Source: Terriglobia bacterium (GTDB lineage Bacteria; Acidobacteriota; UBA6911). From it: 64,000 bases of DNA. Shown here piece after piece: positions 1-64,000 of the stretch. Every line of letters begins with the position of its first letter. Position 1 is the first letter of the stretch. Under the pieces are notes generated by a model. It worked only from the letters and a program-made list of their open reading frames with translations, was not told where the DNA came from and searched no databases. Location: positions 62,001 through 126,000 of the forward strand of contig JAIQGI010000003.1 in assembly GCA_020072565.1 (NCBI GenBank), given 5' to 3'. Both the position numbers and the translations under genes were made by a program.

Positions 1-183
1 CCCCTGGACTTCCACCCTGACCCTCCAGGCAGGTCAGCCCATGTTCGTGCAGGAGCACCTGGTGTGATCAAGGCCGTCGTAAAGAAAAGTGCGGGTTATG
101 GACTCTACGCCTACACGATCCTGATCGATGGACGAGCCGCGCTGGATCCCGAATTGGAAATTGAAAGGCCTTCAGCCCTCTAG
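1..183 (+). CDS. C-terminal fragment of an unknown protein (5' end outside window)
   Basis: The frame starting at base 1 is open for 60 codons and ends at a TAG at 181–183. The last residues read GYGLYAYTILIDGR then AALDPELEIE. Such a beta-strand ending with a D-G-R/D-P-E pattern is common at the ends of small acidobacterial hypothetical proteins with a cupredoxin- or Ig-like fold, but I cannot name the family. The stop overlaps the stop of the convergent glycosidase gene by four bases (CTAG). It is judged coding from the uninterrupted frame and sensible composition only. Confidence 0.5.
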   Translation, partial: PLDFHPDPPGRSAHVRAGAPGVIKAVVKKSAGYGLYAYTILIDGRAALDPELEIERPSAL

Positions 184-3100
184 CGGCTCAGCCGCAGCAA
201 TTGAAATGGCTCGAACAGCCCGTAACCGACGGAGGCGTACTGCCGGCCCGGCGGCGGGCCTGTATTGGGAGCTTTCTGGAAGTTGGCCGGCCACGCTGCT
301 CCCAACGCCGGATTGCCGTGGTGTGGACCCAGTGTGTTCTTCAGCGTTCCCACGACGACAATCTCGATGGTGTTCACCCCGGCTCGCAGCAGTTTCGTGA
401 TCTCGCACTCCCAGGGCGGCGAGACCATGAATCCTGCCATTTTCCCGTTGACGGTCACCCGGGCGACGCTGCCATACCATTTCGGCAGCGAGACGCGGTA
501 TTGCCCGGACGGGTTATCCAGCCGGAACTTCTGTGCATACGCCACGCCGGCCGAGTAGAAGGGGTATCCCTGCGCATCCCACGCACCGAGACGGAGATCG
601 GATGCCGGCAGGATCGTAAATCCGCGCTCCGCCGGATCCAGGCCAAAATCACCTAGAATATATGCCGCCTCCACCTCGTGGAAAACGGTGAAGGGAGAAG
701 CCTTCAACACCAGCGTGTTTTCGCCGACGTGTGCCGCCTTGGAGATGTCGATTTTCCCGAAGGACTTGTCGAGCCACCAGGCGCCCGTGATCGCATGCAC
801 CGGCCTCTCATTGCACTCGATCGTGTATAAATCGGGGCGCTCCACCACAGCAAACAGGGTGGCGGGCACCTGTTCGCGGATGATGAAGCGATACGTCGCC
901 TGGAAACCGCTCGCCGGCGGGAACTTCTTCGTGATCAACTCGTCGCGGAACTGAACCGCACTATCCCACGGATTGCGGGCCATGCCGTTCTGCTTGAAGG
1001 CGAACTGGGAAGCCTGGTAGAAGTAGGCATCCTCGAGGCTCTCCGCTCCGGCCCTGACGTCCAGATAGTCGAGGACAAGAACGTTCGGGGCAATCCGGCG
1101 GGCCTCCATAGCGCTTGTGGCTGGAACCACTGCCCGCTTCTCAGCCTGGGCAGGAGCGGGAGTGCGCTTTTCGTTGGACAGAAAGAGAAGCAGTGATCCT
1201 GAAGGCGGAAGCTGGAATCCGGCCTTGATTGCGTTCTGCCCGCCCTCGAACGGATAGCTTTCAATTTTGCCTGTCTCGGGAACCCAGCGCTCGACTCCTC
1301 GGGCCGCGGACTCGACCGTTCCCTCTGCCGGATGATCGATACTCGTGTTCACGAGAAAGAGCACCTCACCGTCGGTGATTTTGCGCCGGTGATGCAGCAA
1401 GATCCCCTGATCATCCGGGCTCCGCCGTATGACGAAGCCATCCTGCACTTGAGCCAGGAGCAGTGCCGGCAGCGCGTCGGCCGCCACCCGCTTCCAGCCG
1501 CTCATTCCCGCAAGGACCTTTCCCCGATCGGACTCCTGTCCATCCACCCTCAGCGGCGCGGGAGAACAACTCAGTAGGGTGCCTCCGCCTTTGAGGAATC
1601 CTTCGAGCAGGTCCAGGGTTCTGGCGTTGAGGTTGACGGTGAGCGGCGGCAGGACAACAGTCGCATAGCCGCGTTGCCCGACCTGCAACAAGTTGCCGGT
1701 TACGGAACCGTTTCCAGCCAGAATCGCCTCGTCCCCGATGTCGTATTCGACCTGCTCCTTGGCTAGTGCGACGACCACATTCTGGAAGGTCTCGCCGAGT
1801 TTTTCCAACTCCGGAGGATTTTTGCCCGCCGTGTTGTACATCCATGCGGTGGTGGTCGGCTCGATGACCAGGACGGGATTGATCTGCCGCCCCTTGGTAA
1901 GGGCGAGCGTGAGCCGCGCGAAGTATTCGGCAGATACGTGGTATGCATCCCACCAGGGCTCGTGATAGGAAAACGACTGCGGATGGTCGCGCTTGCGCGC
2001 GCCGCGGAGCGAGACGTAGGACAGGTGCTGATCCAGTGTGTTTATGCCCAGCACATAGAGCCAGTCGCCGATCCGTTTCATGTCCTCAAAACGCAGGTCC
2101 CAGCCGCCGGCGCCGTAGGCCTCGCAGAGAGTCCTGGAGCGGCCGAGCTGGTTGGCTATGCTGGCGATTTCCTTTACGGAGCGGATGTTCCCGAACTGGG
2201 CGTGTGTGTCCTCCTGATACTGGTTCATCAGAATGTCGATGCCGGGCCGCTGCTGCCAGGCGCTCATTGCCATGTTGTCCGGCACGCCCGAGCAGTTGGG
2301 CCATTCGTGTTCCCAGTAATGGCCGGTAAACTCGATCCCGTTCTTGGCGCAATACTCGTAGTAGGGTTTGCCCCAACGCTCGACAAACAATTCCGACAGC
2401 AGCTGAAAATAGTTGTGGCGGACACGCTGCCAGTCTCCCACGGGATCCCTCAGCGCCGGCAGGTGATCGGTCAAGCGGTATCCCCAGCGCTTCTCGAATA
2501 GCTGCGGCAGTTCCTCCGTCCACGCAATCCCTCCTGCGGGCCGTAACTGAGGCTCATCGGTAAAGACGCCCGGCACGCGTTTGCCGAACTGTTCGCCGAC
2601 TTCGCGCCTGTACGCATCCATGGTGATGGAGAGAAACTTCTGTGTAACGCCCGGGTAGAGAAGATCGACATACCACTTCCCTCCGTACCACGGTCCCGGC
2701 TCGGAACGCACCACGAAGATCTCCAGATAACGAGCCTCCGGGAGCTGCTGCCCGGCCCGTATCTTCGCTGAAACGTCGTCATAATTCCTGTCGGTCAAGC
2801 TGAACACCGCTAGAGTGTTCGCCTGCCATTGTGGAGCGTTTTTGCTCTCGCGCATTCTGATGCCGCGACCGCGCGATTCCGGCATAGTCTCGGGAACAAA
2901 GCCGCCGGCAAAGCCGGATGGGTAGGAGTTTTCGTCATAAATCCAAAGATTCATGTCCAGCCGTTCGGCTTCCTTCAGAGCTGCCTTCCACAGCCGGAAC
3001 CAATCGGGCGACAGGTAAGGCGTCATCAAACCGGGACGCGGATGCACGATCGCCTGTTTGACCTTCTGTGCGGCCAGGTCCCGCAAGGTGCCGATGACTT

Positions 3101-3284
3101 GATCCTCGCTGAGAAGGTCGTTCCAGACCCAGAGCGGAGCGGAACTATATTCGCGCGGAGGATCGGCAAAAAGGGATTTGATTTGCCCGGAGCTATCCGC
3201 AGCACCCGGGGGAACGACGGCCCGGGAACCTATGACGGCAAATGCGAGAAGCACCAACAAGGGTAAGAGGCATTTCTGGAGCAT
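180..3284 (-). CDS. secreted GH106-like glycoside hydrolase
   Basis: A predicted 1034-residue secreted enzyme. The ATG at 3284 is preceded by AGGAG at good spacing and starts a signal peptide (LLPLLVLLAFAVIGS), so the longer open frame to 3338 is not used. After the signal come PPREYSSAPLWVWND, the HPRPGLMTPYLS block, WIYDENSYPSG and GVFTDEPQL. These are typical of large alpha-L-rhamnosidase-like (GH106-type) barrels, with an acidic DEP motif near a likely active site. The C-terminal third has galactose-binding/GH2-like beta-sandwich features (GQYRVSLPKWYGSVARV). The probable role is removing rhamnose or a related sugar from plant or microbial polysaccharide outside the cytoplasm. Exact specificity cannot be told. 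It lies 50 bp downstream of metH on the same strand, with no functional link visible. Confidence 0.8.
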   Translation of the reverse strand: MLQKCLLPLLVLLAFAVIGSRAVVPPGAADSSGQIKSLFADPPREYSSAPLWVWNDLLSEDQVIGTLRDLAAQKVKQAIVHPRPGLMTPYLSPDWFRLWKAALKEAERLDMNLWIYDENSYPSGFAGGFVPETMPESRGRGIRMRESKNAPQWQANTLAVFSLTDRNYDDVSAKIRAGQQLPEARYLEIFVVRSEPGPWYGGKWYVDLLYPGVTQKFLSITMDAYRREVGEQFGKRVPGVFTDEPQLRPAGGIAWTEELPQLFEKRWGYRLTDHLPALRDPVGDWQRVRHNYFQLLSELFVERWGKPYYEYCAKNGIEFTGHYWEHEWPNCSGVPDNMAMSAWQQRPGIDILMNQYQEDTHAQFGNIRSVKEIASIANQLGRSRTLCEAYGAGGWDLRFEDMKRIGDWLYVLGINTLDQHLSYVSLRGARKRDHPQSFSYHEPWWDAYHVSAEYFARLTLALTKGRQINPVLVIEPTTTAWMYNTAGKNPPELEKLGETFQNVVVALAKEQVEYDIGDEAILAGNGSVTGNLLQVGQRGYATVVLPPLTVNLNARTLDLLEGFLKGGGTLLSCSPAPLRVDGQESDRGKVLAGMSGWKRVAADALPALLLAQVQDGFVIRRSPDDQGILLHHRRKITDGEVLFLVNTSIDHPAEGTVESAARGVERWVPETGKIESYPFEGGQNAIKAGFQLPPSGSLLLFLSNEKRTPAPAQAEKRAVVPATSAMEARRIAPNVLVLDYLDVRAGAESLEDAYFYQASQFAFKQNGMARNPWDSAVQFRDELITKKFPPASGFQATYRFIIREQVPATLFAVVERPDLYTIECNERPVHAITGAWWLDKSFGKIDISKAAHVGENTLVLKASPFTVFHEVEAAYILGDFGLDPAERGFTILPASDLRLGAWDAQGYPFYSAGVAYAQKFRLDNPSGQYRVSLPKWYGSVARVTVNGKMAGFMVSPPWECEITKLLRAGVNTIEIVVVGTLKNTLGPHHGNPALGAAWPANFQKAPNTGPPPGRQYASVGYGLFEPFQLLRLSR

Positions 3285-3334
3285 GGGGGCTCTCCTGTCA
3301 TTAGCGCCTACCCTACTACTTCGCACACTCCAGC

Positions 3335-6300
3335 TCAATAGGCGAGATTCGGTGCCAGCCAGCGCTCGATCGTCTGACGATCCATCCCTTTCCGAACCGC
3401 GTAGTCGGCAACCTGGTCAGGGCCGATCTTGCCCACCGCGAAGTACTTTGCCTCCGGGTGGGCGAAGTAGAACCCGCTGACGGAGCTGGCGGGAATCATG
3501 GCGAAGCTCTCCGTGAGCAGGACGCCGATGCTTTCCTCAGCTTTCAGCAAGTTGAACAGCGCGCGCTTCTCTGTGTGATCGGGGCAGGCAGGATAGCCCG
3601 GAGCCGGACGAATGCCCCGATATCGTTCGCGGATCAGGTCCTCGAGAGCGAGATTTTCCTCGAGCCCATATTCCCACTGATCGCGCGCCCTCTTGTGCAG
3701 GAGTTCGGCAAAGGCTTCGGCCAACCGGTCCGCGAGTGCTTTGGTCATGATCGAGCGGTAGTCATCGTGCTCATGGTCAAACCGGCGGCATAGTTCGTCC
3801 ACGCCAAAGCCGGCCGTGAGCGCAAAGGCGCCGAGGTAATCGCGTACACCCAGGTTTTTCGGAGCGATAAAATCGGCCAACGCATAGCTGGGCAGGCCTT
3901 CCGGCTTATCCGTTTGCTGGCGCAGCGTGTGGAAAACTGCCAGCGCCCGCTCCCGCGATTCGTCGCCGTAAACCTCGATGTCATCTCCGACGCTGTTTGC
4001 CGGGAAAAAACCATAAACCGCACGTGCGGCAAGCAGGCGCTGCTCGATGATCTCGTCGAGCAGTTTGCGCGCATCGCGCCACAGTTCGCTTGCCTTCTCA
4101 CCGAGCCCGGGATCATCCAGGATTTCCGGGTAGCGCCCCCGCAACTCCCAGGCATGAAAGAAAGGAGACCAGTCGACGAATTTCATGATCTGGTCCAGCG
4201 GGAAGTCGTCCAGAGTGCGGACGCCCGTGAAAGACGGGACGGCAATCGGGCAGCTTCCCCAATCAATGCGCGGCTTGCGCTCCCGTGCCTGATCGATGGC
4301 CAGCAGTGCCCTCTGCGGCTTCCGCACACTGTGTGCGGCACGGGTCGCATCCTGCTCCGTCCGGAGCTGCGCGATAAACGCGCTCCTTGTCGCGGTGCGC
4401 ATCAGGCTGCCTGCCACACCGGCGGCGCGTGAGGCATCGGGCACATGTATGACGGGCCCGGAGTAAGCAGGCGCGATTTTGACCGCCGTGTGGACGCGGC
4501 TGGTGGTGGCGCCGCCGATGAGCAGAGGGAGCTTCATTCCTTCCCGTTCCAACTCGCGGGCCACAGCCACCATCTCTTCGAGCGAGGGTGTGATGAGGCC
4601 GCTCAGGCCGATCATGTCGGCTCTCAGCGTGCGTGCCGCGTCGAGGATCTTCTCGCGGGAGACCATGACACCGAGGTCAACAACTTCATAGTTGTTGCAT
4701 CCCAGGACCACCCCCACGATATTCTTGCCGATGTCGTGGACATCTCCCTTGACGGTTGCCATGACGATTTTCCCCTGCGCTTCGACACCGCCGGTCGCCA
4801 ACTTCTCTGCCTCGAGGAAAGGAAGCAGTTCTGCCACCGCTTTTTTCATGACACGCGCACTCTTGACGACCTGGGGAAGGAACATTTTCCCCGACCCGAA
4901 CAAGTCGCCGACTACGTTCATGCCGGACATCAGCGGGCCCTCGATTACTCCCAGCGGGCTGCCATACCTGACGCGCGCCTCTTCCACGTCGGCCTCAATA
5001 TAATCCGTGATGCCCTGCACCAGGGAGTGAGCCAGGCGCTCTTCCACACTCCCCAGGCGCCAGGCCTTTTCTCCCTCCTTCGTCTTCTGCTCCTGGCTGA
5101 AGGATTCCGCATGGCGCGTGAGGCGCTCCGTGGCATCCGGGCGCCGGTTCAGAAGCACGTCCTCGATCAAGTCGAGCAGATCCTTCGGGATCTCCTCGTA
5201 TACCGCCAGTTGGCCGGCATTGACGATTCCCATGTCCAGCCCAGCCCCGATTGCATGGTAGAGAAATGCGGCATGCATGGCTTCGCGAACAGTATTGTTA
5301 CCGCGAAAGGCGAAGGAAACGTTGCTCACTCCGCCGCTGACTTTGCAGAGCGGGAAAAGATGCTTCAATCGAGACGTGGCCTCCAGGAAGCTCAGCGCGT
5401 AGTCATTGTGTTCCTCGATCCCGGTACCCACCGTCAGGATATTGGGATCGAAAATGATGTCCTGGGGCGGGATTCCTACTTCATCTCTCAGGATGCGATA
5501 GGCGCGCGCGCAGATGGCCACCCTGCGCCCGGTGGTAACGGCCTGGCCCTGTTCGTCAAATGCCATTACGATCAGGGCCGCGCCGTAACGCTTGAGCAGG
5601 CGGGCACGCTGCCTGAACTCCTCCTCCCCTTCCTTGAGGCTGATGGAATTGACGACCCCCTTGCCCTGAAGGCATTTCAGGCCCGCCTCAATCACCGACC
5701 ACTTCGAACTGTCGATCATGACGGGAACACGGGCAATGTCCGGCTCCGAGGCAACCAGACTGAGGAATCGCGCCATCGCCATTTCCGAGTCGAGCATGGC
5801 TTCATCCATGTTGACATCGATGATTTGGGCTCCACCCTCAACCTGCTGCCGCGCCACCGCCAGCGCTTCCTCGTACGCGTCGTTGAGAATCAGCTGCGCA
5901 AATTTCGGCGACCCGGCGACGTTGGTCCGTTCCCCTACGTTGACGAAATTGGTGTCCGGCCGGAACGTCAGGGCCTCCAAGCCGCTCAAGCGTGTGTACG
6001 GCTCAGGGACCCCGGGGATGCGGGGTTTGCATGAGCGCACAGTCTCGGCGATGGCACGGATGTGGTCCGGCGTCGTCCCGCAGCAGCCGCCGACAATGTT
6101 GAGCCATCCGTTATCTGCATACCGGCCCAGAATGCGTGCCATTTCCTCGGGTGTCTGGTCGTACCCGCCGAATGCGTTGGGCAGGCCGGCGTTGGGATGG
6201 CAGCTCAGATAGACCGGGACCAGACCCGAGAGATCTTCGAGGTGGGTGCGCAGTTCCGCCGCCCCCAGAGCGCAATTGATCCCGACACTCAGAAGCCCGG

Positions 6301-7009
6301 CGTGGGAGACCGAGCTCCAGAAAGCCTCGGGCGTTTGTCCCGATAGCGTGCGTCCGCTCGCATCCGTGATCGTCATCGAGACCATCACAGGAATGCGCCG
6401 CTGCAGTTCCTCGCAATACCGATCAATGGCAAAAAGCGCAGCTTTGGCATTCAGGGTGTCGAAGGCGGTCTCTACGAGGAGAACATCCACACCACCCTCC
6501 ACCAGGCCGCGCACCTGGATCTCGTAAGCAGCGACGAGCTGATCGAAGGTGACGGCGCGAAAGCCGGGATTGTTGACATCCGGAGAAATGGAGGCAGTCT
6601 TGTTCGTCGGGCCGATCGCACCTGCCACAAAGAGGGAGCGAGAGGGCTCGGCGGCCCGGGCCTCGTTCACGGCAGAACGGGCAATCCGGGCAGCAGCAAG
6701 GTTGATGTCGTACGCGAGTTTTTCGAGGTGGTAGTCGGCCAGTGATATGGGGTTGGCATTGAAGCTGTTGGTTTCGATGATATCGGCGCCGGCCGACAGG
6801 TACTCGGCGTGTATGGCTCTCACTACCTGGGGTTGCGTCAGGTTCAGCAGGTCGTGATTACCGCGCAGATCGCTGGCATGGCCGGCAAAGCGCACACCGC
6901 GATACGCAGCCTCATCCAGGTGCAGTCGCTGGATCATCGTGCCCATGGCGCCGTCCAGAACCAGGATGCGCTCCCGCAGCAACTGCTCCATCGATGTCGC
7001 CTTGCCCAT
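3335..7009 (-). CDS. metH: cobalamin-dependent methionine synthase
   Basis: MetH transfers a methyl group from 5-methyltetrahydrofolate to homocysteine through protein-bound cobalamin. All four modules are present in about 1224 residues: the homocysteine/zinc domain with GINCALG and GGCCGT (about residue 305), the pterin-binding domain ([13 protein letters not shown]), the B12 domain with the cobalt-ligand motif DVHDIGKN (about residue 755), and the C-terminal AdoMet reactivation domain ([12 protein letters not shown]). The frame extends to a GTG at 7021, but the ATG at 7009 has AGGTGA eight bases upstream and is preferred. No cobalamin, SAM or SAH riboswitch consensus was seen in 7010–7184; that gap only holds a six-bp hairpin at 7102–7116. 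Length is normal for the family. Confidence 0.97.
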
Positions 7010-7184
7010 ATCGCTGCTCACCTGGCTGGGTCTGACAGCCGTGGGTCACTTGGCGCGGCATTGCTGCAACCAGACAATGCGCGCAGCTACCAGGAACACG
7101 GTGCGGCATAGCCGCATCCAAGAAATCTCAACCCAGAGTGCGCTGAGATCGCGGAGAAATATCGGCAGGGCGCCTCCGAAAAGA

Positions 7185-7541
7185 TCACGCGTTGAAGGAC
7201 CCCGGTTTCCCGACCTCCGGCGGCGGTTCCTTGAGTCCCTCCGGCAGGCATTGAGAACAGGGACAGATCCTGCGCAAGAAATCAAAGGTGTAGATTCCGG
7301 TGCTATGACCGTCGCTCCATGTGAAGCTGAGAGCGTAGTTCCCCACGGGACCAACTTCGACCCGCTCGAGGTTTGATGGAATGCTCCCCTGGAGGATCAT
7401 GCGCCGACCGGTAAACTCCTCAACACACGACGCGCAGGGGCAGTTCTCGCGCAGATACCATGAGGGGTATGAGCTGAAGTGCCCGTCATTCCACATGATG
7501 TCGGTTTGAAATGCAGTCACCCGCCTCACACGCGCTGGCAT
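7185..7541 (-). CDS. DUF971 / gamma-butyrobetaine hydroxylase-like N-terminal domain protein
   Basis: A small protein of about 118 residues with the DUF971 pattern: WNDGHFSSYPSWYLRENC, CPCASCVEEFTG, and a second half TWSDGHSTGIYTFDFLRRIC ending CPCSQC. The paired CPC-x-x-C motifs suggest a metal or Fe-S site. In eukaryotes this domain precedes gamma-butyrobetaine hydroxylase; in bacteria it is often free-standing or linked to Fe-S cluster metabolism. The ATG at 7541 gives the usual start of the family; a TTG nine bases upstream with GGGAG before it is a rival. It lies upstream of metH on the same strand with a gap of about 175 bp, so co-transcription is possible. Confidence 0.85.
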   Translation of the reverse strand: MPARVRRVTAFQTDIMWNDGHFSSYPSWYLRENCPCASCVEEFTGRRMILQGSIPSNLERVEVGPVGNYALSFTWSDGHSTGIYTFDFLRRICPCSQCLPEGLKEPPPEVGKPGSFNA

Positions 7542-7615
7542 CAGGTATGGCAAGGCCGATATCTCCCTTCCGGCAAAAACATATTTATACCACAGCCTGA
7601 TAGTCACTACAGGGC

Positions 7616-7745
7616 ACCGGCAGCGTCGGTGCCGGTACCGCGATCGGGATCGGAATCGGCATCGTTATCGCAGTCGCAATCGCAATCGGAACTATTAGCC
7701 GGCAAAAGCCGATGGCGATAGCGATTGCGATCCCGATACCGACCT
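7616..7745. repeat. inverted hexamer-array element (unit ATCGNN)
   Basis: Left arm 7625–7690: eleven in-phase copies of a (A/G)(T/C)CGNN hexamer, running from GTCGGT to ATCGGA, with one more ACCGGC just before it. Centre 7691–7709, 19 bases without repeats. Right arm 7710–7745: six copies of the reverse complement, CGATNN. The left end also makes a local stem GGCACCG (7614–7620) with CGGTGCC (7627–7633). The whole could fold into one long imperfect hairpin. It lies in the gap between the glycosyltransferase gene (stop 7834) and the DUF971 gene. Open frames across it give only Ile-Gly/Ile-Ala dipeptide runs and are not genes. Confidence 0.8.
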
Positions 7746-7833
7746 TCGCCAAACAGAGATGAACGAGTTTTTCATGCACATGGGGGACGGTTCCGAACAT
7801 GAACGGGATGAGATGGTGATTGCGGCCGGAGAG

Positions 7834-9417
7834 TCAGTTGTAGTTTTTGATGCGCGGCCAGATCTCCTGGAGCGTGGTTCCTCCTTTGGGCTTTCGGCAG
7901 AGAAGAATCTGGAATTGCTCCTGTCGCATGGCATACGGGCGCCCCACCTTGGCAACCTCCTCGACGCTGTCGAACCACTGACTCGCTCCTTTCCTGGTGT
8001 CGCCGAGCACGATCATGATCTCGCCCGTATAATCACGCGGCCCCCACAGCCAGTAAGTCAGATGAGTCCCGATTGACCTGGGCAGGCCATACTCCGGTCC
8101 ATAGAAATCGACGGCTCCACACTGCCCGAAGTCGTTGCCGATGATCGCCGTCTTGGATCTTTCCTCGGGAGGCAAAGCGTAATACACCTTTGCGACGGCT
8201 TGGATCATCTCATGCCAGCCAAAGCGATCCGCGAAAAACTGAGGCATGGCATTGGTGCCCCGATTTTCAATCTTGGCCTGCGTGATGCCGAGTGCGTTTG
8301 TGTAGCGGAGGTAGGTTTCCGGCGGCAGGATAGGTAAATACGCCGGTGCGATGAGGGCTCCCGAGAACGCCAGCAGCGCCACATACGCGGGCCGTACCCA
8401 GGTGAGGTGCGGGCGCGCCAGCCATTCCTCTATCACCACGGCACCTCCCGCGAGGAGCATCGGATAAACCGGCATGAGGTAATAGACCTTCGCCTGGAGT
8501 ATCAGCAGGGTGGCCAGGGCGATCGGGTAAGCCCAGCCCAGCGCCCGATACGGTCTGGCGGGGCGACGTGCCAGAAAGCTGTAAAGCCCCACCAGCCAGA
8601 TAGGGCAACTCGCCGGATGCATCATCTCGGCCTGCATCAAGAGGAACTGCAGGGGCGTGAACACGACATCACGGCCGTTGCGCTTAATATTGGCAAGCAG
8701 TTCCAGGTGCGGGAAGTGGTGGCGGATCATCCAGACCAGATTGGGCAGAAAAATCACCAGGGCGATCCCGCCCGCAATAAAAAACCAGCGGTTCCACATC
8801 AGCCTGCGTTCCGGCGTCAGCAGCAGCCCGAGGCCCACCGCGAACCCAAACATCAGCATGGTATTTTTGTTCAGCATGCCCACGCCCGCGAGCAACCCGA
8901 ACCAGAGCCAGAGCTTGGTGTTCCCGCTTTGGATGATCCGAACAATCACGAGGGCGCATCCCATCCAGATCAGCGGCTCGATTGAGTTCATCGACAGGTA
9001 GCTGTCGAAGCCGAGGTAGACGGGTGCCACCAGAACGGCGAGGGCGGCCAGACCCTGCGCAAAACGCTTGCCGCCGAATGCCCTCACGAGGGCACCTGTA
9101 AGGATCACGAGACCCGCCCCCGCGAGCGACGGGAACAGGCGGATCGAGTACATGGAGTCGCCGAAGAGGGCCCGGGTAAGCCACGCCTGCAGAGCTGTCA
9201 GCGGCGGCAAATCTACATAACCCCACGCGAGGTGCTGGCCACAAGCCAGAAAGTAGAGCTCGTCGATAAAAGGGCCGTAGACCTTTGCGCTCGCCATGTG
9301 CACGACGAACTTGGCGGCGGCCAGGAGGCCGACGACAGCACTGCCACTGAGAAAGATCGCGCGAACTTTTGCGGATACGGATGGAGTATCTGCATTAACG
9401 GTCGGGGCGATGTTCAT
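7834..9417 (-). CDS. PMT/GT39-family membrane glycosyltransferase
   Basis: A polytopic membrane protein of 527 residues. The first large loop holds GPFIDELYFLACG, with the acidic D-E pair expected in polyprenol-phosphate-mannose/ArnT-like transferases, then YVDLPPLTALQAWLTR. About ten hydrophobic helices follow, and then a soluble C-terminal part. The family moves a sugar from a lipid-phosphate donor to protein or lipid on the outer side of the cytoplasmic membrane; acceptor and sugar are unknown. The ATG at 9417 has AAAGGAG six bases upstream, so the longer frame to 9549 is rejected. It follows the LytTR regulator on the same strand with a gap of 166 bp, which may allow read-through. Confidence 0.85.
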   Translation of the reverse strand: MNIAPTVNADTPSVSAKVRAIFLSGSAVVGLLAAAKFVVHMASAKVYGPFIDELYFLACGQHLAWGYVDLPPLTALQAWLTRALFGDSMYSIRLFPSLAGAGLVILTGALVRAFGGKRFAQGLAALAVLVAPVYLGFDSYLSMNSIEPLIWMGCALVIVRIIQSGNTKLWLWFGLLAGVGMLNKNTMLMFGFAVGLGLLLTPERRLMWNRWFFIAGGIALVIFLPNLVWMIRHHFPHLELLANIKRNGRDVVFTPLQFLLMQAEMMHPASCPIWLVGLYSFLARRPARPYRALGWAYPIALATLLILQAKVYYLMPVYPMLLAGGAVVIEEWLARPHLTWVRPAYVALLAFSGALIAPAYLPILPPETYLRYTNALGITQAKIENRGTNAMPQFFADRFGWHEMIQAVAKVYYALPPEERSKTAIIGNDFGQCGAVDFYGPEYGLPRSIGTHLTYWLWGPRDYTGEIMIVLGDTRKGASQWFDSVEEVAKVGRPYAMRQEQFQILLCRKPKGGTTLQEIWPRIKNYN

Positions 9418-9583
9418 AGTCGACTCCTTTATGACATCTGATGGATCCGATCCTACCCGCTCGATCCCGATCGGCGGACGGTTATGTGACAAGCGGGAGA
9501 TTTTGCGGGAGAAGCGGGACAGCGCAGCCCCGCCACGCCTGCAGCTCACACGGCATCGTTGCCTGACCGCGTGGGCCGGGCTG

Positions 9584-10339
9584 TCAATATCTCGCCCGTT
9601 GCAGGAGGTTGTGCTGGTAGCGGCGGCTGAGCCGCAGACGGATGCCGTCCTTGAGAATCACGATGTAGTCGCCGTGGGACCAGGAGTGCATTTCCTTGAT
9701 GCTGTCGATATTCACCATCTCAGAGCGGTGAATGCGGGCAAACTTCTGCGGGTCCAGGCGACCTTCCAGATGGTTCAGCGTATCACGGATAAGGTGGTCG
9801 CCGTTTGTAGTGTGGATCTTGACATAGTTTTCCTGCCCCGACAGGTGGCTGATGTCCTTCACGCTCACAAAGAACAGCCGTTCTTTGTCTTTCACGACGA
9901 TGCGCTGCAGAAAGGGGTCGGCAGGCCTGACGCTCGCCATCAAGCGCTCGATGCCGCTCTTGTTCGTTGCCCGGTCGTCAATGCGCTTCGCGGCGCGGTC
10001 GAACGCCCTCTTGATTCGGTCTTCATCGAATGGTTTCAGCAGGTAGTCCACCGCTTCCACTTCGAAAGCGCGCAAGGCGAACTCGTCGTAGGCCGTGACG
10101 AAGATGACCGCCGGCATGGCTTCAGCCCCGACCGCATCAATCACTTCGAAGCCGCTCATGCCGGGCATCTGGATGTCCAGGAACACGAGGTCCGGGCAGA
10201 GGGTCCGGATGGCGTCCACTGCTTCGAGACCATTCTGCGCCTCGGCGACAATCTCGAGGCCTTCTTCCCCCTGCAGGTGCGCGCGTACCTTGTTGCGCGC
10301 CGGTCTTTCGTCATCCACTATGAGAATCCGGATCTTCAT
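9584..10339 (-). CDS. LytTR-family response regulator
   Basis: 251 residues: an N-terminal receiver domain (IRILIVDDERPAR, phosphoacceptor Asp in LVFLDIQMPGMSG at about residue 55, VTAYDEFA, LLKPFDEDR) and a C-terminal LytTR DNA-binding domain (IHTTNGDHLIRDTLNHLE, FARIHRSEMVNIDSI, LSRRYQHNLL). It overlaps the upstream histidine kinase gene by four bases (ATGA), so the two are translationally coupled and form a two-component system. Targets are unknown; the nearest same-strand gene is the glycosyltransferase downstream. Confidence 0.95.
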   Translation of the reverse strand: MKIRILIVDDERPARNKVRAHLQGEEGLEIVAEAQNGLEAVDAIRTLCPDLVFLDIQMPGMSGFEVIDAVGAEAMPAVIFVTAYDEFALRAFEVEAVDYLLKPFDEDRIKRAFDRAAKRIDDRATNKSGIERLMASVRPADPFLQRIVVKDKERLFFVSVKDISHLSGQENYVKIHTTNGDHLIRDTLNHLEGRLDPQKFARIHRSEMVNIDSIKEMHSWSHGDYIVILKDGIRLRLSRRYQHNLLQRARY

Positions 10340-11457
10340 ATGGCTGCAGCCGTCTCCCTGGCGGATATGCGGGCGGGTACTTCGATCGTTATCCGGAGGC
10401 CTCCGGCCGGGACATTGGCGATCTCGAACCGGTGATCCCTTCCATAGAGCTGCTCCAGGCGTTGACGCGTGTTCGAAAGGCCCACGCCGCCATTCATGGC
10501 ACTCTCGGCATCCGCGGCAATTCCGGGGCCGTTGTCCTGTACCTCGAGTTTCAGAAAATCTCCCTGCCGTGCGGATGTGATGCTGATGCTGCCCGGTTTG
10601 GCGAAGTCGGCCATGCAGTGCTTGATGAAGTTTTCCGCGAGCGGCTGCAGGAGAAGAGACGGAACCAGGTAACTTCGTGTGCCCTGCTCCACTTCGAGTC
10701 TGACGAGCAGCCGTTCCTGGAATCGGGCCTTCATGATCGCCAGATAGGAATCCAGAAATTCCAGCTCTGTGTCCAGCGTGACCTCCTGCCGGTCGGCATG
10801 GCTCAACGTCAGACGCAGGAGGTCGCTCAGGGAAGCGATCATCCGGTCGGCAGTGCGCGCATCCTGGTAGATATAGGACGAGATCATGTTGAGAGTATTA
10901 AAGAGAAAATGCGGATTAAGCTGCATTTTGAGGGCATTCAGCCGTGCTTCTGCAAGCTGTTTCTCCAGTTGCGATGCCTGCACCTCCCGTTCCCGGTTTT
11001 TTCTCAAAGATCCCAACAGGGTGACGACGGCGTACAGAAACCAGTACATGATGAACTGTTTCTGATATTCCATCAGGAACCTGATGCTGATCCTCCCGTA
11101 GTCATAAGCCCCCCAACCCAGGATTGGAAAAAGCAGCGACCGGCTCCCCCACATCAGCAGTGTGTGACTGGCGCCGAAGACGACGGTCACCGCAACATGC
11201 AGGGGCAGCCGCCGGCGCCAATTGAAGCGCTCGATCGGATATCGATGCATGAACCAGAGGAGGGCGGGCAAAAGGATCAGGACCGTATAAAACCCGGTCA
11301 TCTCCTGGGCAAAGATGCGCGCATAGTTCGGCTTGACCCGATCAGCCAGCTCCGTCGTAGTATAAGCGCTGAAGCTGTACAGGGCGAGGAAGGTGCCCGC
11401 CAGAAATATGCCAAGCCACTTCATGACCCTGCGACCGCGCTTTGATTCAAGCATCAT
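10336..11457 (-). CDS. LytS/YehU-type membrane sensor histidine kinase
   Basis: 373 residues. The N-terminal third has about four transmembrane helices (WLGIFLAGTFLALYSF, FYTVLILLPALLWFM, further helices to about residue 150). A coiled coil (REREVQASQLEKQLAEARL) leads into a His_kinase domain with the H box MQLNPHFLFNTLNMISSYI and an N box written AENFIKHCM, where most relatives have ENAIKHG, then VQDNGPGI and GVGLSNTRQRLEQLYG. No separate extracellular sensor domain is seen, so the membrane part probably senses the signal. The start ATG at 11457 has GAGG six bases upstream; the frame also opens at a TTG at 11469. It is coupled to the LytTR regulator. Confidence 0.93.
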   Translation of the reverse strand: MMLESKRGRRVMKWLGIFLAGTFLALYSFSAYTTTELADRVKPNYARIFAQEMTGFYTVLILLPALLWFMHRYPIERFNWRRRLPLHVAVTVVFGASHTLLMWGSRSLLFPILGWGAYDYGRISIRFLMEYQKQFIMYWFLYAVVTLLGSLRKNREREVQASQLEKQLAEARLNALKMQLNPHFLFNTLNMISSYIYQDARTADRMIASLSDLLRLTLSHADRQEVTLDTELEFLDSYLAIMKARFQERLLVRLEVEQGTRSYLVPSLLLQPLAENFIKHCMADFAKPGSISITSARQGDFLKLEVQDNGPGIAADAESAMNGGVGLSNTRQRLEQLYGRDHRFEIANVPAGGLRITIEVPARISARETAAAI

Positions 11458-11905
11458 CTCTTGCCTCAAAACCTGCAGAAACAGGATGTTTTGGAAAATT
11501 TTCTGCGCGTCTGGAGAAAGCGATCAGGCCGGACATGATCTTCCTGGTTCCAGCGTGTCTTCTCGAACTCCGAACCATAGCCGAAGTATATTACAGTTTC
11601 CCGGCACACCGGCGAAGGCAGCGAGAAAATCAGCGCTCATATACTGATATTACATGGTGTACTCGATCACACCTCTCAGAAAGAGATGTGTGACAGGCGG
11701 GATTTTGAGCAGGCTCAGCGGGACGCAGACCACCCCAAACAGGTGGACGCCGCCGTCAAAACTGTGCACGCCGGGAAGCACGGCAACGGATTTGCGCGCA
11801 GGGGCGACCGCCGCCCTTCCCTTCTGATGAGACTGCTCGCGGATATTTTTGTGAAATAAATATCCTGATGCTGCCAGGTGACTGACCCGAAGACGGGATT
11901 CCCGG
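11458..11905. other. intergenic stretch between the kinase and the PQQ-propeller gene
   Basis: 448 bases with no strongly supported gene. It presumably holds the promoter of the minus-strand kinase operon in the AT-rich part near 11580–11660 and the 3' region of the propeller gene. The only possible coding frame is the small plus-strand ORF at 11686–11859, listed separately. Minus-strand frames here run into the known genes and look accidental. Confidence 0.5.
11686..11859 (+). CDS. possible small protein, unknown
   Basis: A 57-codon frame starting at an ATG preceded by AAAGAG and ending at TAA. It begins MCDRRDFEQAQRDADH and ends LLMRLLADIFVK. Composition is charged and acceptable for a soluble peptide, but there is no recognisable domain, no plus-strand promoter was found, and both flanking genes run on the other strand. 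It could equally be a chance frame or a remnant. Confidence 0.2.
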   Translation: MCDRRDFEQAQRDADHPKQVDAAVKTVHAGKHGNGFARRGDRRPSLLMRLLADIFVK

Positions 11906-13480
11906 TCATTTGACGGATGGCTGAAGCGCTCTGGGTTCTGATTTGGCGATCCGGAAGCAGGCCATCTCGGTGCTGTTGCGTACGATCAGCCGCCCGTCCG
12001 CAATCGCCGGGACATTCCACGTTTTCCCCTCGACCGCCGGAAAGCGCGCAATTTCCTGATATCGTTCCGGGCTGGCCTTCACGAGCGCGACGACGCCGTT
12101 CTCACTGCTGATGATCAAATGGCCGGAAACGAGCAGCAGCTGTCCGTAGCCGTAGCGCCCGCCCTTCCATTTGAGCTCGCCGCTCGCCGGATCGAGGCAC
12201 GCGAGGATCGCCTCGTCGAGGCCGTAGATATATCCTTCGTACAGAACTGAGCTGCCGAACTTGTTTTTCATGCGGTTGTTCTGCCAGACTGTGCGCGCCC
12301 CGTAACCGTCATCCCTGCGGAAGACCTCGACCAGAGCGGCGCCGTGGTCATATCCGGCGGAGATGAAAAAACAATCGTCCGTTAGTGCGATCGGCTGCGC
12401 CACGTTGATGCCCTCGTGGGTGACCCAGGGATATTCCCAGAGAAGCGAGCCGTTCTCGACAGTCAAGCCCATGGCCCGATTCGCGCTTACGACCAGGATC
12501 TGCCGACGGCCGGCGAGGGTGATCAGTTGCGGGGAGGTGTAGGCTTGACGGTCGTCGAGCGCTTTCCAGATCGGATCCCCCGTCAGCCTGTTATAGGCGA
12601 CAACCGATTTGCCATGCGGGCCGCCGGCCAGGACGATCACCTTATCGTCTACGATGAGGGGCGAGGCGGCCATCCCCCAAGGGATGTTCTCAGCCTGGTT
12701 GTCTGTGAGTATGTTGCGTGACCATATGCGACTGCCGGATCGGGCGTCAAGGCAGCGAAACTCGCCGGTGGCGCCGAGGGCGTAGAGGCGCCCTTCATGC
12801 CAGGTGGGTGTTGCGCGCGGTCCGTCACCGCCCATGGTCTCCCGGAATTCGGCGTCCCAGCCGTGGATCCACTGCTCCCGCCCGGAATCGATGGCATACG
12901 CGGCGACAACTTCCTTTTGCCGGCGCTGCTCGATGGTGAAAATCAATCCATCCGCCACTACCACTGAGGCGTACCCACCGCCGACAGGACGCTTCCAGAG
13001 GAGCGGAAGCTTGCCTGAGGGCCAGTCGGTGAGCATTCCGCCTCCGGCATAGATCCCGTTGCGTCCCGGGCCACGAAACTCCGGCCAGTAGAAGCGATCA
13101 ACCGCAGGCGGTGATCGCAGCTCCGCGCCCGTTGCAGCGGTTGCAGAGACCCAGGGAGTCGTTTCCGGCAACGGAGCCTGCAATTGGCTCGCATCGATGG
13201 AGAGCTCCTCCTTGCGGCGCTTTTCAATCTCCGCGCTGTGGCTTTCGCGATTCCTGAGGGTAAAGATCGGATGAGTCAAGCTCCCGTCCATCTCCATTCT
13301 AAGGCCCCAGAAAAGAAAGAGGTGGACCACTGCAAACGCAAATGCAGCCAGTGATCCCAGCAATTTCGCCGCCAAGCGGCTGTCGCGCCTCATCCATAAC
13401 AGGATCAGCCCCAGCGGTGGGAGCAGGAGGACCAAAGTCCAGATGACGACGAGGTTCCGATACCAGGCAGTGTTCGGCAT
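11906..13480 (-). CDS. membrane-anchored PQQ-type beta-propeller protein
   Basis: 524 residues. The ATG at 13480 with CGGAG upstream starts two N-terminal transmembrane helices (NLVVIWTLVLLLPPLGLILLW and LGSLAAFAFAVVHLFLFW). After a linker comes WPEFRGPGRNGIYAG, the hallmark of acidobacterial and planctomycete PQQ-like/BamB-like propeller proteins, and repeated blades such as RLYALGATGEFRCLDARSG, VVAYNRLTGDPIWKAL and ILACLDPASGELKWKGG. Bound PQQ is not implied: most such proteins have no known cofactor and may be scaffolds or binding proteins in the periplasm. A second WPQWRGPGSQG protein lies at 34733–36091. Confidence 0.85.
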   Translation of the reverse strand: MPNTAWYRNLVVIWTLVLLLPPLGLILLWMRRDSRLAAKLLGSLAAFAFAVVHLFLFWGLRMEMDGSLTHPIFTLRNRESHSAEIEKRRKEELSIDASQLQAPLPETTPWVSATAATGAELRSPPAVDRFYWPEFRGPGRNGIYAGGGMLTDWPSGKLPLLWKRPVGGGYASVVVADGLIFTIEQRRQKEVVAAYAIDSGREQWIHGWDAEFRETMGGDGPRATPTWHEGRLYALGATGEFRCLDARSGSRIWSRNILTDNQAENIPWGMAASPLIVDDKVIVLAGGPHGKSVVAYNRLTGDPIWKALDDRQAYTSPQLITLAGRRQILVVSANRAMGLTVENGSLLWEYPWVTHEGINVAQPIALTDDCFFISAGYDHGAALVEVFRRDDGYGARTVWQNNRMKNKFGSSVLYEGYIYGLDEAILACLDPASGELKWKGGRYGYGQLLLVSGHLIISSENGVVALVKASPERYQEIARFPAVEGKTWNVPAIADGRLIVRNSTEMACFRIAKSEPRALQPSVK

Positions 13481-13794
13481 GAATGAGATCTCCGAGATTT
13501 TGCAGCCGCCAGTATACAACAGGGCGGGAATTGGCGGCAGCGGCGCCTGCGCGATCTCCCGAGTCCCGAATGCGCGGGCTCCAGGCCCTATTTGGGCTCA
13601 AGGAGATTCCCCCAGCGCCCAAGCAGAGATGACTGCGCCTGCATTGGGTAGGCAGAGTACCCAATCACAAAAGGAATCCCCACAGACAGGACATGAGCGA
13701 TCCTGACCATGACTTTTTTCTCCTACGGGTTTGATGCAGTCCTGAAACAGCTTGCTCCGCAATTCTGTGATTACTCTATCGCAGGAGCATCTGG

Positions 13795-13836
13795 TTGACA
13801 ATCTACCCGAGAAGTCGTAGAGTAGGCATTCTACCA
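13795..13836 (+). promoter_or_regulatory. sigma70-type promoter and dyad upstream of PadR–ADOP pair 1
   Basis: TTGACA (13795–13800), a 17-base spacer and TAGAGT (13818–13823). A short dyad GTAGA…TCTAC (about 13817–13834) overlaps the -10 and the likely start point, a good place for a PadR operator. The remaining bases 13481–13794 are the upstream region of the divergent propeller gene and show nothing else. The promoter is seen directly; PadR binding is inferred. Confidence 0.6.
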
Positions 13837-13903
13837 ATGTATCCACGCCGCCGGGAAAGACGGGTGGCCGTCAGGTCATTTGCTTTTGCGGAGTGAAGCC
13901 AAC

Positions 13904-14281
13904 ATGCCCCGATCGGAAACGCCCAAATCAAAAACGAATGAACGGGAGGATCTGCTCCAGGGCACCCTGGACATGATCATTTTGCGCACCCTGCTGTTCG
14001 AACCCATGCATGGCCACGCGATCGCGACCGCGATCGAGCACACGTCCGAGGATATCCTGCAGGTGGACCACGGTTCGCTGTATCCGGCGCTTCACCGCCT
14101 GCTGCGCCGGGGGTGGATCGCGTCCGAATGGGGAGTCTCGAAGAACAACCGCCGCGCCAAATACTATCGCCTCACCCGTTCCGGGCGAAAGCAGCTCGCG
14201 GTCGAGACCACAAAATGGGAACGGCTGGTGCGCGCCATCACACGAATCGTGCAGGCTTCTCCGGAAGAGAGGCGATCATGA
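13904..14281 (+). CDS. PadR-family transcriptional regulator
   Basis: 125 residues with the PadR winged-helix pattern: [64 protein letters not shown]. It is a short PadR without the long C-terminal dimerisation domain, the form usually found in front of ADOP permeases. ATG at 13904 with GGAG ten bases upstream; the open frame to a TTG at 13880 is not needed. Its stop overlaps the permease start (ATGA), so the two are coupled. It probably represses its own promoter and releases it when a ligand binds. Confidence 0.93.
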
Positions 14282-16917
14282 ATCTGATGCGTGGATTTGC
14301 GGATCTATGGGGACGCCTGAATAGGCGGCCCGCGGGCAGCGAAGTCGAGGAGGAGATCCGGGAACACCTCGATATTGAAATCAGTGAAAATATCGAGGCC
14401 GGGATGTCGCCCGAGGAAGCGCGCTATGCGGCGCGGCGGAAGTTCGGCAATGTCACGATGTTCAGCGAAATGACCGCCGAGGTGTGGCGCTTCGGCTGGC
14501 TTGACCGCCTCGGCCAGGACGTGCGCTTTGCCGCGCGGGCGCTTGTGAAGAGCCGCGTGTTCACACTTGCCGCCGTATTGACGCTGGCGATCGGCATCGG
14601 ATCGACCACCGCCATATTCACGGTCGTGCACGCGTCGCTGTTCCCCGAGTACTCCTTCCGTAATCCGGACCGGGTAGCCCTCGTGTATTCAGTGTATTTG
14701 AAGGATGTGCAGGAGGGCAGGCGCGCGCCGTCGATGGCAAGCTTACGGGACTGGCGGCGGGACAACGAGGTGTTCGCCCAACTCGTCGTCTATCGAACGC
14801 GCTCCCTGGCCTGGGTCGACCAGGGCGAGCCGGCGCGCGTGACGGGACTGATCGCAAGCGCCGACATTTTCCGGATGGCCGGGATTCAACCCGCGCTCGG
14901 CCGCGACTTCGATCCCGACGCAGACCAGCCGGGGAAGGGGAACGTGGTCATCCTGGGATACGGTTTCTGGCAAAAACGGTACGGCGGCGAGCGGAATGTC
15001 ATCGGCAAAATCGTTTCCATCGAGAACAAGCCCTATACCGTCATCGGCGTCATGCCCGCGCGCGCGGGATTCCCGGTCGCCGGAACCAACTATTGGATTC
15101 CCTGGGTGCTCGATGAGGACCCCTCGCGATCGAGCACGATGCCCGGCGGCGGGTTTACCGTCGTCGGACGGCTCAAAGGCAACGTCTCCCTGTCTCAGGC
15201 GCAGACTGCCATGAACCTGCTGGAAGCCCGCCTGGCGCAAGGTTCGGACAAAACCCGCAGGATGTTCGGCGTAGATCTGAGAGCGTGGACCGACTACACC
15301 AGTCCGCTGAATCGAACGGTTGTGTGGACCCTGTTCGGCGCGGTCCTGTTTGTCCTGCTCGTCGCCTGCGTGAACGTGGCGAACCTCCTCCTGGCCCGCG
15401 CTTCCGTGCGCGCGCGGGAAATGGCCCTGCGCGCGGCCCTCGGGGCGTCACGGGTGCGCATCGTCCGGTATCTGCTTACCGAAAGCGTGTTGCTGTCCTC
15501 CCTCGGGGGCGCGGCCGGCATTCTGCTCGCCTACCTGGGGGTGAGCCTGTTCGTTGCCTGGAAAGCGCCCGGCATCCCGGGGCCAGGTGAGGCGCGCCTG
15601 AATCCTGCAGTCCTGTTGTTTGCCGTCGGCGCCTCCACCCTCACCGCCTTCCTCTTCGGCCTGCTGCCGGCGCTCACGGCTTCGAAGCCGAATCTCGTGG
15701 CCACCCTCAAAGAGGGAATCACGACCGCGGCGTCCCGCTCCACTAACAGGAAGAGGGCTGTACTGGTGGTCGCCGAGGTAGCATTGGCGCTGGTCCTGCT
15801 TGCCGGGGCGGGATTGATGATCAACAGCTTCCTGAGGCTTCAGAACGTCGAACTCGGGTTCGACCCCAGGAATGTCCTCACCTTTCGCGTGGCGCCTCCG
15901 GGAACGAGTCTGTACCAACTTTCCGAGGGAAACCGCGGCCGATTCATGAACGACCTGCTCCAACGCCTGCGCGCGCTGCCGCAGGTCCGGGCGGCCGCCG
16001 CGTCCAGCATGTTCCCGCTGGACGGTTCCGGCGCCTACACATCGGCTTCGGTCGAGGAAGGCGCGGCAAAACCGGATTGGCGTGCTGTCGAGCCGGTCGG
16101 CTCGACAGCCGGCTATCTCGCTGCCATGGGCATTCCGCTGCTGCGGGGCCGCGCCTTTACGGAGCGGGACGATGCCGATAACGCTCCCGTGGTGATCCTG
16201 AGCCGGCAAGCGGCGCAGAAATTCTTTCCAGGCGCAGATCCGATCGGCAGGAAGCTGCGCCTGCGAAGTGAAACCGTCCCCCGTGAAGTGGTCGGGGTAG
16301 TCGGGGACGCCAGGTACCGGACGCTGCAGAGTGAATATGGCCCCAAGGTTTATGTGCCGGCTGCCGCCAACTGGATCATGGGCTATGTCTCGTTTGTCGT
16401 CAGGAGCGAGCGCGACCCGCGCAATCTGGTGCCGGCCCTGAAGCGGGAGGTGTGGGCCCTGGATCCGCGCTCGCCGGTCGAGATCCTCACCATGAAGGAT
16501 CTGTACGAGCCCCATCTGGCGACGACGAGGTTTTACCTCGGCCTGTTTGGTTTCTTCGCCTTTGTCGCGGTGTCGATGGCGGCGATTGGATTGTACGGTC
16601 TCATCAACTATGCGGTCGCGCAGAGGACCCATGAGATCGGCATCCGCATGACGCTGGGTGCGCAGGCCGCGGATGTTGTCGGCATGGTTCTCGGGAAGGC
16701 CGCGCTGCTCGCTCTCCTCGGAGTGGGCCTCGGGGTCGCGGGCGCATTCTGGCTGACGGGATATATGAAGACTTTTTTGTTCGCCGTGGCGCCCAAGGAT
16801 CTGCTCACGCTCGTCCTCGTCTCCGCGATTCTGTTCGCCGTTGCCGTCCTGGCAAGCCTGACTCCGGCCCGGCGCGCGGCCAGGGTGGATCCCGCCGTGG
16901 CGCTGAAATACGAGTAA
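14278..16917 (+). CDS. ADOP-type ABC transporter permease (MacB/FtsX-like), pair 1
   Basis: 879 residues. A soluble N-terminal segment of about 75 residues ([36 protein letters not shown]) typical of acidobacterial duplicated orphan permeases is followed by two MacB_PCD/FtsX modules. Module 1 has its first helix at [20 protein letters not shown], a large periplasmic domain and helices with [16 protein letters not shown]; module 2 begins at [20 protein letters not shown] and ends with [29 protein letters not shown] and [17 protein letters not shown]. There is no ATPase gene beside it, hence 'orphan'. The likely role is in efflux or mechanotransmission at the envelope. The real start is the ATG overlapping padR; an in-frame extension back to 14113 lies inside padR. 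Confidence 0.93.
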
Positions 16918-16960
16918 TCCTTGCGTGCCGGTTTCTTCCCTTGACGTGCCTGGGCTATGG

Positions 16961-18100
16961 TTAGAGGTGCTCCTCGTCATCCGTCCCAATGGAGGTCGAT
17001 GCGGCGGTTCTTGCAGAGATTCTTCCCCATGCGCTCGTCTGCCAGTTGTCGACGACGGCAGAGGCCGGAGTCCAGCGGGGTAGAGGCATGAACAAAAACT
17101 CTGCCAACGCGTTGACATAGGGCTCGTACATCCGCCTTAACTTGGGCAGTTTCGCGTCGGCGGCCGCATCCTGGCGCAGCCTGACGCCGGAGTCGGCGAG
17201 GGTGGAACGCAACCGTGTCAATTCATCGGGCGGGAGCCGATCCGGGACGGGGGCTCGAGGCGGCATGTTGAATGTCTGCGCCAGGTCCACGACGGCGTGG
17301 CGTGCCATTGCGAAGGTCAGCTCTGCCTGCCGCTCTGCAGCCCCATCCACCCCGACTATTACCAGTGCGCTCGTGTCGAGAATCGCCGTCAAGGCTGCCA
17401 ACCAGGACTGGTTATTGTGTTGAGAGCGGTAGTAGCAAAGAACCGGATAAGAAATGTGGCTCTCCATCAGGTCTGCCGACCAGTGCTCCCAGTCCCGGAG
17501 GAGGTCATCGATCGCTTCCACGCGGTTCCCGTGGCGGCGCAGCAGTTCCGCGGCGCTCGGCGGCGATCCGGCGCGTGCGTCGAGCAGCGAGATGTTGGTC
17601 TCGCGCCGGGAGAACGCCTGATAGATCACGGGCAGATAACCAATTACGAGCGCAAAGAACCCGAAGCCCATCCCGGTTTCGACTACTGCCAGCACGCGTC
17701 CGAGCGGAGCGGCAGGAGTCACATCTCCATAGCCCAGGGTAAAAAACGTGGTGCCGCTCATGTAGACATAAGTGCCGAAACGTACGGGTCCGTCAGGCGC
17801 GTGGAGCGGCGAAACCAGGGCCCACTGAAGCATGGCAAAGCCCATAAGAAGTCCTGACGCCCAGACGGATAGCAGAAGAATCAAAGAGAGGGGCCCGAAC
17901 CAGCTGAGGTAGTCCTCCCGCCGCTTGCCGGACCTCATTCGCCGCGCGAGGGCCCGCCACGGAATCCAAATCATGCGGTAGAAAAATCTCGTAAATCGAA
18001 ACCGCCTGGTTACCCGCCGGGGGAGGATAATCGCCTCAAAACCGTCCTGCAGGATGATGAGAATCAGGAGGATGCCGAAAACGCCGATGAGTGTTTTCAT
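16961..18100 (-). CDS. two-helix potassium channel family protein
   Basis: 379 residues. The first helix is at the N terminus (LIGVFGILLILIILQDGFEAIILP), then a second (LSLILLLSVWASGLLMGFAML), a pore loop with the selectivity filter TLGYGDVTP at about residue 125–133, and a helix (VLAVVETGMGFGFFALVIGYL). The filter differs from classical TVGYGD only by Leu. The C-terminal 200 residues are cytosolic, do not resemble a RCK/TrkA domain, and may gate the channel by an unknown signal. Convergent with the ADOP gene. The ATG at 18100 has a weak AGGA upstream. Confidence 0.85.
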   Translation of the reverse strand: MKTLIGVFGILLILIILQDGFEAIILPRRVTRRFRFTRFFYRMIWIPWRALARRMRSGKRREDYLSWFGPLSLILLLSVWASGLLMGFAMLQWALVSPLHAPDGPVRFGTYVYMSGTTFFTLGYGDVTPAAPLGRVLAVVETGMGFGFFALVIGYLPVIYQAFSRRETNISLLDARAGSPPSAAELLRRHGNRVEAIDDLLRDWEHWSADLMESHISYPVLCYYRSQHNNQSWLAALTAILDTSALVIVGVDGAAERQAELTFAMARHAVVDLAQTFNMPPRAPVPDRLPPDELTRLRSTLADSGVRLRQDAAADAKLPKLRRMYEPYVNALAEFLFMPLPRWTPASAVVDNWQTSAWGRISARTAASTSIGTDDEEHL

Positions 18101-18240
18101 CGAGAATCCTGCATGAACACTTCCAGAGTTTCACTTTGGCCGCCTTGGAGCGGCATGACCTTGCACGGATTTCGAGATTGCAGGTTCTTTCGCCCCTTCA
18201 GAGCGCTTTCTCCTTTTATCCCACACAGGGATGGCTTCGC

Positions 18241-18819
18241 TCACCCCAGGTTTTGGTGCAGCCGGTGCGTCCATGTAACCAGGCTGTTGAGAAGCTCGCG
18301 AATCCGCTCCTTGATCTTCTCGTCAATGAGATTCCCCGAGGCATCGAATCGCTCTGCCGCGTTCGTGATCATGACTTCAGGCTGGTTCAGAGCGTGCATG
18401 TTCAGGAAGACGAAACACTGGCGCAAATGGTACTGGGCCCGCGCGGTTCCCATGGTACCGATCGACGCTCCCATCACCGCGACCGGCTTGCCGTTCCAGG
18501 CATTGTCTCCATAGGGTCTCGAAGCCCAGTCGATGGCGTTCTTCAGTACTCCGGGGATCGAGTAGTTGTATTCAGGGGTCACCAGCAGAATCGCACCGGC
18601 GGCGCGCACGCGGCTCTTTAGTTCGGCTACCTTTGCAGGCGGGTGCTGCTCCTCATCCTGATTGAAACCTGGAATGCCGTCGAGCTCGAAAACCTCGAGC
18701 TCGGCCCCCGCGGGGGCGAGTGCCTGGGCGGCACGCAAAGCTGCTCTGTTGAATGAGCCACGGCGCAGGCTTCCCGCAATGCCAAGAATCTTCACTATCC
18801 TCTTCCCTGATTCTGCCAT
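18241..18819 (-). CDS. NADPH-dependent FMN reductase
   Basis: 192 residues, a flavodoxin-fold reductase: KILGIAGSLRRGSFNRA (phosphate-binding loop), VTPEYNYSIPGVLKNAIDWASR (the family signature), and VAVMGASIGTMGTARAQYHLR. Such enzymes reduce FMN, quinones, azo dyes or chromate with NAD(P)H. The ATG at 18819 has AAGGAG seven bases upstream; the open frame to 18861 would run into the repeat at 18841. A dps remnant lies just upstream on the same strand, so the pair may once have been an oxidative-stress operon. Confidence 0.93.
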   Translation of the reverse strand: MAESGKRIVKILGIAGSLRRGSFNRAALRAAQALAPAGAELEVFELDGIPGFNQDEEQHPPAKVAELKSRVRAAGAILLVTPEYNYSIPGVLKNAIDWASRPYGDNAWNGKPVAVMGASIGTMGTARAQYHLRQCFVFLNMHALNQPEVMITNAAERFDASGNLIDEKIKERIRELLNSLVTWTHRLHQNLG

Positions 18820-18840
18820 CCTCGCACTCCTTTCCAGACA

Positions 18841-18885
18841 GCGAGTGCCGAATGAAATCATTCAGCACTCGCCACTCGTCGCTCG
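18841..18885. repeat. small inverted heptamer element (unit NNACTCG)
   Basis: Right arm: three heptamers GCACTCG, CCACTCG, TCGCTCG at 18865–18885. Left arm GCGAGTGCCGAA at 18841–18852 pairs with TTCAGCACTCGC (18861–18872) through 12 bp with one mismatch and an eight-base loop. It sits exactly between the dps remnant stop and the FMN reductase ribosome-binding site. The same unit in the other orientation, GGCGAGT, recurs at 47142–47168. Confidence 0.6.
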
Positions 18886-18886
18886 T

Positions 18887-19063
18887 TCACAGTTGGATGA
18901 GCGCTTCCAGAAACCACAGCCACTTGTCGATGTCACGCGACATCCCGTTAAACAGATCCGAGGTGGCCGTGTCGTCCACTTTGGCCGTCGTGTCGATGGC
19001 TGCGCGTGTGCAGGCAGCGACTATAGGGGCACCCATCATTCTAAAGGCATCTTGTTCCGCCCC
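18887..19063 (-). pseudogene. dps: C-terminal remnant of a Dps-family ferritin
   Basis: Reading the minus strand from 19063 to the stop at 18887–18889 gives about 58 residues, including MMGAPIVAACTRAAIDTT, DDTATSDLFNGMSRDIDK and WLWFLEALIQL. This is the last third of a Dps protein (pattern TADLF…RxIDKxLWFLEAH). The frame is closed by an in-frame TAG at 19064–19066 and nothing Dps-like continues upstream in any frame, so the first two thirds, with the ferroxidase residues, are gone. Dps is normally about 160 residues. It is most likely a dead remnant. Confidence 0.75.
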
Positions 19064-19374
19064 CTAAATAGATTATCGTGCCCGCACACTCTCTTCAATC
19101 CCAACAGCGTTAGTGGACAAGGGACTAGCAGTTCTGTCAACGGCAAGGCGATTTCCAACGTCGCGGCGCTGCAGGCGGATCTTGGCAACTGCCGCCTGGA
19201 AGTCCGGTTGTATTGCAGATCCAGCGTGCGCATCAGCTCCGATTTATCGTGTTGGATTTGCCTGACAGCGGCGAAAAGCTGTCGATCCCATGGTGAAACT
19301 TCCGGTCCTTCAATACATCTAATCTTCTGCAATCGTCTCCCCCGCGGGCCGCAGGGGTGCAGGACCGGAAACAT
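19064..19374. other. intergenic stretch upstream of the VWA gene
   Basis: 311 bases between the dps remnant and the VWA gene. Open frames on the minus strand run antisense into the VWA gene and show no domain. It probably carries the VWA promoter, though no clear -35/-10 pair was found. The junction near 19060 would be where the dps deletion or rearrangement ended. Confidence 0.4.
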
Positions 19375-20403
19375 ATGCGACATAGACTCCAATGGTTTGT
19401 CACGGGCGGCTTCATTATTGTGGGTGCGCTGGCCGCATTCGGCGCGGGTCAATCCTCCGCCTCTCAGAAATCCGACTCCCCCCAATCCATCCACGTTGAG
19501 GTCGAGATGGTGTCGCTGCCGGTGGTGGTCACGACCAGGGAAGGCAGGCGTGTCACGGATCTGACCAAGGATGACTTCACGGTCATAGAGGACGGGGTTA
19601 AGCAAGAGATCAGCGGTTTCGAGACCACGGACGAGCCGATAGACGTGTTGCTTGCGCTGGACACGAGCGGGAGCGTCGAGCGGAAGCTTGGCCGGATCCA
19701 GAATGAGGCGATAGATTTCGTCAATCAGCTTCATCCGGACGATGAAGTGGCAGTGATGTCCTTTGCGGGGGACGTAACGCTTTTGCAGGATTTCAGTATT
19801 GACCGTGATCGGAATGCTCGCGCCATCAAGGAGACGCGCCCCGGCGGATCCACCGTAGTTTATGAAGCTGTCTGGCTGGGACTCGAAGAGGTGTTGAAGC
19901 CGGTGACGGAGCGATGCGCTCTGGTTCTTTTCACCGATGGTGTCGACACGGCGAGTCGCAAAGCCTCAATGCAGGAGACGCTGGAGCTGGCCAAAGAGAC
20001 GAAGGCGACCGTCTACAGTGTCTACTTTAACACCGAGGCGGATGTGGCGAGGGGAGCTCCGAGGCCCATGGGCCGGGGCAGAATGGGGCTGCCGAGACCG
20101 CCCATCTATGGGCCGGGCGGCTCGGACATGGAGTACACCCGCGGCCGCGCCTACCTGAGCGAGCTGTCGGAGTACAGCGGGGGTACCGTATTTGATGCGC
20201 TGAAGATGGAGGATCTGTCGTCCGCCTTTCGGGAAATTGCCGATGAGCTGGCCAGCCAATACAGTATCGGATATTACTCATCGAATCAGAAGCACGATGG
20301 CAAGTTTCGCAAGGTCGAGGTCAAGGTAAACAGGCCTGGTTTGTTAGCCCGCACTAAGAAGGGATACTACGGAAAGAAGGAGTATACAGAGCGTCAAAAA
20401 TAG
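19375..20403 (+). CDS. secreted VWFA-related acidobacterial protein
   Basis: 342 residues with a signal peptide (LQWFVTGGFIIVGALAAFGAG). Then comes the N-terminal strand block VEMVSLPVVVTTREGRRV, TDLTKDDFTVIEDGVKQEI, and a von Willebrand A domain with the metal-ion-dependent adhesion motif DTSGSVE at about residue 93 and LFTDGVDT. This matches the VWFA-related family common in Acidobacteria, which probably takes part in metal-dependent protein binding in the periplasm or outside the cell. It ends soon after the VWA domain (SIGYYSSNQK, GYYGKKEY), as the short members do. The ATG at 19375 has an AGGA upstream; a GTG at 19357 is possible. A decayed VWA-like gene follows. Confidence 0.88.
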   Translation: MRHRLQWFVTGGFIIVGALAAFGAGQSSASQKSDSPQSIHVEVEMVSLPVVVTTREGRRVTDLTKDDFTVIEDGVKQEISGFETTDEPIDVLLALDTSGSVERKLGRIQNEAIDFVNQLHPDDEVAVMSFAGDVTLLQDFSIDRDRNARAIKETRPGGSTVVYEAVWLGLEEVLKPVTERCALVLFTDGVDTASRKASMQETLELAKETKATVYSVYFNTEADVARGAPRPMGRGRMGLPRPPIYGPGGSDMEYTRGRAYLSELSEYSGGTVFDALKMEDLSSAFREIADELASQYSIGYYSSNQKHDGKFRKVEVKVNRPGLLARTKKGYYGKKEYTERQK

Positions 20404-20439
20404 TGCTGCAAAGGAAGGATTATATCGGAAGCGCGAGCC

Positions 20440-20593
20440 GGACGTGGATTAACGCGGATCAGATACGCGTGCAGAGCTTTGGCCGTCGGGACGGCCAAAG
20501 CTCCGCCAGCGTTCATCCGCGTCCTGAAAGTCATTGCCGCCGCGCCTTCGGCGCTTCTTCTCCCTGCATTCTCTATCCCGGCCTCACGGCCGG
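20440..20593. repeat. inverted GCGGAT-type element with nested hairpins
   Basis: Outer arms: 20440–20457 (GGACGTGGATTAACGCGG) and 20506–20524, an imperfect reverse complement (GGACGCGGATGAACGCTGG when flipped). Inside is a perfect 13-bp stem, 20475–20487 with 20490–20502, leaving a two-base gap, so nearly a full palindrome. Two more hairpins follow: GCGCC-TTC-GGCGC near 20540–20553 and CCCGGCC-TCAC-GGCCGGG at 20577–20593. There is no T-run, so it is not a simple rho-independent terminator. It fills most of the 348-base gap after the VWA gene; the rest (20594–20751) shows nothing. Confidence 0.7.
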
Positions 20594-20751
20594 GTCCATT
20601 CAGTGCCGGACCTGAGCGACAACAATTTCGCACCGGTGGGCAAAAAGAGTCGCTTCCCTGTTCTTATGGGTGCCTCACGGAATTCAGACAACATACGAAT
20701 GCCCAGCATGCGGCAGAATTTATTAATGAATTCATATGTATGTCGACATGA

Positions 20752-21508
20752 CGAGGCATCAAGACACAATCAAATGCACGGTGCCAGAGCATCCATGTCC
20801 ACATACCAGGTGACTACAAGCTCAAGTTTCTGGTGCGCGACAACGGCAACGGGAAGTTGGGAAGTTTCGAGGAACCGATCAGCGTTCCGTCAGTCGATCT
20901 GAAAACGCTCGACACCAGCTCCATCATTCTGGGCAATCGATTGGCGGATGCCACGGGGGGCGGCTCGGCGGCGGACGGGATCACGCACCAGGGTGCGATG
21001 CGCAGATTTCAGGATCTGGGATTCGGCTACAATCCGCTGGTAGTGGGCGATAAAAGGATCGTGCCCAGTATCGGCAACGTTTTTCTCAACGGTCAGACCG
21101 TATATGTCTATTTTCAGGTCTATGGCGCGGCGGCCGCCCAGGAGAGCCAAAAGCCCTCGATCGCGACATACCTGATGCTCATGAGAGCCAACACCAAGAT
21201 CCTCGAGTCCACGCCCGAAATTGTCCGGGACTGGACCAAACAGAGCGGAGGTCCCGGATTTGGAGGCAGGGGCGGCCCCGGAGGATTTGGAGGTATGCGG
21301 GGCCACGGGGCCGGGTGGCATGAGAGGGCCTGGGGGGCCAGGAGGCTTCGGCGGAACGCAGACTGAAGACCGGAAAGGAGAGGCAACCGTAGCAATCGCC
21401 CTGCCTCTGAAGAGTCTCAAGAAAGGTACATACACCTTGCAGATCCACGTGTGGGACACAATCGCCGATATGCACATATACCGCCGCGTCCCCATCGTCA
21501 TCCAATAA
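20752..21508 (+). pseudogene. decayed C-terminal part of a VWFA-related type protein, frameshifted
   Basis: A frame open from 20752 reads HIPGDYKLKFLVRDN, then GNRLADATGGG, ending in a Gly-rich stretch GGPGGFGGMRGHGAG. It then breaks and stops at 21366. The same sequence style continues one frame over, GMRGPGGPGGFGGTQ, TYTLQIHVWDTIADM, YRRVPIVIQ, to the TAA at 21508. Removing a single T near 21314 joins the two. The beta-rich ending resembles the C-terminal half of long VWFA-related proteins. No start codon with a ribosome-binding site and no N-terminal half exist upstream, so even without the frameshift the gene is incomplete. Confidence 0.7.
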
Positions 21509-21757
21509 ACGCGCTGCCGAAACTGGTCTCGGGGCCGGAAAGCACAACTTGAAGATTTACCCTTTGGCGTCAAGGCTTACTTTTCACGGTAGAAATGTCA
21601 AAAAAGCAAATCTTCGAGGCCCGACACCGGAGGGCGGGAGTTGGCCTCGGCAGAACGACCTGTGATTCGGCCTGGCCTATCAGGCCGCATCGCCGTCAGC
21701 CCCCGTCTGTCCGTCAAGTGGAGCACAGAAGAGGGGCCGTTCCGATCGCTGCTCTGA

Positions 21758-21763
21758 TACAAT
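21758..21763 (+). promoter_or_regulatory. possible -10 element close to the radical SAM gene start
   Basis: TACAAT (in CTGATACAATTT) lies only ten bases before the ATG at 21773, which has no ribosome-binding site. If used, the transcript would be leaderless or nearly so. No good -35 is seen. Confidence 0.3.
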
Positions 21764-21772
21764 TTCCCCGCT

Positions 21773-22816
21773 ATGCCGAAATTTGATCACGGCCGCGGCG
21801 CGGCGTATAACCCTCCTAACCGCTTCCACAAGTTCCACATCGAACCGCTCGAAGGGGAGGATGAGCAACCACCGGTGCCGACCGAGTTTTATGTGGATTC
21901 GGCGCGGTCGATCCTCGCTGAAAACGACAGCCCGGATGTTCCCTTCACCTACAGCATCAACCCATACCGCGGCTGCGAGCACGGCTGCATTTATTGCTAC
22001 GCGCGACAGACCCACGAGTACCTCGGCTTTTCCGCCGGCGTGGATTTTGAATCGAAGATTTTGGTCAAGCCCAATGCCCCGGAGCTGCTGGAACAAGCCT
22101 TCCGCCGAAAGTCGTGGCGGCCGCAACCGGTCTGCCTATCGGGCAACACCGACTGTTACCAGCCTGTGGAACGCCGTCTCGAGCTCACCCGCAGGTGCCT
22201 GCGAGTTTTCCTCAAATACCGCAATCCGGTCACGATGATCACCAAGAGCCATTTGATCACGCGAGACCTCGATATCCTGAAGGAACTGGCACGGCTCAAC
22301 CTGGTATCCTGCCATTTCTCAATTACCACGCTCGATCCGCGCCTGGCACGCATCATGGAACCGCGGGCGGCCACTCCAAGCCGGCGGATGGAAGCGCTGC
22401 GACTGCTCGCCGAGGCCGGCGTGGCAACCGGGGTCAGCGTGTCGCCCGTGATACCGGGACTTACGGATGAGGAGATTCCAGCGATCCTGAGGGATGCCGC
22501 CGCCAACGGAGCCAAGTCCGCGGTATACATTGTGGTCCGGCTGCCGCTGGCAGTTGAAGAACTGTTTGTCGAATGGCTTGCGCGGCACATGCCTGCCCGT
22601 TCTGCCAAGATCCTCAACCGGCTCAAGGAGATTCGTGGCGGCAAGCTCAGCACCAGCGACTTCGACACCCGCAAGCAGGGAGAAGGCAAATTCGCCGAGA
22701 GCCTTCGCGCGCTCTTCGAAATGTCCTGCCGGAAATTTGGTCTAAGCCAGGCCGGCCTCGCACTCGCCACCCACCACTTCACCCGCGACGCCGGCTCCCA
22801 GCGTCCCCTCTTCTGA
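21773..22816 (+). CDS. PA0069/SplB-like radical SAM protein
   Basis: 347 residues. YSINPYRGCEHGCIYCYA carries the C-x3-C-x2-C cluster motif (about residues 68–75), followed by ARQTHEYLGFSAGVDFESKI, VCLSGNTDCYQPVE, RNPVTMITKSHLITRD, and FSITTLDPRLARIMEP. This matches the PA0069/Rv2578c family of radical SAM proteins, distantly related to spore photoproduct lyase. The reaction is unknown; repair or modification of nucleic acid is a common guess. It stands alone, with no partner gene beside it. Confidence 0.92.
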   Translation: MPKFDHGRGAAYNPPNRFHKFHIEPLEGEDEQPPVPTEFYVDSARSILAENDSPDVPFTYSINPYRGCEHGCIYCYARQTHEYLGFSAGVDFESKILVKPNAPELLEQAFRRKSWRPQPVCLSGNTDCYQPVERRLELTRRCLRVFLKYRNPVTMITKSHLITRDLDILKELARLNLVSCHFSITTLDPRLARIMEPRAATPSRRMEALRLLAEAGVATGVSVSPVIPGLTDEEIPAILRDAAANGAKSAVYIVVRLPLAVEELFVEWLARHMPARSAKILNRLKEIRGGKLSTSDFDTRKQGEGKFAESLRALFEMSCRKFGLSQAGLALATHHFTRDAGSQRPLF

Positions 22817-22984
22817 GCGGGGTCGGACCGAGGCAGAGTCTGCACGGGCAACAGATACGAAAATAACGAGCTCCTGCAAAGCCCTCAATCTTCATACTGT
22901 GCCTCTATCTGTGGTTCAATTCGGAGCGTCGCATGAAGGGAGAGCAGGGATGGCCCCCGAGGGGACACAGTCCGCATGCTTCCT

Positions 22985-24667
22985 TCAGTTGTAGGCCGTA
23001 AGCGCTTGGGCGATCTGAAGCAGGGCCTTGATCCTGACGTACTCATCTTCAATCGCATGGACGCGACTGAGTGCGGCGCCGAAATCATCCAGGGCATTCT
23101 GAGCGATCAGAAATAGTTCGAAATCATCGGACGGGTGCAGCCCACCGGCGCCGGATGAGGTTGGAGCTGCTGCCTGTTCCTTGTTCTTCTCTTCCTCGCG
23201 CAACTCGGTCACCAGTATGAACCCCTCCCTGAGCAGGGTGGGGTCAACTTCACCCTCGATCTGACGCAGAGCCGATATCAGGCTCCTCAGGGAAGAGGAT
23301 CGCTGCTGGAGAGATTCGAATGCAGGAAGCAGGCCATGCGCGACATCGAGGGCGATTGAACTGAGGTCGGGGTCCGTGTAATTCGCAACCTGTGCCAGCG
23401 AGATAAGGACAGGAAAATGCTCTTTCTTTTGGCAGGTATCCGCCAGCTTGCGCCGGACTGCCACCGGATTGAGCTCCGCCTTGCCGCGCAGGGATCGCAG
23501 CAGCTCGGAGGGATTGAGCGGTTTCTCGGGCGCGGCGCTGTTTTGGAGGTTGTTGGGGGCAGCCCCGGGCAGAGTAGCCGCCATCACCGGAGGAGGGTTG
23601 TTTGCTGGATAGGACTTCGGTGCGGGCGCGCTGGAGAGAGGGGAAGGGCTAAGGATATTGTCGATCCCTCCAAGCTGATCCAGCTTGGCTCTCAATCCGG
23701 GATCAGAGCTTAATATCTTCGCCGCCAGTTCCGGTCTCCCGTAAAGGGCGCGGACCATGTTCAGTGTGGCTGCCTCGGCAGGATTCAGCGAGACCCTGTC
23801 CTCTCCCAGCACATAGATCACGCCGGGATTTACGCTGTTGTCCTGGCGAGAAAGCAGACTTTTATAGGCTTCAAGAGCATCCGGGCACCTCTCGGGGTAG
23901 AAGCTGACCATGCCCCGCAAAAAGGCCTCGTACTCGTTGTTCTTGCTCGGGTCGGGAGGGCGGTTGCCGAGGTCCGCTATCGCCTGATCCAGCACTGCAC
24001 GGGCCTTCTCCTTTTGATTCGCAGCTGCCAGTGCCGCTGCCACGCTGAGCCGGGGTGCGAAGGGGAGCGTGGCGGATACCTGGGGCTGCACATACGGCGT
24101 GTAGGCCCCATCCGCCAGGGAGCCGGACCCCTGGCTCAAAAGCCGGGCGTTGAGTTCACTCTGAAACTGAATCAGAGCCTGTTCACCGGCCTGTCCCAGC
24201 TTTGCCGAAGGCGCGGGCCAGAGGTCGGCGATCTGACGGGCTCGCTCCATATCGAGGTCAAAGAGCATATACAACAGCTGCTGTCCCTGAGTCGTGCATT
24301 GGCGGTAGAACGCCAGATCCTCGGCCATCTGGGCACGTTTGCTTACCTGTTCGATCATGGAGGCAATGACCGGCAGCGCTTCCTTCCGGTTCGCCTGAAT
24401 CCACTGCCGGGCAATCGGGACGTAATCGTTCGCCATCGGCGGATCCTGGCGCAGTGCCAGCTCCGTCGCTTCCTTCAGCGCGGTGCGCAGGTTCGTCAGC
24501 CGCTCAATGTTGACGCCCAGCCTCCGTGCGGTGCGCTTGAGATCCTTCTGCCTGGCATAGTCCACCTTGATAGTGGGCGGCTGGACATTGGTTTCCTGAC
24601 CGTAGCAGGAGGCCAGCAGCGCACCCAGGCACGTCAACCAAAGAAAGATTCGACGGCAAGTATTCAT
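22985..24667 (-). CDS. secreted helical protein of unknown function
   Basis: 560 residues. The ATG at 24667 with GAGGG six bases upstream starts a signal peptide (IFLWLTCLGALLASCYG; the Cys could make it a lipoprotein, though the lipobox is poor). The mature part is mostly alpha-helical and reads like TPR/HEAT-type repeats (PLANDYVPIAR-like helices, LPFAPRLSVAAALAAANQKEKARAVLDQA). A Pro/Ala-rich linker at about residues 335–375 divides it in two. There are no catalytic motifs, and I recognise no named family. Convergent with the radical SAM gene and divergent from the next gene. Possibly a scaffold in the envelope, by analogy only. Confidence 0.75.
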   Translation of the reverse strand: MNTCRRIFLWLTCLGALLASCYGQETNVQPPTIKVDYARQKDLKRTARRLGVNIERLTNLRTALKEATELALRQDPPMANDYVPIARQWIQANRKEALPVIASMIEQVSKRAQMAEDLAFYRQCTTQGQQLLYMLFDLDMERARQIADLWPAPSAKLGQAGEQALIQFQSELNARLLSQGSGSLADGAYTPYVQPQVSATLPFAPRLSVAAALAAANQKEKARAVLDQAIADLGNRPPDPSKNNEYEAFLRGMVSFYPERCPDALEAYKSLLSRQDNSVNPGVIYVLGEDRVSLNPAEAATLNMVRALYGRPELAAKILSSDPGLRAKLDQLGGIDNILSPSPLSSAPAPKSYPANNPPPVMAATLPGAAPNNLQNSAAPEKPLNPSELLRSLRGKAELNPVAVRRKLADTCQKKEHFPVLISLAQVANYTDPDLSSIALDVAHGLLPAFESLQQRSSSLRSLISALRQIEGEVDPTLLREGFILVTELREEEKNKEQAAAPTSSGAGGLHPSDDFELFLIAQNALDDFGAALSRVHAIEDEYVRIKALLQIAQALTAYN

Positions 24668-24882
24668 GAGGGCCCTCATTTATGTGATCTTGCTTATTGG
24701 ACGCCGTCAGGACCGAAAGGTTCAAATCAATTATCGTGCGTAATTGCTCAGACTTGCGGGCCAGGTCCTGTCGGAGCCGGTGTGTACTCAACTACGGATC
24801 CTGGGGGAAACTGTTTCTTTAGTAAACGACAAACTTAAACACACGGCTCAGCACGAAGTTGCTCATTCTTATCAGTTCAAAT

Positions 24883-24939
24883 GTTCGTGCGCGCAGGTGA
24901 GCAAAACCTGCACAAACCATGTGCAGAAACGGCACGAAC
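24883..24939. other. nested, mutually exclusive stem-loops
   Basis: An outer perfect 8-bp stem GTTCGTGC (24883–24890) with GCACGAAC (24932–24939) encloses two stems that cannot form together: GCAGGT (24893–24898) with ACCTGC (24906–24911), and CTGCACA (24908–24914) with TGTGCAG (24920–24926). They share 24908–24911. It lies in the 438-base gap between the divergent genes at 24667 and 25106. A TATAAT at about 25024 lies between it and the downstream gene, so it may be a small RNA, an operator region or an upstream leader. Nothing else is apparent in the gap. Confidence 0.45.
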
Positions 24940-25105
24940 GGGCGAATCCCGCCATTGAAACCACTGGATTTGCAGAGGCCTATTCCTGGCTTGCGGATTG
25001 CCTGCCATGTTAGGATAGGCGTGTATAATCATTGGCATTCCAAGTATATTGCCGTTGCCGGAAAAATTCCGATCCGAGGATATTCTGAGATCGAGGGGCA
25101 ATCTG

Positions 25106-25801
25106 ATGCGCTCACCATCTGCATCTTTCTTTGTTGCCTGCGTCCTGATGACGGCTGCCGCCTACCCGTCCGGAGAACAGGCGGTACCGAAGTGGTCGTT
25201 ATCCAAGGCCGTTGAAATCCTCAATTCATCGGCCTGGGCCCGTCACGAGACCTTTACCAAGGTTATCGGCGGCGTGGGCAGCGGCGTCTCCGGCGAGAAG
25301 GAGATCTTCAATACCTTTTATGTCCGGTTTCTTTCAGCCAGGCCGATCCGCGAGGCCTTTGCGCGCATTCAGCAAATCCAGTACGGCTACGACCGGCTCG
25401 GATCAGAAGAAAAGCAGCGTTTCGACGCTGCGATCCAACCCGGGCTGAGGCTCGACGTGGAGCGCTGGATCGTCGTCGCGGTCGGCTTCCGCTCCAACGA
25501 CCCGAACGAGGAGAGCACCGTCCGGAGGTTTTTTCAGAAGGAAACGGCCGAGACGCTGAAAAACAAGGCTTTCCTTTCCTCGGACCAGTTTCCTCAGGTG
25601 GCGCTGGCAGCGTATTTCCCGCCGCGCGAGGAGGGGGTCGGCGCCAAATTCATCTTTCCGCGGGCGATCAATGGTGTGCCGATTGTATCCAAAGGGCAGA
25701 AGGTCGTATTCGAACTGCTGGAGGTTCCTGGTGCGAATCCGAGCCTGCGGGCTTCGTTTTCGACAAAAGAAATGATCGTTAACGGCGAGTTGCTCTTCTA
25801 G
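25106..25801 (+). CDS. secreted protein of unknown function (GWxTD-like acidobacterial type)
   Basis: 231 residues. The ATG at 25106 has GAGGGG seven bases upstream and starts a signal peptide (FFVACVLMTAAAYPSG). The mature protein begins WSLSKAVEILNSSAWARHETF, a pattern I know from acidobacterial hypothetical proteins, then VRFLSARPIREAFARIQQI and a C-terminal beta part ending FSTKEMIVNGELLF. No enzyme motif. It precedes the TonB-type barrel gene by 23 bases on the same strand, so the two are probably one transcript and this may be a periplasmic partner. Confidence 0.75.
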   Translation: MRSPSASFFVACVLMTAAAYPSGEQAVPKWSLSKAVEILNSSAWARHETFTKVIGGVGSGVSGEKEIFNTFYVRFLSARPIREAFARIQQIQYGYDRLGSEEKQRFDAAIQPGLRLDVERWIVVAVGFRSNDPNEESTVRRFFQKETAETLKNKAFLSSDQFPQVALAAYFPPREEGVGAKFIFPRAINGVPIVSKGQKVVFELLEVPGANPSLRASFSTKEMIVNGELLF

Positions 25802-25824
25802 CGCGGGCCGGTTCCAGAGAGACT

Positions 25825-28530
25825 ATGACCATGCGGACATTTTCCAGAGAGCTATGGGTCGCGGTTTTGTGCCTGGCGGTTGCAGGGGGGGCAACCTTGG
25901 CGGGTCAGGAGAATTTAAGAAAGCCGGCGCAGGCGCCGGAGACGCCCAAGCAGAACACCTCGAATCTGCCGGATCCATCCCTGATCAAAATCGACGAATT
26001 TCGGATTCAGATCAGTGAAGAAACCGCCGGTTTACGGCGCACGGGGTCAATCTCGATTACTGAGGTTGTGAATCCCTTCAAAGTGCGCAAGCGCGGGCGA
26101 GTGTACGGGTCTGTTTACGAGTTTCACCGCAACGACAATTTTGATGCCCGCAATTTCTTCGATCCGGTCGGGCAGAAACTGCCCGAATTCAAGAGAAACC
26201 AATTCGGCGGCAGCTTTGGCACCTTGTTGTCGGATCGATTGACCCTTTTCGGCACGTTCGATGGGTTGCGCATCAACCGCGGTTCCACGATCCTTGCGCA
26301 CGTTCCAACTCGGGAAATGAAAAAGGGCGACTTCAGCGCCCTCTCTAAACAGCTGGTTGATCCTTTTACCGGATTGTCTTATACCAATAATCAACTGCCG
26401 TCGATTCACCCGGTGGCGGCCAAGATGCTGTCGGTAATTCCGGATCCCAATCGGAGCGATCCATTCAGAAACTTCGTGAACAACCTGCCGGAAGTTCAAA
26501 ACACCGACACTTATACTGCGAGAGTCGACTACGAGTTCAGCAAGAATTCAAAGCTGTTCGGCAACTACAGCCTGGGCAACAGCAACCAGGTCGAAGTCAA
26601 CTCGCTTCCGATTTTCGGCGCCACTTCAAAAGAACGGAGCCAGAGCGTCTCGATCGAGTATACCCACAGTTTGAATGAGAACATGGTGGCCACTCTGGGG
26701 CTCAACTTCTCCCGTGATGCGGAGCAGCAGCTATCCGCCCAGGCCGGACAGAGGGGCCTCCTGGCCTCTCTGGGCATCGCAGGATTGCAAACTCTGGATC
26801 CGCTTGATGAGGGATATCCGAGCATCAATATTTCGGGCTATGTCGATTTGGGCGGAGACAGTGACTGGCCCAACACAACGTTTCGAAACAGCTACGAACT
26901 GAGCCTTGGCTTTGCTTACGTTCGTGGGCGCCACAACATGGAGTTTGGCGCCGAGATTGGCGGCGACCAGATCAACAACGCCCACACCGGCGGCCTGCGG
27001 CGGGGCGCCTTTGAGTTCACGGGTGATTATTCCGGCGATGCCTTTGCGGATTTTTTGCTGGGTTTGCCCAATGTAGCCGAGCGTGGTGTCGGCACCGACC
27101 GGGCCGACTTGAGGCGCAAGAACTGGAGGTTTTTCGCCCGCGATGATTGGAAGATCAATTCCAAGTTGAGCCTCTCCGGATCCATCGCATACAACTATTT
27201 CCCCTTCTTTCGATCTCTGCACGACAATGTCGCCACCTTTGCGCCGCTGCTTTTCGAGCCTCCTCTCCACGGCGCGATTGTCGTGACTGGCAGTCAGAAA
27301 GCGGCCGAGCTCGGTCTCGCGGGGCTCCCGAGCGGCCAGGCGGTCTATCCGGATCGGAAAGACTGGGAGCCGAGCTTCGCTGTTGCATTCAATCCATTGG
27401 GCAACAACCGCCTGGTGATCCGAAGCTTCTACCAGATTGACTATGATCCGCTCGGGGACGACGAGGCGCTCGAATTCATCGGGCGCAATTACCCGTTCTT
27501 TTACACCGAGCGCGCCGAGTCGCCCGAAAATAGCCCGGGGTTGAACCTCAGCAATCCCTTTCAGGCAACGGTTCCAACCGAGCTCAATATCCTCGGGATT
27601 GAGCCGCGGCTTCGCACCAGCTACAACCAGGAGTGGGGGCTGTCGATCCAGAACGAGTTCCTGCGCAACTGGAATGTCGAGATTTCCTATCGCGGAGTCA
27701 AATCCACGCGCGCCGAACGAAACCTTCTCGGCAACGTGCCGCTGCCCGGGCCGGGTCCGCTGCAGGATCGCCGGCCGAATCCGAACTACGGTCGCTTCAC
27801 CATCCTCACCGGGAGCGGTTCATCGTCGCTCAATTCACTGCTCTTGAATCTCGAGAAGCGTGTTTCCAGAGGTTTTTCCCTGCAGGCGAACTACGCCTGG
27901 AGCCGGATTTTCAGCGATGAAAACTGGCACGATCCCTCCAATCCGCGCAATCTGCGCGCAGAGCGAGCAGCGAGCGGCGAGGAACCGGAGCAGAACCTCT
28001 CTTTAAACTATATCCTGGATCTGCCCTTTGGCCGGGAGCAGGCATTTCCATTGGTTTGGATGGGCAAGTTGCGGCCGCTGTTTGAAGGGTGGCGGCTTTC
28101 GGGTATCACAACCTTCGCAACCGGGTATCGCTTCAATCCCACTCTTCCCGGAGATCCCAACAATGACGGCGTTTGGGGCGATCGGCCGGACCGGATCGGT
28201 TCCGGGGTTCTGGATTCATCACAACGTTCGATCGACCGCTGGTTTGACACCGGCGCCTTCGCGGCACCCACCCGACAATTTGGATTTGGCAATTCCGGCC
28301 GGAACATTCTGCCGACTCCGGGGTACCGCAACTGGGACATCAGCCTGATCAAGAGGACGCGGATCGGCGAGGGCGGAAACATGCTCGAATTCCGCGTGGA
28401 ATTATTCAATGCTTTCAACAACACGAATTTCGAGGAGCCCGAATCTACCTTTGGAACCTCCGTGTTCGGAATGATCTTTGGCGCCAAGTTTCCGCGGATA
28501 ATTGAGATCGCGCTCAAGTATTCTTTCTGA
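25825..28530 (+). CDS. Oar-like TonB-dependent outer-membrane barrel lacking a normal plug
   Basis: 901 residues with a signal peptide (LWVAVLCLAVAGGATLAGQ). From about residue 90 it follows acidobacterial Oar-like TonB receptors: GRVYGSVYEFHRNDNFDARNFFD, FKRNQFGGSFGTL, MKKGDFSAL, YTARVDYEFSKNSKLFG, LEKRVSRGFSLQANYAWSR and the closing barrel block FRVELFNAFNNTNFEEP ending in KYSF. Usual relatives are about 1000–1200 residues, with a carboxypeptidase-regulatory domain and a full plug first. Here only about 90 residues precede the barrel, so most of the plug is missing. It may be a degenerate transporter or a non-transport porin or adhesin. Follows the unknown secreted gene closely. Confidence 0.85.
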   Translation: MTMRTFSRELWVAVLCLAVAGGATLAGQENLRKPAQAPETPKQNTSNLPDPSLIKIDEFRIQISEETAGLRRTGSISITEVVNPFKVRKRGRVYGSVYEFHRNDNFDARNFFDPVGQKLPEFKRNQFGGSFGTLLSDRLTLFGTFDGLRINRGSTILAHVPTREMKKGDFSALSKQLVDPFTGLSYTNNQLPSIHPVAAKMLSVIPDPNRSDPFRNFVNNLPEVQNTDTYTARVDYEFSKNSKLFGNYSLGNSNQVEVNSLPIFGATSKERSQSVSIEYTHSLNENMVATLGLNFSRDAEQQLSAQAGQRGLLASLGIAGLQTLDPLDEGYPSINISGYVDLGGDSDWPNTTFRNSYELSLGFAYVRGRHNMEFGAEIGGDQINNAHTGGLRRGAFEFTGDYSGDAFADFLLGLPNVAERGVGTDRADLRRKNWRFFARDDWKINSKLSLSGSIAYNYFPFFRSLHDNVATFAPLLFEPPLHGAIVVTGSQKAAELGLAGLPSGQAVYPDRKDWEPSFAVAFNPLGNNRLVIRSFYQIDYDPLGDDEALEFIGRNYPFFYTERAESPENSPGLNLSNPFQATVPTELNILGIEPRLRTSYNQEWGLSIQNEFLRNWNVEISYRGVKSTRAERNLLGNVPLPGPGPLQDRRPNPNYGRFTILTGSGSSSLNSLLLNLEKRVSRGFSLQANYAWSRIFSDENWHDPSNPRNLRAERAASGEEPEQNLSLNYILDLPFGREQAFPLVWMGKLRPLFEGWRLSGITTFATGYRFNPTLPGDPNNDGVWGDRPDRIGSGVLDSSQRSIDRWFDTGAFAAPTRQFGFGNSGRNILPTPGYRNWDISLIKRTRIGEGGNMLEFRVELFNAFNNTNFEEPESTFGTSVFGMIFGAKFPRIIEIALKYSF

Positions 28531-28537
28531 CCACGGA

Positions 28538-28570
28538 GCCGGAGCGCGGGATCCCGCAACGCGTTCCGGC
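28538..28570 (+). terminator. possible hairpin after the barrel gene
   Basis: GCCGGA (28538–28543) pairs with TCCGGC (28565–28570) around the perfect palindrome GCGGGATCCCGC (28546–28557), eight bases past the stop codon. There is no T-run, so any termination would be weak or factor-dependent. The rest of the gap to 28802 shows nothing. Confidence 0.35.
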
Positions 28571-28802
28571 GCAACATGGTGAAATTCCGAGGCGGGTGCG
28601 ATAAAAACCAACATGACCTGCCGGGCGGCGCCGCTGATGTCCATGCGCCACGCAACTTCGCCGCTCACGGCCCACCTCCCGGCTCGATCGACCGGTTGCC
28701 GAACCGTCGGTCGCAGCGCTCTGCATGATATTGGCCTGGAAATCGGCTGCAGTGGCTGGCAGCGTTCTCTCCCCGATGAAGATCACGCCTTGTCAATTCT
28801 CC

Positions 28803-28846
28803 TTGACAGATTGGCTCTGCCTGCGTTGTAATATCGCTATCCGATA
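28803..28846 (+). promoter_or_regulatory. promoter and dyad upstream of PadR–ADOP pair 2
   Basis: TTGACA (28803–28808), an 18-base spacer, TGTAAT (28827–28832), then the dyad TATCG-CTATC-CGATA (28832–28846) at the expected transcription start. As at 13795, a near-consensus promoter has a short inverted repeat in the position of a repressor site. PadR autoregulation is inferred. Confidence 0.6.
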
Positions 28847-28856
28847 GGAGATGCCT

Positions 28857-29189
28857 GTGGCGGAGCAAAAAACCGACCTCTTGCGTGGAACTCTCGACCT
28901 TCTCATCCTGAAAGCGATTTCCCTGGAGCCGCTGCATGGAGTCGGCATTTCGCAACGGATCACACAGATAACGAAGGGAGCCTTCCGGGTGAGTTTCGGC
29001 TCGCTGTTTCCCTCGCTCCATCGCATGGAAGAAAAGGGCTGGGTGGAGGCGGAGTGGCGGGCTTCGGAAAACAACCGGCGCGCCAGGTACTATATGCTCA
29101 CAAAATCAGGCCGCGAACGACTCAAGATCGAACAGAGGGACTGGCAGCGCGTGGTAAAGGCCATGACGACGGCCATCGAATCGGCTTGA
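28857..29189 (+). CDS. PadR-family transcriptional regulator
   Basis: 110 residues: DLLRGTLDLLILKAISLEPLHG, GSLFPSLHRMEEKGWV, ENNRRARYYMLTKSGR. It closely parallels the regulator at 13904 but is shorter. The frame has an ATG at 28851, but GGAG touches it directly; the GTG at 28857 sits six bases after GGAG and is the better start. It is followed at 20 bases by the second ADOP gene. Confidence 0.93.
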   Translation: MAEQKTDLLRGTLDLLILKAISLEPLHGVGISQRITQITKGAFRVSFGSLFPSLHRMEEKGWVEAEWRASENNRRARYYMLTKSGRERLKIEQRDWQRVVKAMTTAIESA

Positions 29190-29208
29190 AAGGCAATCCG
29201 GAGGATGC

Positions 29209-31905
29209 ATGTCGAAGCGCATACGGCACTTGTTTCGAAATCTCTTCCGCAAGGAGGCGGTCGAGCGCGGATTGGACGAGGAACTGCAGTCCTCTCTGGA
29301 ACTCCTCGCGGAGGAGAAAATGCGGGAGGGCTTTTCGCCGCCTGAGGCCCGCAGGCGGGCGTACATCGAACTGGGCGGCGTGGAACAGGTCAAAGAAGGA
29401 GTCCGTGCCAGCAGGCTCGGGCGCGGGATCGAAGACATCGGCCGGGACTTGCGCTACGGCATCTGGATGCTTGCCAAGAAGCCGGGATTTACCCTCGTAG
29501 CCCTGTTGGTTCTCGGTCTCGGCATCGGGGCCAATACGGCGATTTTCAGCATCATCAATGCATATCTATTCCGTCCTCTGCCCGTTCGCGCGCCGGGCGA
29601 ACTTGTCAGTATCTACTCATACCGGAAGGATGCGCGGAATCCCAAGCCGTGGCTCGGACCGGTCGCCTACTCCGACTACATGGCGTTTCGGGACCAGGCG
29701 CAGGTCTTCGCCGGTTTGGCGTCCTTTGGCTTGACTCGAGTGCCGCTTTCCGCAGACGGGCAAAGGGAGGTCGTCGAGGGCCAGATGGTCTCGGGCAATT
29801 TCTTTGACGTCCTGGGCGTGAAGCCGTCCCTGGGCCGCGGATTTCTTCCTGAGGACGACTTCACACCGAGCGCCGCGCCGGTGACGGTCATAAGCCACAG
29901 TCTGTGGAAACGCCGGTTCTATAGCGCGCCCGATATCATTGGAAAGAGCATAAGACTGAATGAACACAGTTTCACGATTGTGGGAGTGGCTCCGCCGGAA
30001 TTCAAGGGCCTGTGGATGCCCGGCATGTCGATGCAGCTCTGGATCCCGTCAAGCATGATCGGCCTGGTCGACAGAACGGGGAACCTGCAGGACCAGCATG
30101 CATACACGGTGCAACTCATCGGCCGTCTTCAACCCGGAGTGTCGCTCAATCAGGCCGCGGCAGTCATCGAGACCAAGGCGCGGCAAATTGCGCTTGAATT
30201 TCCCTCCACCTATGGAAACCGCTTCGTGCAGCTGCTCCCGACCAGCGGAATCCGCGTCATCGCGGCTCCCGACGCGGACTTCCTGCCCAAATGGATTTCG
30301 ATTGCACTGATGTTCGTAGTGGCCATCGTTCTGATGATCGCGGGCACAAACCTGACCGGCCTGCTCATGGCCCGCGGAATTACCCGCCGGAAGGAAATCG
30401 CGGTCCGCCTGGCAGTCGGCGCCGGGAAATTCCGCATCGTGCGGCAACTGCTGACGGAGAGCCTTCTGCTCTCGACGCTCGGAGCCGTTGCCGGGCTGAT
30501 GCTGGCCCAGTTGCTTGTGGAACTGTTCATGTCCTACGTGCCGATTCGCATAGAGGGAGTCGAACTCTCCCTGGATGTTCCGATCGACTTCCGTGTGTTG
30601 TTATTCACCTTTGTGGTCTGCATAGGGACTGGCTTGATGGTGGGGCTCGTTCCGTCGCTGCGGGCTTCGAGGACGAGTCTGGTGAGCGCGCTCGCAGCCG
30701 AAAGCATCGTGGTGCCGCAAAGGGAGCGCCGGCGTCTGCGACATTGGATCATCATCCCCCAGATTGCCCTGTCGGTGGCACTTTTGCTTGCGGCGAGTCT
30801 CTTCGTCGGGACCCTGGTGAAAGCCGATATGATCGATCCGGGATTCGACACGCAGCATCAGGCGATTGTTGTTCCGGAATACCTGACGACCAACAAACAC
30901 ACGCAACAGCAGGGGCGCGCGTTTTACAACAGGCTGCTCGAGGGCGCTCGCGCCTTGCCGGGCGTCACCCAGGCCAGCCTGGTGAGCAGTTTGCCCTTGT
31001 CCATGAGTTCTTCCCTCATCCCGTCTGTTCTCACGGAGCGCGAATTGGCTGAAGGCCAACCAGGCCGGGTGGTGAAGACAACCCACATATCTCCGGGCTA
31101 CTTCCAGACCATGGCAATACCCGTCCTGCGCGGCCGGGATTTCACATCTCGGGACGTGCAGGGAAATCCACTGGTTGTCATCGTGAGCGAAAAAGTCGCG
31201 CAATCGTGCTGGCCCGGCGAAGAGGCCGTCGGAAAGCGCCTGGTAATCAAACACCCCCAAACCCAAGTTTTCGATGTAGTCGGAGTAGCCGGGGATGTCC
31301 GGGATTCGATTTCCGATCAAAGGAACATGTCTATCATCTATCTGCCATTTGACCAGAATTACCATTCGGGGATGCAGCTCGTGGCGCGCTGTTCCGCAGA
31401 TCCCTCCACCCTGCTGGGACCGCTTACGAGTCTCGTCCATGAAGTCGATGGAAACGTGGAGGTCCAGGTAGCCAAGACCATGGCTGACAGCGTCGCTCTC
31501 ATGTTCTTCCCGCTGCGCATGTCGGCAGCGATACTCATAGTCTGCGGACTCCTCGGGCTGTTTCTTGCACTGGTGGGACTCTACGGCGTGGTTTCCTTCT
31601 CAGTGGCAAACCGCACACGGGAGATCGGCATCCGCGCCGCGCTCGGCGCGCGGAAGAATGACCTGATCAGGATGGTGATAGCAGAGGCATTGCGGGTCTT
31701 ATTGATTGGCTCGGCCCTGGGTCTGCTGCTGATCTTCGCTGCGAGACCCCTCATTGCAAGGCTGACGTTTGACCTGACAACTCTGGATCCGCTGACCTTC
31801 ATCGGCATCCCGCTGCTCATCGGCATGATTGTCCTGCTCGCCTGCTATATCCCTGCCCGCCGCGCCGCCCGTGTGGATCCGATGGATGCGTTGAGGGAGT
31901 TGTGA
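29209..31905 (+). CDS. ADOP-type ABC transporter permease, pair 2
   Basis: 898 residues, with GGAGG just before the ATG. The N-terminal soluble segment (RKEAVERGLDEELQSSLELLA, SPPEARRRAYIELGG) is followed by two MacB/FtsX modules: FTLVALLVLGLGIGANTAIFS, then NLTGLLMARGITRRKEIAVRLAVGA, second module WIIIPQIALSVALLLAASL and end block [43 protein letters not shown]. The domain order matches the protein at 14278. There is no adjacent ATPase. Together with its PadR it forms a ligand-controlled envelope transporter or signalling module. Confidence 0.93.
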   Translation: MSKRIRHLFRNLFRKEAVERGLDEELQSSLELLAEEKMREGFSPPEARRRAYIELGGVEQVKEGVRASRLGRGIEDIGRDLRYGIWMLAKKPGFTLVALLVLGLGIGANTAIFSIINAYLFRPLPVRAPGELVSIYSYRKDARNPKPWLGPVAYSDYMAFRDQAQVFAGLASFGLTRVPLSADGQREVVEGQMVSGNFFDVLGVKPSLGRGFLPEDDFTPSAAPVTVISHSLWKRRFYSAPDIIGKSIRLNEHSFTIVGVAPPEFKGLWMPGMSMQLWIPSSMIGLVDRTGNLQDQHAYTVQLIGRLQPGVSLNQAAAVIETKARQIALEFPSTYGNRFVQLLPTSGIRVIAAPDADFLPKWISIALMFVVAIVLMIAGTNLTGLLMARGITRRKEIAVRLAVGAGKFRIVRQLLTESLLLSTLGAVAGLMLAQLLVELFMSYVPIRIEGVELSLDVPIDFRVLLFTFVVCIGTGLMVGLVPSLRASRTSLVSALAAESIVVPQRERRRLRHWIIIPQIALSVALLLAASLFVGTLVKADMIDPGFDTQHQAIVVPEYLTTNKHTQQQGRAFYNRLLEGARALPGVTQASLVSSLPLSMSSSLIPSVLTERELAEGQPGRVVKTTHISPGYFQTMAIPVLRGRDFTSRDVQGNPLVVIVSEKVAQSCWPGEEAVGKRLVIKHPQTQVFDVVGVAGDVRDSISDQRNMSIIYLPFDQNYHSGMQLVARCSADPSTLLGPLTSLVHEVDGNVEVQVAKTMADSVALMFFPLRMSAAILIVCGLLGLFLALVGLYGVVSFSVANRTREIGIRAALGARKNDLIRMVIAEALRVLLIGSALGLLLIFAARPLIARLTFDLTTLDPLTFIGIPLLIGMIVLLACYIPARRAARVDPMDALREL

Positions 31906-31921
31906 GAATCCGGGGCAGATC

Positions 31922-31961
31922 TATGGAAGCGACTACGTCGTCTTCGGGTTCGGCTTCCATA
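31922..31961. other. 9-bp inverted repeat between ADOP genes
   Basis: TATGGAAGC (31922–31930) and GCTTCCATA (31953–31961), perfect, with a 22-base loop. It lies 16 bases past the stop of the second ADOP gene. There is no T-run. It may be a weak terminator or mRNA stabiliser. Confidence 0.3.
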
Positions 31962-32085
31962 TTGGCCCCCGAAATCCGCAACTACACCCAACCATGGGTT
32001 TGGTGAACCTGAACCAGTTCTTCTGCGTTACACTGAGAGAGCAAAAGGATCAGGGGAAAACTCCACTCGGAAAGGGCTGGCGCCT

Positions 32086-34551
32086 ATGGAATCGCTGATT
32101 CAGGATCTGAAATATGGACTGAAACTCCTGTGGAAGGACAAGGCATATGCGGCCACCGCCGTGGCCACGCTGGCCATCTGCATCGGCGCCAACACCGCCA
32201 TTTTCAGCGTCGTCAATTCCGTTGTCCTGAAACCCTTGCCATTCCCGGAATCCGACCGGATCCTCTTCATGTACAACAGCTATCCCAAGGCCGGGGTCGT
32301 GAGGGCATCTTCGGGCGTTCCGGATTACTACGATCGCCTGCGCGACGTGGACGTCTTTGAGGAGATCGCTCTCTACAACACTCCCGGTCTCACTATCGGG
32401 GATCAGGGTTCAGTCGAGCGCATCAGAGGCATGGGAGTAACGCCCTCATTTTTCCGTCTCCTGCGAGCCAGGCCGAAGCTTGGCCGAATCTTCGCTCCGG
32501 AGGAAGGCGAACTGGGCAATGAGCGAAAGGTTATCCTCAGCTTTGCGCTCTGGCAGGAGCGCTTCGGCGGAGTCGAGTCGGTCATCGGCAGGGAACTTCG
32601 CATCAATGAGGCGCCATATACCATCGTGGGCGTTCTGCCGAGGGATTTCGACTGCCTCAATCCGGAAGTACAGCTCTGGAGGCCTCTTGCGTTCACCCAA
32701 GAGCAAAAAACCACGCGCCTCAACAACAGCTGGAACATGATCGGACGACTGAAGCCCGGCGCCACCCTTGCGCGGGCCCAGTCCCAGATCGACGCGCTCA
32801 ACGCCTCGAATCTCAATCGCTTCCCGGAGTTCAAGAGCATCCTTATCAATGCAGGCGCGCACACGGTCGTTGTGCCGCTGCAGGATGATGTTGTTCGAGA
32901 AGTCAAGGTCAGCCTCTATCTGCTGTGGGGCGGCGTTCTCTTCGTGTTGCTTATCGGGGCCGTGAATATTGCGAACGTGGTGATGGCGCGATCCAGTGTC
33001 CGCATGCAGGAACTGGCCATTCGCTTTGCGCTGGGAGCAGGGCGCTGGCGTGTCACGAGGCAGCTCGTAACTGAAAGCGTGCTGTTGACGACCTTGAGTG
33101 CAGGCATCGGCTTGCTGCTCGGCTACGGGGGACTGCACAGCCTGAGCACCTTTGGCGTTGATCGACTTCCCAGAAGCAGTGAAATCGTCATCGACCCAAT
33201 GGTAGTGGCTTTCATCCTGGCGCTGTCGTTTATTGTCGGCGTCGGCATTGGTTTGATTCCAGTGGCTCATGCGCTCAGGGTCAACATGAGCTCGGCCTTC
33301 CGCGAGAGGGAGCGAGCCGGCACGAGTACGCGTGGAGCTCGGGTCGCGCGCAATGCTCTCGTCGTAGCCCAGATCGCTTTCGCTCTTGTGCTGCTCATTG
33401 GCAGCGGCCTGCTCTTCGCCAGTTTCCGCCGGATGCTCGCCATAAATCCCGGGTTTGTACCAGAACAGGTGGTTACCGGAACGGTCGCCCTGCCCGCGAC
33501 ACGTTACGGGGGCGAGGCCGCAATGCGCAGCTTCGAGATCCAGGCTCTCGATAATATTCGCGCAATCCCCGGCGTTCTGAGTGCCGGAGCGACCGACACG
33601 ATTCCTTTTGGAGACCGCAACAGCGACAGCGTCATCCTGGCCGAGGGTTATCAAATGAAGCCAGGCGAATCACTCGTCTCCCCCAACCGGATCGTCGTCA
33701 CCCCCGGCTATTTTGAGGCGATGAGAATCCCTCTCCTGGAGGGACGCTTCATCGACGCGCGCGACCTTGAGAACTCGCAGCGCGTCCTGGTGATTGACCA
33801 GAGGCTTGCCCGCAGGTTCTGGCCGAGCAGCAGCGCCATCGGCAAGCGGATGTGGCAGCCCCAGGGTGCGAAAGCCCTGGCTCATCCTCCAGAGAAGGAC
33901 GCCGATTGGCTGACGGTCGTCGGGGTCGTAGGAAGCATCAAACTGCACGGACTCGTGAATCCGGACGAACGTGTGGGCGCTTACTATTTTCCCTACGCGC
34001 AAAACCCGATGCCGGCGTTGACTCTTGCCGTCAGGGCAGCTTCCGACCCAGCTGGTCTGGTCCGCGCTCTGAGAGACAGAATTGCCGGGCTCGATCCGGA
34101 ACTACCACTGTTCGACGTTCGCACCATGCAGGAGCGCATCGATGAGTCTCTAACCATCCATAGATCGCCCATGCTGCTCGCAACGGCATTCGGCATGGTC
34201 GCCCTTTTCCTCGCAGCGGTGGGGATTTACGGACTGCTGGCATACACTGTGGCCCAGCGCACCAAGGAGATCGGCATCCGCATGGCCTTAGGAAGCAGTG
34301 CGGAAGGTATCTTCAAGCTGATTCTCAAGGAGGGAGTTCTCATTCTTGCCATCGGCTTCGCGATCGGACTTGCCGGAGCGCTGGCAATCGGGAGATTTGT
34401 GAGAAGCGCGCTTTATGGCGTCGGGCCATTCGACCTGGGCGTGCTCACTTCGGCTATTGCCATTCTCGCGCTGGTATCGCTCGTCGCGTGCGTGCTGCCC
34501 GCACATCGGGCTACGCGCATTGAGCCTGTCACAGCCCTGCGCCAGGAATGA
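32086..34551 (+). CDS. ADOP-like ABC transporter permease without PadR partner
   Basis: 821 residues. It starts MESLIQDLKYGLKLLWKDK and goes straight into the first helix (ICIGANTAIFSVVNSVVLKPLP), so it lacks the acidic N-terminal segment seen in the other two. Then two MacB/FtsX modules: VNIANVVMARSSVRMQELAIRF, VVAQIAFALVLLIGSGLLF, and VGIYGLLAYTVAQRTKEIGIRMALGS with a final HRATRIEPVTALRQE. It lies 180 bases after the second ADOP gene on the same strand and may share its regulation. No ATPase is next to it. Confidence 0.92.
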   Translation: MESLIQDLKYGLKLLWKDKAYAATAVATLAICIGANTAIFSVVNSVVLKPLPFPESDRILFMYNSYPKAGVVRASSGVPDYYDRLRDVDVFEEIALYNTPGLTIGDQGSVERIRGMGVTPSFFRLLRARPKLGRIFAPEEGELGNERKVILSFALWQERFGGVESVIGRELRINEAPYTIVGVLPRDFDCLNPEVQLWRPLAFTQEQKTTRLNNSWNMIGRLKPGATLARAQSQIDALNASNLNRFPEFKSILINAGAHTVVVPLQDDVVREVKVSLYLLWGGVLFVLLIGAVNIANVVMARSSVRMQELAIRFALGAGRWRVTRQLVTESVLLTTLSAGIGLLLGYGGLHSLSTFGVDRLPRSSEIVIDPMVVAFILALSFIVGVGIGLIPVAHALRVNMSSAFRERERAGTSTRGARVARNALVVAQIAFALVLLIGSGLLFASFRRMLAINPGFVPEQVVTGTVALPATRYGGEAAMRSFEIQALDNIRAIPGVLSAGATDTIPFGDRNSDSVILAEGYQMKPGESLVSPNRIVVTPGYFEAMRIPLLEGRFIDARDLENSQRVLVIDQRLARRFWPSSSAIGKRMWQPQGAKALAHPPEKDADWLTVVGVVGSIKLHGLVNPDERVGAYYFPYAQNPMPALTLAVRAASDPAGLVRALRDRIAGLDPELPLFDVRTMQERIDESLTIHRSPMLLATAFGMVALFLAAVGIYGLLAYTVAQRTKEIGIRMALGSSAEGIFKLILKEGVLILAIGFAIGLAGALAIGRFVRSALYGVGPFDLGVLTSAIAILALVSLVACVLPAHRATRIEPVTALRQE

Positions 34552-34643
34552 TCGGTCCAATCACCACTTCAGAATCTGAAAGGCCATGGCTGGGACGGGG
34601 CAGAACAGCGCTTCCGTCACTCTAGAAGAGCAGGAGATTAACG

Positions 34644-34727
34644 CTGAGGGCGCGGAAGGTAGCAGAGAGTTCGGAATTGAACTATCCAAGATCTGCGTCC
34701 TCTGCTACCCTGCGCCCTGAGGAGTCT
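34644..34727. repeat. inverted 9-mer element (GCNGAGG type) reaching the next gene's ribosome-binding site
   Basis: Left arm about 34640–34667 reads as ACGCTGAGG, GCGCGGAAG, GTAGCAGAG. The right arm about 34692–34723 is its reverse complement with small gaps, including CTCTGCTACC and TGCGCCCTGAGG. Centre about 25 bases. The GAGGAG that serves as ribosome-binding site for the ATG at 34733 is the outer end of the right arm. The same kind of unit recurs at 55862–55963. Confidence 0.7.
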
Positions 34728-34732
34728 TCATT

Positions 34733-36091
34733 ATGAGATGCGTGATGCCCGCGACATTGCTTGTCCTGATTGCCATGACACCCGGTCTGCTGACGCCGCA
34801 AGCCGGCACCGGCACTTCTCCGGCCTCGGTGTGGCCGCAGTGGCGCGGCCCTGGGAGCCAGGGTGTTTCGCAGGAGAAGAATCTCCCCTTCGAGTGGGGG
34901 GAGACGAAGAACGTGATCTGGAAGGCCTCAATTCCCGGACAGGGATTTTCCCAGCCGGTCATTTGGGAACAGAAAGTCTTCCTGACCACGGATGTCGAGA
35001 CCGGTGCCGCTCCGCCGGATCACAAAGCGGTCATCCACATGACGGGGGACAAGGAGTTTACGCACCCTGATTGGTACGGGTCGGACAAACTGCACGATTT
35101 CAGGCTTCTCTGCCTGGATCGCGACAGCGGGAAAATCGTGTGGGACCGGACAGCATATTCGGGCACTGTCTATGATCACCGCAGCAGGCGCGGCAGCTAT
35201 GCCGCACCCACTCCGGTAGCTGATGGGAAGCATGTGTACGTCTATTTCGGCTCGGAAGGGGTGTACTGTTACGATTTCGCCGGCGTGCTCGTCTGGAAAA
35301 AATCTCTCGGCGGCATCGGCACCATGGGTATGGGGGTGGGCACCTCGCCCGTACTTTATGAGGATCTCGTGATCCTGCTTTGCGATCAGGAATTCGATGG
35401 CAAGGACTCGTTTATAACGGCCCTCGACAAGAACACCGGTGCGGAGGTCTGGCGTGTAAAGCGCCAGGTCGGCGTGAGCTGGGCCACTCCGGTAGTGGTG
35501 CAGACAAAGGAGCGTGCCGAGTTGGTCACTGCAGGCAATGAGTTCATCATCTCCTACGATCCGAAAACGGGGAAGGAATGGTGGCGGGCCACGGGGCTCA
35601 GGAGCCATGCCATCGCGACGCCGGCGGTCAAAGGCGATCTTGTGATCCTCTCTTCGGGCTTCCCTTCCAAGGTAGTCAAGGCCATTCGCCTCGGCGGTTC
35701 GGGCAAGGTGGACGGGACGGAAAGGATCGTCTGGACTTACAACAAGGGGACCGCATACGTGACTTCGCCGATTCTCTACGGCGACTACCTCTACCTGATG
35801 AGCGACGCGGGCATCCTGACCTGCCTGGAGGCAGAAACGGGAAAGCTGGTCTACGAAGGCGGGCGTGTGCCGGTGCCCGCCAGTTTCTACGGAGCGTCGC
35901 CCGTTGCGTTTGACGACAAGATCCTGCTGACCTGCGATGACGGCGACACCTTCGTCATCCGCGCCGGTCCGAAACATGAGGTGATCGGCACAAACTCCAT
36001 CGGGGAACCTTCGCGGACTTCGATCGCGGTCGCCGGCGGCAGGCTTTTCCTCCGAGGGGAGAAACACCTGTTTTGCATCGGCCGGAACTAA
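34733..36091 (+). CDS. secreted PQQ-type beta-propeller protein
   Basis: 452 residues: a signal peptide (MPATLLVLIAMTPGLLTPQAG), then WPQWRGPGSQGVSQE, the same opening motif as the protein at 11906, and propeller blades with DRDSGKIVWDR, LDKNTGAEVWRVKRQ, YDPKTGKEWWRATG and LEAETGKLVYEGG. Probably a periplasmic seven- or eight-bladed propeller. Whether it binds PQQ is unknown; no other quinoprotein or PQQ genes are here. The start has GAGGAG nine bases upstream, inside the repeat element. A clear terminator follows. Confidence 0.88.
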   Translation: MRCVMPATLLVLIAMTPGLLTPQAGTGTSPASVWPQWRGPGSQGVSQEKNLPFEWGETKNVIWKASIPGQGFSQPVIWEQKVFLTTDVETGAAPPDHKAVIHMTGDKEFTHPDWYGSDKLHDFRLLCLDRDSGKIVWDRTAYSGTVYDHRSRRGSYAAPTPVADGKHVYVYFGSEGVYCYDFAGVLVWKKSLGGIGTMGMGVGTSPVLYEDLVILLCDQEFDGKDSFITALDKNTGAEVWRVKRQVGVSWATPVVVQTKERAELVTAGNEFIISYDPKTGKEWWRATGLRSHAIATPAVKGDLVILSSGFPSKVVKAIRLGGSGKVDGTERIVWTYNKGTAYVTSPILYGDYLYLMSDAGILTCLEAETGKLVYEGGRVPVPASFYGASPVAFDDKILLTCDDGDTFVIRAGPKHEVIGTNSIGEPSRTSIAVAGGRLFLRGEKHLFCIGRN

Positions 36092-36136
36092 AAATCGCGC
36101 GGTTTTGATCGCCCGGAGTTGCCTGGAGGATCGGAG

Positions 36137-36184
36137 GAGGACGACGGCTCGTCCTCACGCAGCCGAGTCCGCCCTCGGTTTTTC
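36137..36184 (+). terminator. double hairpin terminator
   Basis: A perfect 8-bp hairpin GAGGACGA-CGGC-TCGTCCTC (36137–36156), then a 5-bp hairpin CCGAG-TCCGCC-CTCGG (36163–36178 region) running into TTTTT. The second is a typical rho-independent terminator for the propeller gene. The rest of the 322-base gap to the DsbD gene shows only a TATACT near 36402, a possible -10. Confidence 0.7.
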
Positions 36185-36413
36185 TGGACGCATTCACAGG
36201 ACGCTCATCAATACCGCAGCCGCAGATTCCACCGCAAAATTGGGCGTGCCGACGGGTATTAGGCAGCAGAGAAGATAAGACCCAGGCGTCGCATCAAGAT
36301 TCCAAAATGCAGGACCCGCCCATCCGTCTCCGGCCATGTGGCAGATGCCGAAGGTAAATCGGCACTCAAGCGGGCCGGGAAAAAGACTGAGACCGATGGT
36401 ATACTCCGAGAAC

Positions 36414-38387
36414 ATGAAGCAACTAATTGCCGCAGCTATCTTTTGTCTGGCGGTTTCGCCGGGGATCGCGTTAACCCAGGATTCGCCGGTGAAGTGGACG
36501 GCCAAACCTCCGGCCGAGCCGGTTAAAGCCGGGGCCCGATTTGAAGTCAACCTCGAGGCAGCAATCGAGGCCAACTGGCATATGTACTCCGCGAAACAGG
36601 TGCCCCCGCCTATTGCCACCCGCTTCAAGTTGCTTTCCGAGGGACCTTTCCAAATCGCAGGCACTGTGAGGCAATCCACGCCAAAGACTGCATTTGATCC
36701 GAATTTCGGCATCCAGACGGAGTCCTACGAAGGGGGTGCCGAGTTCTGGATTCCCCTCAAGTCGTCGGCTGCAGCCAAGCCGGGGGACTATGAAGTAAGC
36801 ATTCAGGCCTATTATCAGGTTTGCGATGATAAGAGCTGCCTGCCGCCCAAGGGCGTGCCGGTTCCATTCAAGATCAGGGTGATTGCCGGAACAGGCGCCT
36901 TATCCGAGGTGCCGGGCGGCGGCTCCGGACCCGCAGCTCCTCCGCAGACGAACCAGCCCGGAGCGGATGTCGCCACGACGAACGCGGCAGCCACCGCCAA
37001 CGCCGCTGCTACCACTTCTCCTGCGGGGACTGCGGCGGAAGTCCAGCGGGCGCGGGCGAGCGGCTTTCTCCCGTTTCTGTGGCTGGCCATGACCATGGGC
37101 GCTCTCTCGCTGGCGACACCGTGCGTGTTTCCCATGATACCGATCACGGTCTCCTATTTCACCAAGAGCGCCGAGGCCAGCCGCGCCTCCGGCCTCCGTC
37201 TGGCGCTGGTCTACTGTTTCGGCATCATCTTCACGTTTACCGGGCTCGGCCTGGGATTGGCGGCGCTGCTCGGCGCGACCGGGATCAATCAGTTTGCCGC
37301 CAACCCCTGGATCAACCTCCTGATCACGGCGATCTTCATAGGTTTCGCGCTCAATCTGTTCGGCCTCTACCAGATCAGCATCCCTTCGAGCGTGCTCACG
37401 AAATTGTCCAGGGCAGGTTCCGGGAGCGGCTACGCCTCAGCACTCCTGATGGGCTTGACTTTCACCCTTACCAGCTTCACCTGTACGGTCCCGTTTGTCG
37501 GCACCGTGCTTGTGGCGACGGCCCAAGGCGACTGGCTCTGGCCGGCGCTGGGCATGCTGGGATTCTCCATTGTTTTTGCCGCTCCATTCCTGGTGCTCGC
37601 GCTGGTGCCGCGCATGCTCGTCGCCCTGCCCAAAAGCGGCGGCTGGATGAACTCGGTGAAAGTGACCATGGGATTCCTGGAAGTGGCGGCCGCCATGAAG
37701 TTCATCTCCAATGTCGACCTGGTCTGGCGCTGGCATATTTTCACGCGTGAAGTCGTGCTCTCGATCTGGCTCGCTACTTGCGTCCTGGCAGCCGTATATC
37801 TGCTGGGGAAATTCCGCCTGCCTCACGACAGCGCGCTGGAACATCTGGGCGTGATGCGCATGTCCGCGGCGCTGGTTTTCCTCGCCATCGGTTTCTACCT
37901 CTTCACTGGCCTGATGGGAGCCAGCCTGGGTGAGATTGACGCGTTTCTGCCGCCGCGCACAGCGGGAGCCTTCACCCTTACCGGCGCCGGCCACGGTCAG
38001 GAACTCACATGGGATACAAATCTCGACAGCGCCCTGGCACAAGCCCGCCAGGAAAAGAAGCTGGTCTTCATCGATTTTACCGGCTACACGTGCACCAACT
38101 GCCGCTGGATGGAGGCGAACATCTTCACTCTTCCCGCCGTCTACGCCGGCCTGCAGAAATATGTCCGGCTCCAGCTCTTTACCGATGGCGAAGGGAAACA
38201 GTATGAGCAGAATCAGGCGTATCAGAAGGAGAAGTTCGGGACAGTCGCCCTGCCGCTCTACGTTATCCTCGACGGGCAGGGGAACAAGATCTCTGTCTTT
38301 CCCGGTATGACCCGCAAAGCCGACGAGTTCGTGCGCTTCCTGAACGCGCCCCTCGCCGCCCCGCTGCAGGAGGCTAGCGGAGAATGA
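36414..38387 (+). CDS. DsbD-family thiol:disulfide transporter
   Basis: 657 residues in three parts. A signal peptide (LIAAAIFCLAVSPGIAL) leads to a periplasmic alpha domain with the Cys pair CDDKSC at about residue 136–142 and an Ala/Thr-rich linker. The eight-helix beta domain has the membrane cysteines in SLATPCVFPMIPITVSYF (about 234) and SFTCTVPFVG. A thioredoxin-like gamma domain has FIDFTGYTCTNCRWME (C-x-x-C at about 559). It passes electrons from cytosolic thioredoxin to periplasmic proteins. The ATG at 36414 gives the cleanest signal peptide; starts at 36396 or 36336 are possible. Its end overlaps the convergent gene by 14 bases. Confidence 0.92.
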   Translation: MKQLIAAAIFCLAVSPGIALTQDSPVKWTAKPPAEPVKAGARFEVNLEAAIEANWHMYSAKQVPPPIATRFKLLSEGPFQIAGTVRQSTPKTAFDPNFGIQTESYEGGAEFWIPLKSSAAAKPGDYEVSIQAYYQVCDDKSCLPPKGVPVPFKIRVIAGTGALSEVPGGGSGPAAPPQTNQPGADVATTNAAATANAAATTSPAGTAAEVQRARASGFLPFLWLAMTMGALSLATPCVFPMIPITVSYFTKSAEASRASGLRLALVYCFGIIFTFTGLGLGLAALLGATGINQFAANPWINLLITAIFIGFALNLFGLYQISIPSSVLTKLSRAGSGSGYASALLMGLTFTLTSFTCTVPFVGTVLVATAQGDWLWPALGMLGFSIVFAAPFLVLALVPRMLVALPKSGGWMNSVKVTMGFLEVAAAMKFISNVDLVWRWHIFTREVVLSIWLATCVLAAVYLLGKFRLPHDSALEHLGVMRMSAALVFLAIGFYLFTGLMGASLGEIDAFLPPRTAGAFTLTGAGHGQELTWDTNLDSALAQARQEKKLVFIDFTGYTCTNCRWMEANIFTLPAVYAGLQKYVRLQLFTDGEGKQYEQNQAYQKEKFGTVALPLYVILDGQGNKISVFPGMTRKADEFVRFLNAPLAAPLQEASGE

Positions 38388-39525
38388 AGGTGACGACATT
38401 GATGACCACCAGCCCGATCAACACTGCTTTTGCGAATCGCGGATAGTCCCGTTTCCAGCCGTGCCAGAGCCCGGCGGACAGGATCATGAGCAGGATAAGC
38501 GCCAGGCTCAGGAGAAAGCAGGCGCCATACCCAGCCTCACGACCGAAAACGGAGGCTACGGGCGGCTGCCTCAGAACGCTGAAGATCAGCAACAGGTGAG
38601 CGCAATACACCAGCAGCGACTCCTGCCCCGCGAGGCGAATGGCGCCGGGAATCCAGCCCAGGCGCTTCTCCATGAAGTAAAACCCGGCGCAGAGAATCAG
38701 GACGCAGCCAAGACGGACCACGACATAAAGCGGGCTGGTTTTATAAAAGCCGACATTCCAGGCGCTGAAGAGCGGCAATTCTCGGGCCACCAGCGCGCCG
38801 GCGATCGCAGCCAAGGAAATAACAGAAGCGCGCAGCATGAAGCGCGGCTCCGACCGTTGTGCCACGGCGTCGAGGAACAAATGGGCCGCGCAACTCCCGG
38901 CCATCACAAAGCTGATCCATGGGAAAAGTGGGAACAGAGACGCTCCATGCGGGTTCAAAAACATCGCCAAAAAAAGGGGCACGCGGCTCGTGAAGTCCTG
39001 CGCCCAGATCCAGGGAGTGACCAGCGCTGCGCCGATTCCGACAGATGCGGCCGCCCAGACAAACAGCGCCTGCTTGCGCGTCAATAGAATAAGAACATCG
39101 ATCGTCAACAGGGATATGACGATGCACTGCAGAACATCCACCTGCAGGGCCACTTTCCAGAATGGCTGATCTCTGGGTACCAGGAACTTGCTGAGAGCGA
39201 AGTGGGGAAGATGCATGTAATACGCCACAAGCATGATGAAGCCCAGGCGGCGCATGTGCTTCCAGAAGACACGATCGAAGCCAAGCCAGCCCTGCCACCG
39301 CCGGCGAGCCTGCAGCACGAGTGAAAAACCGGAGGCAAACAAAAACGAGGGAGCCACGAGTCCATTCCCAAAGGAAAGCCAGAAAAAAAAGTCGCTCTTG
39401 CGTGCGGCCGGTGGCAGGTAGGCATTGGCCACGTGCGTCTCGACCATGACCACGAGCGCCAGGCCCCGCAGCAGGTCGACAAAGGCGTAACGTTGCCCGC
39501 CGGCAGATGCCATCTTTGTTTGCAT
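38374..39525 (-). CDS. DUF1624/HGSNAT-like membrane protein
   Basis: 383 residues, about ten transmembrane helices. It begins RYAFVDLLRGLALVVMVETHVANAYL, the opening motif of the heparan-alpha-glucosaminide N-acetyltransferase-like (DUF1624) family, with a conserved R-G and a His in the first helix region, then FLFASGFSLVL and a C-terminal LAGQESLLVYCAHLLLIF. Relatives probably acylate sugars across the membrane, but the substrate is unknown. The start at ATG 39525 has GCGAG upstream; ATGs at 39543 and 39588 are in frame too. Convergent with dsbD. Confidence 0.82.
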   Translation of the reverse strand: MQTKMASAGGQRYAFVDLLRGLALVVMVETHVANAYLPPAARKSDFFFWLSFGNGLVAPSFLFASGFSLVLQARRRWQGWLGFDRVFWKHMRRLGFIMLVAYYMHLPHFALSKFLVPRDQPFWKVALQVDVLQCIVISLLTIDVLILLTRKQALFVWAAASVGIGAALVTPWIWAQDFTSRVPLFLAMFLNPHGASLFPLFPWISFVMAGSCAAHLFLDAVAQRSEPRFMLRASVISLAAIAGALVARELPLFSAWNVGFYKTSPLYVVVRLGCVLILCAGFYFMEKRLGWIPGAIRLAGQESLLVYCAHLLLIFSVLRQPPVASVFGREAGYGACFLLSLALILLMILSAGLWHGWKRDYPRFAKAVLIGLVVINVVTFILR

Positions 39526-39677
39526 GGGAAACTCGCTGGTCATGGCAAAATCTTGATGCGGCGGACGCAACGCACGCCGGGAAACCACAAGATGATTCTC
39601 AGCGACCTCCGCGTTGAGCTTTCACCGCGAGACCATGCTATCATTGATGCCCTTGGCTCAAGAGAATGGAAACCACA

Positions 39678-40550
39678 ATGAAGGCGACAATTGCTCTGAT
39701 TCAGATGTCATGCGGCAATGATCCGGCGGCTAATCTGGGAAATGCCATGGAGCGCATTCGCCAGGCCGCCGGACGGGGCGCGCAAATCATCTGCCTGCCC
39801 GAGCTGTTCAAGACCTTGTACTTTTGCCAGGCTGAAGAGCACGCCAATTTCAGCCTGGCCGAGAAGGTCCCCGGTCCTACCACCGAGCGTCTCGGCGCTT
39901 TGGCACGCGAGTTCGAGGTCGTGCTGATTGTGCCGCTGTTCGAACGCCGCGCGCCCGGAGTGTACCACAACACGACGGCCATCATCGATGCCGACGGCAC
40001 TTACCTGGGCAAGTACCGCAAGATGCACGTGCCCGACGATCCACTCTACCACGAGAAATTCTATTTCACGCCTGGGGATCTGGGCTTCCAGGCATGGGAG
40101 ACGCGCTATGGCCGGATCGGCGTGCTGATCTGCTGGGATCAATGGTACCCGGAAGCTGCCCGTCTGACGGCGCTCCACGGCGCCCGCATCCTCTTCTACC
40201 CCACCGCCATCGGCTGGCATCCTGGCGAAAAAACTGAATACGGCGTAAGCCAGCATTCGGCATGGGAGACAATCCAGCGCAGCCACGCCATCGCCAACGG
40301 CGTGTATGTTGCGGCGGTCAACCGGGTAGGACATGAAGGCGACAGTCCGGGCGGCATCGAATTCTGGGGCGCCAGTTTCGCTTGTGACCCCGCAGGGACG
40401 GTCCTGGCAAGATGCCCGCATGACCGCGAAGAGACGGCGGTCATCTCCTGCGACCTGCAAAATGTCGATACCATGCGCACTCAATGGCCGTTTCTGCGCG
40501 ACCGCAGGCTGGATGCCTATCAGGACTTGACTCGCCGGTACCTGGATTGA
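39678..40550 (+). CDS. N-carbamoylputrescine amidase-like carbon-nitrogen hydrolase
   Basis: 290 residues of the nitrilase superfamily. The catalytic triad is visible: Glu in IICLPELFKTLYF, Lys in GKYRKMHVPDDP, and Cys in IGVLICWDQWYPEAARL. The sequence follows AguB (N-carbamoylputrescine to putrescine) through most of its length, including FYPTAIGWHP and QRSHAIANGVYVAAVNRVG. No agmatine deiminase is next to it. An in-frame ATG lies at 39666; the ATG at 39678 is chosen because GGA precedes it at normal distance. Confidence 0.9.
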   Translation: MKATIALIQMSCGNDPAANLGNAMERIRQAAGRGAQIICLPELFKTLYFCQAEEHANFSLAEKVPGPTTERLGALAREFEVVLIVPLFERRAPGVYHNTTAIIDADGTYLGKYRKMHVPDDPLYHEKFYFTPGDLGFQAWETRYGRIGVLICWDQWYPEAARLTALHGARILFYPTAIGWHPGEKTEYGVSQHSAWETIQRSHAIANGVYVAAVNRVGHEGDSPGGIEFWGASFACDPAGTVLARCPHDREETAVISCDLQNVDTMRTQWPFLRDRRLDAYQDLTRRYLD

Positions 40551-40646
40551 CCGATTTTGGATTTTAGATTTTGGAATTCAAATCAGGCAGGTAAAGATTG
40601 TAGATTGTTGATGCAAGTCCGGAATCCGCATTCCAAAATCCAAAGT
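40551..40646. repeat. inverted heptamer element (unit GATTTTG)
   Basis: Left arm 40554–40584: GATTTTG, GATTTTA, GATTTTG, GAATTCA. The centre holds a weaker run GATTGTA, GATTGTT, GATGCAA. Right arm 40620–40646: GGAATCC, GCATTCC, AAAATCC, the same unit reversed. It fills the gap between the amidohydrolase stop and the ligase start, beginning at the stop codon of the former. The same unit occurs at 55146–55213. Confidence 0.8.
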
Positions 40647-40658
40647 GAGATGGGTTTT

Positions 40659-42161
40659 ATGAGCAACGGTACTACCCTGTGGGAGGCTATCTCCAAGGAA
40701 AACCCGGACCGTGCCGCGTTAGTTGTACCCGGCGGGCCGGTCGTGAGCTATCGATCTTTACGCGAGCAAGTCGAACGGCTTGCGAGCTACCTTCAGCGTG
40801 CCGGAATTTCCCGCGGCGACCGTGTCGCACTGGTACTGCCGAACGGTGTCGAGGCCGTGGTTGCGTTCCTGGCGGCGGCGACGGCAGGCACAGCGGCACC
40901 GCTGAACCCCGGCTACAAGTTGGAGGAGTTCCGGTTCTACCTGTCCGATACCGGCGCCAAAGCTCTGATTGTGCCGCCAGGCGGAGCCGATCAGGCCCGG
41001 CAGGCTGCAGGTCCGGCGACCCTGCTCCTAGAATCCCGAATCGAGGCCGGGGGCTCGATTCAATTCGTTTCTTCAGCACACATGAGATCACAGGGAGAGC
41101 TCGATCCCTCCCCGGCTGAGGATGCAGCACTGGTTCTGCACACGAGCGGCACGACAAGCCGTCCCAAGCGTGTGCCGCTCAAGCACTCCAACCTCCTGGC
41201 ATCGGCGCGCAACATCGCTCGATTTTATGCGCTCACTCCCGCGGACGTTTCGATGTGCGTGATGCCTCTCTTCCACGTGCATGGGCTGGTCGGCTCTGTC
41301 CTGTCATCCTTGCTGGCCGGAGCCACTGTGGTGGTGCCTCCCGGATTCAATGCGCTCTCCTTCTGGTCCACGGTTCAGGCGCACCACGCAACCTGGTATT
41401 CCGCAGTTCCGGCAATCCAGCAGATGCTGCTGGCACGCACACGCGAGGGAATGCGCCCGGCGGGTGCCGAAGGGCTTCGTTTCATCCGGTCCTGCAGCTC
41501 CGCCCTGGCCCCGGCAACCATGGCCGAGCTCGAGCACCGTTTCAAGGTGCCGGTGCTCGAGGCGTACGGCATGACCGAGGCATCGCATCAGATCGCCACC
41601 AACCCGTTGCCGCCGGCAGAACGCAAACCCGGAACAGTCGGGCTCGGCAGCAATGTCGACATCGGGATCATGGATAATGCGGGGCGTTTACTCCCCTCTG
41701 GAGCGCAGGGTGAAGTGGTGATTCGCGGCGCAAACGTCATCACCGGATATGAGGACAACCCGGAGGCGAATGCGACTTCCTTTACCAGCGGCTGGTTCCG
41801 CACCGGTGACGAAGGGATTCTGGACAAGCAAGGTTATCTGAAGTTGGTCGGCCGCATCAAGGAACTCATCGTGCGCGGCGGCGAGAAAATCGCGCCGCTG
41901 GAGGTCGATCAGGTGCTCCAGCTGCATCCGGCTGTCGCCGAAGCCGCGACCTTTGGAGTGCCGCATCGGATCTACGGCGAGGAAGTCGCGGCTGCGGTGG
42001 AATTGCGCGCTCCCGCCACAGAGGAGGAACTGCTCGCCTTCTGTCGCGATCACCTGGCGGATTTCAAATGCCCCAAAAGGATCCACATCGTGGAGCGCAT
42101 CCCGCGTACGGCCACCGGCAAAATACAACGGAAGACCGTTGCGCAGAAGCTGGAGCCATGA
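40659..42161 (+). CDS. AMP-forming acyl-CoA ligase, oxalyl-CoA-synthetase-like
   Basis: 500 residues. It has the adenylate-forming motifs LVLHTSGTTSRPKRVPLKHSN (A3), VLEAYGMTEASHQIATNPLP (A5), GWFRTGDEGILDKQGYLKLVGR (A7–A8) and PRTATGKIQRK with the catalytic lysine (A10). The PLFHVHGLVGSVLSSLLAG and ATWYSAVPAIQQMLL blocks resemble Pcs60/AAE3 oxalate–CoA ligases most, but the substrate is not proven. The open frame reaches 40557 only because it runs through the repeat; the real start is the ATG at 40659 or 40650. It ends overlapping the next gene by four bases. Confidence 0.88.
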   Translation: MSNGTTLWEAISKENPDRAALVVPGGPVVSYRSLREQVERLASYLQRAGISRGDRVALVLPNGVEAVVAFLAAATAGTAAPLNPGYKLEEFRFYLSDTGAKALIVPPGGADQARQAAGPATLLLESRIEAGGSIQFVSSAHMRSQGELDPSPAEDAALVLHTSGTTSRPKRVPLKHSNLLASARNIARFYALTPADVSMCVMPLFHVHGLVGSVLSSLLAGATVVVPPGFNALSFWSTVQAHHATWYSAVPAIQQMLLARTREGMRPAGAEGLRFIRSCSSALAPATMAELEHRFKVPVLEAYGMTEASHQIATNPLPPAERKPGTVGLGSNVDIGIMDNAGRLLPSGAQGEVVIRGANVITGYEDNPEANATSFTSGWFRTGDEGILDKQGYLKLVGRIKELIVRGGEKIAPLEVDQVLQLHPAVAEAATFGVPHRIYGEEVAAAVELRAPATEEELLAFCRDHLADFKCPKRIHIVERIPRTATGKIQRKTVAQKLEP

Positions 42162-43126
42162 AGTTTGCGATTGTAGGTGCAGGAGCGATCGGAGCTTACG
42201 TCGGCGCCTGCCTTTCATCCGGCGGAGCAGAGGTCGCTCTCCTGGCACGCGGCCCCCATCTTGAGGCCATGCGCCAGCACGGAGTGCGGGTTCGGTTCCA
42301 ATCTGGGGAGTCGTTGACAGCCCATCCATTTGCCACCGACGAGCCTGCGGAAATCGGGCCGGTGGACGTGGTCTTCCTGGCGTTGAAAGCCCCCGGCCTC
42401 ATCGCGATAGCCCCACACCTGGCACCCATTTTGAGGGCCGAAACGCCGGTCGTGGCCGGACAAAACGGCATACCCTGGTGGTATTTCGAGAATTACGGCG
42501 GCCCCTTGGAAGGGACACATCTGGAAACAGTGGATCCTGGGGGGGGCTTGTCCTCCGCCATCCCGGCACGTCGTGTGATCGGTTGCGTGATTTATTGCTC
42601 GACGGCGATCGCCGAACCCGGCGTCATCAGACACATCCAGGGGAATCGCTTTGCGATCGGCGAGCTCGACGGCACCCGGAGCGAGCGCTGCAGGCAGATC
42701 GCCCAGGCATTTCACAACGGCGGGCTCAAATGCGCGGTGCGCAGCCGCATACGTCACGATGTCTGGGTGAAGCTGATCGGCAGCCTGGCCTTCAATCCCA
42801 TCAGCGCCCTGGCGCGCGCCGACATGGAGGAGATCCTCCAGGATCCGCGCACCTTCGCCCTGGCACGTGCCATCATGAAGGAAGGAGAGGCCGTGGCACA
42901 ATCCCTCGGCATGGAGCTTGATATCACGGCGGATCAGCGCCTGGAAGGCGCCGCCCGCGTGGGTCCGCACAAGACCAGCACGCTCCAGGACCTCGAAATG
43001 GGAAGGCCGCTCGAACTGGATGCCATCGTCGGCGCCGTGGCCGAATTGGCGGATAGGCTGGGCATTCCGGTCCCTCATACAAAGACCGTCTACGCTTGCG
43101 CGAAACTCCTGGAGAAGCGCCTGTGA
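42158..43126 (+). CDS. ketopantoate reductase-like dehydrogenase (ApbA/PanE family)
   Basis: 322 residues. The N-terminal Rossmann motif KFAIVGAGAIGAYVGACL binds NADPH, followed by KAPGLIAIAPHL, VVAGQNGIPWWYF, and the C-terminal domain with HDVWVKLIGSLAFNPISALARA and GPHKTSTLQDLEMGRPLELDAIVGAV, which carry the family's catalytic Lys and Glu. It may make pantoate for CoA, which would fit the CoA ligase, but other 2-keto acids are used by relatives. GGAG is six bases before the ATG, which overlaps the ligase stop (ATGA). Confidence 0.9.
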   Translation: MKFAIVGAGAIGAYVGACLSSGGAEVALLARGPHLEAMRQHGVRVRFQSGESLTAHPFATDEPAEIGPVDVVFLALKAPGLIAIAPHLAPILRAETPVVAGQNGIPWWYFENYGGPLEGTHLETVDPGGGLSSAIPARRVIGCVIYCSTAIAEPGVIRHIQGNRFAIGELDGTRSERCRQIAQAFHNGGLKCAVRSRIRHDVWVKLIGSLAFNPISALARADMEEILQDPRTFALARAIMKEGEAVAQSLGMELDITADQRLEGAARVGPHKTSTLQDLEMGRPLELDAIVGAVAELADRLGIPVPHTKTVYACAKLLEKRL

Positions 43127-44205
43127 TGAGGCAATCCCCTTTTCCGGTCGTCTTTCGAGAACGAGTGCCGCTGGCGCCTTACACCTCGTTAGGCATCGGG
43201 GGTCCGGCGCGTTACCTGGCAGAGGTCGAGACGGAGGCCCAGGTGATTGAATCCCTGGAATTCGGTGAGGCCCGCAAGCTGCCGGTTTTCATTCTTGGAG
43301 GGGGAAGCAACATCGTCGCCTCCGATGCCGGTTTCGACGGTCTTGTCGTCCGGATCGCCCTGCGCGGCATCAGGCACAAAAGTGGCGGCGTCTTTGTGGC
43401 GGCGGCCGGGGAGGAATGGGATCCCTTCGTGCGCCGTTGCGTGGAACATGGCCTGGTGGGAATCGAGTGTCTAAGCGGGATTCCGGGCACCGTAGGCGGC
43501 ACGCCGGTGCAGAACGTAGGCGCTTATGGCCAGGAAGTGGGAGAAGTGATCGTCGCAGTACGCGCCCTGGACCGCAATGCCCGGCACGTGGTGGAGCTGA
43601 ACAACAAAGCATGCGGCTTTGCGTACAGGACGAGCATCTTCAACACCGCATGCCGCGAGCGTTATGTCGTTCTTTCGGTTACGTACGCGTTGCGCGCAGG
43701 CGATAAACCCCGGGTCGCTTACCCCGACCTGATTCGATATTTCTCCGACCGGACGGATTCTCCCAGCCTGGCCGAGGTGCGGGAGGGAGTTCTGCACATC
43801 CGAGACCGCAAATCCATGGTCATCCGGCCTGGTGACCCTAACGCGAGGAGCGCCGGATCATTCTTTAAAAATCCGCTCGTGCCGGCGGACAAGGCGGCAC
43901 AAGCGGAAGAAGCCGCCAGGTGCCGCGGTTCCCTGAAAAGAGGCGAGATCATGCCCCAGTACCCGATGCCCGAAGGCATGGTGAAACTTTCCGCGGCCTG
44001 GCTCATCGAAAATGCAGGTTTCACCAAAGGGTACAGTCGCGGGCGCGTCGGTTTGTCGAGCAGGCACACACTCGCCTTGATCAACCGGGGCGGCGCCACC
44101 GCTCAGGAGCTCCTTGACCTGATGCGTGACGTCCAATCGGCCGTGCGCCACTTCTTCGGTGTCGAGCTCGTCCCTGAACCCGTCTTCGTCGGCTTCGACA
44201 AGTAA
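43126..44205 (+). CDS. murB: UDP-N-acetylenolpyruvoylglucosamine reductase
   Basis: 359 residues. MurB makes UDP-MurNAc for peptidoglycan with FAD and NADPH. Seen: LAPYTSLGIGGPARYLAEV, FILGGGSNIVASD, CLSGIPGTVGGTPVQNVGAYGQEVG (FAD binding), FAYRTSIF, and SAGSFFKNPLV with the catalytic Ser, and SAAWLIENAGF with the Glu region. The ATG at 43126 overlaps the TGA of the preceding gene by one base, so murB is the third gene of a tightly packed run. It is away from the usual division/cell wall cluster. Confidence 0.96.
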   Translation: MRQSPFPVVFRERVPLAPYTSLGIGGPARYLAEVETEAQVIESLEFGEARKLPVFILGGGSNIVASDAGFDGLVVRIALRGIRHKSGGVFVAAAGEEWDPFVRRCVEHGLVGIECLSGIPGTVGGTPVQNVGAYGQEVGEVIVAVRALDRNARHVVELNNKACGFAYRTSIFNTACRERYVVLSVTYALRAGDKPRVAYPDLIRYFSDRTDSPSLAEVREGVLHIRDRKSMVIRPGDPNARSAGSFFKNPLVPADKAAQAEEAARCRGSLKRGEIMPQYPMPEGMVKLSAAWLIENAGFTKGYSRGRVGLSSRHTLALINRGGATAQELLDLMRDVQSAVRHFFGVELVPEPVFVGFDK

Positions 44206-44278
44206 ACCAACTTTTTATGAACAATTCTTCCCGGCCTTACGTTTCTAAGAACGTCCATTCAGGACGGAGGTGTGACTT

Positions 44279-44671
44279 ATGAAAAAAGTGGGAATTTCGG
44301 TGCTTGCTGCTCTGTTTTTGTTCCTCATGACGGGGATGCTTCTTGCGCAGAATGCGGACCTCAGCGGAACCTGGGTCGGGGATACCTTAATCCCCAACTC
44401 GACCGACAAGGACTTCTTGACCGTGGTCTTGAAAAAAGACGGGGTCTCCTATTCCGGCACAATCACCGATTCGATGGGCATGGCGAATGGGGCTGCCCTG
44501 GAAAAGATCAAGTTCGAAAACGGCACCTTGAGCTTTCAATTTGCAATTTTCGACGGGCAGCAAAACCTCAGAGTCAGCGCCACCTTCAAGGTCAGTGGGG
44601 ATAAAATGACGGGCTCCTGGGAGACGGAGAGCGGAGACACCGGCTCCGTGACTCTGGAACGCAAGAAATAG
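44279..44671 (+). CDS. small secreted lipocalin-like protein, unknown
   Basis: 130 residues with a clear signal peptide (ISVLAALFLFLMTGMLLAQ). The mature domain begins ADLSGTWVGDT and alternates short beta strands (YSGTITDSM, LSFQFAIFDG, GDKMTGSWETESGDTGSVTLE). Such G-x-W and M-x-G-x-W patterns mark small beta-barrel proteins of the lipocalin-like type often found in Acidobacteria. GGAGG lies eight bases before the ATG. Function unknown; cutC follows. Confidence 0.8.
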   Translation: MKKVGISVLAALFLFLMTGMLLAQNADLSGTWVGDTLIPNSTDKDFLTVVLKKDGVSYSGTITDSMGMANGAALEKIKFENGTLSFQFAIFDGQQNLRVSATFKVSGDKMTGSWETESGDTGSVTLERKK

Positions 44672-44693
44672 AAATCCTCAGCGGGAGGTGATT

Positions 44694-45443
44694 GTGAAGA
44701 GGGTTCTGGAAGTCTGTGTCGAATCGGTCGAGGGCGCCATGGCGGCACAGGAAGGCGGCGCGGATCGCGTGGAGTTGTGCGCAAATCTCCTTGAGGGAGG
44801 CACCACTCCCAGTGCAGGGTCGATCCACCAGGCGCGGCGGAGTCTGCAGATCCGCGTGCAGGTCATGATCCGGCCGCGCGGCGGCGACTTCTGTTATTCG
44901 GCGACGGAGTTCGCAGTGATGAAGTTCGACATCGAAGCGGCCAAGGGGGCGGGCGCCGACGGCGTCGTGATCGGCATTCTCAAGGCGGATGGTTGCGTGG
45001 ACGAGGCCCGCACCCGCGAGCTGACTGCATCGGCAAGGCCCATGAGCGTTACCTTCCACCGCGCCTTCGACATGGCACGCGACCCTTATGAGGCCATGGA
45101 GACTCTGATCGCAATCGGTGTCGACCGCATCCTCACGTCGGGACAGGAAAGCAGCGTGCTGGAAGGACTCGATCTGATCTCCGATCTCGTGCGCAAGGCC
45201 GGCGACCGCATCATCATCATGCCCGGTGGAGGAATTACCGAACGGAACTTCAGAAAGATCGTCGAGCAGAGCGGCGCCAAGGAACTGCACATCGCCGCCC
45301 TGGCGGCCGTTGAGGGCCCAATGAAATATCGCAATACCAGGTGCTTTATGGGGGGCGAGCTGAGGCCACCCGAATTCGGCCTGCTCACGACCCATTCCGG
45401 ACGGGTCGGTACATTCGTACACGCCCTCCACAAAATGGAGTAG
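44694..45443 (+). CDS. cutC: CutC family TIM-barrel protein
   Basis: 249 residues: LEVCVESVEGAMAAQEGGAD, RVELCANLLEGGTTPSAG, QVMIRPRGGDFCYS, GADGVVIGILKADGCVD, VTFHRAFDMARDP, RILTSGQ and the final IMPGGGITERNF. This is the CutC barrel, historically linked to copper tolerance, but its biochemical role is unsettled. The GTG at 44694 has GGGAGG five bases upstream and is preferred over the GTG at 44688, which overlaps that site. The repeat element starts directly at its stop codon. Confidence 0.95.
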   Translation: MKRVLEVCVESVEGAMAAQEGGADRVELCANLLEGGTTPSAGSIHQARRSLQIRVQVMIRPRGGDFCYSATEFAVMKFDIEAAKGAGADGVVIGILKADGCVDEARTRELTASARPMSVTFHRAFDMARDPYEAMETLIAIGVDRILTSGQESSVLEGLDLISDLVRKAGDRIIIMPGGGITERNFRKIVEQSGAKELHIAALAAVEGPMKYRNTRCFMGGELRPPEFGLLTTHSGRVGTFVHALHKME

Positions 45444-45514
45444 CCGCCAAGACGCCAGAACGCAAGGACGCCAAAGACGCCCAATGTTCCTGGCGTCTTG
45501 GTGTCTTAGCAGTG
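45444..45514. repeat. inverted octamer element (unit GCCAAGAC)
   Basis: Left arm 45444–45481: GCCAAGAC, GCCAGAAC, GCAAGGAC, GCCAAAGAC, GCC. Right arm 45489–45514 is the reverse: CCTGGCGTCTTGG then TGTCTTAGCAGTG. Centre only about seven bases, so it would fold into a compact hairpin. It begins on the base after the cutC stop and could act as its terminator, but without a T-run. Confidence 0.75.
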
Positions 45515-45531
45515 TTCCTACTCAGGGGATC

Positions 45532-45568
45532 TTAGGAAACGGATGGGTTAGATGCTATGATATCCGTT
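45532..45568 (+). promoter_or_regulatory. possible lemA promoter with flanking dyad
   Basis: A perfect 7-bp inverted repeat AACGGAT (45538–45544) and ATCCGTT (45562–45568), 17 bases apart, encloses TATGAT (45556–45561), a fair -10. The -35 would be TTAGGA at 45532, a poor match. The arrangement suggests a repressor site over the promoter of the lemA–TPM cassette. Confidence 0.4.
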
Positions 45569-45595
45569 CAAATTCAATAAATCCAGGAGGCTGGA

Positions 45596-46198
45596 ATGAA
45601 AAAGGGCTGGCTTATATTGGTGGGGATCCTGGTGATCCTGGTAGTGATTCCCGGCTTTGCCGTGCAGGGTACTTATAACGACATCGTTGCCAAAGAGCAG
45701 GAAGTCAACCAGCAGTGGGCTCAGGTGGAAAACGTGTACCAGAGACGCGCCGATCTGATTCCCAACCTGGTAGCCACCGTAAAGGGCTACGCCGCCCACG
45801 AGAGTGAAGTCCTGGAAACGGTGACCGCTTCGCGCGCGCAGGTGGGTTCGGTCCGGATTTCCCAGGACATTCTCAAGAATCCGGCGGAGTTCCAGAAGTT
45901 CCAGCAGGCACAGGACAGTCTCGGCAGCGCGCTCACACGCTTGATGGTCGTGGTCGAAAAATACCCGGACTTGAAAGCCAATCAGAATTTCCTCGAGCTG
46001 CAAAGCCAGCTCGAAGGCAGCGAAAACCGCATCGCCCAGGAGCGGAGGAATTTCAACAGGGGCGCGCAGGATTACAACATCAGGATCAAGCAGTTTCCTG
46101 CCAATCTGGTGGCCGGCTTCTTCGGATTCAAGGAAAAGCAGTACTTTCAGAGCACGCCCGGAAGCGAGAAGGCTCCGGTCGTGAACTTTGGCAAGTAA
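45596..46198 (+). CDS. lemA: LemA family protein
   Basis: 200 residues: an N-terminal membrane anchor (GWLILVGILVILVVIPGFAV), then TYNDIVAKEQEVNQQWAQVENVYQRR, DLIPNLVATVKGYAAHE and the long helical bundle ending in NFNRGAQDYNIRIKQFP and GFKEKQYFQ. GGAGG precedes the ATG. LemA proteins are often encoded with TPM-domain proteins, as here; the pair is thought to act at the envelope, but the molecular function is not known. Confidence 0.95.
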   Translation: MKKGWLILVGILVILVVIPGFAVQGTYNDIVAKEQEVNQQWAQVENVYQRRADLIPNLVATVKGYAAHESEVLETVTASRAQVGSVRISQDILKNPAEFQKFQQAQDSLGSALTRLMVVVEKYPDLKANQNFLELQSQLEGSENRIAQERRNFNRGAQDYNIRIKQFPANLVAGFFGFKEKQYFQSTPGSEKAPVVNFGK

Positions 46199-47122
46199 TT
46201 GATACAAAAAAACATCCGGTGGTTTTTGCTTGGGATGGGCCTGATTTCCCTCTTTTTTCAGGCCTCGGGGGCGGTTGCGCTCGACATCCCCAAACTCCAG
46301 GCGCGGGTCACAGACTTGGCCGGTGTGCTCACACCAGATCAGGTGGCAAGTCTCGAAGAGAAGCTCAGGCAGTTTGAAGCGTCCGACTCCACGCAGATCG
46401 CGGTCCTGATCATCCCCAGTCTGGAAGGAGAGGCCCTTGAAGACTTTTCGGCGCGAGTTGCGACTGCCTGGAGACTCGGCCAGAAGGGCAGGGACAATGG
46501 CGCCCTGCTATTCATCGCCATGAAGGAACGCAGGATCCGCATAGAAGTGGGCTACGGCCTGGAGCCGAGCCTTACTGATGCACTCAGCAGGCGGATCATC
46601 GAGAATGAGATCCGCCCGAGCTTCAGAGAGGGTAACTTCTATCAGGGCGTAGACGCAGGTCTGGGCGCAATCATGCAATCGGTCCGGGGTGAGTACCGGG
46701 CTACGACACGATCTTCGAGCGAAAGCCGGCGCGGGCGCAGTTTCGGAAGCGGGTTTGAGTTCCTGGTTTTTCTTCTGGTTCCCCTGCTCTGGCTGCTCGG
46801 ATCCACCGGCAAATGGGGCGGCGGCATCCTGGGAGGAGGCGCGGGCCTGTACCTCATTTACGCGCTCTTCGGCGCAACCCTGATCCCGATGCTGATCGGG
46901 GGCGTGGTCGGCTCGCTTGCCGGCGTTTTCCTCGGAGCAGCCGTCAAGGCCGGGGCTCAGACGCCATCCAACAGACGTTGGGGAGGATTCGGCGGCCCCT
47001 TTTTCCCTGGTGGAGGAAGATTTGGCGGCGGCGGTTTCGGCGGGGGCGGCGGCTTCGGTGGAGGCGGTTTCTCCGGGGGCGGAGGGAGTTTCGGTGGAGG
47101 CGGTGCTTCCGGGAGCTGGTAG
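46199..47122 (+). CDS. TPM-domain (YgcG-type) membrane protein
   Basis: 307 residues. The TTG at 46199 directly follows the lemA stop, so the genes are coupled. Signal peptide (LLGMGLISLFFQASGAVAL), then a TPM domain: VTDLAGVLTPDQVASLEEKL, TQIAVLIIPSLEG, WRLGQKGRDNGALLFIAMKERRIRIEVGYGLE. Two hydrophobic segments follow (FEFLVFLLVPLLWLLGS; LIPMLIGGVVGSLAGVFLGA) and a Gly-rich tail. This is the standard partner of LemA. The Gly-rich tail is a family feature, not a cloning or repeat artefact. Confidence 0.93.
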   Translation: MIQKNIRWFLLGMGLISLFFQASGAVALDIPKLQARVTDLAGVLTPDQVASLEEKLRQFEASDSTQIAVLIIPSLEGEALEDFSARVATAWRLGQKGRDNGALLFIAMKERRIRIEVGYGLEPSLTDALSRRIIENEIRPSFREGNFYQGVDAGLGAIMQSVRGEYRATTRSSSESRRGRSFGSGFEFLVFLLVPLLWLLGSTGKWGGGILGGGAGLYLIYALFGATLIPMLIGGVVGSLAGVFLGAAVKAGAQTPSNRRWGGFGGPFFPGGGRFGGGGFGGGGGFGGGGFSGGGGSFGGGGASGSW

Positions 47123-47141
47123 TGTCAACAAAGCCATGAGG

Positions 47142-47168
47142 GATGAGTGGCGAGTCACGGGTTCAGAG
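47142..47168. repeat. single-arm heptamer repeat (unit GGCGAGT)
   Basis: GATGAGT, GGCGAGT, CACGGGT, then a weaker TCAGAGC, between the two TPM genes. GGCGAGT is the reverse complement of the unit in the element at 18841. No second arm is visible, so it may be half an element. Confidence 0.4.
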
Positions 47169-47182
47169 CGAGTCCAGAAGCT

Positions 47183-47818
47183 ATGCTATTGACGGGCGAA
47201 GACAAACAGGCTATTGCCGGCGCAATCCAGAGGGCGGAGTTGACCACTTCCGGGGAAATCGTCTTTGCCGTTGCGGATGCATCCGGGCACTATCACCACG
47301 CCACCCTGCAGGGGGCCCTTGTCGGAACCATCATTGCCACCGTCGTCTACCTCGCTCTCCCTGCTTTCCATACCATTGGCTTGGTTCTCTGGACTGAGAT
47401 CATCGCCTTCGCATTCTTTTACGCCGTGATTCCGCACCTGCCCATGAGGCGCTGGTTTGTCCCGCGGCGGGAAATGGACGACTGTGTTCATGAAGCGGCT
47501 TTCCGGGAGTTCTACACGGGCGGCCTATACAAGACTCGCGAAGCGAACGGGATCCTGATCTATCTATCCTGCCTCGAGCGCCGCGTCGTGGTGCTGGGCG
47601 ACAAAGGGATTCACGAGAAGATGGGCGATCAGCACTGGAATGACGTCCGTGATAAGATCATTCACGGCATCGAGCAGGGAAGGGCCAGAGAAGGCATCTG
47701 CGCCGCCGTGGAGAGCTGCGGCAAAGCTCTTGCCGAGCACTTCCCGCGCCGCCCCGACGACACCAACGAACTCCCAGATGAAGTCATCGATCGCACCCGG
47801 AATACCGGCATCAGCTGA
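47183..47818 (+). CDS. second TPM-domain membrane protein
   Basis: 211 residues. Starts MLLTGEDKQAIAGAIQRAE, then TTSGEIVFAVADASGHY, two transmembrane helices (LVGTIIATVVYLALPAF; LWTEIIAFAFFYAVI), and the second half of a TPM fold: EAAFREFYTGGLYKTREANGILIYLSCLERRVVVLGDKGIHEKMG. Here the membrane helices are inserted within the TPM domain, unlike the preceding protein. The frame extends upstream to 47147 through the heptamer repeat; the ATG at 47183 matches the family start. It completes a lemA–TPM–TPM cassette. Confidence 0.9.
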   Translation: MLLTGEDKQAIAGAIQRAELTTSGEIVFAVADASGHYHHATLQGALVGTIIATVVYLALPAFHTIGLVLWTEIIAFAFFYAVIPHLPMRRWFVPRREMDDCVHEAAFREFYTGGLYKTREANGILIYLSCLERRVVVLGDKGIHEKMGDQHWNDVRDKIIHGIEQGRAREGICAAVESCGKALAEHFPRRPDDTNELPDEVIDRTRNTGIS

Positions 47819-47846
47819 CTGGCGCCGCCAATCAGCGCTTGAGGGC

Positions 47847-48094
47847 AGGGCGTCCGCCGCTTAAGCGCTAAGATAGGAATGATCTTGCCAATAAACGTGG
47901 ACATGGACCTAAACCTGGACGTAGACGTGGACCTTTTGAGCGGAGACAAACTCTTGCACGCCCAGCCTTTATCAGGCTACGGGTCGCTTCTTATCGCTTG
48001 CGGTGCAGCAGAGCGTCAAGGTCCACGTCCAAGTCCAAGTCCAAGTCCAGGTCGGGAAAGTGGGTTAAGTTAGCGCTTAAGGGCGTCCGCCGCT
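47847..48094. mobile_element. MITE-like element with hexamer-array hairpin arms
   Basis: Perfect 15-bp direct repeats AGGGCGTCCGCCGCT at 47847–47861 and 48080–48094. Just inside are perfect 10-bp terminal inverted repeats TAAGCGCTAA (47862–47871) and TTAGCGCTTA (48070–48079). Inside those are two inverted hexamer arrays: seven (G/A)GACNT-type units at 47893–47934 and six reversed units (AAGTCC type) at 48019–48054, around an 84-base centre. It encodes nothing beyond Val-Asp/Leu-Asp dipeptide runs. It lies between two convergent genes. The size, terminal repeats and target-site duplication fit a non-autonomous mobile element; no transposase is present to prove it. Confidence 0.65.
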
Positions 48095-48107
48095 ACCCTT
48101 GAATCCT

Positions 48108-49592
48108 TCAGGGATCGATCGCACTTGTGATTTCGCGAAAGCTCAGCTGCAAGGGCGGAATCAAACCGACCGCCATCCGGACAGCCTCGCGACTGAACAA
48201 GATGTGACTGCTCTCCCTGACAGTGAGCTTCGCGGTCCCCCAACTCATGATTCCACCCGCGTTCGACAACCCTGCAACATAGATTGCGCCCGTGACACTG
48301 CTCCAGCCCCCGCTGTCGAGTTCACCGGCCCCGACGATGAGAATGAGGCCGTTGAATTTGAAGCGGCCCGTAATGGTGACCTTGCCCGTGACCACCAGAA
48401 GGCCTCCTCCTTCGAGATCGCCATCGACGAGGAGGTCCCCATCGACGTAGGTCACCTTCGGATCCTGCGTCGGCGAGGTCGGCGGCAAGGTCGGATCATA
48501 GCTGCCCAGTGACCTCGGTGCGGCGCCGATCCAGCTCTGAGATCCGGAAAATGTGTTGTCGGCGAACTGCAGCACCGACTGCCTGACAAAGCCCCACATC
48601 CAGGCCCCGTCCAGCAGCAACCGCTTGTCGGGACGCATCCCGATCGCAGGAGTAATGTCCTGTACAGAAGGCACCAGCCCTGCTCCCTGGATGTTCATTG
48701 TCTGCGCCGGCGCAAGCCCGGCCATGATCTGTTGGGCGGGCGCGATACCGTCGCCGGCCGCGTCGTCGATGGTGGCAATGCCGGGATTGGCGGCTCCGCC
48801 CTGGATGAAAAACCTGTCACCGAGAAACATCCCGGCAGCAACGGGATCTACGGCGCTGCTCTGCACGGTTACGGGCGCGTTAAAATCGAAGGTGGCAAGC
48901 CGCTTGAATCTCGCCTCAAAAACCACAACCGAATTCCGGCGAGTCCCAGCCAGCGTGGCTTCCATAAGCGTCTGCGCGATCCCCAGCGACCTCAGGATGA
49001 TCTGATCGTCCCCGTCTTGGAACGGGTTATCTGCCGGATCCCCGGCGAGCTCGCTGGCCTCGCCGTTGTTATCGGACACTTTTACGAAATAGCGGCTGGT
49101 CGCCACAGTCCCGGGGCCATGAGGATTCGGCACAATCTGTGCAATTCCCATAATTGGAATCAGGACCACGCCGCTGCCGGCCGGGTGCCAACCCGTACTC
49201 ACGATCCCGTCGTCGGGAACGCCCGACAAGGCGCCGGCAGGATTCAGGATGTCCAACATCCGGGCTGCGGACCAGCCGACGGGCATTCGGAATGCATGCG
49301 TCCCCGCAAACGCAAGGTAGGCCGGGTCGGCACTATTCGTTCCGTCCGGGCCCTGCAGCAGATCGTCGAAGCGGAGGCCTTTCAACAGCGCGCGCCCATG
49401 ATTCAGGCCTGCCAGCGCGGCCGTACGCGCCCGGACGTAGCTCTCGTAGTTGTCGCTGATGCGCACTTCCGATGTTGCTGTCAGGGTGAGATAGAGGCCG
49501 ATAACGGAAAAGAGGGAGAGTGCGATCAGTGCGATCAACAAGGCAAAACCGCCCTGACACGAGCCATCAGTGTGGGCAACATCTCTTCGCAT
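48108..49592 (-). CDS. PilX-type pilus assembly protein
   Basis: 494 residues. After a short leader comes GGFALLIALIALSLFSVIGLYLTLTAT, the hydrophobic helix of PilX N-terminal proteins, with a prepilin-peptidase-like G-F junction but no Glu at +5. Then ATSEVRISDNYESYVRARTAALAGLNHGRALL, a pilin-like helix, and a long beta-rich C-terminal part (YVDGDLLVDGDLEGGGLLVVTGKVTI) like a polymer-forming cytoskeletal (bactofilin-like) fold. Other pilus genes are absent, so it is an orphan minor pilin. ATG at 49592 with GGGA upstream; the frame opens at 49658. Confidence 0.8.
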   Translation of the reverse strand: MRRDVAHTDGSCQGGFALLIALIALSLFSVIGLYLTLTATSEVRISDNYESYVRARTAALAGLNHGRALLKGLRFDDLLQGPDGTNSADPAYLAFAGTHAFRMPVGWSAARMLDILNPAGALSGVPDDGIVSTGWHPAGSGVVLIPIMGIAQIVPNPHGPGTVATSRYFVKVSDNNGEASELAGDPADNPFQDGDDQIILRSLGIAQTLMEATLAGTRRNSVVVFEARFKRLATFDFNAPVTVQSSAVDPVAAGMFLGDRFFIQGGAANPGIATIDDAAGDGIAPAQQIMAGLAPAQTMNIQGAGLVPSVQDITPAIGMRPDKRLLLDGAWMWGFVRQSVLQFADNTFSGSQSWIGAAPRSLGSYDPTLPPTSPTQDPKVTYVDGDLLVDGDLEGGGLLVVTGKVTITGRFKFNGLILIVGAGELDSGGWSSVTGAIYVAGLSNAGGIMSWGTAKLTVRESSHILFSREAVRMAVGLIPPLQLSFREITSAIDP

Positions 49593-49837
49593 GTCTATCA
49601 TTCCCGCCCTTCGCGACCGTCGCGGGGAGTCACCCTTATTGTTTCGCTGGAGCGGCAATTATTTCATCGAGGGCTCCGATTCTCCGACGGGCATGAAACT
49701 CAACCTGCAAAGACCTTCGGGACGGGAACGAATTCCGGATAATTCCCAGAAAGTCATCTTGGTCTTCGCGGTTCGTGTTGCCGGTTACAGCCGGAAATCG
49801 ATTGGTGTCATTGTATCTTTATGGTAAAGGATACGGC

Positions 49838-52744
49838 GTGACAGGCGTCGACGAGAAGATCCAGGAATTTGCAGCCGAGCTCCGCCCTGATTTTTCCGGA
49901 GAGATCCGCACAGACCGGTTCAGCCGTCTTCTTTACAGCACGGATGCCAGCATCTATCAGATCGAGCCGCTTGCTGTTCTCGTGCCGCGCGGGCACGACG
50001 ATGTCGCGGCCGCCGTGTCGCTGGCGGCGCGCCACCGTTTGCCCCTCCTGCCGAGGGGTAGCGGCACGAGCCTGGCAGGCCAGACCGTCGGATCTGCCGT
50101 GGTGATCGACTTCTCCAAGTACATGAACCGCATCCTGGATGCGAACTTTGAGGAACGTTCCGTGCGCGTGGAGCCCGGCGTGATCCTCGATCAGCTCAAC
50201 GCCTTCCTGCAGAAGTCCGGATGGCGCTATCCCCCGGATGTGGCCACCAGCAACCGCGCCACGATCGGCGGCATGATCGGCAACAATTCCTCCGGCTCGC
50301 ACTCGATCCTCTACGGCATCACGCAGGATCACGTGCGCCGGACGCGGGTGCTGCTTGCTACGGGCGAGGAAGCCGGCTTCGGGGAGTTGAGCCTGCAGGA
50401 GTGGGAGCGGAGGGCCGCGCTCGACACCTATGAGGGCCGGATCTACCGTTCGGTCAGCCGCCTTGTGGCAGAAAACCGCGATGAGATCCTCGCCCGGTAT
50501 CCAAAGATCATGCGGCGGGTCGGAGGCTATAACCTGGACAGCGTTCTGGACGCCCGCGGCGGCAACCTCAGCCGGCTGATCGTCGGCAGCGAAGGTACGC
50601 TGGCCACCTGCACCGAGACCGTTCTGAACCTGACGCGTGAGCCGCGCGCCAAGGGACTGGACATCGTTCATTTTTCCGATCTCATTGCCGCCCTGGAGGC
50701 GCTCGACGAGATTCTGGCGCTGCAACCCTCCGCGGTGGAGCTGATTGACAAGATGCTGCTCGACTTGACGCGCCTGCAGCCGGCCTTCGCCCGAAAAATG
50801 ACTTTTGTCCAAGGAAATCCGGACGCGATCCTGATCGTGGAGTTCTTCGGGGAAACCGACGAGGAAGTAGAGTCGAAGTTCGCCCGACTCGAGCAACGGC
50901 TTCGAACCTCGGGCAGGGGCACGATGTTTATCCGCTCGCTCCACCCCGACGATCAGGCCAACGTCTGGGCGATCCGCAAAGCCGGGCTCGGCCTGCTTTC
51001 CAGCATGCGCGGAGACGCCAAACCGATATCCTTCGTCGAAGACACGGCGGTGGCGCCGGAGCTCCTGAGCGAGTATGTGCGTCGCTTCCGGCAGATCCTG
51101 CAACGTTTCGATGCGCGTGCCGGCTACTATGGTCACGCCTCGGTGGGCTGCCTGCATATTAAGCCGATCATCAATTTGAAGGAAACAGCCGGCGTCAGGA
51201 AAATGCTGGACATTTCAGCGGCGGTGAAGGACCTCGTGGTCGAGTTCAAGGGGGCGATGAGCGCCGAGCATGGCGACGGCATTGCCCGCAGCCAGTGGAA
51301 CCGGGAGTTGTTCGGCGAGCGCCTCTACGCCGCATTCCGCCAATTGAAGGAAGCGTTCGATCCTGCCGGCATCATGAACCCCGGCAAGATCGTCGATGCT
51401 CCCCCCATGACCAGTCATCTGCGCTATGGGCCTCCGTACGCCGCAGTCAAAGTCGGCACGCACCTCGATTTCTCCCGCGACGGCGGCCTGGTCCGCGCCG
51501 TCGAACAGTGCAATGGCATGGGCGTTTGCCGGAAACTGGACACCGGGACCATGTGCCCATCGTACATGGCGACGCTCGAGGAGGAACACTCCACGCGCGG
51601 TCGCGCCAATGCCTTGCGCGCAGCGCTTTCGGGCATCCTCCCCTTCGAGGAATATGCCGGCGACAGGATTGCTGAGGCTCTGGATCTTTGCCTGGCATGC
51701 AAAGCGTGCAAGACCGAGTGCCCCGCAAACGTCGACATGGCGAAGCTCAAATACGAGTTTCTGGCCGGCTACAACAGAAGTCATGGGATCGCGCTGCGTT
51801 CGTTGCTGTTCGGGAATATTGCCGTGCTGAGCCGCCTGGGATCGGCGACGGCCCCCCTGTCGAACTGGCTGATGCGTGCGCCCATCGTGCGCCGGACCGC
51901 GCAGCGTCTCATGGGCATCCATCCCGAGCGCCGGGTGCCGCCGTTCGTGCGGCGGACATTCCGTCGCTGGCTGCGCAGGCATCCGCCCCGAGTACCGGCG
52001 CAGGGAGCTCCCAAGGTTGTCCTTTTCAACGACACCTTCACCAACTACAATGAGCCCTGGATCGGCATTGCCGCGCTGCAGGTACTGGAGAGCGCCGGTG
52101 CTCAGGTGTTGGTTCCCGAGGTCTCATGTTGCGGCAGGCCCATGATTTCCAAGGGATTGCTGAACGAGGCGAAGGATAACGCGCGCGCGAATGTCGCCGT
52201 GCTGGCGCCTTTCATCGAGTCGGGCGCATTCGTTGTAGGATGTGAACCGAGCTGCATTCTAACCTTGCGCGACGAATACCCGGATCTCCTGGGAACGCCC
52301 GAGGCGCAGAAGCTGGCCGGGAGAACCTTGTCGCTCGAGGAATATTTGTGCGGCCGTATGGATGCCGGGGAGTGGCGGCCGCAATTTTCGGCTGCGCCGC
52401 GTACGGTGCTGCTGCATGGCCATTGTCATCAGAAGAGCCTCGTGGGATCGGGCCCTTCTCTGCGCCTGCTGAAGGCGCCGCCGGGATTTGCTGCCGAGGA
52501 AGTCGATTCCGGCTGCTGCGGCATGGCCGGAGCCTTTGGTTACGAAAAAGAGCATTACCAAATATCGCTGCAGATCGGCGAGATGCGGCTTTTTCCCGCA
52601 ATCCGGCGCTCGCCTGCTGATGCTCTGATTGTGGCATCCGGCACTTCCTGCCGTCAGCAGATTCTGCATGCGACCGGGCGCAAAGCGCTGCATCTTGCAG
52701 AGGCCTTGGCGCGCGCCCTTGTTTTGGGTGAATCTGGCGGCTAG
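49838..52744 (+). CDS. fused FAD-linked oxidase / Fe-S / CCG-domain oxidoreductase
   Basis: 968 residues, a D-lactate/glycolate dehydrogenase-like fusion. FAD_binding_4: LAVLVPRGHDDVAAAVSLA, LPRGSGTSLAGQT, NRATIGGMIGNNSSGSHSI. Then the oxidase C-terminal domain with GYYGHASVGCLHIKPI and FKGAMSAEHGDGIARSQW. Next two 4Fe-4S motifs (CNGMGVCRK…CPSYMAT; CLACKACKTECPANVD) and two CCG-type domains (EVSCCGRPMISKG; CHQKS; DSGCCGMAGAFGYE). It oxidises a 2-hydroxy acid and passes electrons to the membrane. The frame extends to 49775, but a GTG at 49838 has AAAGGA six bases upstream. Confidence 0.92.
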   Translation: MTGVDEKIQEFAAELRPDFSGEIRTDRFSRLLYSTDASIYQIEPLAVLVPRGHDDVAAAVSLAARHRLPLLPRGSGTSLAGQTVGSAVVIDFSKYMNRILDANFEERSVRVEPGVILDQLNAFLQKSGWRYPPDVATSNRATIGGMIGNNSSGSHSILYGITQDHVRRTRVLLATGEEAGFGELSLQEWERRAALDTYEGRIYRSVSRLVAENRDEILARYPKIMRRVGGYNLDSVLDARGGNLSRLIVGSEGTLATCTETVLNLTREPRAKGLDIVHFSDLIAALEALDEILALQPSAVELIDKMLLDLTRLQPAFARKMTFVQGNPDAILIVEFFGETDEEVESKFARLEQRLRTSGRGTMFIRSLHPDDQANVWAIRKAGLGLLSSMRGDAKPISFVEDTAVAPELLSEYVRRFRQILQRFDARAGYYGHASVGCLHIKPIINLKETAGVRKMLDISAAVKDLVVEFKGAMSAEHGDGIARSQWNRELFGERLYAAFRQLKEAFDPAGIMNPGKIVDAPPMTSHLRYGPPYAAVKVGTHLDFSRDGGLVRAVEQCNGMGVCRKLDTGTMCPSYMATLEEEHSTRGRANALRAALSGILPFEEYAGDRIAEALDLCLACKACKTECPANVDMAKLKYEFLAGYNRSHGIALRSLLFGNIAVLSRLGSATAPLSNWLMRAPIVRRTAQRLMGIHPERRVPPFVRRTFRRWLRRHPPRVPAQGAPKVVLFNDTFTNYNEPWIGIAALQVLESAGAQVLVPEVSCCGRPMISKGLLNEAKDNARANVAVLAPFIESGAFVVGCEPSCILTLRDEYPDLLGTPEAQKLAGRTLSLEEYLCGRMDAGEWRPQFSAAPRTVLLHGHCHQKSLVGSGPSLRLLKAPPGFAAEEVDSGCCGMAGAFGYEKEHYQISLQIGEMRLFPAIRRSPADALIVASGTSCRQQILHATGRKALHLAEALARALVLGESGG

Positions 52745-52813
52745 CATGAATGCATCTCGAGATCCGATGCCTGGAGAAAAAGCGAAAATGCACATACCCT
52801 CACGGATTAAAAA

Positions 52814-52838
52814 CCGCATGTTTCAGAAGGGCATGCGG
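52814..52838 (+). promoter_or_regulatory. hairpin presenting the ribosome-binding site of the lipoprotein gene
   Basis: CCGCATG (52814–52820) pairs perfectly with CATGCGG (52832–52838), and the 11-base loop TTTCAGAAGGG holds the AAGG site. The stem ends directly at the ATG at 52839. The stem may set the spacing or control access to the start. Confidence 0.4.
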
Positions 52839-53555
52839 ATGCACATCCCCAGTCGCCTCCTGATTTCGCTCGCCTTCCTCGGATTGCTCTTCCAGCCTGG
52901 ATGTCTGTTCCGAAAGCATAAACCTCCCGCGGCGCCCAACCTCCCTGCTCCTGTGCGCATCGCCATGCTTCCGATGAATGTCCCCCAAGGGAATACCGAC
53001 CTGCGCTGGGTCGCAATCGCCACGATCGTGCTGCTGGAAGAAGTTGCCATGGCCGCTCCCGACCTGGAACCTTTGCCCATCTGGGAATCAATGCCGTCGG
53101 CATGCCAAAGTCTGGGGGATTCGCGCACCGTCACCACCGACATCGCGGAACTGACCGCCGCACGGCTGTCGGCTCGCTGGACAGCTCAAGGTGACCTTCT
53201 GGCCTCCAGCAACGTGCTCACATTACGACTGGATTTCATCCCGGCGAAGCCGTCGCTGGTTCCCTTCCGCTTTGAGAAGCAGAGCTCCATCGACGAGCTG
53301 ACGTCCCGCTTCCATGAGGCCTATGACCAGTTTCTCCGCTATTTGATTGTGAGGCCCCTCGACGAAGACAAGATCAAGCCGTTTGATGCGAAAAAACTGA
53401 AAGAGCTCGCCGATGCGATCGATGTCGAATATGGCTGGTTCGTGACGGCAAAGCCCGGCGCGGCCGGCAGGATCGTCGAGGACCTGGCGCGCTCGAATCC
53501 CGGTTTGGCGCGCCTCCTGTTCAGCCCGACCCTGTACCCCGTCCTGGGAAAGTAA
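52839..53555 (+). CDS. putative lipoprotein of unknown function
   Basis: 238 residues. From the ATG at 52839 the signal peptide is LLISLAFLGLLFQPGC, with a Cys fitting a lipidation site. The open frame reaches back into the oxidoreductase gene, and the upstream MHIPSR is a near-repeat of the real start (12 bases of similarity at 52788). The mature part has RIAMLPMNVPQGNTDLRWVAIATIVLLEE, which resembles lipoproteins with a peptidoglycan-associated or GNA1162-like fold, but no family is certain. The C-terminal part is helical. It may be cotranscribed with the oxidoreductase, 94 bases upstream. Confidence 0.7.
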   Translation: MHIPSRLLISLAFLGLLFQPGCLFRKHKPPAAPNLPAPVRIAMLPMNVPQGNTDLRWVAIATIVLLEEVAMAAPDLEPLPIWESMPSACQSLGDSRTVTTDIAELTAARLSARWTAQGDLLASSNVLTLRLDFIPAKPSLVPFRFEKQSSIDELTSRFHEAYDQFLRYLIVRPLDEDKIKPFDAKKLKELADAIDVEYGWFVTAKPGAAGRIVEDLARSNPGLARLLFSPTLYPVLGK

Positions 53556-53580
53556 GCCGCAGGGTGATTTTCGGATATTC

Positions 53581-54792
53581 TCAGATTTCGGTGAGCGCCG
53601 GACTGGAGCGCATCGGGCGGTCGATGCGGCACAATGGCGAAATCTCGTCCCGCCGCTCAACGGTCAGGGCCGTGAGCCAGCGCGCCGCCAGGAAAGCGTA
53701 GCCAAACCCATGGCCGGTATATCCGCCTGCCACATAGAGCCCATCCTCGCCCGGAATCCCACCCACGATGGGGAGGCCGTCGGGCGTGAAGGCCATGACT
53801 CCTGACCACCGGTGCGTCACTGGAGCATGATCCAGGCCCGGGAAATGCGCGCGCACGAACCTCTGCAACGCGGACTGAATGACGTCGCTGACACTATCCT
53901 GATAACCCTCCTCAGCGGAGCTTCCGAGGCGCCGGAATCCGCCGAAGATACCGTGTTCGCCTGCCCGCCGCCAGTACTCCGCTCCATAGTTGGCGATGCA
54001 GGCGATGTCGGGGAGAACCGCGCTTGGAGCGGCAAGCGCGCAGCATTGTCCGCGCACCGGTTTGACAGTAACTCTACCGTAAATCTGCGGCAGCCAGGCA
54101 TTGCAGGCAAGAAACAGGAGCGGTGCGGAAAGGGAGCCGTGGGGCGAGCGCACAATCCAGCCGGTGCCCGCCCTGTCGACGCTCCGGATGGGGCTCCTCT
54201 CCAGGATGCGCCCTCCGGCCTTCTCGGCCTGGCGCGCAAGGCCGCGAATGAGGCGTACCGGATCGACAACGCCGTCCAGCGGGTTATGAATTCCGCCGCA
54301 GAAACCGCGACCGCCCAGGGCGCGATTCATGTCCGCCGCCTCCAGGAAGGCGCACTCGAAGCCGTCTTCCCGCAGAAGCAGGCTGCTGCGGCGCAACTCC
54401 TCTTCTTCCTCGCTATCGATCCCGACGGCGTAACTGCCACTGCGACGGTAGCCGCACTCGATGCCGTGGCGGTCTGCCAGTGAGGCGAGAATGCCGTGAT
54501 TCTCGAGATGCAGGCGCATGATCGCGGCCGCCTGGTTCCGTCCCCAGAATGCCACGCTGCGCGCGTAGTGCTCGCCGAGGCCGCTCACCAGAAGACCCAG
54601 GTTGCGCCCCGTTGCCCCGCCGGCCACGGTCTCGCCTTCTACCACCACGGTCTCGAGCCGCTGCTCCGCAAGGAAGTACGCCAGCCCGATGCCGGTCATA
54701 CCCGCCCCCAGGATCACTGCATCTGCAGTTTGATTCCCTTCAAGGCGCGGGCGCGGCACGTGCCGGGTGTCGAGCCACAGGGAGAGCGTCAT
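53581..54792 (-). CDS. FAD-dependent amine/amino acid oxidase-like protein (DAO family)
   Basis: 403 residues. The N-terminal GXGXXG-type FAD motif is ADAVILGAGMTGIGLAYFLAE, then GATGRNLGLLVSGL, a DAO substrate domain with NPLDGVVDPVRLIRGLARQAE, and the C-terminal FAD block LPIVGGIPGEDGLYVAGGYTGHGFGYAFLAA. Relatives such as gamma-glutamylputrescine oxidase deaminate amines or sarcosine. The ATG at 54792 has GGAG five bases upstream and overlaps the queD stop (ATGA), so it belongs to the same operon. A role in queuosine or pterin metabolism is not known for this family. Confidence 0.87.
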   Translation of the reverse strand: MTLSLWLDTRHVPRPRLEGNQTADAVILGAGMTGIGLAYFLAEQRLETVVVEGETVAGGATGRNLGLLVSGLGEHYARSVAFWGRNQAAAIMRLHLENHGILASLADRHGIECGYRRSGSYAVGIDSEEEEELRRSSLLLREDGFECAFLEAADMNRALGGRGFCGGIHNPLDGVVDPVRLIRGLARQAEKAGGRILERSPIRSVDRAGTGWIVRSPHGSLSAPLLFLACNAWLPQIYGRVTVKPVRGQCCALAAPSAVLPDIACIANYGAEYWRRAGEHGIFGGFRRLGSSAEEGYQDSVSDVIQSALQRFVRAHFPGLDHAPVTHRWSGVMAFTPDGLPIVGGIPGEDGLYVAGGYTGHGFGYAFLAARWLTALTVERRDEISPLCRIDRPMRSSPALTEI

Positions 54793-55118
54793 CCCATCTC
54801 CGCCCACTTTCCCTTGCCTTCCCAGACCCTGACAGCAAAAGGCAGGTGCAGGTGCTCGCCGAGCTTGCGATGAATCATCTCACAAATATTTTCGACCGAG
54901 GGATATTCGAGGAAATCGTTGAATGATCTGTGGTCATAAAGGCTGATGGCTTCGCGCAGCAGCCCCTTGAGGTCACCGAAGTCGATGATCATCCCCGTCT
55001 TGTTCTCCCCCTCGATGGTCACTTCAATCCTGTAAGTGTGGCCGTGCAAGGTGCCGCATTTTTTATGCCCGGGCAGATAGTGTGCGCAATCAATGTACTC
55101 AATGACACCCAGTTTCAT
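54789..55118 (-). CDS. queD: 6-carboxy-5,6,7,8-tetrahydropterin synthase
   Basis: 109 residues, a short but complete QueD of the PTPS fold. Zinc and catalytic residues: His in CAHYLPGHKKC, the Cys-x3-HxH motif CGTLHGHTYRIEV, IIDFGDLKGLL, YDHRSFND, and the C-terminal VWEGKGKWAEMG with the Glu that binds the pterin. It makes 6-carboxytetrahydropterin from dihydroneopterin triphosphate for queuosine. It lies downstream of queC, separated by a repeat element, and upstream of the DAO gene. queE, queF and tgt are not in this window. Confidence 0.94.
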   Translation of the reverse strand: MKLGVIEYIDCAHYLPGHKKCGTLHGHTYRIEVTIEGENKTGMIIDFGDLKGLLREAISLYDHRSFNDFLEYPSVENICEMIHRKLGEHLHLPFAVRVWEGKGKWAEMG

Positions 55119-55145
55119 GACCCCTCCTCATGCCATCAATCTTAT

Positions 55146-55213
55146 CATTTTGGATTTTGGATCGCGGATCGATATGAATGCCGGCAAGGATCAACTCCAA
55201 AATTCAATATTCA
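55146..55213. repeat. inverted heptamer element (unit TTTTGGA)
   Basis: Left arm: TTTTGGA (55148–55154), TTTTGGA (55155–55161), TCGCGGA, TCGATAT. Right arm from about 55189, reversed: ATTGAAT, ATTGAAT, TTTGGAG, TTGATCC on the minus strand. It occupies the queC–queD gap and its outer unit includes the queC stop codon. The unit matches that at 40551. Confidence 0.7.
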
Positions 55214-55840
55214 ATCGAGTCCGGCGGCGGCGAATGCTTCTGCGCGCTCCAGGCAGGATGCGCAGGCGCCGCAAGGACAGTCGGCATTGAAGTAACAGCT
55301 CCAGGTCAACTCGAAAGGGACACGGAGTTCGGAGCCCAACCGCACGACTTCGGCCTTTCCCATATCGATAAGCGGAAGGATGATCTCCGTCTGCACCTCA
55401 GAGTGGCTCCAGATCGCGATCTTGAAGATCTGATTGAGCTGTTCCCAAAAGGGTTTTCCTGCATCGGGAAAGCTCTCGCAGTCGGTTCGGTTATGGCCGC
55501 CGACGATGTGACGCGCGCCGAGAATTTCGGCATGGTAGCCGGACAGGGAATAAAAGATCAGGTTGCGGAGTGGGATATATCCCTGGGGAGCGCGCGCCAA
55601 TGCGGGATTCGCCAGTTCTGGAGCGGGAATATCGCTGATCTCGCGGATGAACTGGATGGGCGCCACAATCCGATTGGATATGCCCGCATGCGTGCACAGA
55701 TCCCGGCACGATCTGCGCTCTCGTTCAGGGCGCTCGTAATATTCGAACTCGAGCGCGAAAATGTCCCAGTTCTGAGATCGAGCCCAGTACAAAGCTACGG
55801 CCGAATCCACCCCCCCCGATAGCAGGACAATAGCTCGCAA
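55211..55840 (-). CDS. queC: 7-cyano-7-deazaguanine synthase
   Basis: 209 residues. An N-type ATP pyrophosphatase: RAIVLLSGGVDSAVALYWA (P-loop SGGVDS), PLRNLIFYSLSGYHAEILGA, VGGHNRTDCESFPD, and the C-terminal zinc site CYFNADCPCGACASC. It converts 7-carboxy-7-deazaguanine to preQ0 with ATP and ammonia. The likely start is the TTG at 55840, five bases after GGAGGT; the ATG-containing frame to 55885 has no good site and overlaps a repeat element. First gene of queC–queD–DAO. Confidence 0.93.
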   Translation of the reverse strand: MRAIVLLSGGVDSAVALYWARSQNWDIFALEFEYYERPERERRSCRDLCTHAGISNRIVAPIQFIREISDIPAPELANPALARAPQGYIPLRNLIFYSLSGYHAEILGARHIVGGHNRTDCESFPDAGKPFWEQLNQIFKIAIWSHSEVQTEIILPLIDMGKAEVVRLGSELRVPFELTWSCYFNADCPCGACASCLERAEAFAAAGLD

Positions 55841-55861
55841 TGACCACCTCCGAAAGCTCAT

Positions 55862-55963
55862 CGCAGTGGACGCGGAGGGCAGCAAAGGATGCCAGGTACT
55901 TCCCCCTCCAGCCGGAAATCTCGGCGCTCTCAGCTCCCCTCCGCGCCCCCTGCGTTGATCTTG
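55862..55963. repeat. inverted 9-mer element (GCGGAGG type)
   Basis: Left arm 55865–55896 contains ACGCGGAGG and a run GCAGCAAAGG, ATGCCAGG. Right arm 55934–55963, reversed: ACGCAGGGG, GCGCGGAGG. Centre about 38 bases. It sits upstream of queC, in the 319-base gap between queC and the tRNA; the rest of the gap holds the tRNA promoter. Its unit resembles that of the element at 34644. Confidence 0.6.
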
Positions 55964-56020
55964 TGCTTTTCACTCCTATTTTCGAGAGTATCAAGCACGC
56001 CCTGTAATTTCGATCTCACG

Positions 56021-56049
56021 TTGACATTATCGCTTGTGTTTGCTAGATT
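56021..56049 (+). promoter_or_regulatory. sigma70-type promoter for tRNA-Leu and probably tig–clp operon
   Basis: TTGACA (56021–56026), a 17-base spacer, TAGATT (56044–56049). The start would be near 56056, about 100 bases before the tRNA. No other promoter was obvious before the trigger factor gene, so this one may drive the whole block. Confidence 0.65.
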
Positions 56050-56159
56050 TCGCAATTGGTCGGTGGACCGTTTTTGTATAGCTCGCATTACTTCCCGCCT
56101 CGCCCGGTCCCAGCTTTTCCACGGGAAATCCCGGAACAGAGATCCGAGGCCGGACTGCT

Positions 56160-56244
<85 letters not shown>

Positions 56245-56315
56245 TGTGTGCCCGTGAGAACTGTTTCGAACTGCCGGAGCAGCATCCGGGGCATTAGAAG
56301 AGGAACCATACACCT

Positions 56316-57590
56316 TTGAGTTTAGAAATTGTCGACGTAAGCAGCTGCAAAAAGAGTCTGGTGGCCGAAGTGCCGGCGGAACAGGTTGAGGAAGAAATCG
56401 GCAAGCTGGCCCGAAAGTACGCCCAGCAGGCCAAAGTACCCGGATTTCGTCCCGGCAAAGTGCCGTTGAACATCATCAGGCAGCGGTTTAACGCGGACCT
56501 GCGCAGCGACGTGACCCAGGAGATCATCAGCCGGACATGGAAGCAGGCCGTCGCGGAGCGCAGTCTCCAGCCTCTGGCGGAACCCGTGGTCGAAAAGGTG
56601 GACGCCGAGGCCGGCCAGCCGCTGAAGTTCGTGGTGTCCTTCGAGGTCATGCCTGAGGTAAAAGTTACTGATTACAAAGGTGTTAGCATAACAACAGCCC
56701 CGGCGGCGGTTCATGATGCCGATGTCGCCGCAGCCCTGGAAAGCCTCAGGAATGAGCATGCTCAGTTTGTTCCGGTGGAGAACGCCGAAGTTCATGACGG
56801 TCACTACCTTACCGTCACCCTCGATGGTGAGTTCGAGGGAGGGGGAAAGCCCATTCATGAAGAGGACGTAAACTTGATTGTCGGCGCTCCCCAGACCAAT
56901 CGCGAGTTCTCAGCGAGCCTGCAGGGCGCCCGGGTTGACGAAGTGCGGTCTTTCGACGTGGCCTATCCAGAGGACTATCGCCAGAAACGACTGGCCGGCA
57001 AACGGGTGCATTATCAGGTTAAAATCAAGGATATAAAGGAGAAACAGGTCGCGGAACTCAACGACGACTTCGCGCGCGATGTCGGGTCTGCGAGCCTGGA
57101 GGAGCTGCGCAGCCGGACCCGGGATGAATTGGTAACGAAGGCCAAACAAGCTGCCGAAGAGAAGGCAAGAGAAACGGTCTTGGATCAGATTGTCCAACGC
57201 CTCTCCTTTGACATCCCGGAAAGTCTTGTGCGGGAGGAGCTGGAGGACAATGCCCGGAGGATTGCGGCCAATCTGGCACGTCAGGGCATCGATGTAAGCA
57301 AGACTTCCATCGATTGGAAGAAGGTTTTCGACGAAGAAAGGCCTTTCGCCGAGAAATCGGTTCGTCACCGGATGGTGCTGGATGCCATTGCTCGCCAGGA
57401 GCAAATCGAGGTAACTGAGCAGGAGGTCGACGCCGAGTTCCAGAAGATGGCGGAAAGGGGCGGCAAATCGGCTGCAGCGATGCGGGCCCAGTTCGAAAAG
57501 GATCAACGCCTGCAGGCATTTAGGATGTATTTGCTGCAAAACAAGGCGCTTGATTTCATCTATCGCAATGCTAATATTAGCGAGGGGTGA
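56316..57590 (+). CDS. tig: trigger factor
   Basis: 424 residues. A ribosome-associated chaperone: the ribosome-binding signature GFRPGKVP is at about residue 45. The middle FKBP-like domain is diverged (DGHYLTVTLDGEFEGGGKPI), and the C-terminal helical arms follow (LVTKAKQAAEEKARETVLDQI, LEDNARRIAANLARQGIDV). The only reasonable start is a TTG at 56316 with AGAGGA about eleven bases before. Followed after three bases by clpP, the usual order. Confidence 0.95.
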   Translation: MSLEIVDVSSCKKSLVAEVPAEQVEEEIGKLARKYAQQAKVPGFRPGKVPLNIIRQRFNADLRSDVTQEIISRTWKQAVAERSLQPLAEPVVEKVDAEAGQPLKFVVSFEVMPEVKVTDYKGVSITTAPAAVHDADVAAALESLRNEHAQFVPVENAEVHDGHYLTVTLDGEFEGGGKPIHEEDVNLIVGAPQTNREFSASLQGARVDEVRSFDVAYPEDYRQKRLAGKRVHYQVKIKDIKEKQVAELNDDFARDVGSASLEELRSRTRDELVTKAKQAAEEKARETVLDQIVQRLSFDIPESLVREELEDNARRIAANLARQGIDVSKTSIDWKKVFDEERPFAEKSVRHRMVLDAIARQEQIEVTEQEVDAEFQKMAERGGKSAAAMRAQFEKDQRLQAFRMYLLQNKALDFIYRNANISEG

Positions 57591-57593
57591 GGC

Positions 57594-58181
57594 TTGGCAC
57601 TTATACCCATGGTCGTGGAGCAAACCAATCGGGGCGAGCGTGCCTACGATATCTACTCCCGCCTGCTCAAAGACAATATAGTATTCCTGGGCACGCCAAT
57701 CGACGACAACGTCGCCAACGTTGTCACGGCACAGTTGCTGTTCCTCGAAGCCGAAGACCCAACCAAGGACATATCGCTCTACATCAACTCTCCGGGCGGT
57801 TCGATTTCGGCAGGAATGGCAATCTATGACACAATGCAGTTTATCCGGCCGGATGTAACCACCATCTGCGTCGGCCAGGCGGCCAGCATGGCTGCGTTGC
57901 TTCTGGCTGCGGGGGCTAAGGGGAAGCGCTTTGCGCTGCCCAACTCCAGGATCCTGATCCACCAGCCGTCACTGAGCGGGCTTTCGGGACAGGCAACCGA
58001 CATCGATATCCATGCCCGGGAGATTCTCAGGCTGCGTCAGTCGATGAACGTGATTCTGGCCCGGCACACAGGCCAGCAGGTGGAGAAGATTCAGGGTGAT
58101 GTGGAGCGCGATTACATCATGACGGCGGAGCAGGCCAAGGAATATGGCGTTGTGGACCAGGTCATCTCCAAGAAAGAGTAG
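57594..58181 (+). CDS. clpP: ATP-dependent Clp protease proteolytic subunit
   Basis: 195 residues. The catalytic triad is present: Ser in [14 protein letters not shown], His in [11 protein letters not shown], and Asp in the following helix region (about residue 172). Other blocks: [21 protein letters not shown] and [21 protein letters not shown]. The TTG at 57594 follows the trigger factor stop after three bases with AGGGGTGAGG as ribosome-binding region; an ATG lies five codons in. It degrades proteins fed by ClpX, encoded next. Confidence 0.97.
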
Positions 58182-58211
58182 CTGAGCGCTGGCTCAAGCC
58201 GGAGGTTCCCG

Positions 58212-59447
<1,236 letters not shown>

Positions 59448-59455
59448 TTGAAAGC

Positions 59456-61840
<2,385 letters not shown>

Positions 61841-61928
61841 CAGTTAGAAAGCCCCCAGATGCATCTCTCGTGAATGTGGCTCACTTTGCGGCACCGGCGG
61901 CGTGCCTGTGCACTGAGATCAAGACTTG

Positions 61929-62531
61929 ATGCGGGGCGTGTGCGAAAAGGCCGTGAAGCAAACTCGAGTCGAGTTCATCGTGAGCGCCTTCGCGCAGCGT
62001 GATTTCCCGCGTGCGGTGATCCCGGAAGTTGTGGTGGCAGGCCGGTCAAATGTCGGCAAATCGAGCCTGATCAACAGGCTCACGGGGGAAGAGGGCCTGG
62101 CCCGGACCAGCTCGACGCCGGGGAAAACCAGGAGCATTAACTTTTATCGCTGTGACGGCTCCTTTTTTCTCGTCGACCTGCCGGGATTCGGATTTGCCAA
62201 AGGAAAGGCCGGGAGCCGTGAGTGGAAGCAGCTGGTTGAACGGTATTTTGAACGCGGGCCGGCAGTGGCGCTGGTAATCCACCTTGTGGACGCGCGCATG
62301 CCGCCCACAAATCTGGATATCCAGTTCGCAGAGTGGCTGCATCATCTGGGGATCCCCAGTCTGGTGGTGGCCACCAAAGTGGACAAGCTGTCCGGCAATC
62401 AACGGGCTGTTGAGTTACGCGCAATTTGCGGAGTGTTTCCTGAAGTGCCGGTGATATTCTCATCTGCGGTCACCGGTGTCGGCTGCAAAGAAATATGGAA
62501 CCGGGTGGTCGAAGCCACCCAAAATCATTAA
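61929..62531 (+). CDS. engB: ribosome biogenesis GTP-binding protein YsxC/EngB
   Basis: 200 residues. G1 VVAGRSNVGKSSLINRLTG, G2 region RTSSTPGKTRSINFY, G3 FFLVDLPGFGFAK, G4 VVATKVDKLSGNQ, and ERYFERGPAVALVIHLVDAR. A GTPase for 50S subunit assembly. The frame opens at a TTG at 61926 directly before the ATG at 61929; neither has a strong ribosome-binding site. It follows lon at about 88 bases. Confidence 0.95.
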   Translation: MRGVCEKAVKQTRVEFIVSAFAQRDFPRAVIPEVVVAGRSNVGKSSLINRLTGEEGLARTSSTPGKTRSINFYRCDGSFFLVDLPGFGFAKGKAGSREWKQLVERYFERGPAVALVIHLVDARMPPTNLDIQFAEWLHHLGIPSLVVATKVDKLSGNQRAVELRAICGVFPEVPVIFSSAVTGVGCKEIWNRVVEATQNH

Positions 62532-62586
62532 CCTACGAGAGAAATCCCCGAGAGTTTAATCTTGAACTCAACCTACCGGAACCTCT

Positions 62587-62599
62587 CCCTCCTGGAGGG
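62587..62599 (+). promoter_or_regulatory. self-complementary ribosome-binding region of rho
   Basis: CCCTCC-T-GGAGGG, in which the GGAGG is the ribosome-binding site six bases before the rho ATG. Pairing would hide the site. Rho in other bacteria limits its own synthesis, and translation control here is possible but unproven. Confidence 0.35.
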
Positions 62600-62604
62600 T
62601 AGTT

Positions 62605-63930
62605 ATGCCTGAGACGACGCAACGTCGAAGCAACGCCAATGCCACCAACGGCCGTGAGAAAGAGAAGGAAAACGGCCATCTGAATATCCGCGACCTGAAG
62701 GAGATGAACATCGCCGCCCTGACTCAGGTAGCCAAAGACCTCAACGTCCCCGGCTACACCGGGATGCGCAAGCAGGAACTGATTTTTCAGATCCTGAAAG
62801 CGCAAACCGAGCAGAGCGGATTGATCTTTTCCGAAGGCGTCCTGGAATGTCTCCCCGAAGGATTCGGGTTCCTCCGCGCCCCCGATTACAACTATCTGCC
62901 GGGACCGGATGACATCTATGTTTCCCCTTCCCAGATCCGCAAGTTTGATTTGAGGACGGGAGACACCATATCCGGCCAGATCCGGCCGCCCAAGGACGGC
63001 GAGCGCTACTTCGCCCTGATCAAGGTCGAAGCCGTCAATTTCGAGCACCCGGATGCGGCCAAGGATAAGATCTTCTTCGACAACCTGACGCCGCTGTACC
63101 CGCACGAAGCCTTCAAGCTCGAAACCGTGTCGGACAACCTGTCGGGACGCGTCATGGACATGCTGGCGCCGATCGGCAAGGGGCAGCGCGGCCTGATCGT
63201 GTCGCCGCCCCGCACCGGCAAGACCATGCTGCTGCAGTCGATCGCCAATTCGATCTCCAAGAACCACCCGGACGTGGTCCTCATCGTGTTGCTGATCGAT
63301 GAACGCCCCGAAGAGGTGACCGACATGCAGCGCTCCGTCAAGGGAGAGGTGATCAGTTCCACGTTTGACGAGCCCGCGTCACGGCACGTGCAAGTGGCCG
63401 AGATGGTCCTGGAGAAAGCGAAGCGCTTCGTAGAGCACAAGCGCGACGTCGTGATCCTGCTCGACAGCATCACGCGCCTCGCCCGGGCCTATAACACCAT
63501 CGTCCCGCCCAGCGGCAAGGTGCTTTCCGGCGGCGTCGACAGCAACGCCCTGCAGCGGCCCAAGCGGTTCTTCGGGGCGGCCCGAAACATCGAAGAAGGA
63601 GGGAGCCTGACCATCATCGCGACCTCGCTGATCGATACCGGCAGCCGCATGGACGACGTCATCTTCGAGGAATTCAAGGGCACGGGCAACATGGAGCTGC
63701 ACCTCGACCGCAAGCTTGTCGACCGGCGCGTCTTCCCTGCCATTGATATCAACAAGTCCGGCACGCGCAAGGAAGAACTCCTGCTGCCGCAGACCGACCT
63801 GAACCGGATCTGGATCCTGCGCAAGGTCCTGAATCCGCTCTCGGTCACGGAGAGTATGGAGCTGCTGCTCGAGAAACTCTCCAAGACCAAGACCAACGCC
63901 GACTTCCTCGGCGCCCTCTCCGGCGGCTAG
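62605..63930 (+). CDS. rho: transcription termination factor Rho
   Basis: 441 residues. An N-terminal Rho_N helix bundle ([36 protein letters not shown]) and a cold-shock-like RNA-binding domain ([40 protein letters not shown]). Then a RecA-like ATPase: Walker [33 protein letters not shown], Walker [17 protein letters not shown], and the R/Q loops [23 protein letters not shown] short hydrophilic leader is present. GGAGG six bases upstream of the ATG. The 70 bases after the stop, to the window end, show nothing. Confidence 0.98.
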
Positions 63931-64000
63931 AGCCTGAGCCTCAAAGCCCGCCAGGCCTCCGAGGGGAAAGGACGATCTCTTCGGGGGTAGTGAGGTTTGG

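Follow-up and report, generated by a model that had tools for sequence, protein, structure and literature searches.

The 222-bp non-coding element at positions 47860–48081 of the window (the whole 64,000-nucleotide stretch of Terriglobia bacterium DNA analyzed here) is very probably a non-autonomous MITE of the IS4 family, IS186/IS421 type, which a transposase of that type would have moved in trans into a G/C palindrome. The first-pass annotation had described a MITE-like sequence with signs of having moved, and the answer to whether it moved is yes, with the type of enzyme identified from sequence: the element belongs to a dispersed multi-copy family with shared ends and copy-specific matched duplications, uninterrupted copies of one host repeat are present, and insertion sequences that combine these ends with a transposase occur in other bacteria. 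It is short, non-coding, multi-copy and bounded by inverted ends, is flanked by a matched duplication within the 10–12 bp range, and has its ends in common with autonomous IS4-family insertion sequences; no cognate transposase was found in the draft genome. We infer that an IS186/IS421-type transposase moved the window element, and that this enzyme has since been lost or lies in unassembled sequence. MITEs of the IS186/IS421 type are an already known kind of element, of which this is a new instance.

The element has the ends CTTAAGCGCTAA ... TTAGCGCTTAAG and lies in a tail-to-tail intergenic gap, between a rightwards-transcribed ORF that is conserved in relatives (47147–47818, stopping 41 bp before the element) and a convergent, leftwards-transcribed ORF (48108–49658). 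The perfect 10-bp inverted ends of the first-pass annotation are borne out and extend further, the pair CTTAAGCGCTAA / TTAGCGCTTAAG being perfect over 12 nt (47860–47871 and 48070–48081); the exact 10-nt end occurs just twice in the window, both times at the element's termini. This 12-bp perfect core is part of an imperfect terminal repeat of about 18 bp. The left end (47860–47871, forward strand) is of the IS186/IS421 type, with the consensus CATARGCGYTAACTTAAG, and the right end (48064–48081, reverse strand) has the reverse complement CTTAAGCGCTAACTTAAC, which fits the same type. Internally, a left arm consisting of an inverted GTCCAN hexamer array (47900–47935, reverse strand) and a right arm of five GTCCAN units (48018–48053, forward strand; other copies have three to six) flank an 82-bp core (47936–48017) that is near-invariant across copies and in which no ORF was recognized. 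The arms are 81% complementary, and no second array of this inverted kind occurs in the window. The single-stranded fold predicted for the element is far more stable than that of shuffled sequence (z of -5.6 and -7.8 for the two strands), which reflects the inverted arms and which we do not take as a sign of RNA function.

A 15-bp target duplication had been proposed for this site, and an exact 15-bp direct repeat, AGGGCGTCCGCCGCT, is indeed present (47847–47861 and 48080–48094). After alignment of the family ends, however, the duplication consistent with the other copies shortens to 11 bp, GGCGTCCGCCG (47849–47859 and 48082–48092, both on the forward strand), the remainder belonging to the element's termini; the repeat reads as 15 bp because the terminal letters of the element (C/G and T/A) happen to resemble those of the flank. 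With terminal letters that resemble the flank, the length of the duplication at this copy is ambiguous by a few bases. Nor is the direct repeat a common sequence unlinked to the element, an objection raised with the original proposal: with at most one mismatch, AGGGCGTCCGCCGCT occurs no more than four times in the 7.46 Mb of the genome, and the window element accounts for two of these occurrences.

A search of the Terriglobia bacterium's own genome returned about 18 strong matches to the element, with 90–99% identity and some of them truncated, such that the window element is one of approximately 18 copies and fragments. Nine two-ended elements have readable junctions, comprising eight short copies and one longer sibling that carries a PF05635 gene (on contig C48), and all nine lie in a G/C palindrome. 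Their junctions were transcribed from alignments with flanks, the ends being taken as C(A/T)T...A(A/T)G. The target is mostly GGGC-NNNN-GCCC, which is REP-like; the target of the window copy is by comparison an imperfect palindrome. In eight of the nine the two flanking copies of the palindrome agree in their loop letters and the duplication is perfect; the ninth (C16) has a single mismatch. The loop letters vary between elements (GTGA, TTGC, TGAA, GCAA, GCGA, TCAC) but agree between left and right, beyond what chance pairing would give (permutation p=0.0002, for the eight elements with an N4 palindrome). Most copies duplicate GGCNNNNGCC (10 bp), whereas the longer sibling duplicates GGGCGTGAGCCC (12 bp) and the window copy GGCGTCCGCCG (11 bp); the loop letters of the duplicated palindromes provide a clean natural data set for reading target choice.

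Several of the copies lie inside a longer host repeat that bears REP-like hairpins. When the two flanks of the longer sibling were joined through one copy of the palindrome and the resulting 152 bp searched against the genome, seven uninterrupted host repeats with a single palindrome were found (C48:45878, C9:109601, C56:18556, C16:83195, C7:91753, C9:169564 and C19:206422), matching over essentially the whole 152 bp with 76–91% identity. As empty sites they are paralogous rather than orthologous. The host repeat of about 150 bp (C48:45878–46029, C9:109601–109752 and others in this genome, G000) has inverted ends of its own, CATGAAATATAGTGAC / GTCACTATAATATCTG, and is a landing pad for the MITE. 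An orthologous empty site with one copy of the direct repeat, the check proposed at the outset, was not obtained at the window position among same-genus and family genomes: in the same-genus genome the genes neighboring the site are on separate contigs, and in two family relatives a different small gene fills the convergent gap. In those relatives (G006:C68 and G008:C73) the gap equivalent to window positions 47819–48107 contains a short ORF whose product begins MPIYEYRCxEC and looks FmdB-like on inspection; the gap in the window has no such ORF.

The consensus of the ends, the 17-mer CATARGCGYTAACTTAA, is present in at least 119 genome_contigs stretches from many phyla, which together with the copies in the same genome answers the call for further copies of the terminal repeats. 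Pairing of ends among the matches listed gives 43 candidate elements of approximately 90 bp to 1.4 kb, a few of them spurious (e.g. a 137-bp pair inside the 1327-bp insertion sequence of L125, and a pair in L202 that encloses an unrelated ORF). Seven full-length insertion sequences with these ends, 1324–1442 bp long, are found among the matches listed (L125, L135, L156, L174, L179, L189 and L204), each with one transposase ORF of 365–427 codons; the transposases are 29–57% identical to one another and carry the IS4-family Y-R-E-K motif (YRxRWQxELxFKRxK). Both of the two tested are members of PF01609 (DDE transposase), and the best-scoring annotated relatives of the L189 transposase among plasmid proteins are IS4-family transposases, many named IS421, with 34–38% identity. 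One annotated E. coli IS421, which spans 1339 bp, matches the ends at 18 of 18 positions on both sides and is inserted at GGGGAAAATCCCC, with GGGAAAATCC duplicated. Elements with these ends also duplicate their targets elsewhere: among the matches listed, 14 of 39 distinct junctions have flanking duplications that are at least 90% identical (mean 0.6 and maximum 4 with shuffled right flanks), 12 of the 14 being 11 bp, the modal length.

A transposase with matching ends, which the first-pass annotation had suggested looking for, is thus available in seven full-length insertion sequences and in E. coli IS421, but none was found in the Terriglobia bacterium's own genome, a draft of 135 contigs, where the search gave a single partial match of 27.6 bits (C63); strong matches to the transposase are present in two of the 40 genomes searched (G034 and G039). 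Because the genome is a 135-contig draft and several MITE copies lie at contig ends, an unassembled insertion sequence is possible, and loss is likewise possible. The missing enzyme limits any claim of current activity, although a cognate enzyme in the genome is not defining for a MITE. A search of the literature for the end sequences found no paper.

We propose that a DDE transposase resembling that of IS186/IS421 and supplied in trans would cut out or copy the MITE, and that staggered cleavage of a G/C palindrome, with the cuts roughly one helical turn apart, would lead to its insertion with duplication of 10–12 bp (11 at the window copy). In this genome the targets are mostly repetitive extragenic palindromes of the form GGGC-N4-GCCC. 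The hexamer arms and core would be cargo carried between the ends, akin to the tandem-repeat arms that surround PF05635 genes and able to fold into a long hairpin.

The relationship of this cargo to PF05635 genes is seen in the longer sibling on C48, which has ends CATAGGCGTTAACTTAA, the same kind of hexamer arms with a PF05635 gene (6e-21) between them, and the same kind of palindrome as its target. A search for PF05635 located genes on contigs C2, C17, C20, C36, C48, C71, C73 and C123 and none on C3, the contig of the window, and comparison by eye of translations of the short core with the PF05635 gene revealed no convincing homology. The arms of PF05635 loci are mostly tandem 6–8-mers, usually of period 7, with a unit that differs at most loci. 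Of the 31 PF05635 loci surveyed in this genome and its relatives, 27 have inverted complementary arms, beyond all 60 shuffles and compared with one of 20 control flanks; the survey included L241–L268 and the own-genome loci L057–L062 (G000 C2, C17, C20, C71, C73 and C123). No relevant paper on PF05635 genes with tandem arms turned up in the literature searched, an absence that is weak evidence. The association of PF05635 genes with tandem arms is real as a pattern.

Only four of 36 PF05635 loci scanned have IS186-type ends, all in this genome (C73, C71, C48 and C36). Outside it, MITEs with these ends and a PF05635 gene are present in a Planctomycetota record (L121), with a perfect 11-bp duplication, and in a Desulfobacterales record (L144), with no clean duplication, giving two cases, C48 and L121, of a PF05635 gene within transposon ends and a perfect duplication. 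Other MITEs with IS186-type ends carry a GIY-YIG gene (L161) or a DUF559 gene (L191), each inside its own inverted repeats. Conversely, inverted GTCCAN arrays occur without these ends in the same genome (C69, C86, C74 and C34:19027) and in family members (L073, L082, L091, L097, L100, L074 and L079), and the core therefore has a wider life than the MITE. Three of these arrays (G000 C69:5400–5600, G000 C86:29880–30080 and L082) are within different inverted ends resembling GAATGGCACTTA, which suggests that a core of this kind is also carried by a second type of MITE, and in one family relative (L079, G013:C93:24040–24335) the hexamer-array unit is present in three tandem copies.

Such arrays without IS-type ends, and the prevalence of inverted arms at PF05635 loci when so few have IS186-type ends, are what would be expected if the hexamer core (with the PF05635 gene in the longer sibling) were itself mobile, for example as an RNA or DNA hairpin moving by its own route, with the IS-type ends as a secondary vehicle. 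We regard this as a possible but distinctly less probable account, as in both the window element and the longer sibling the duplications abut the IS-type ends and not the hexamer arms; the last movement of each therefore used those ends. A retro-element mechanism driven by the PF05635 protein was also considered, but copies with IS-type ends do not require it. More speculatively, and less probably than not, PF05635 genes outside rRNA could lie at the heart of a widespread class of mobile hairpins, defined by inverted, locus-specific tandem 6–8-mer arms and moving alone or in IS186/IS421-type MITEs; the window element would then be a derivative that retains the arms without the gene.

Movement of the element together with the palindrome by a REP-associated (Y1/RAYT-type) or other non-DDE system would account for insertion in REP-like palindromes, but we think it very improbable: the duplications match within a copy and differ between copies, and the ends are those of the DDE transposon IS421. 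To our knowledge, Y1/RAYT-type systems are not expected to duplicate their target. A purely local palindromic or REP-type repeat arising by recombination or slippage with no transposon, an alternative raised in the first-pass annotation, has in its favor a genome rich in REP-like host palindromes and the extra AGCGCTT at 47834, which is real and part of AGCGCTTGAGGGC (47834–47846; 12 of 13 bases agree with the right end of the element followed by GGGC, perhaps by chance or perhaps as what is left of an earlier copy), but is rejected as scarcely credible in light of the near-identical dispersed copies, their constant ends and element-specific duplications, and the insertion sequences that share those ends and encode a transposase.

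The transposon we favor can be compared with four known systems. REP, BIME and REPIN repeats supply the landing palindromes, but the window element is no REP itself, having DDE-transposon ends and target duplications. The likeness to 23S rRNA intervening sequences (S23/IVP, PF05635), which are described as hairpins with an S23p ORF (PMC4990558), lies in the PF05635 gene between complementary arms in the longer sibling; the siblings differ in occupying intergenic REP sites within transposon ends and in having arms of tandem hexamers, and the window copy has no PF05635 gene and is located between two protein-coding ORFs, not in 23S rRNA, and so has neither defining feature. For more than 25 years intervening sequences have been described as unclear in origin and mobility, and a paper on the Coxiella intervening sequence calls the function and origin of such sequences unclear and lists transposition as one hypothesis (PMC4990558). 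The likeness of the core to PF05635 arms suggests one way in which such genes may move, and PF05635 genes with tandem arms inside transposon ends provide one concrete, testable vehicle for the mobility of intervening sequences.

Within the IS4 family, the IS231 subgroup has ends of the form CAT-------AA--TAA and direct repeats of 10–12 bp (PMC2266710). The consensus of the MITE ends fits this signature, as do the 10–12 bp repeats, the comparison being one of signatures; IS231 elements are described as almost confined to Firmicutes and are 1450–5400 bp long, whereas the related insertion sequences reported here are 1324–1442 bp and span many phyla. Non-autonomous cassettes (MIC231) are known for IS231. 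The closest resemblance is to IS421 and IS186 of E. coli and its relatives, also of the IS4 family, which have in common with the MITE the 18-bp consensus CATARGCGYTAACTTAAG, a G/C palindrome as target and a duplication of about 10 bp. IS186, which is close to IS421, prefers targets of the form G4 N6-7 C4. The window element differs in that it lacks a transposase, is 222 bp rather than about 1340 bp, has a hexamer-array core, and has a left end, CTTAAGCGCTAAGATAGG, that diverges from the consensus after 12 bp.
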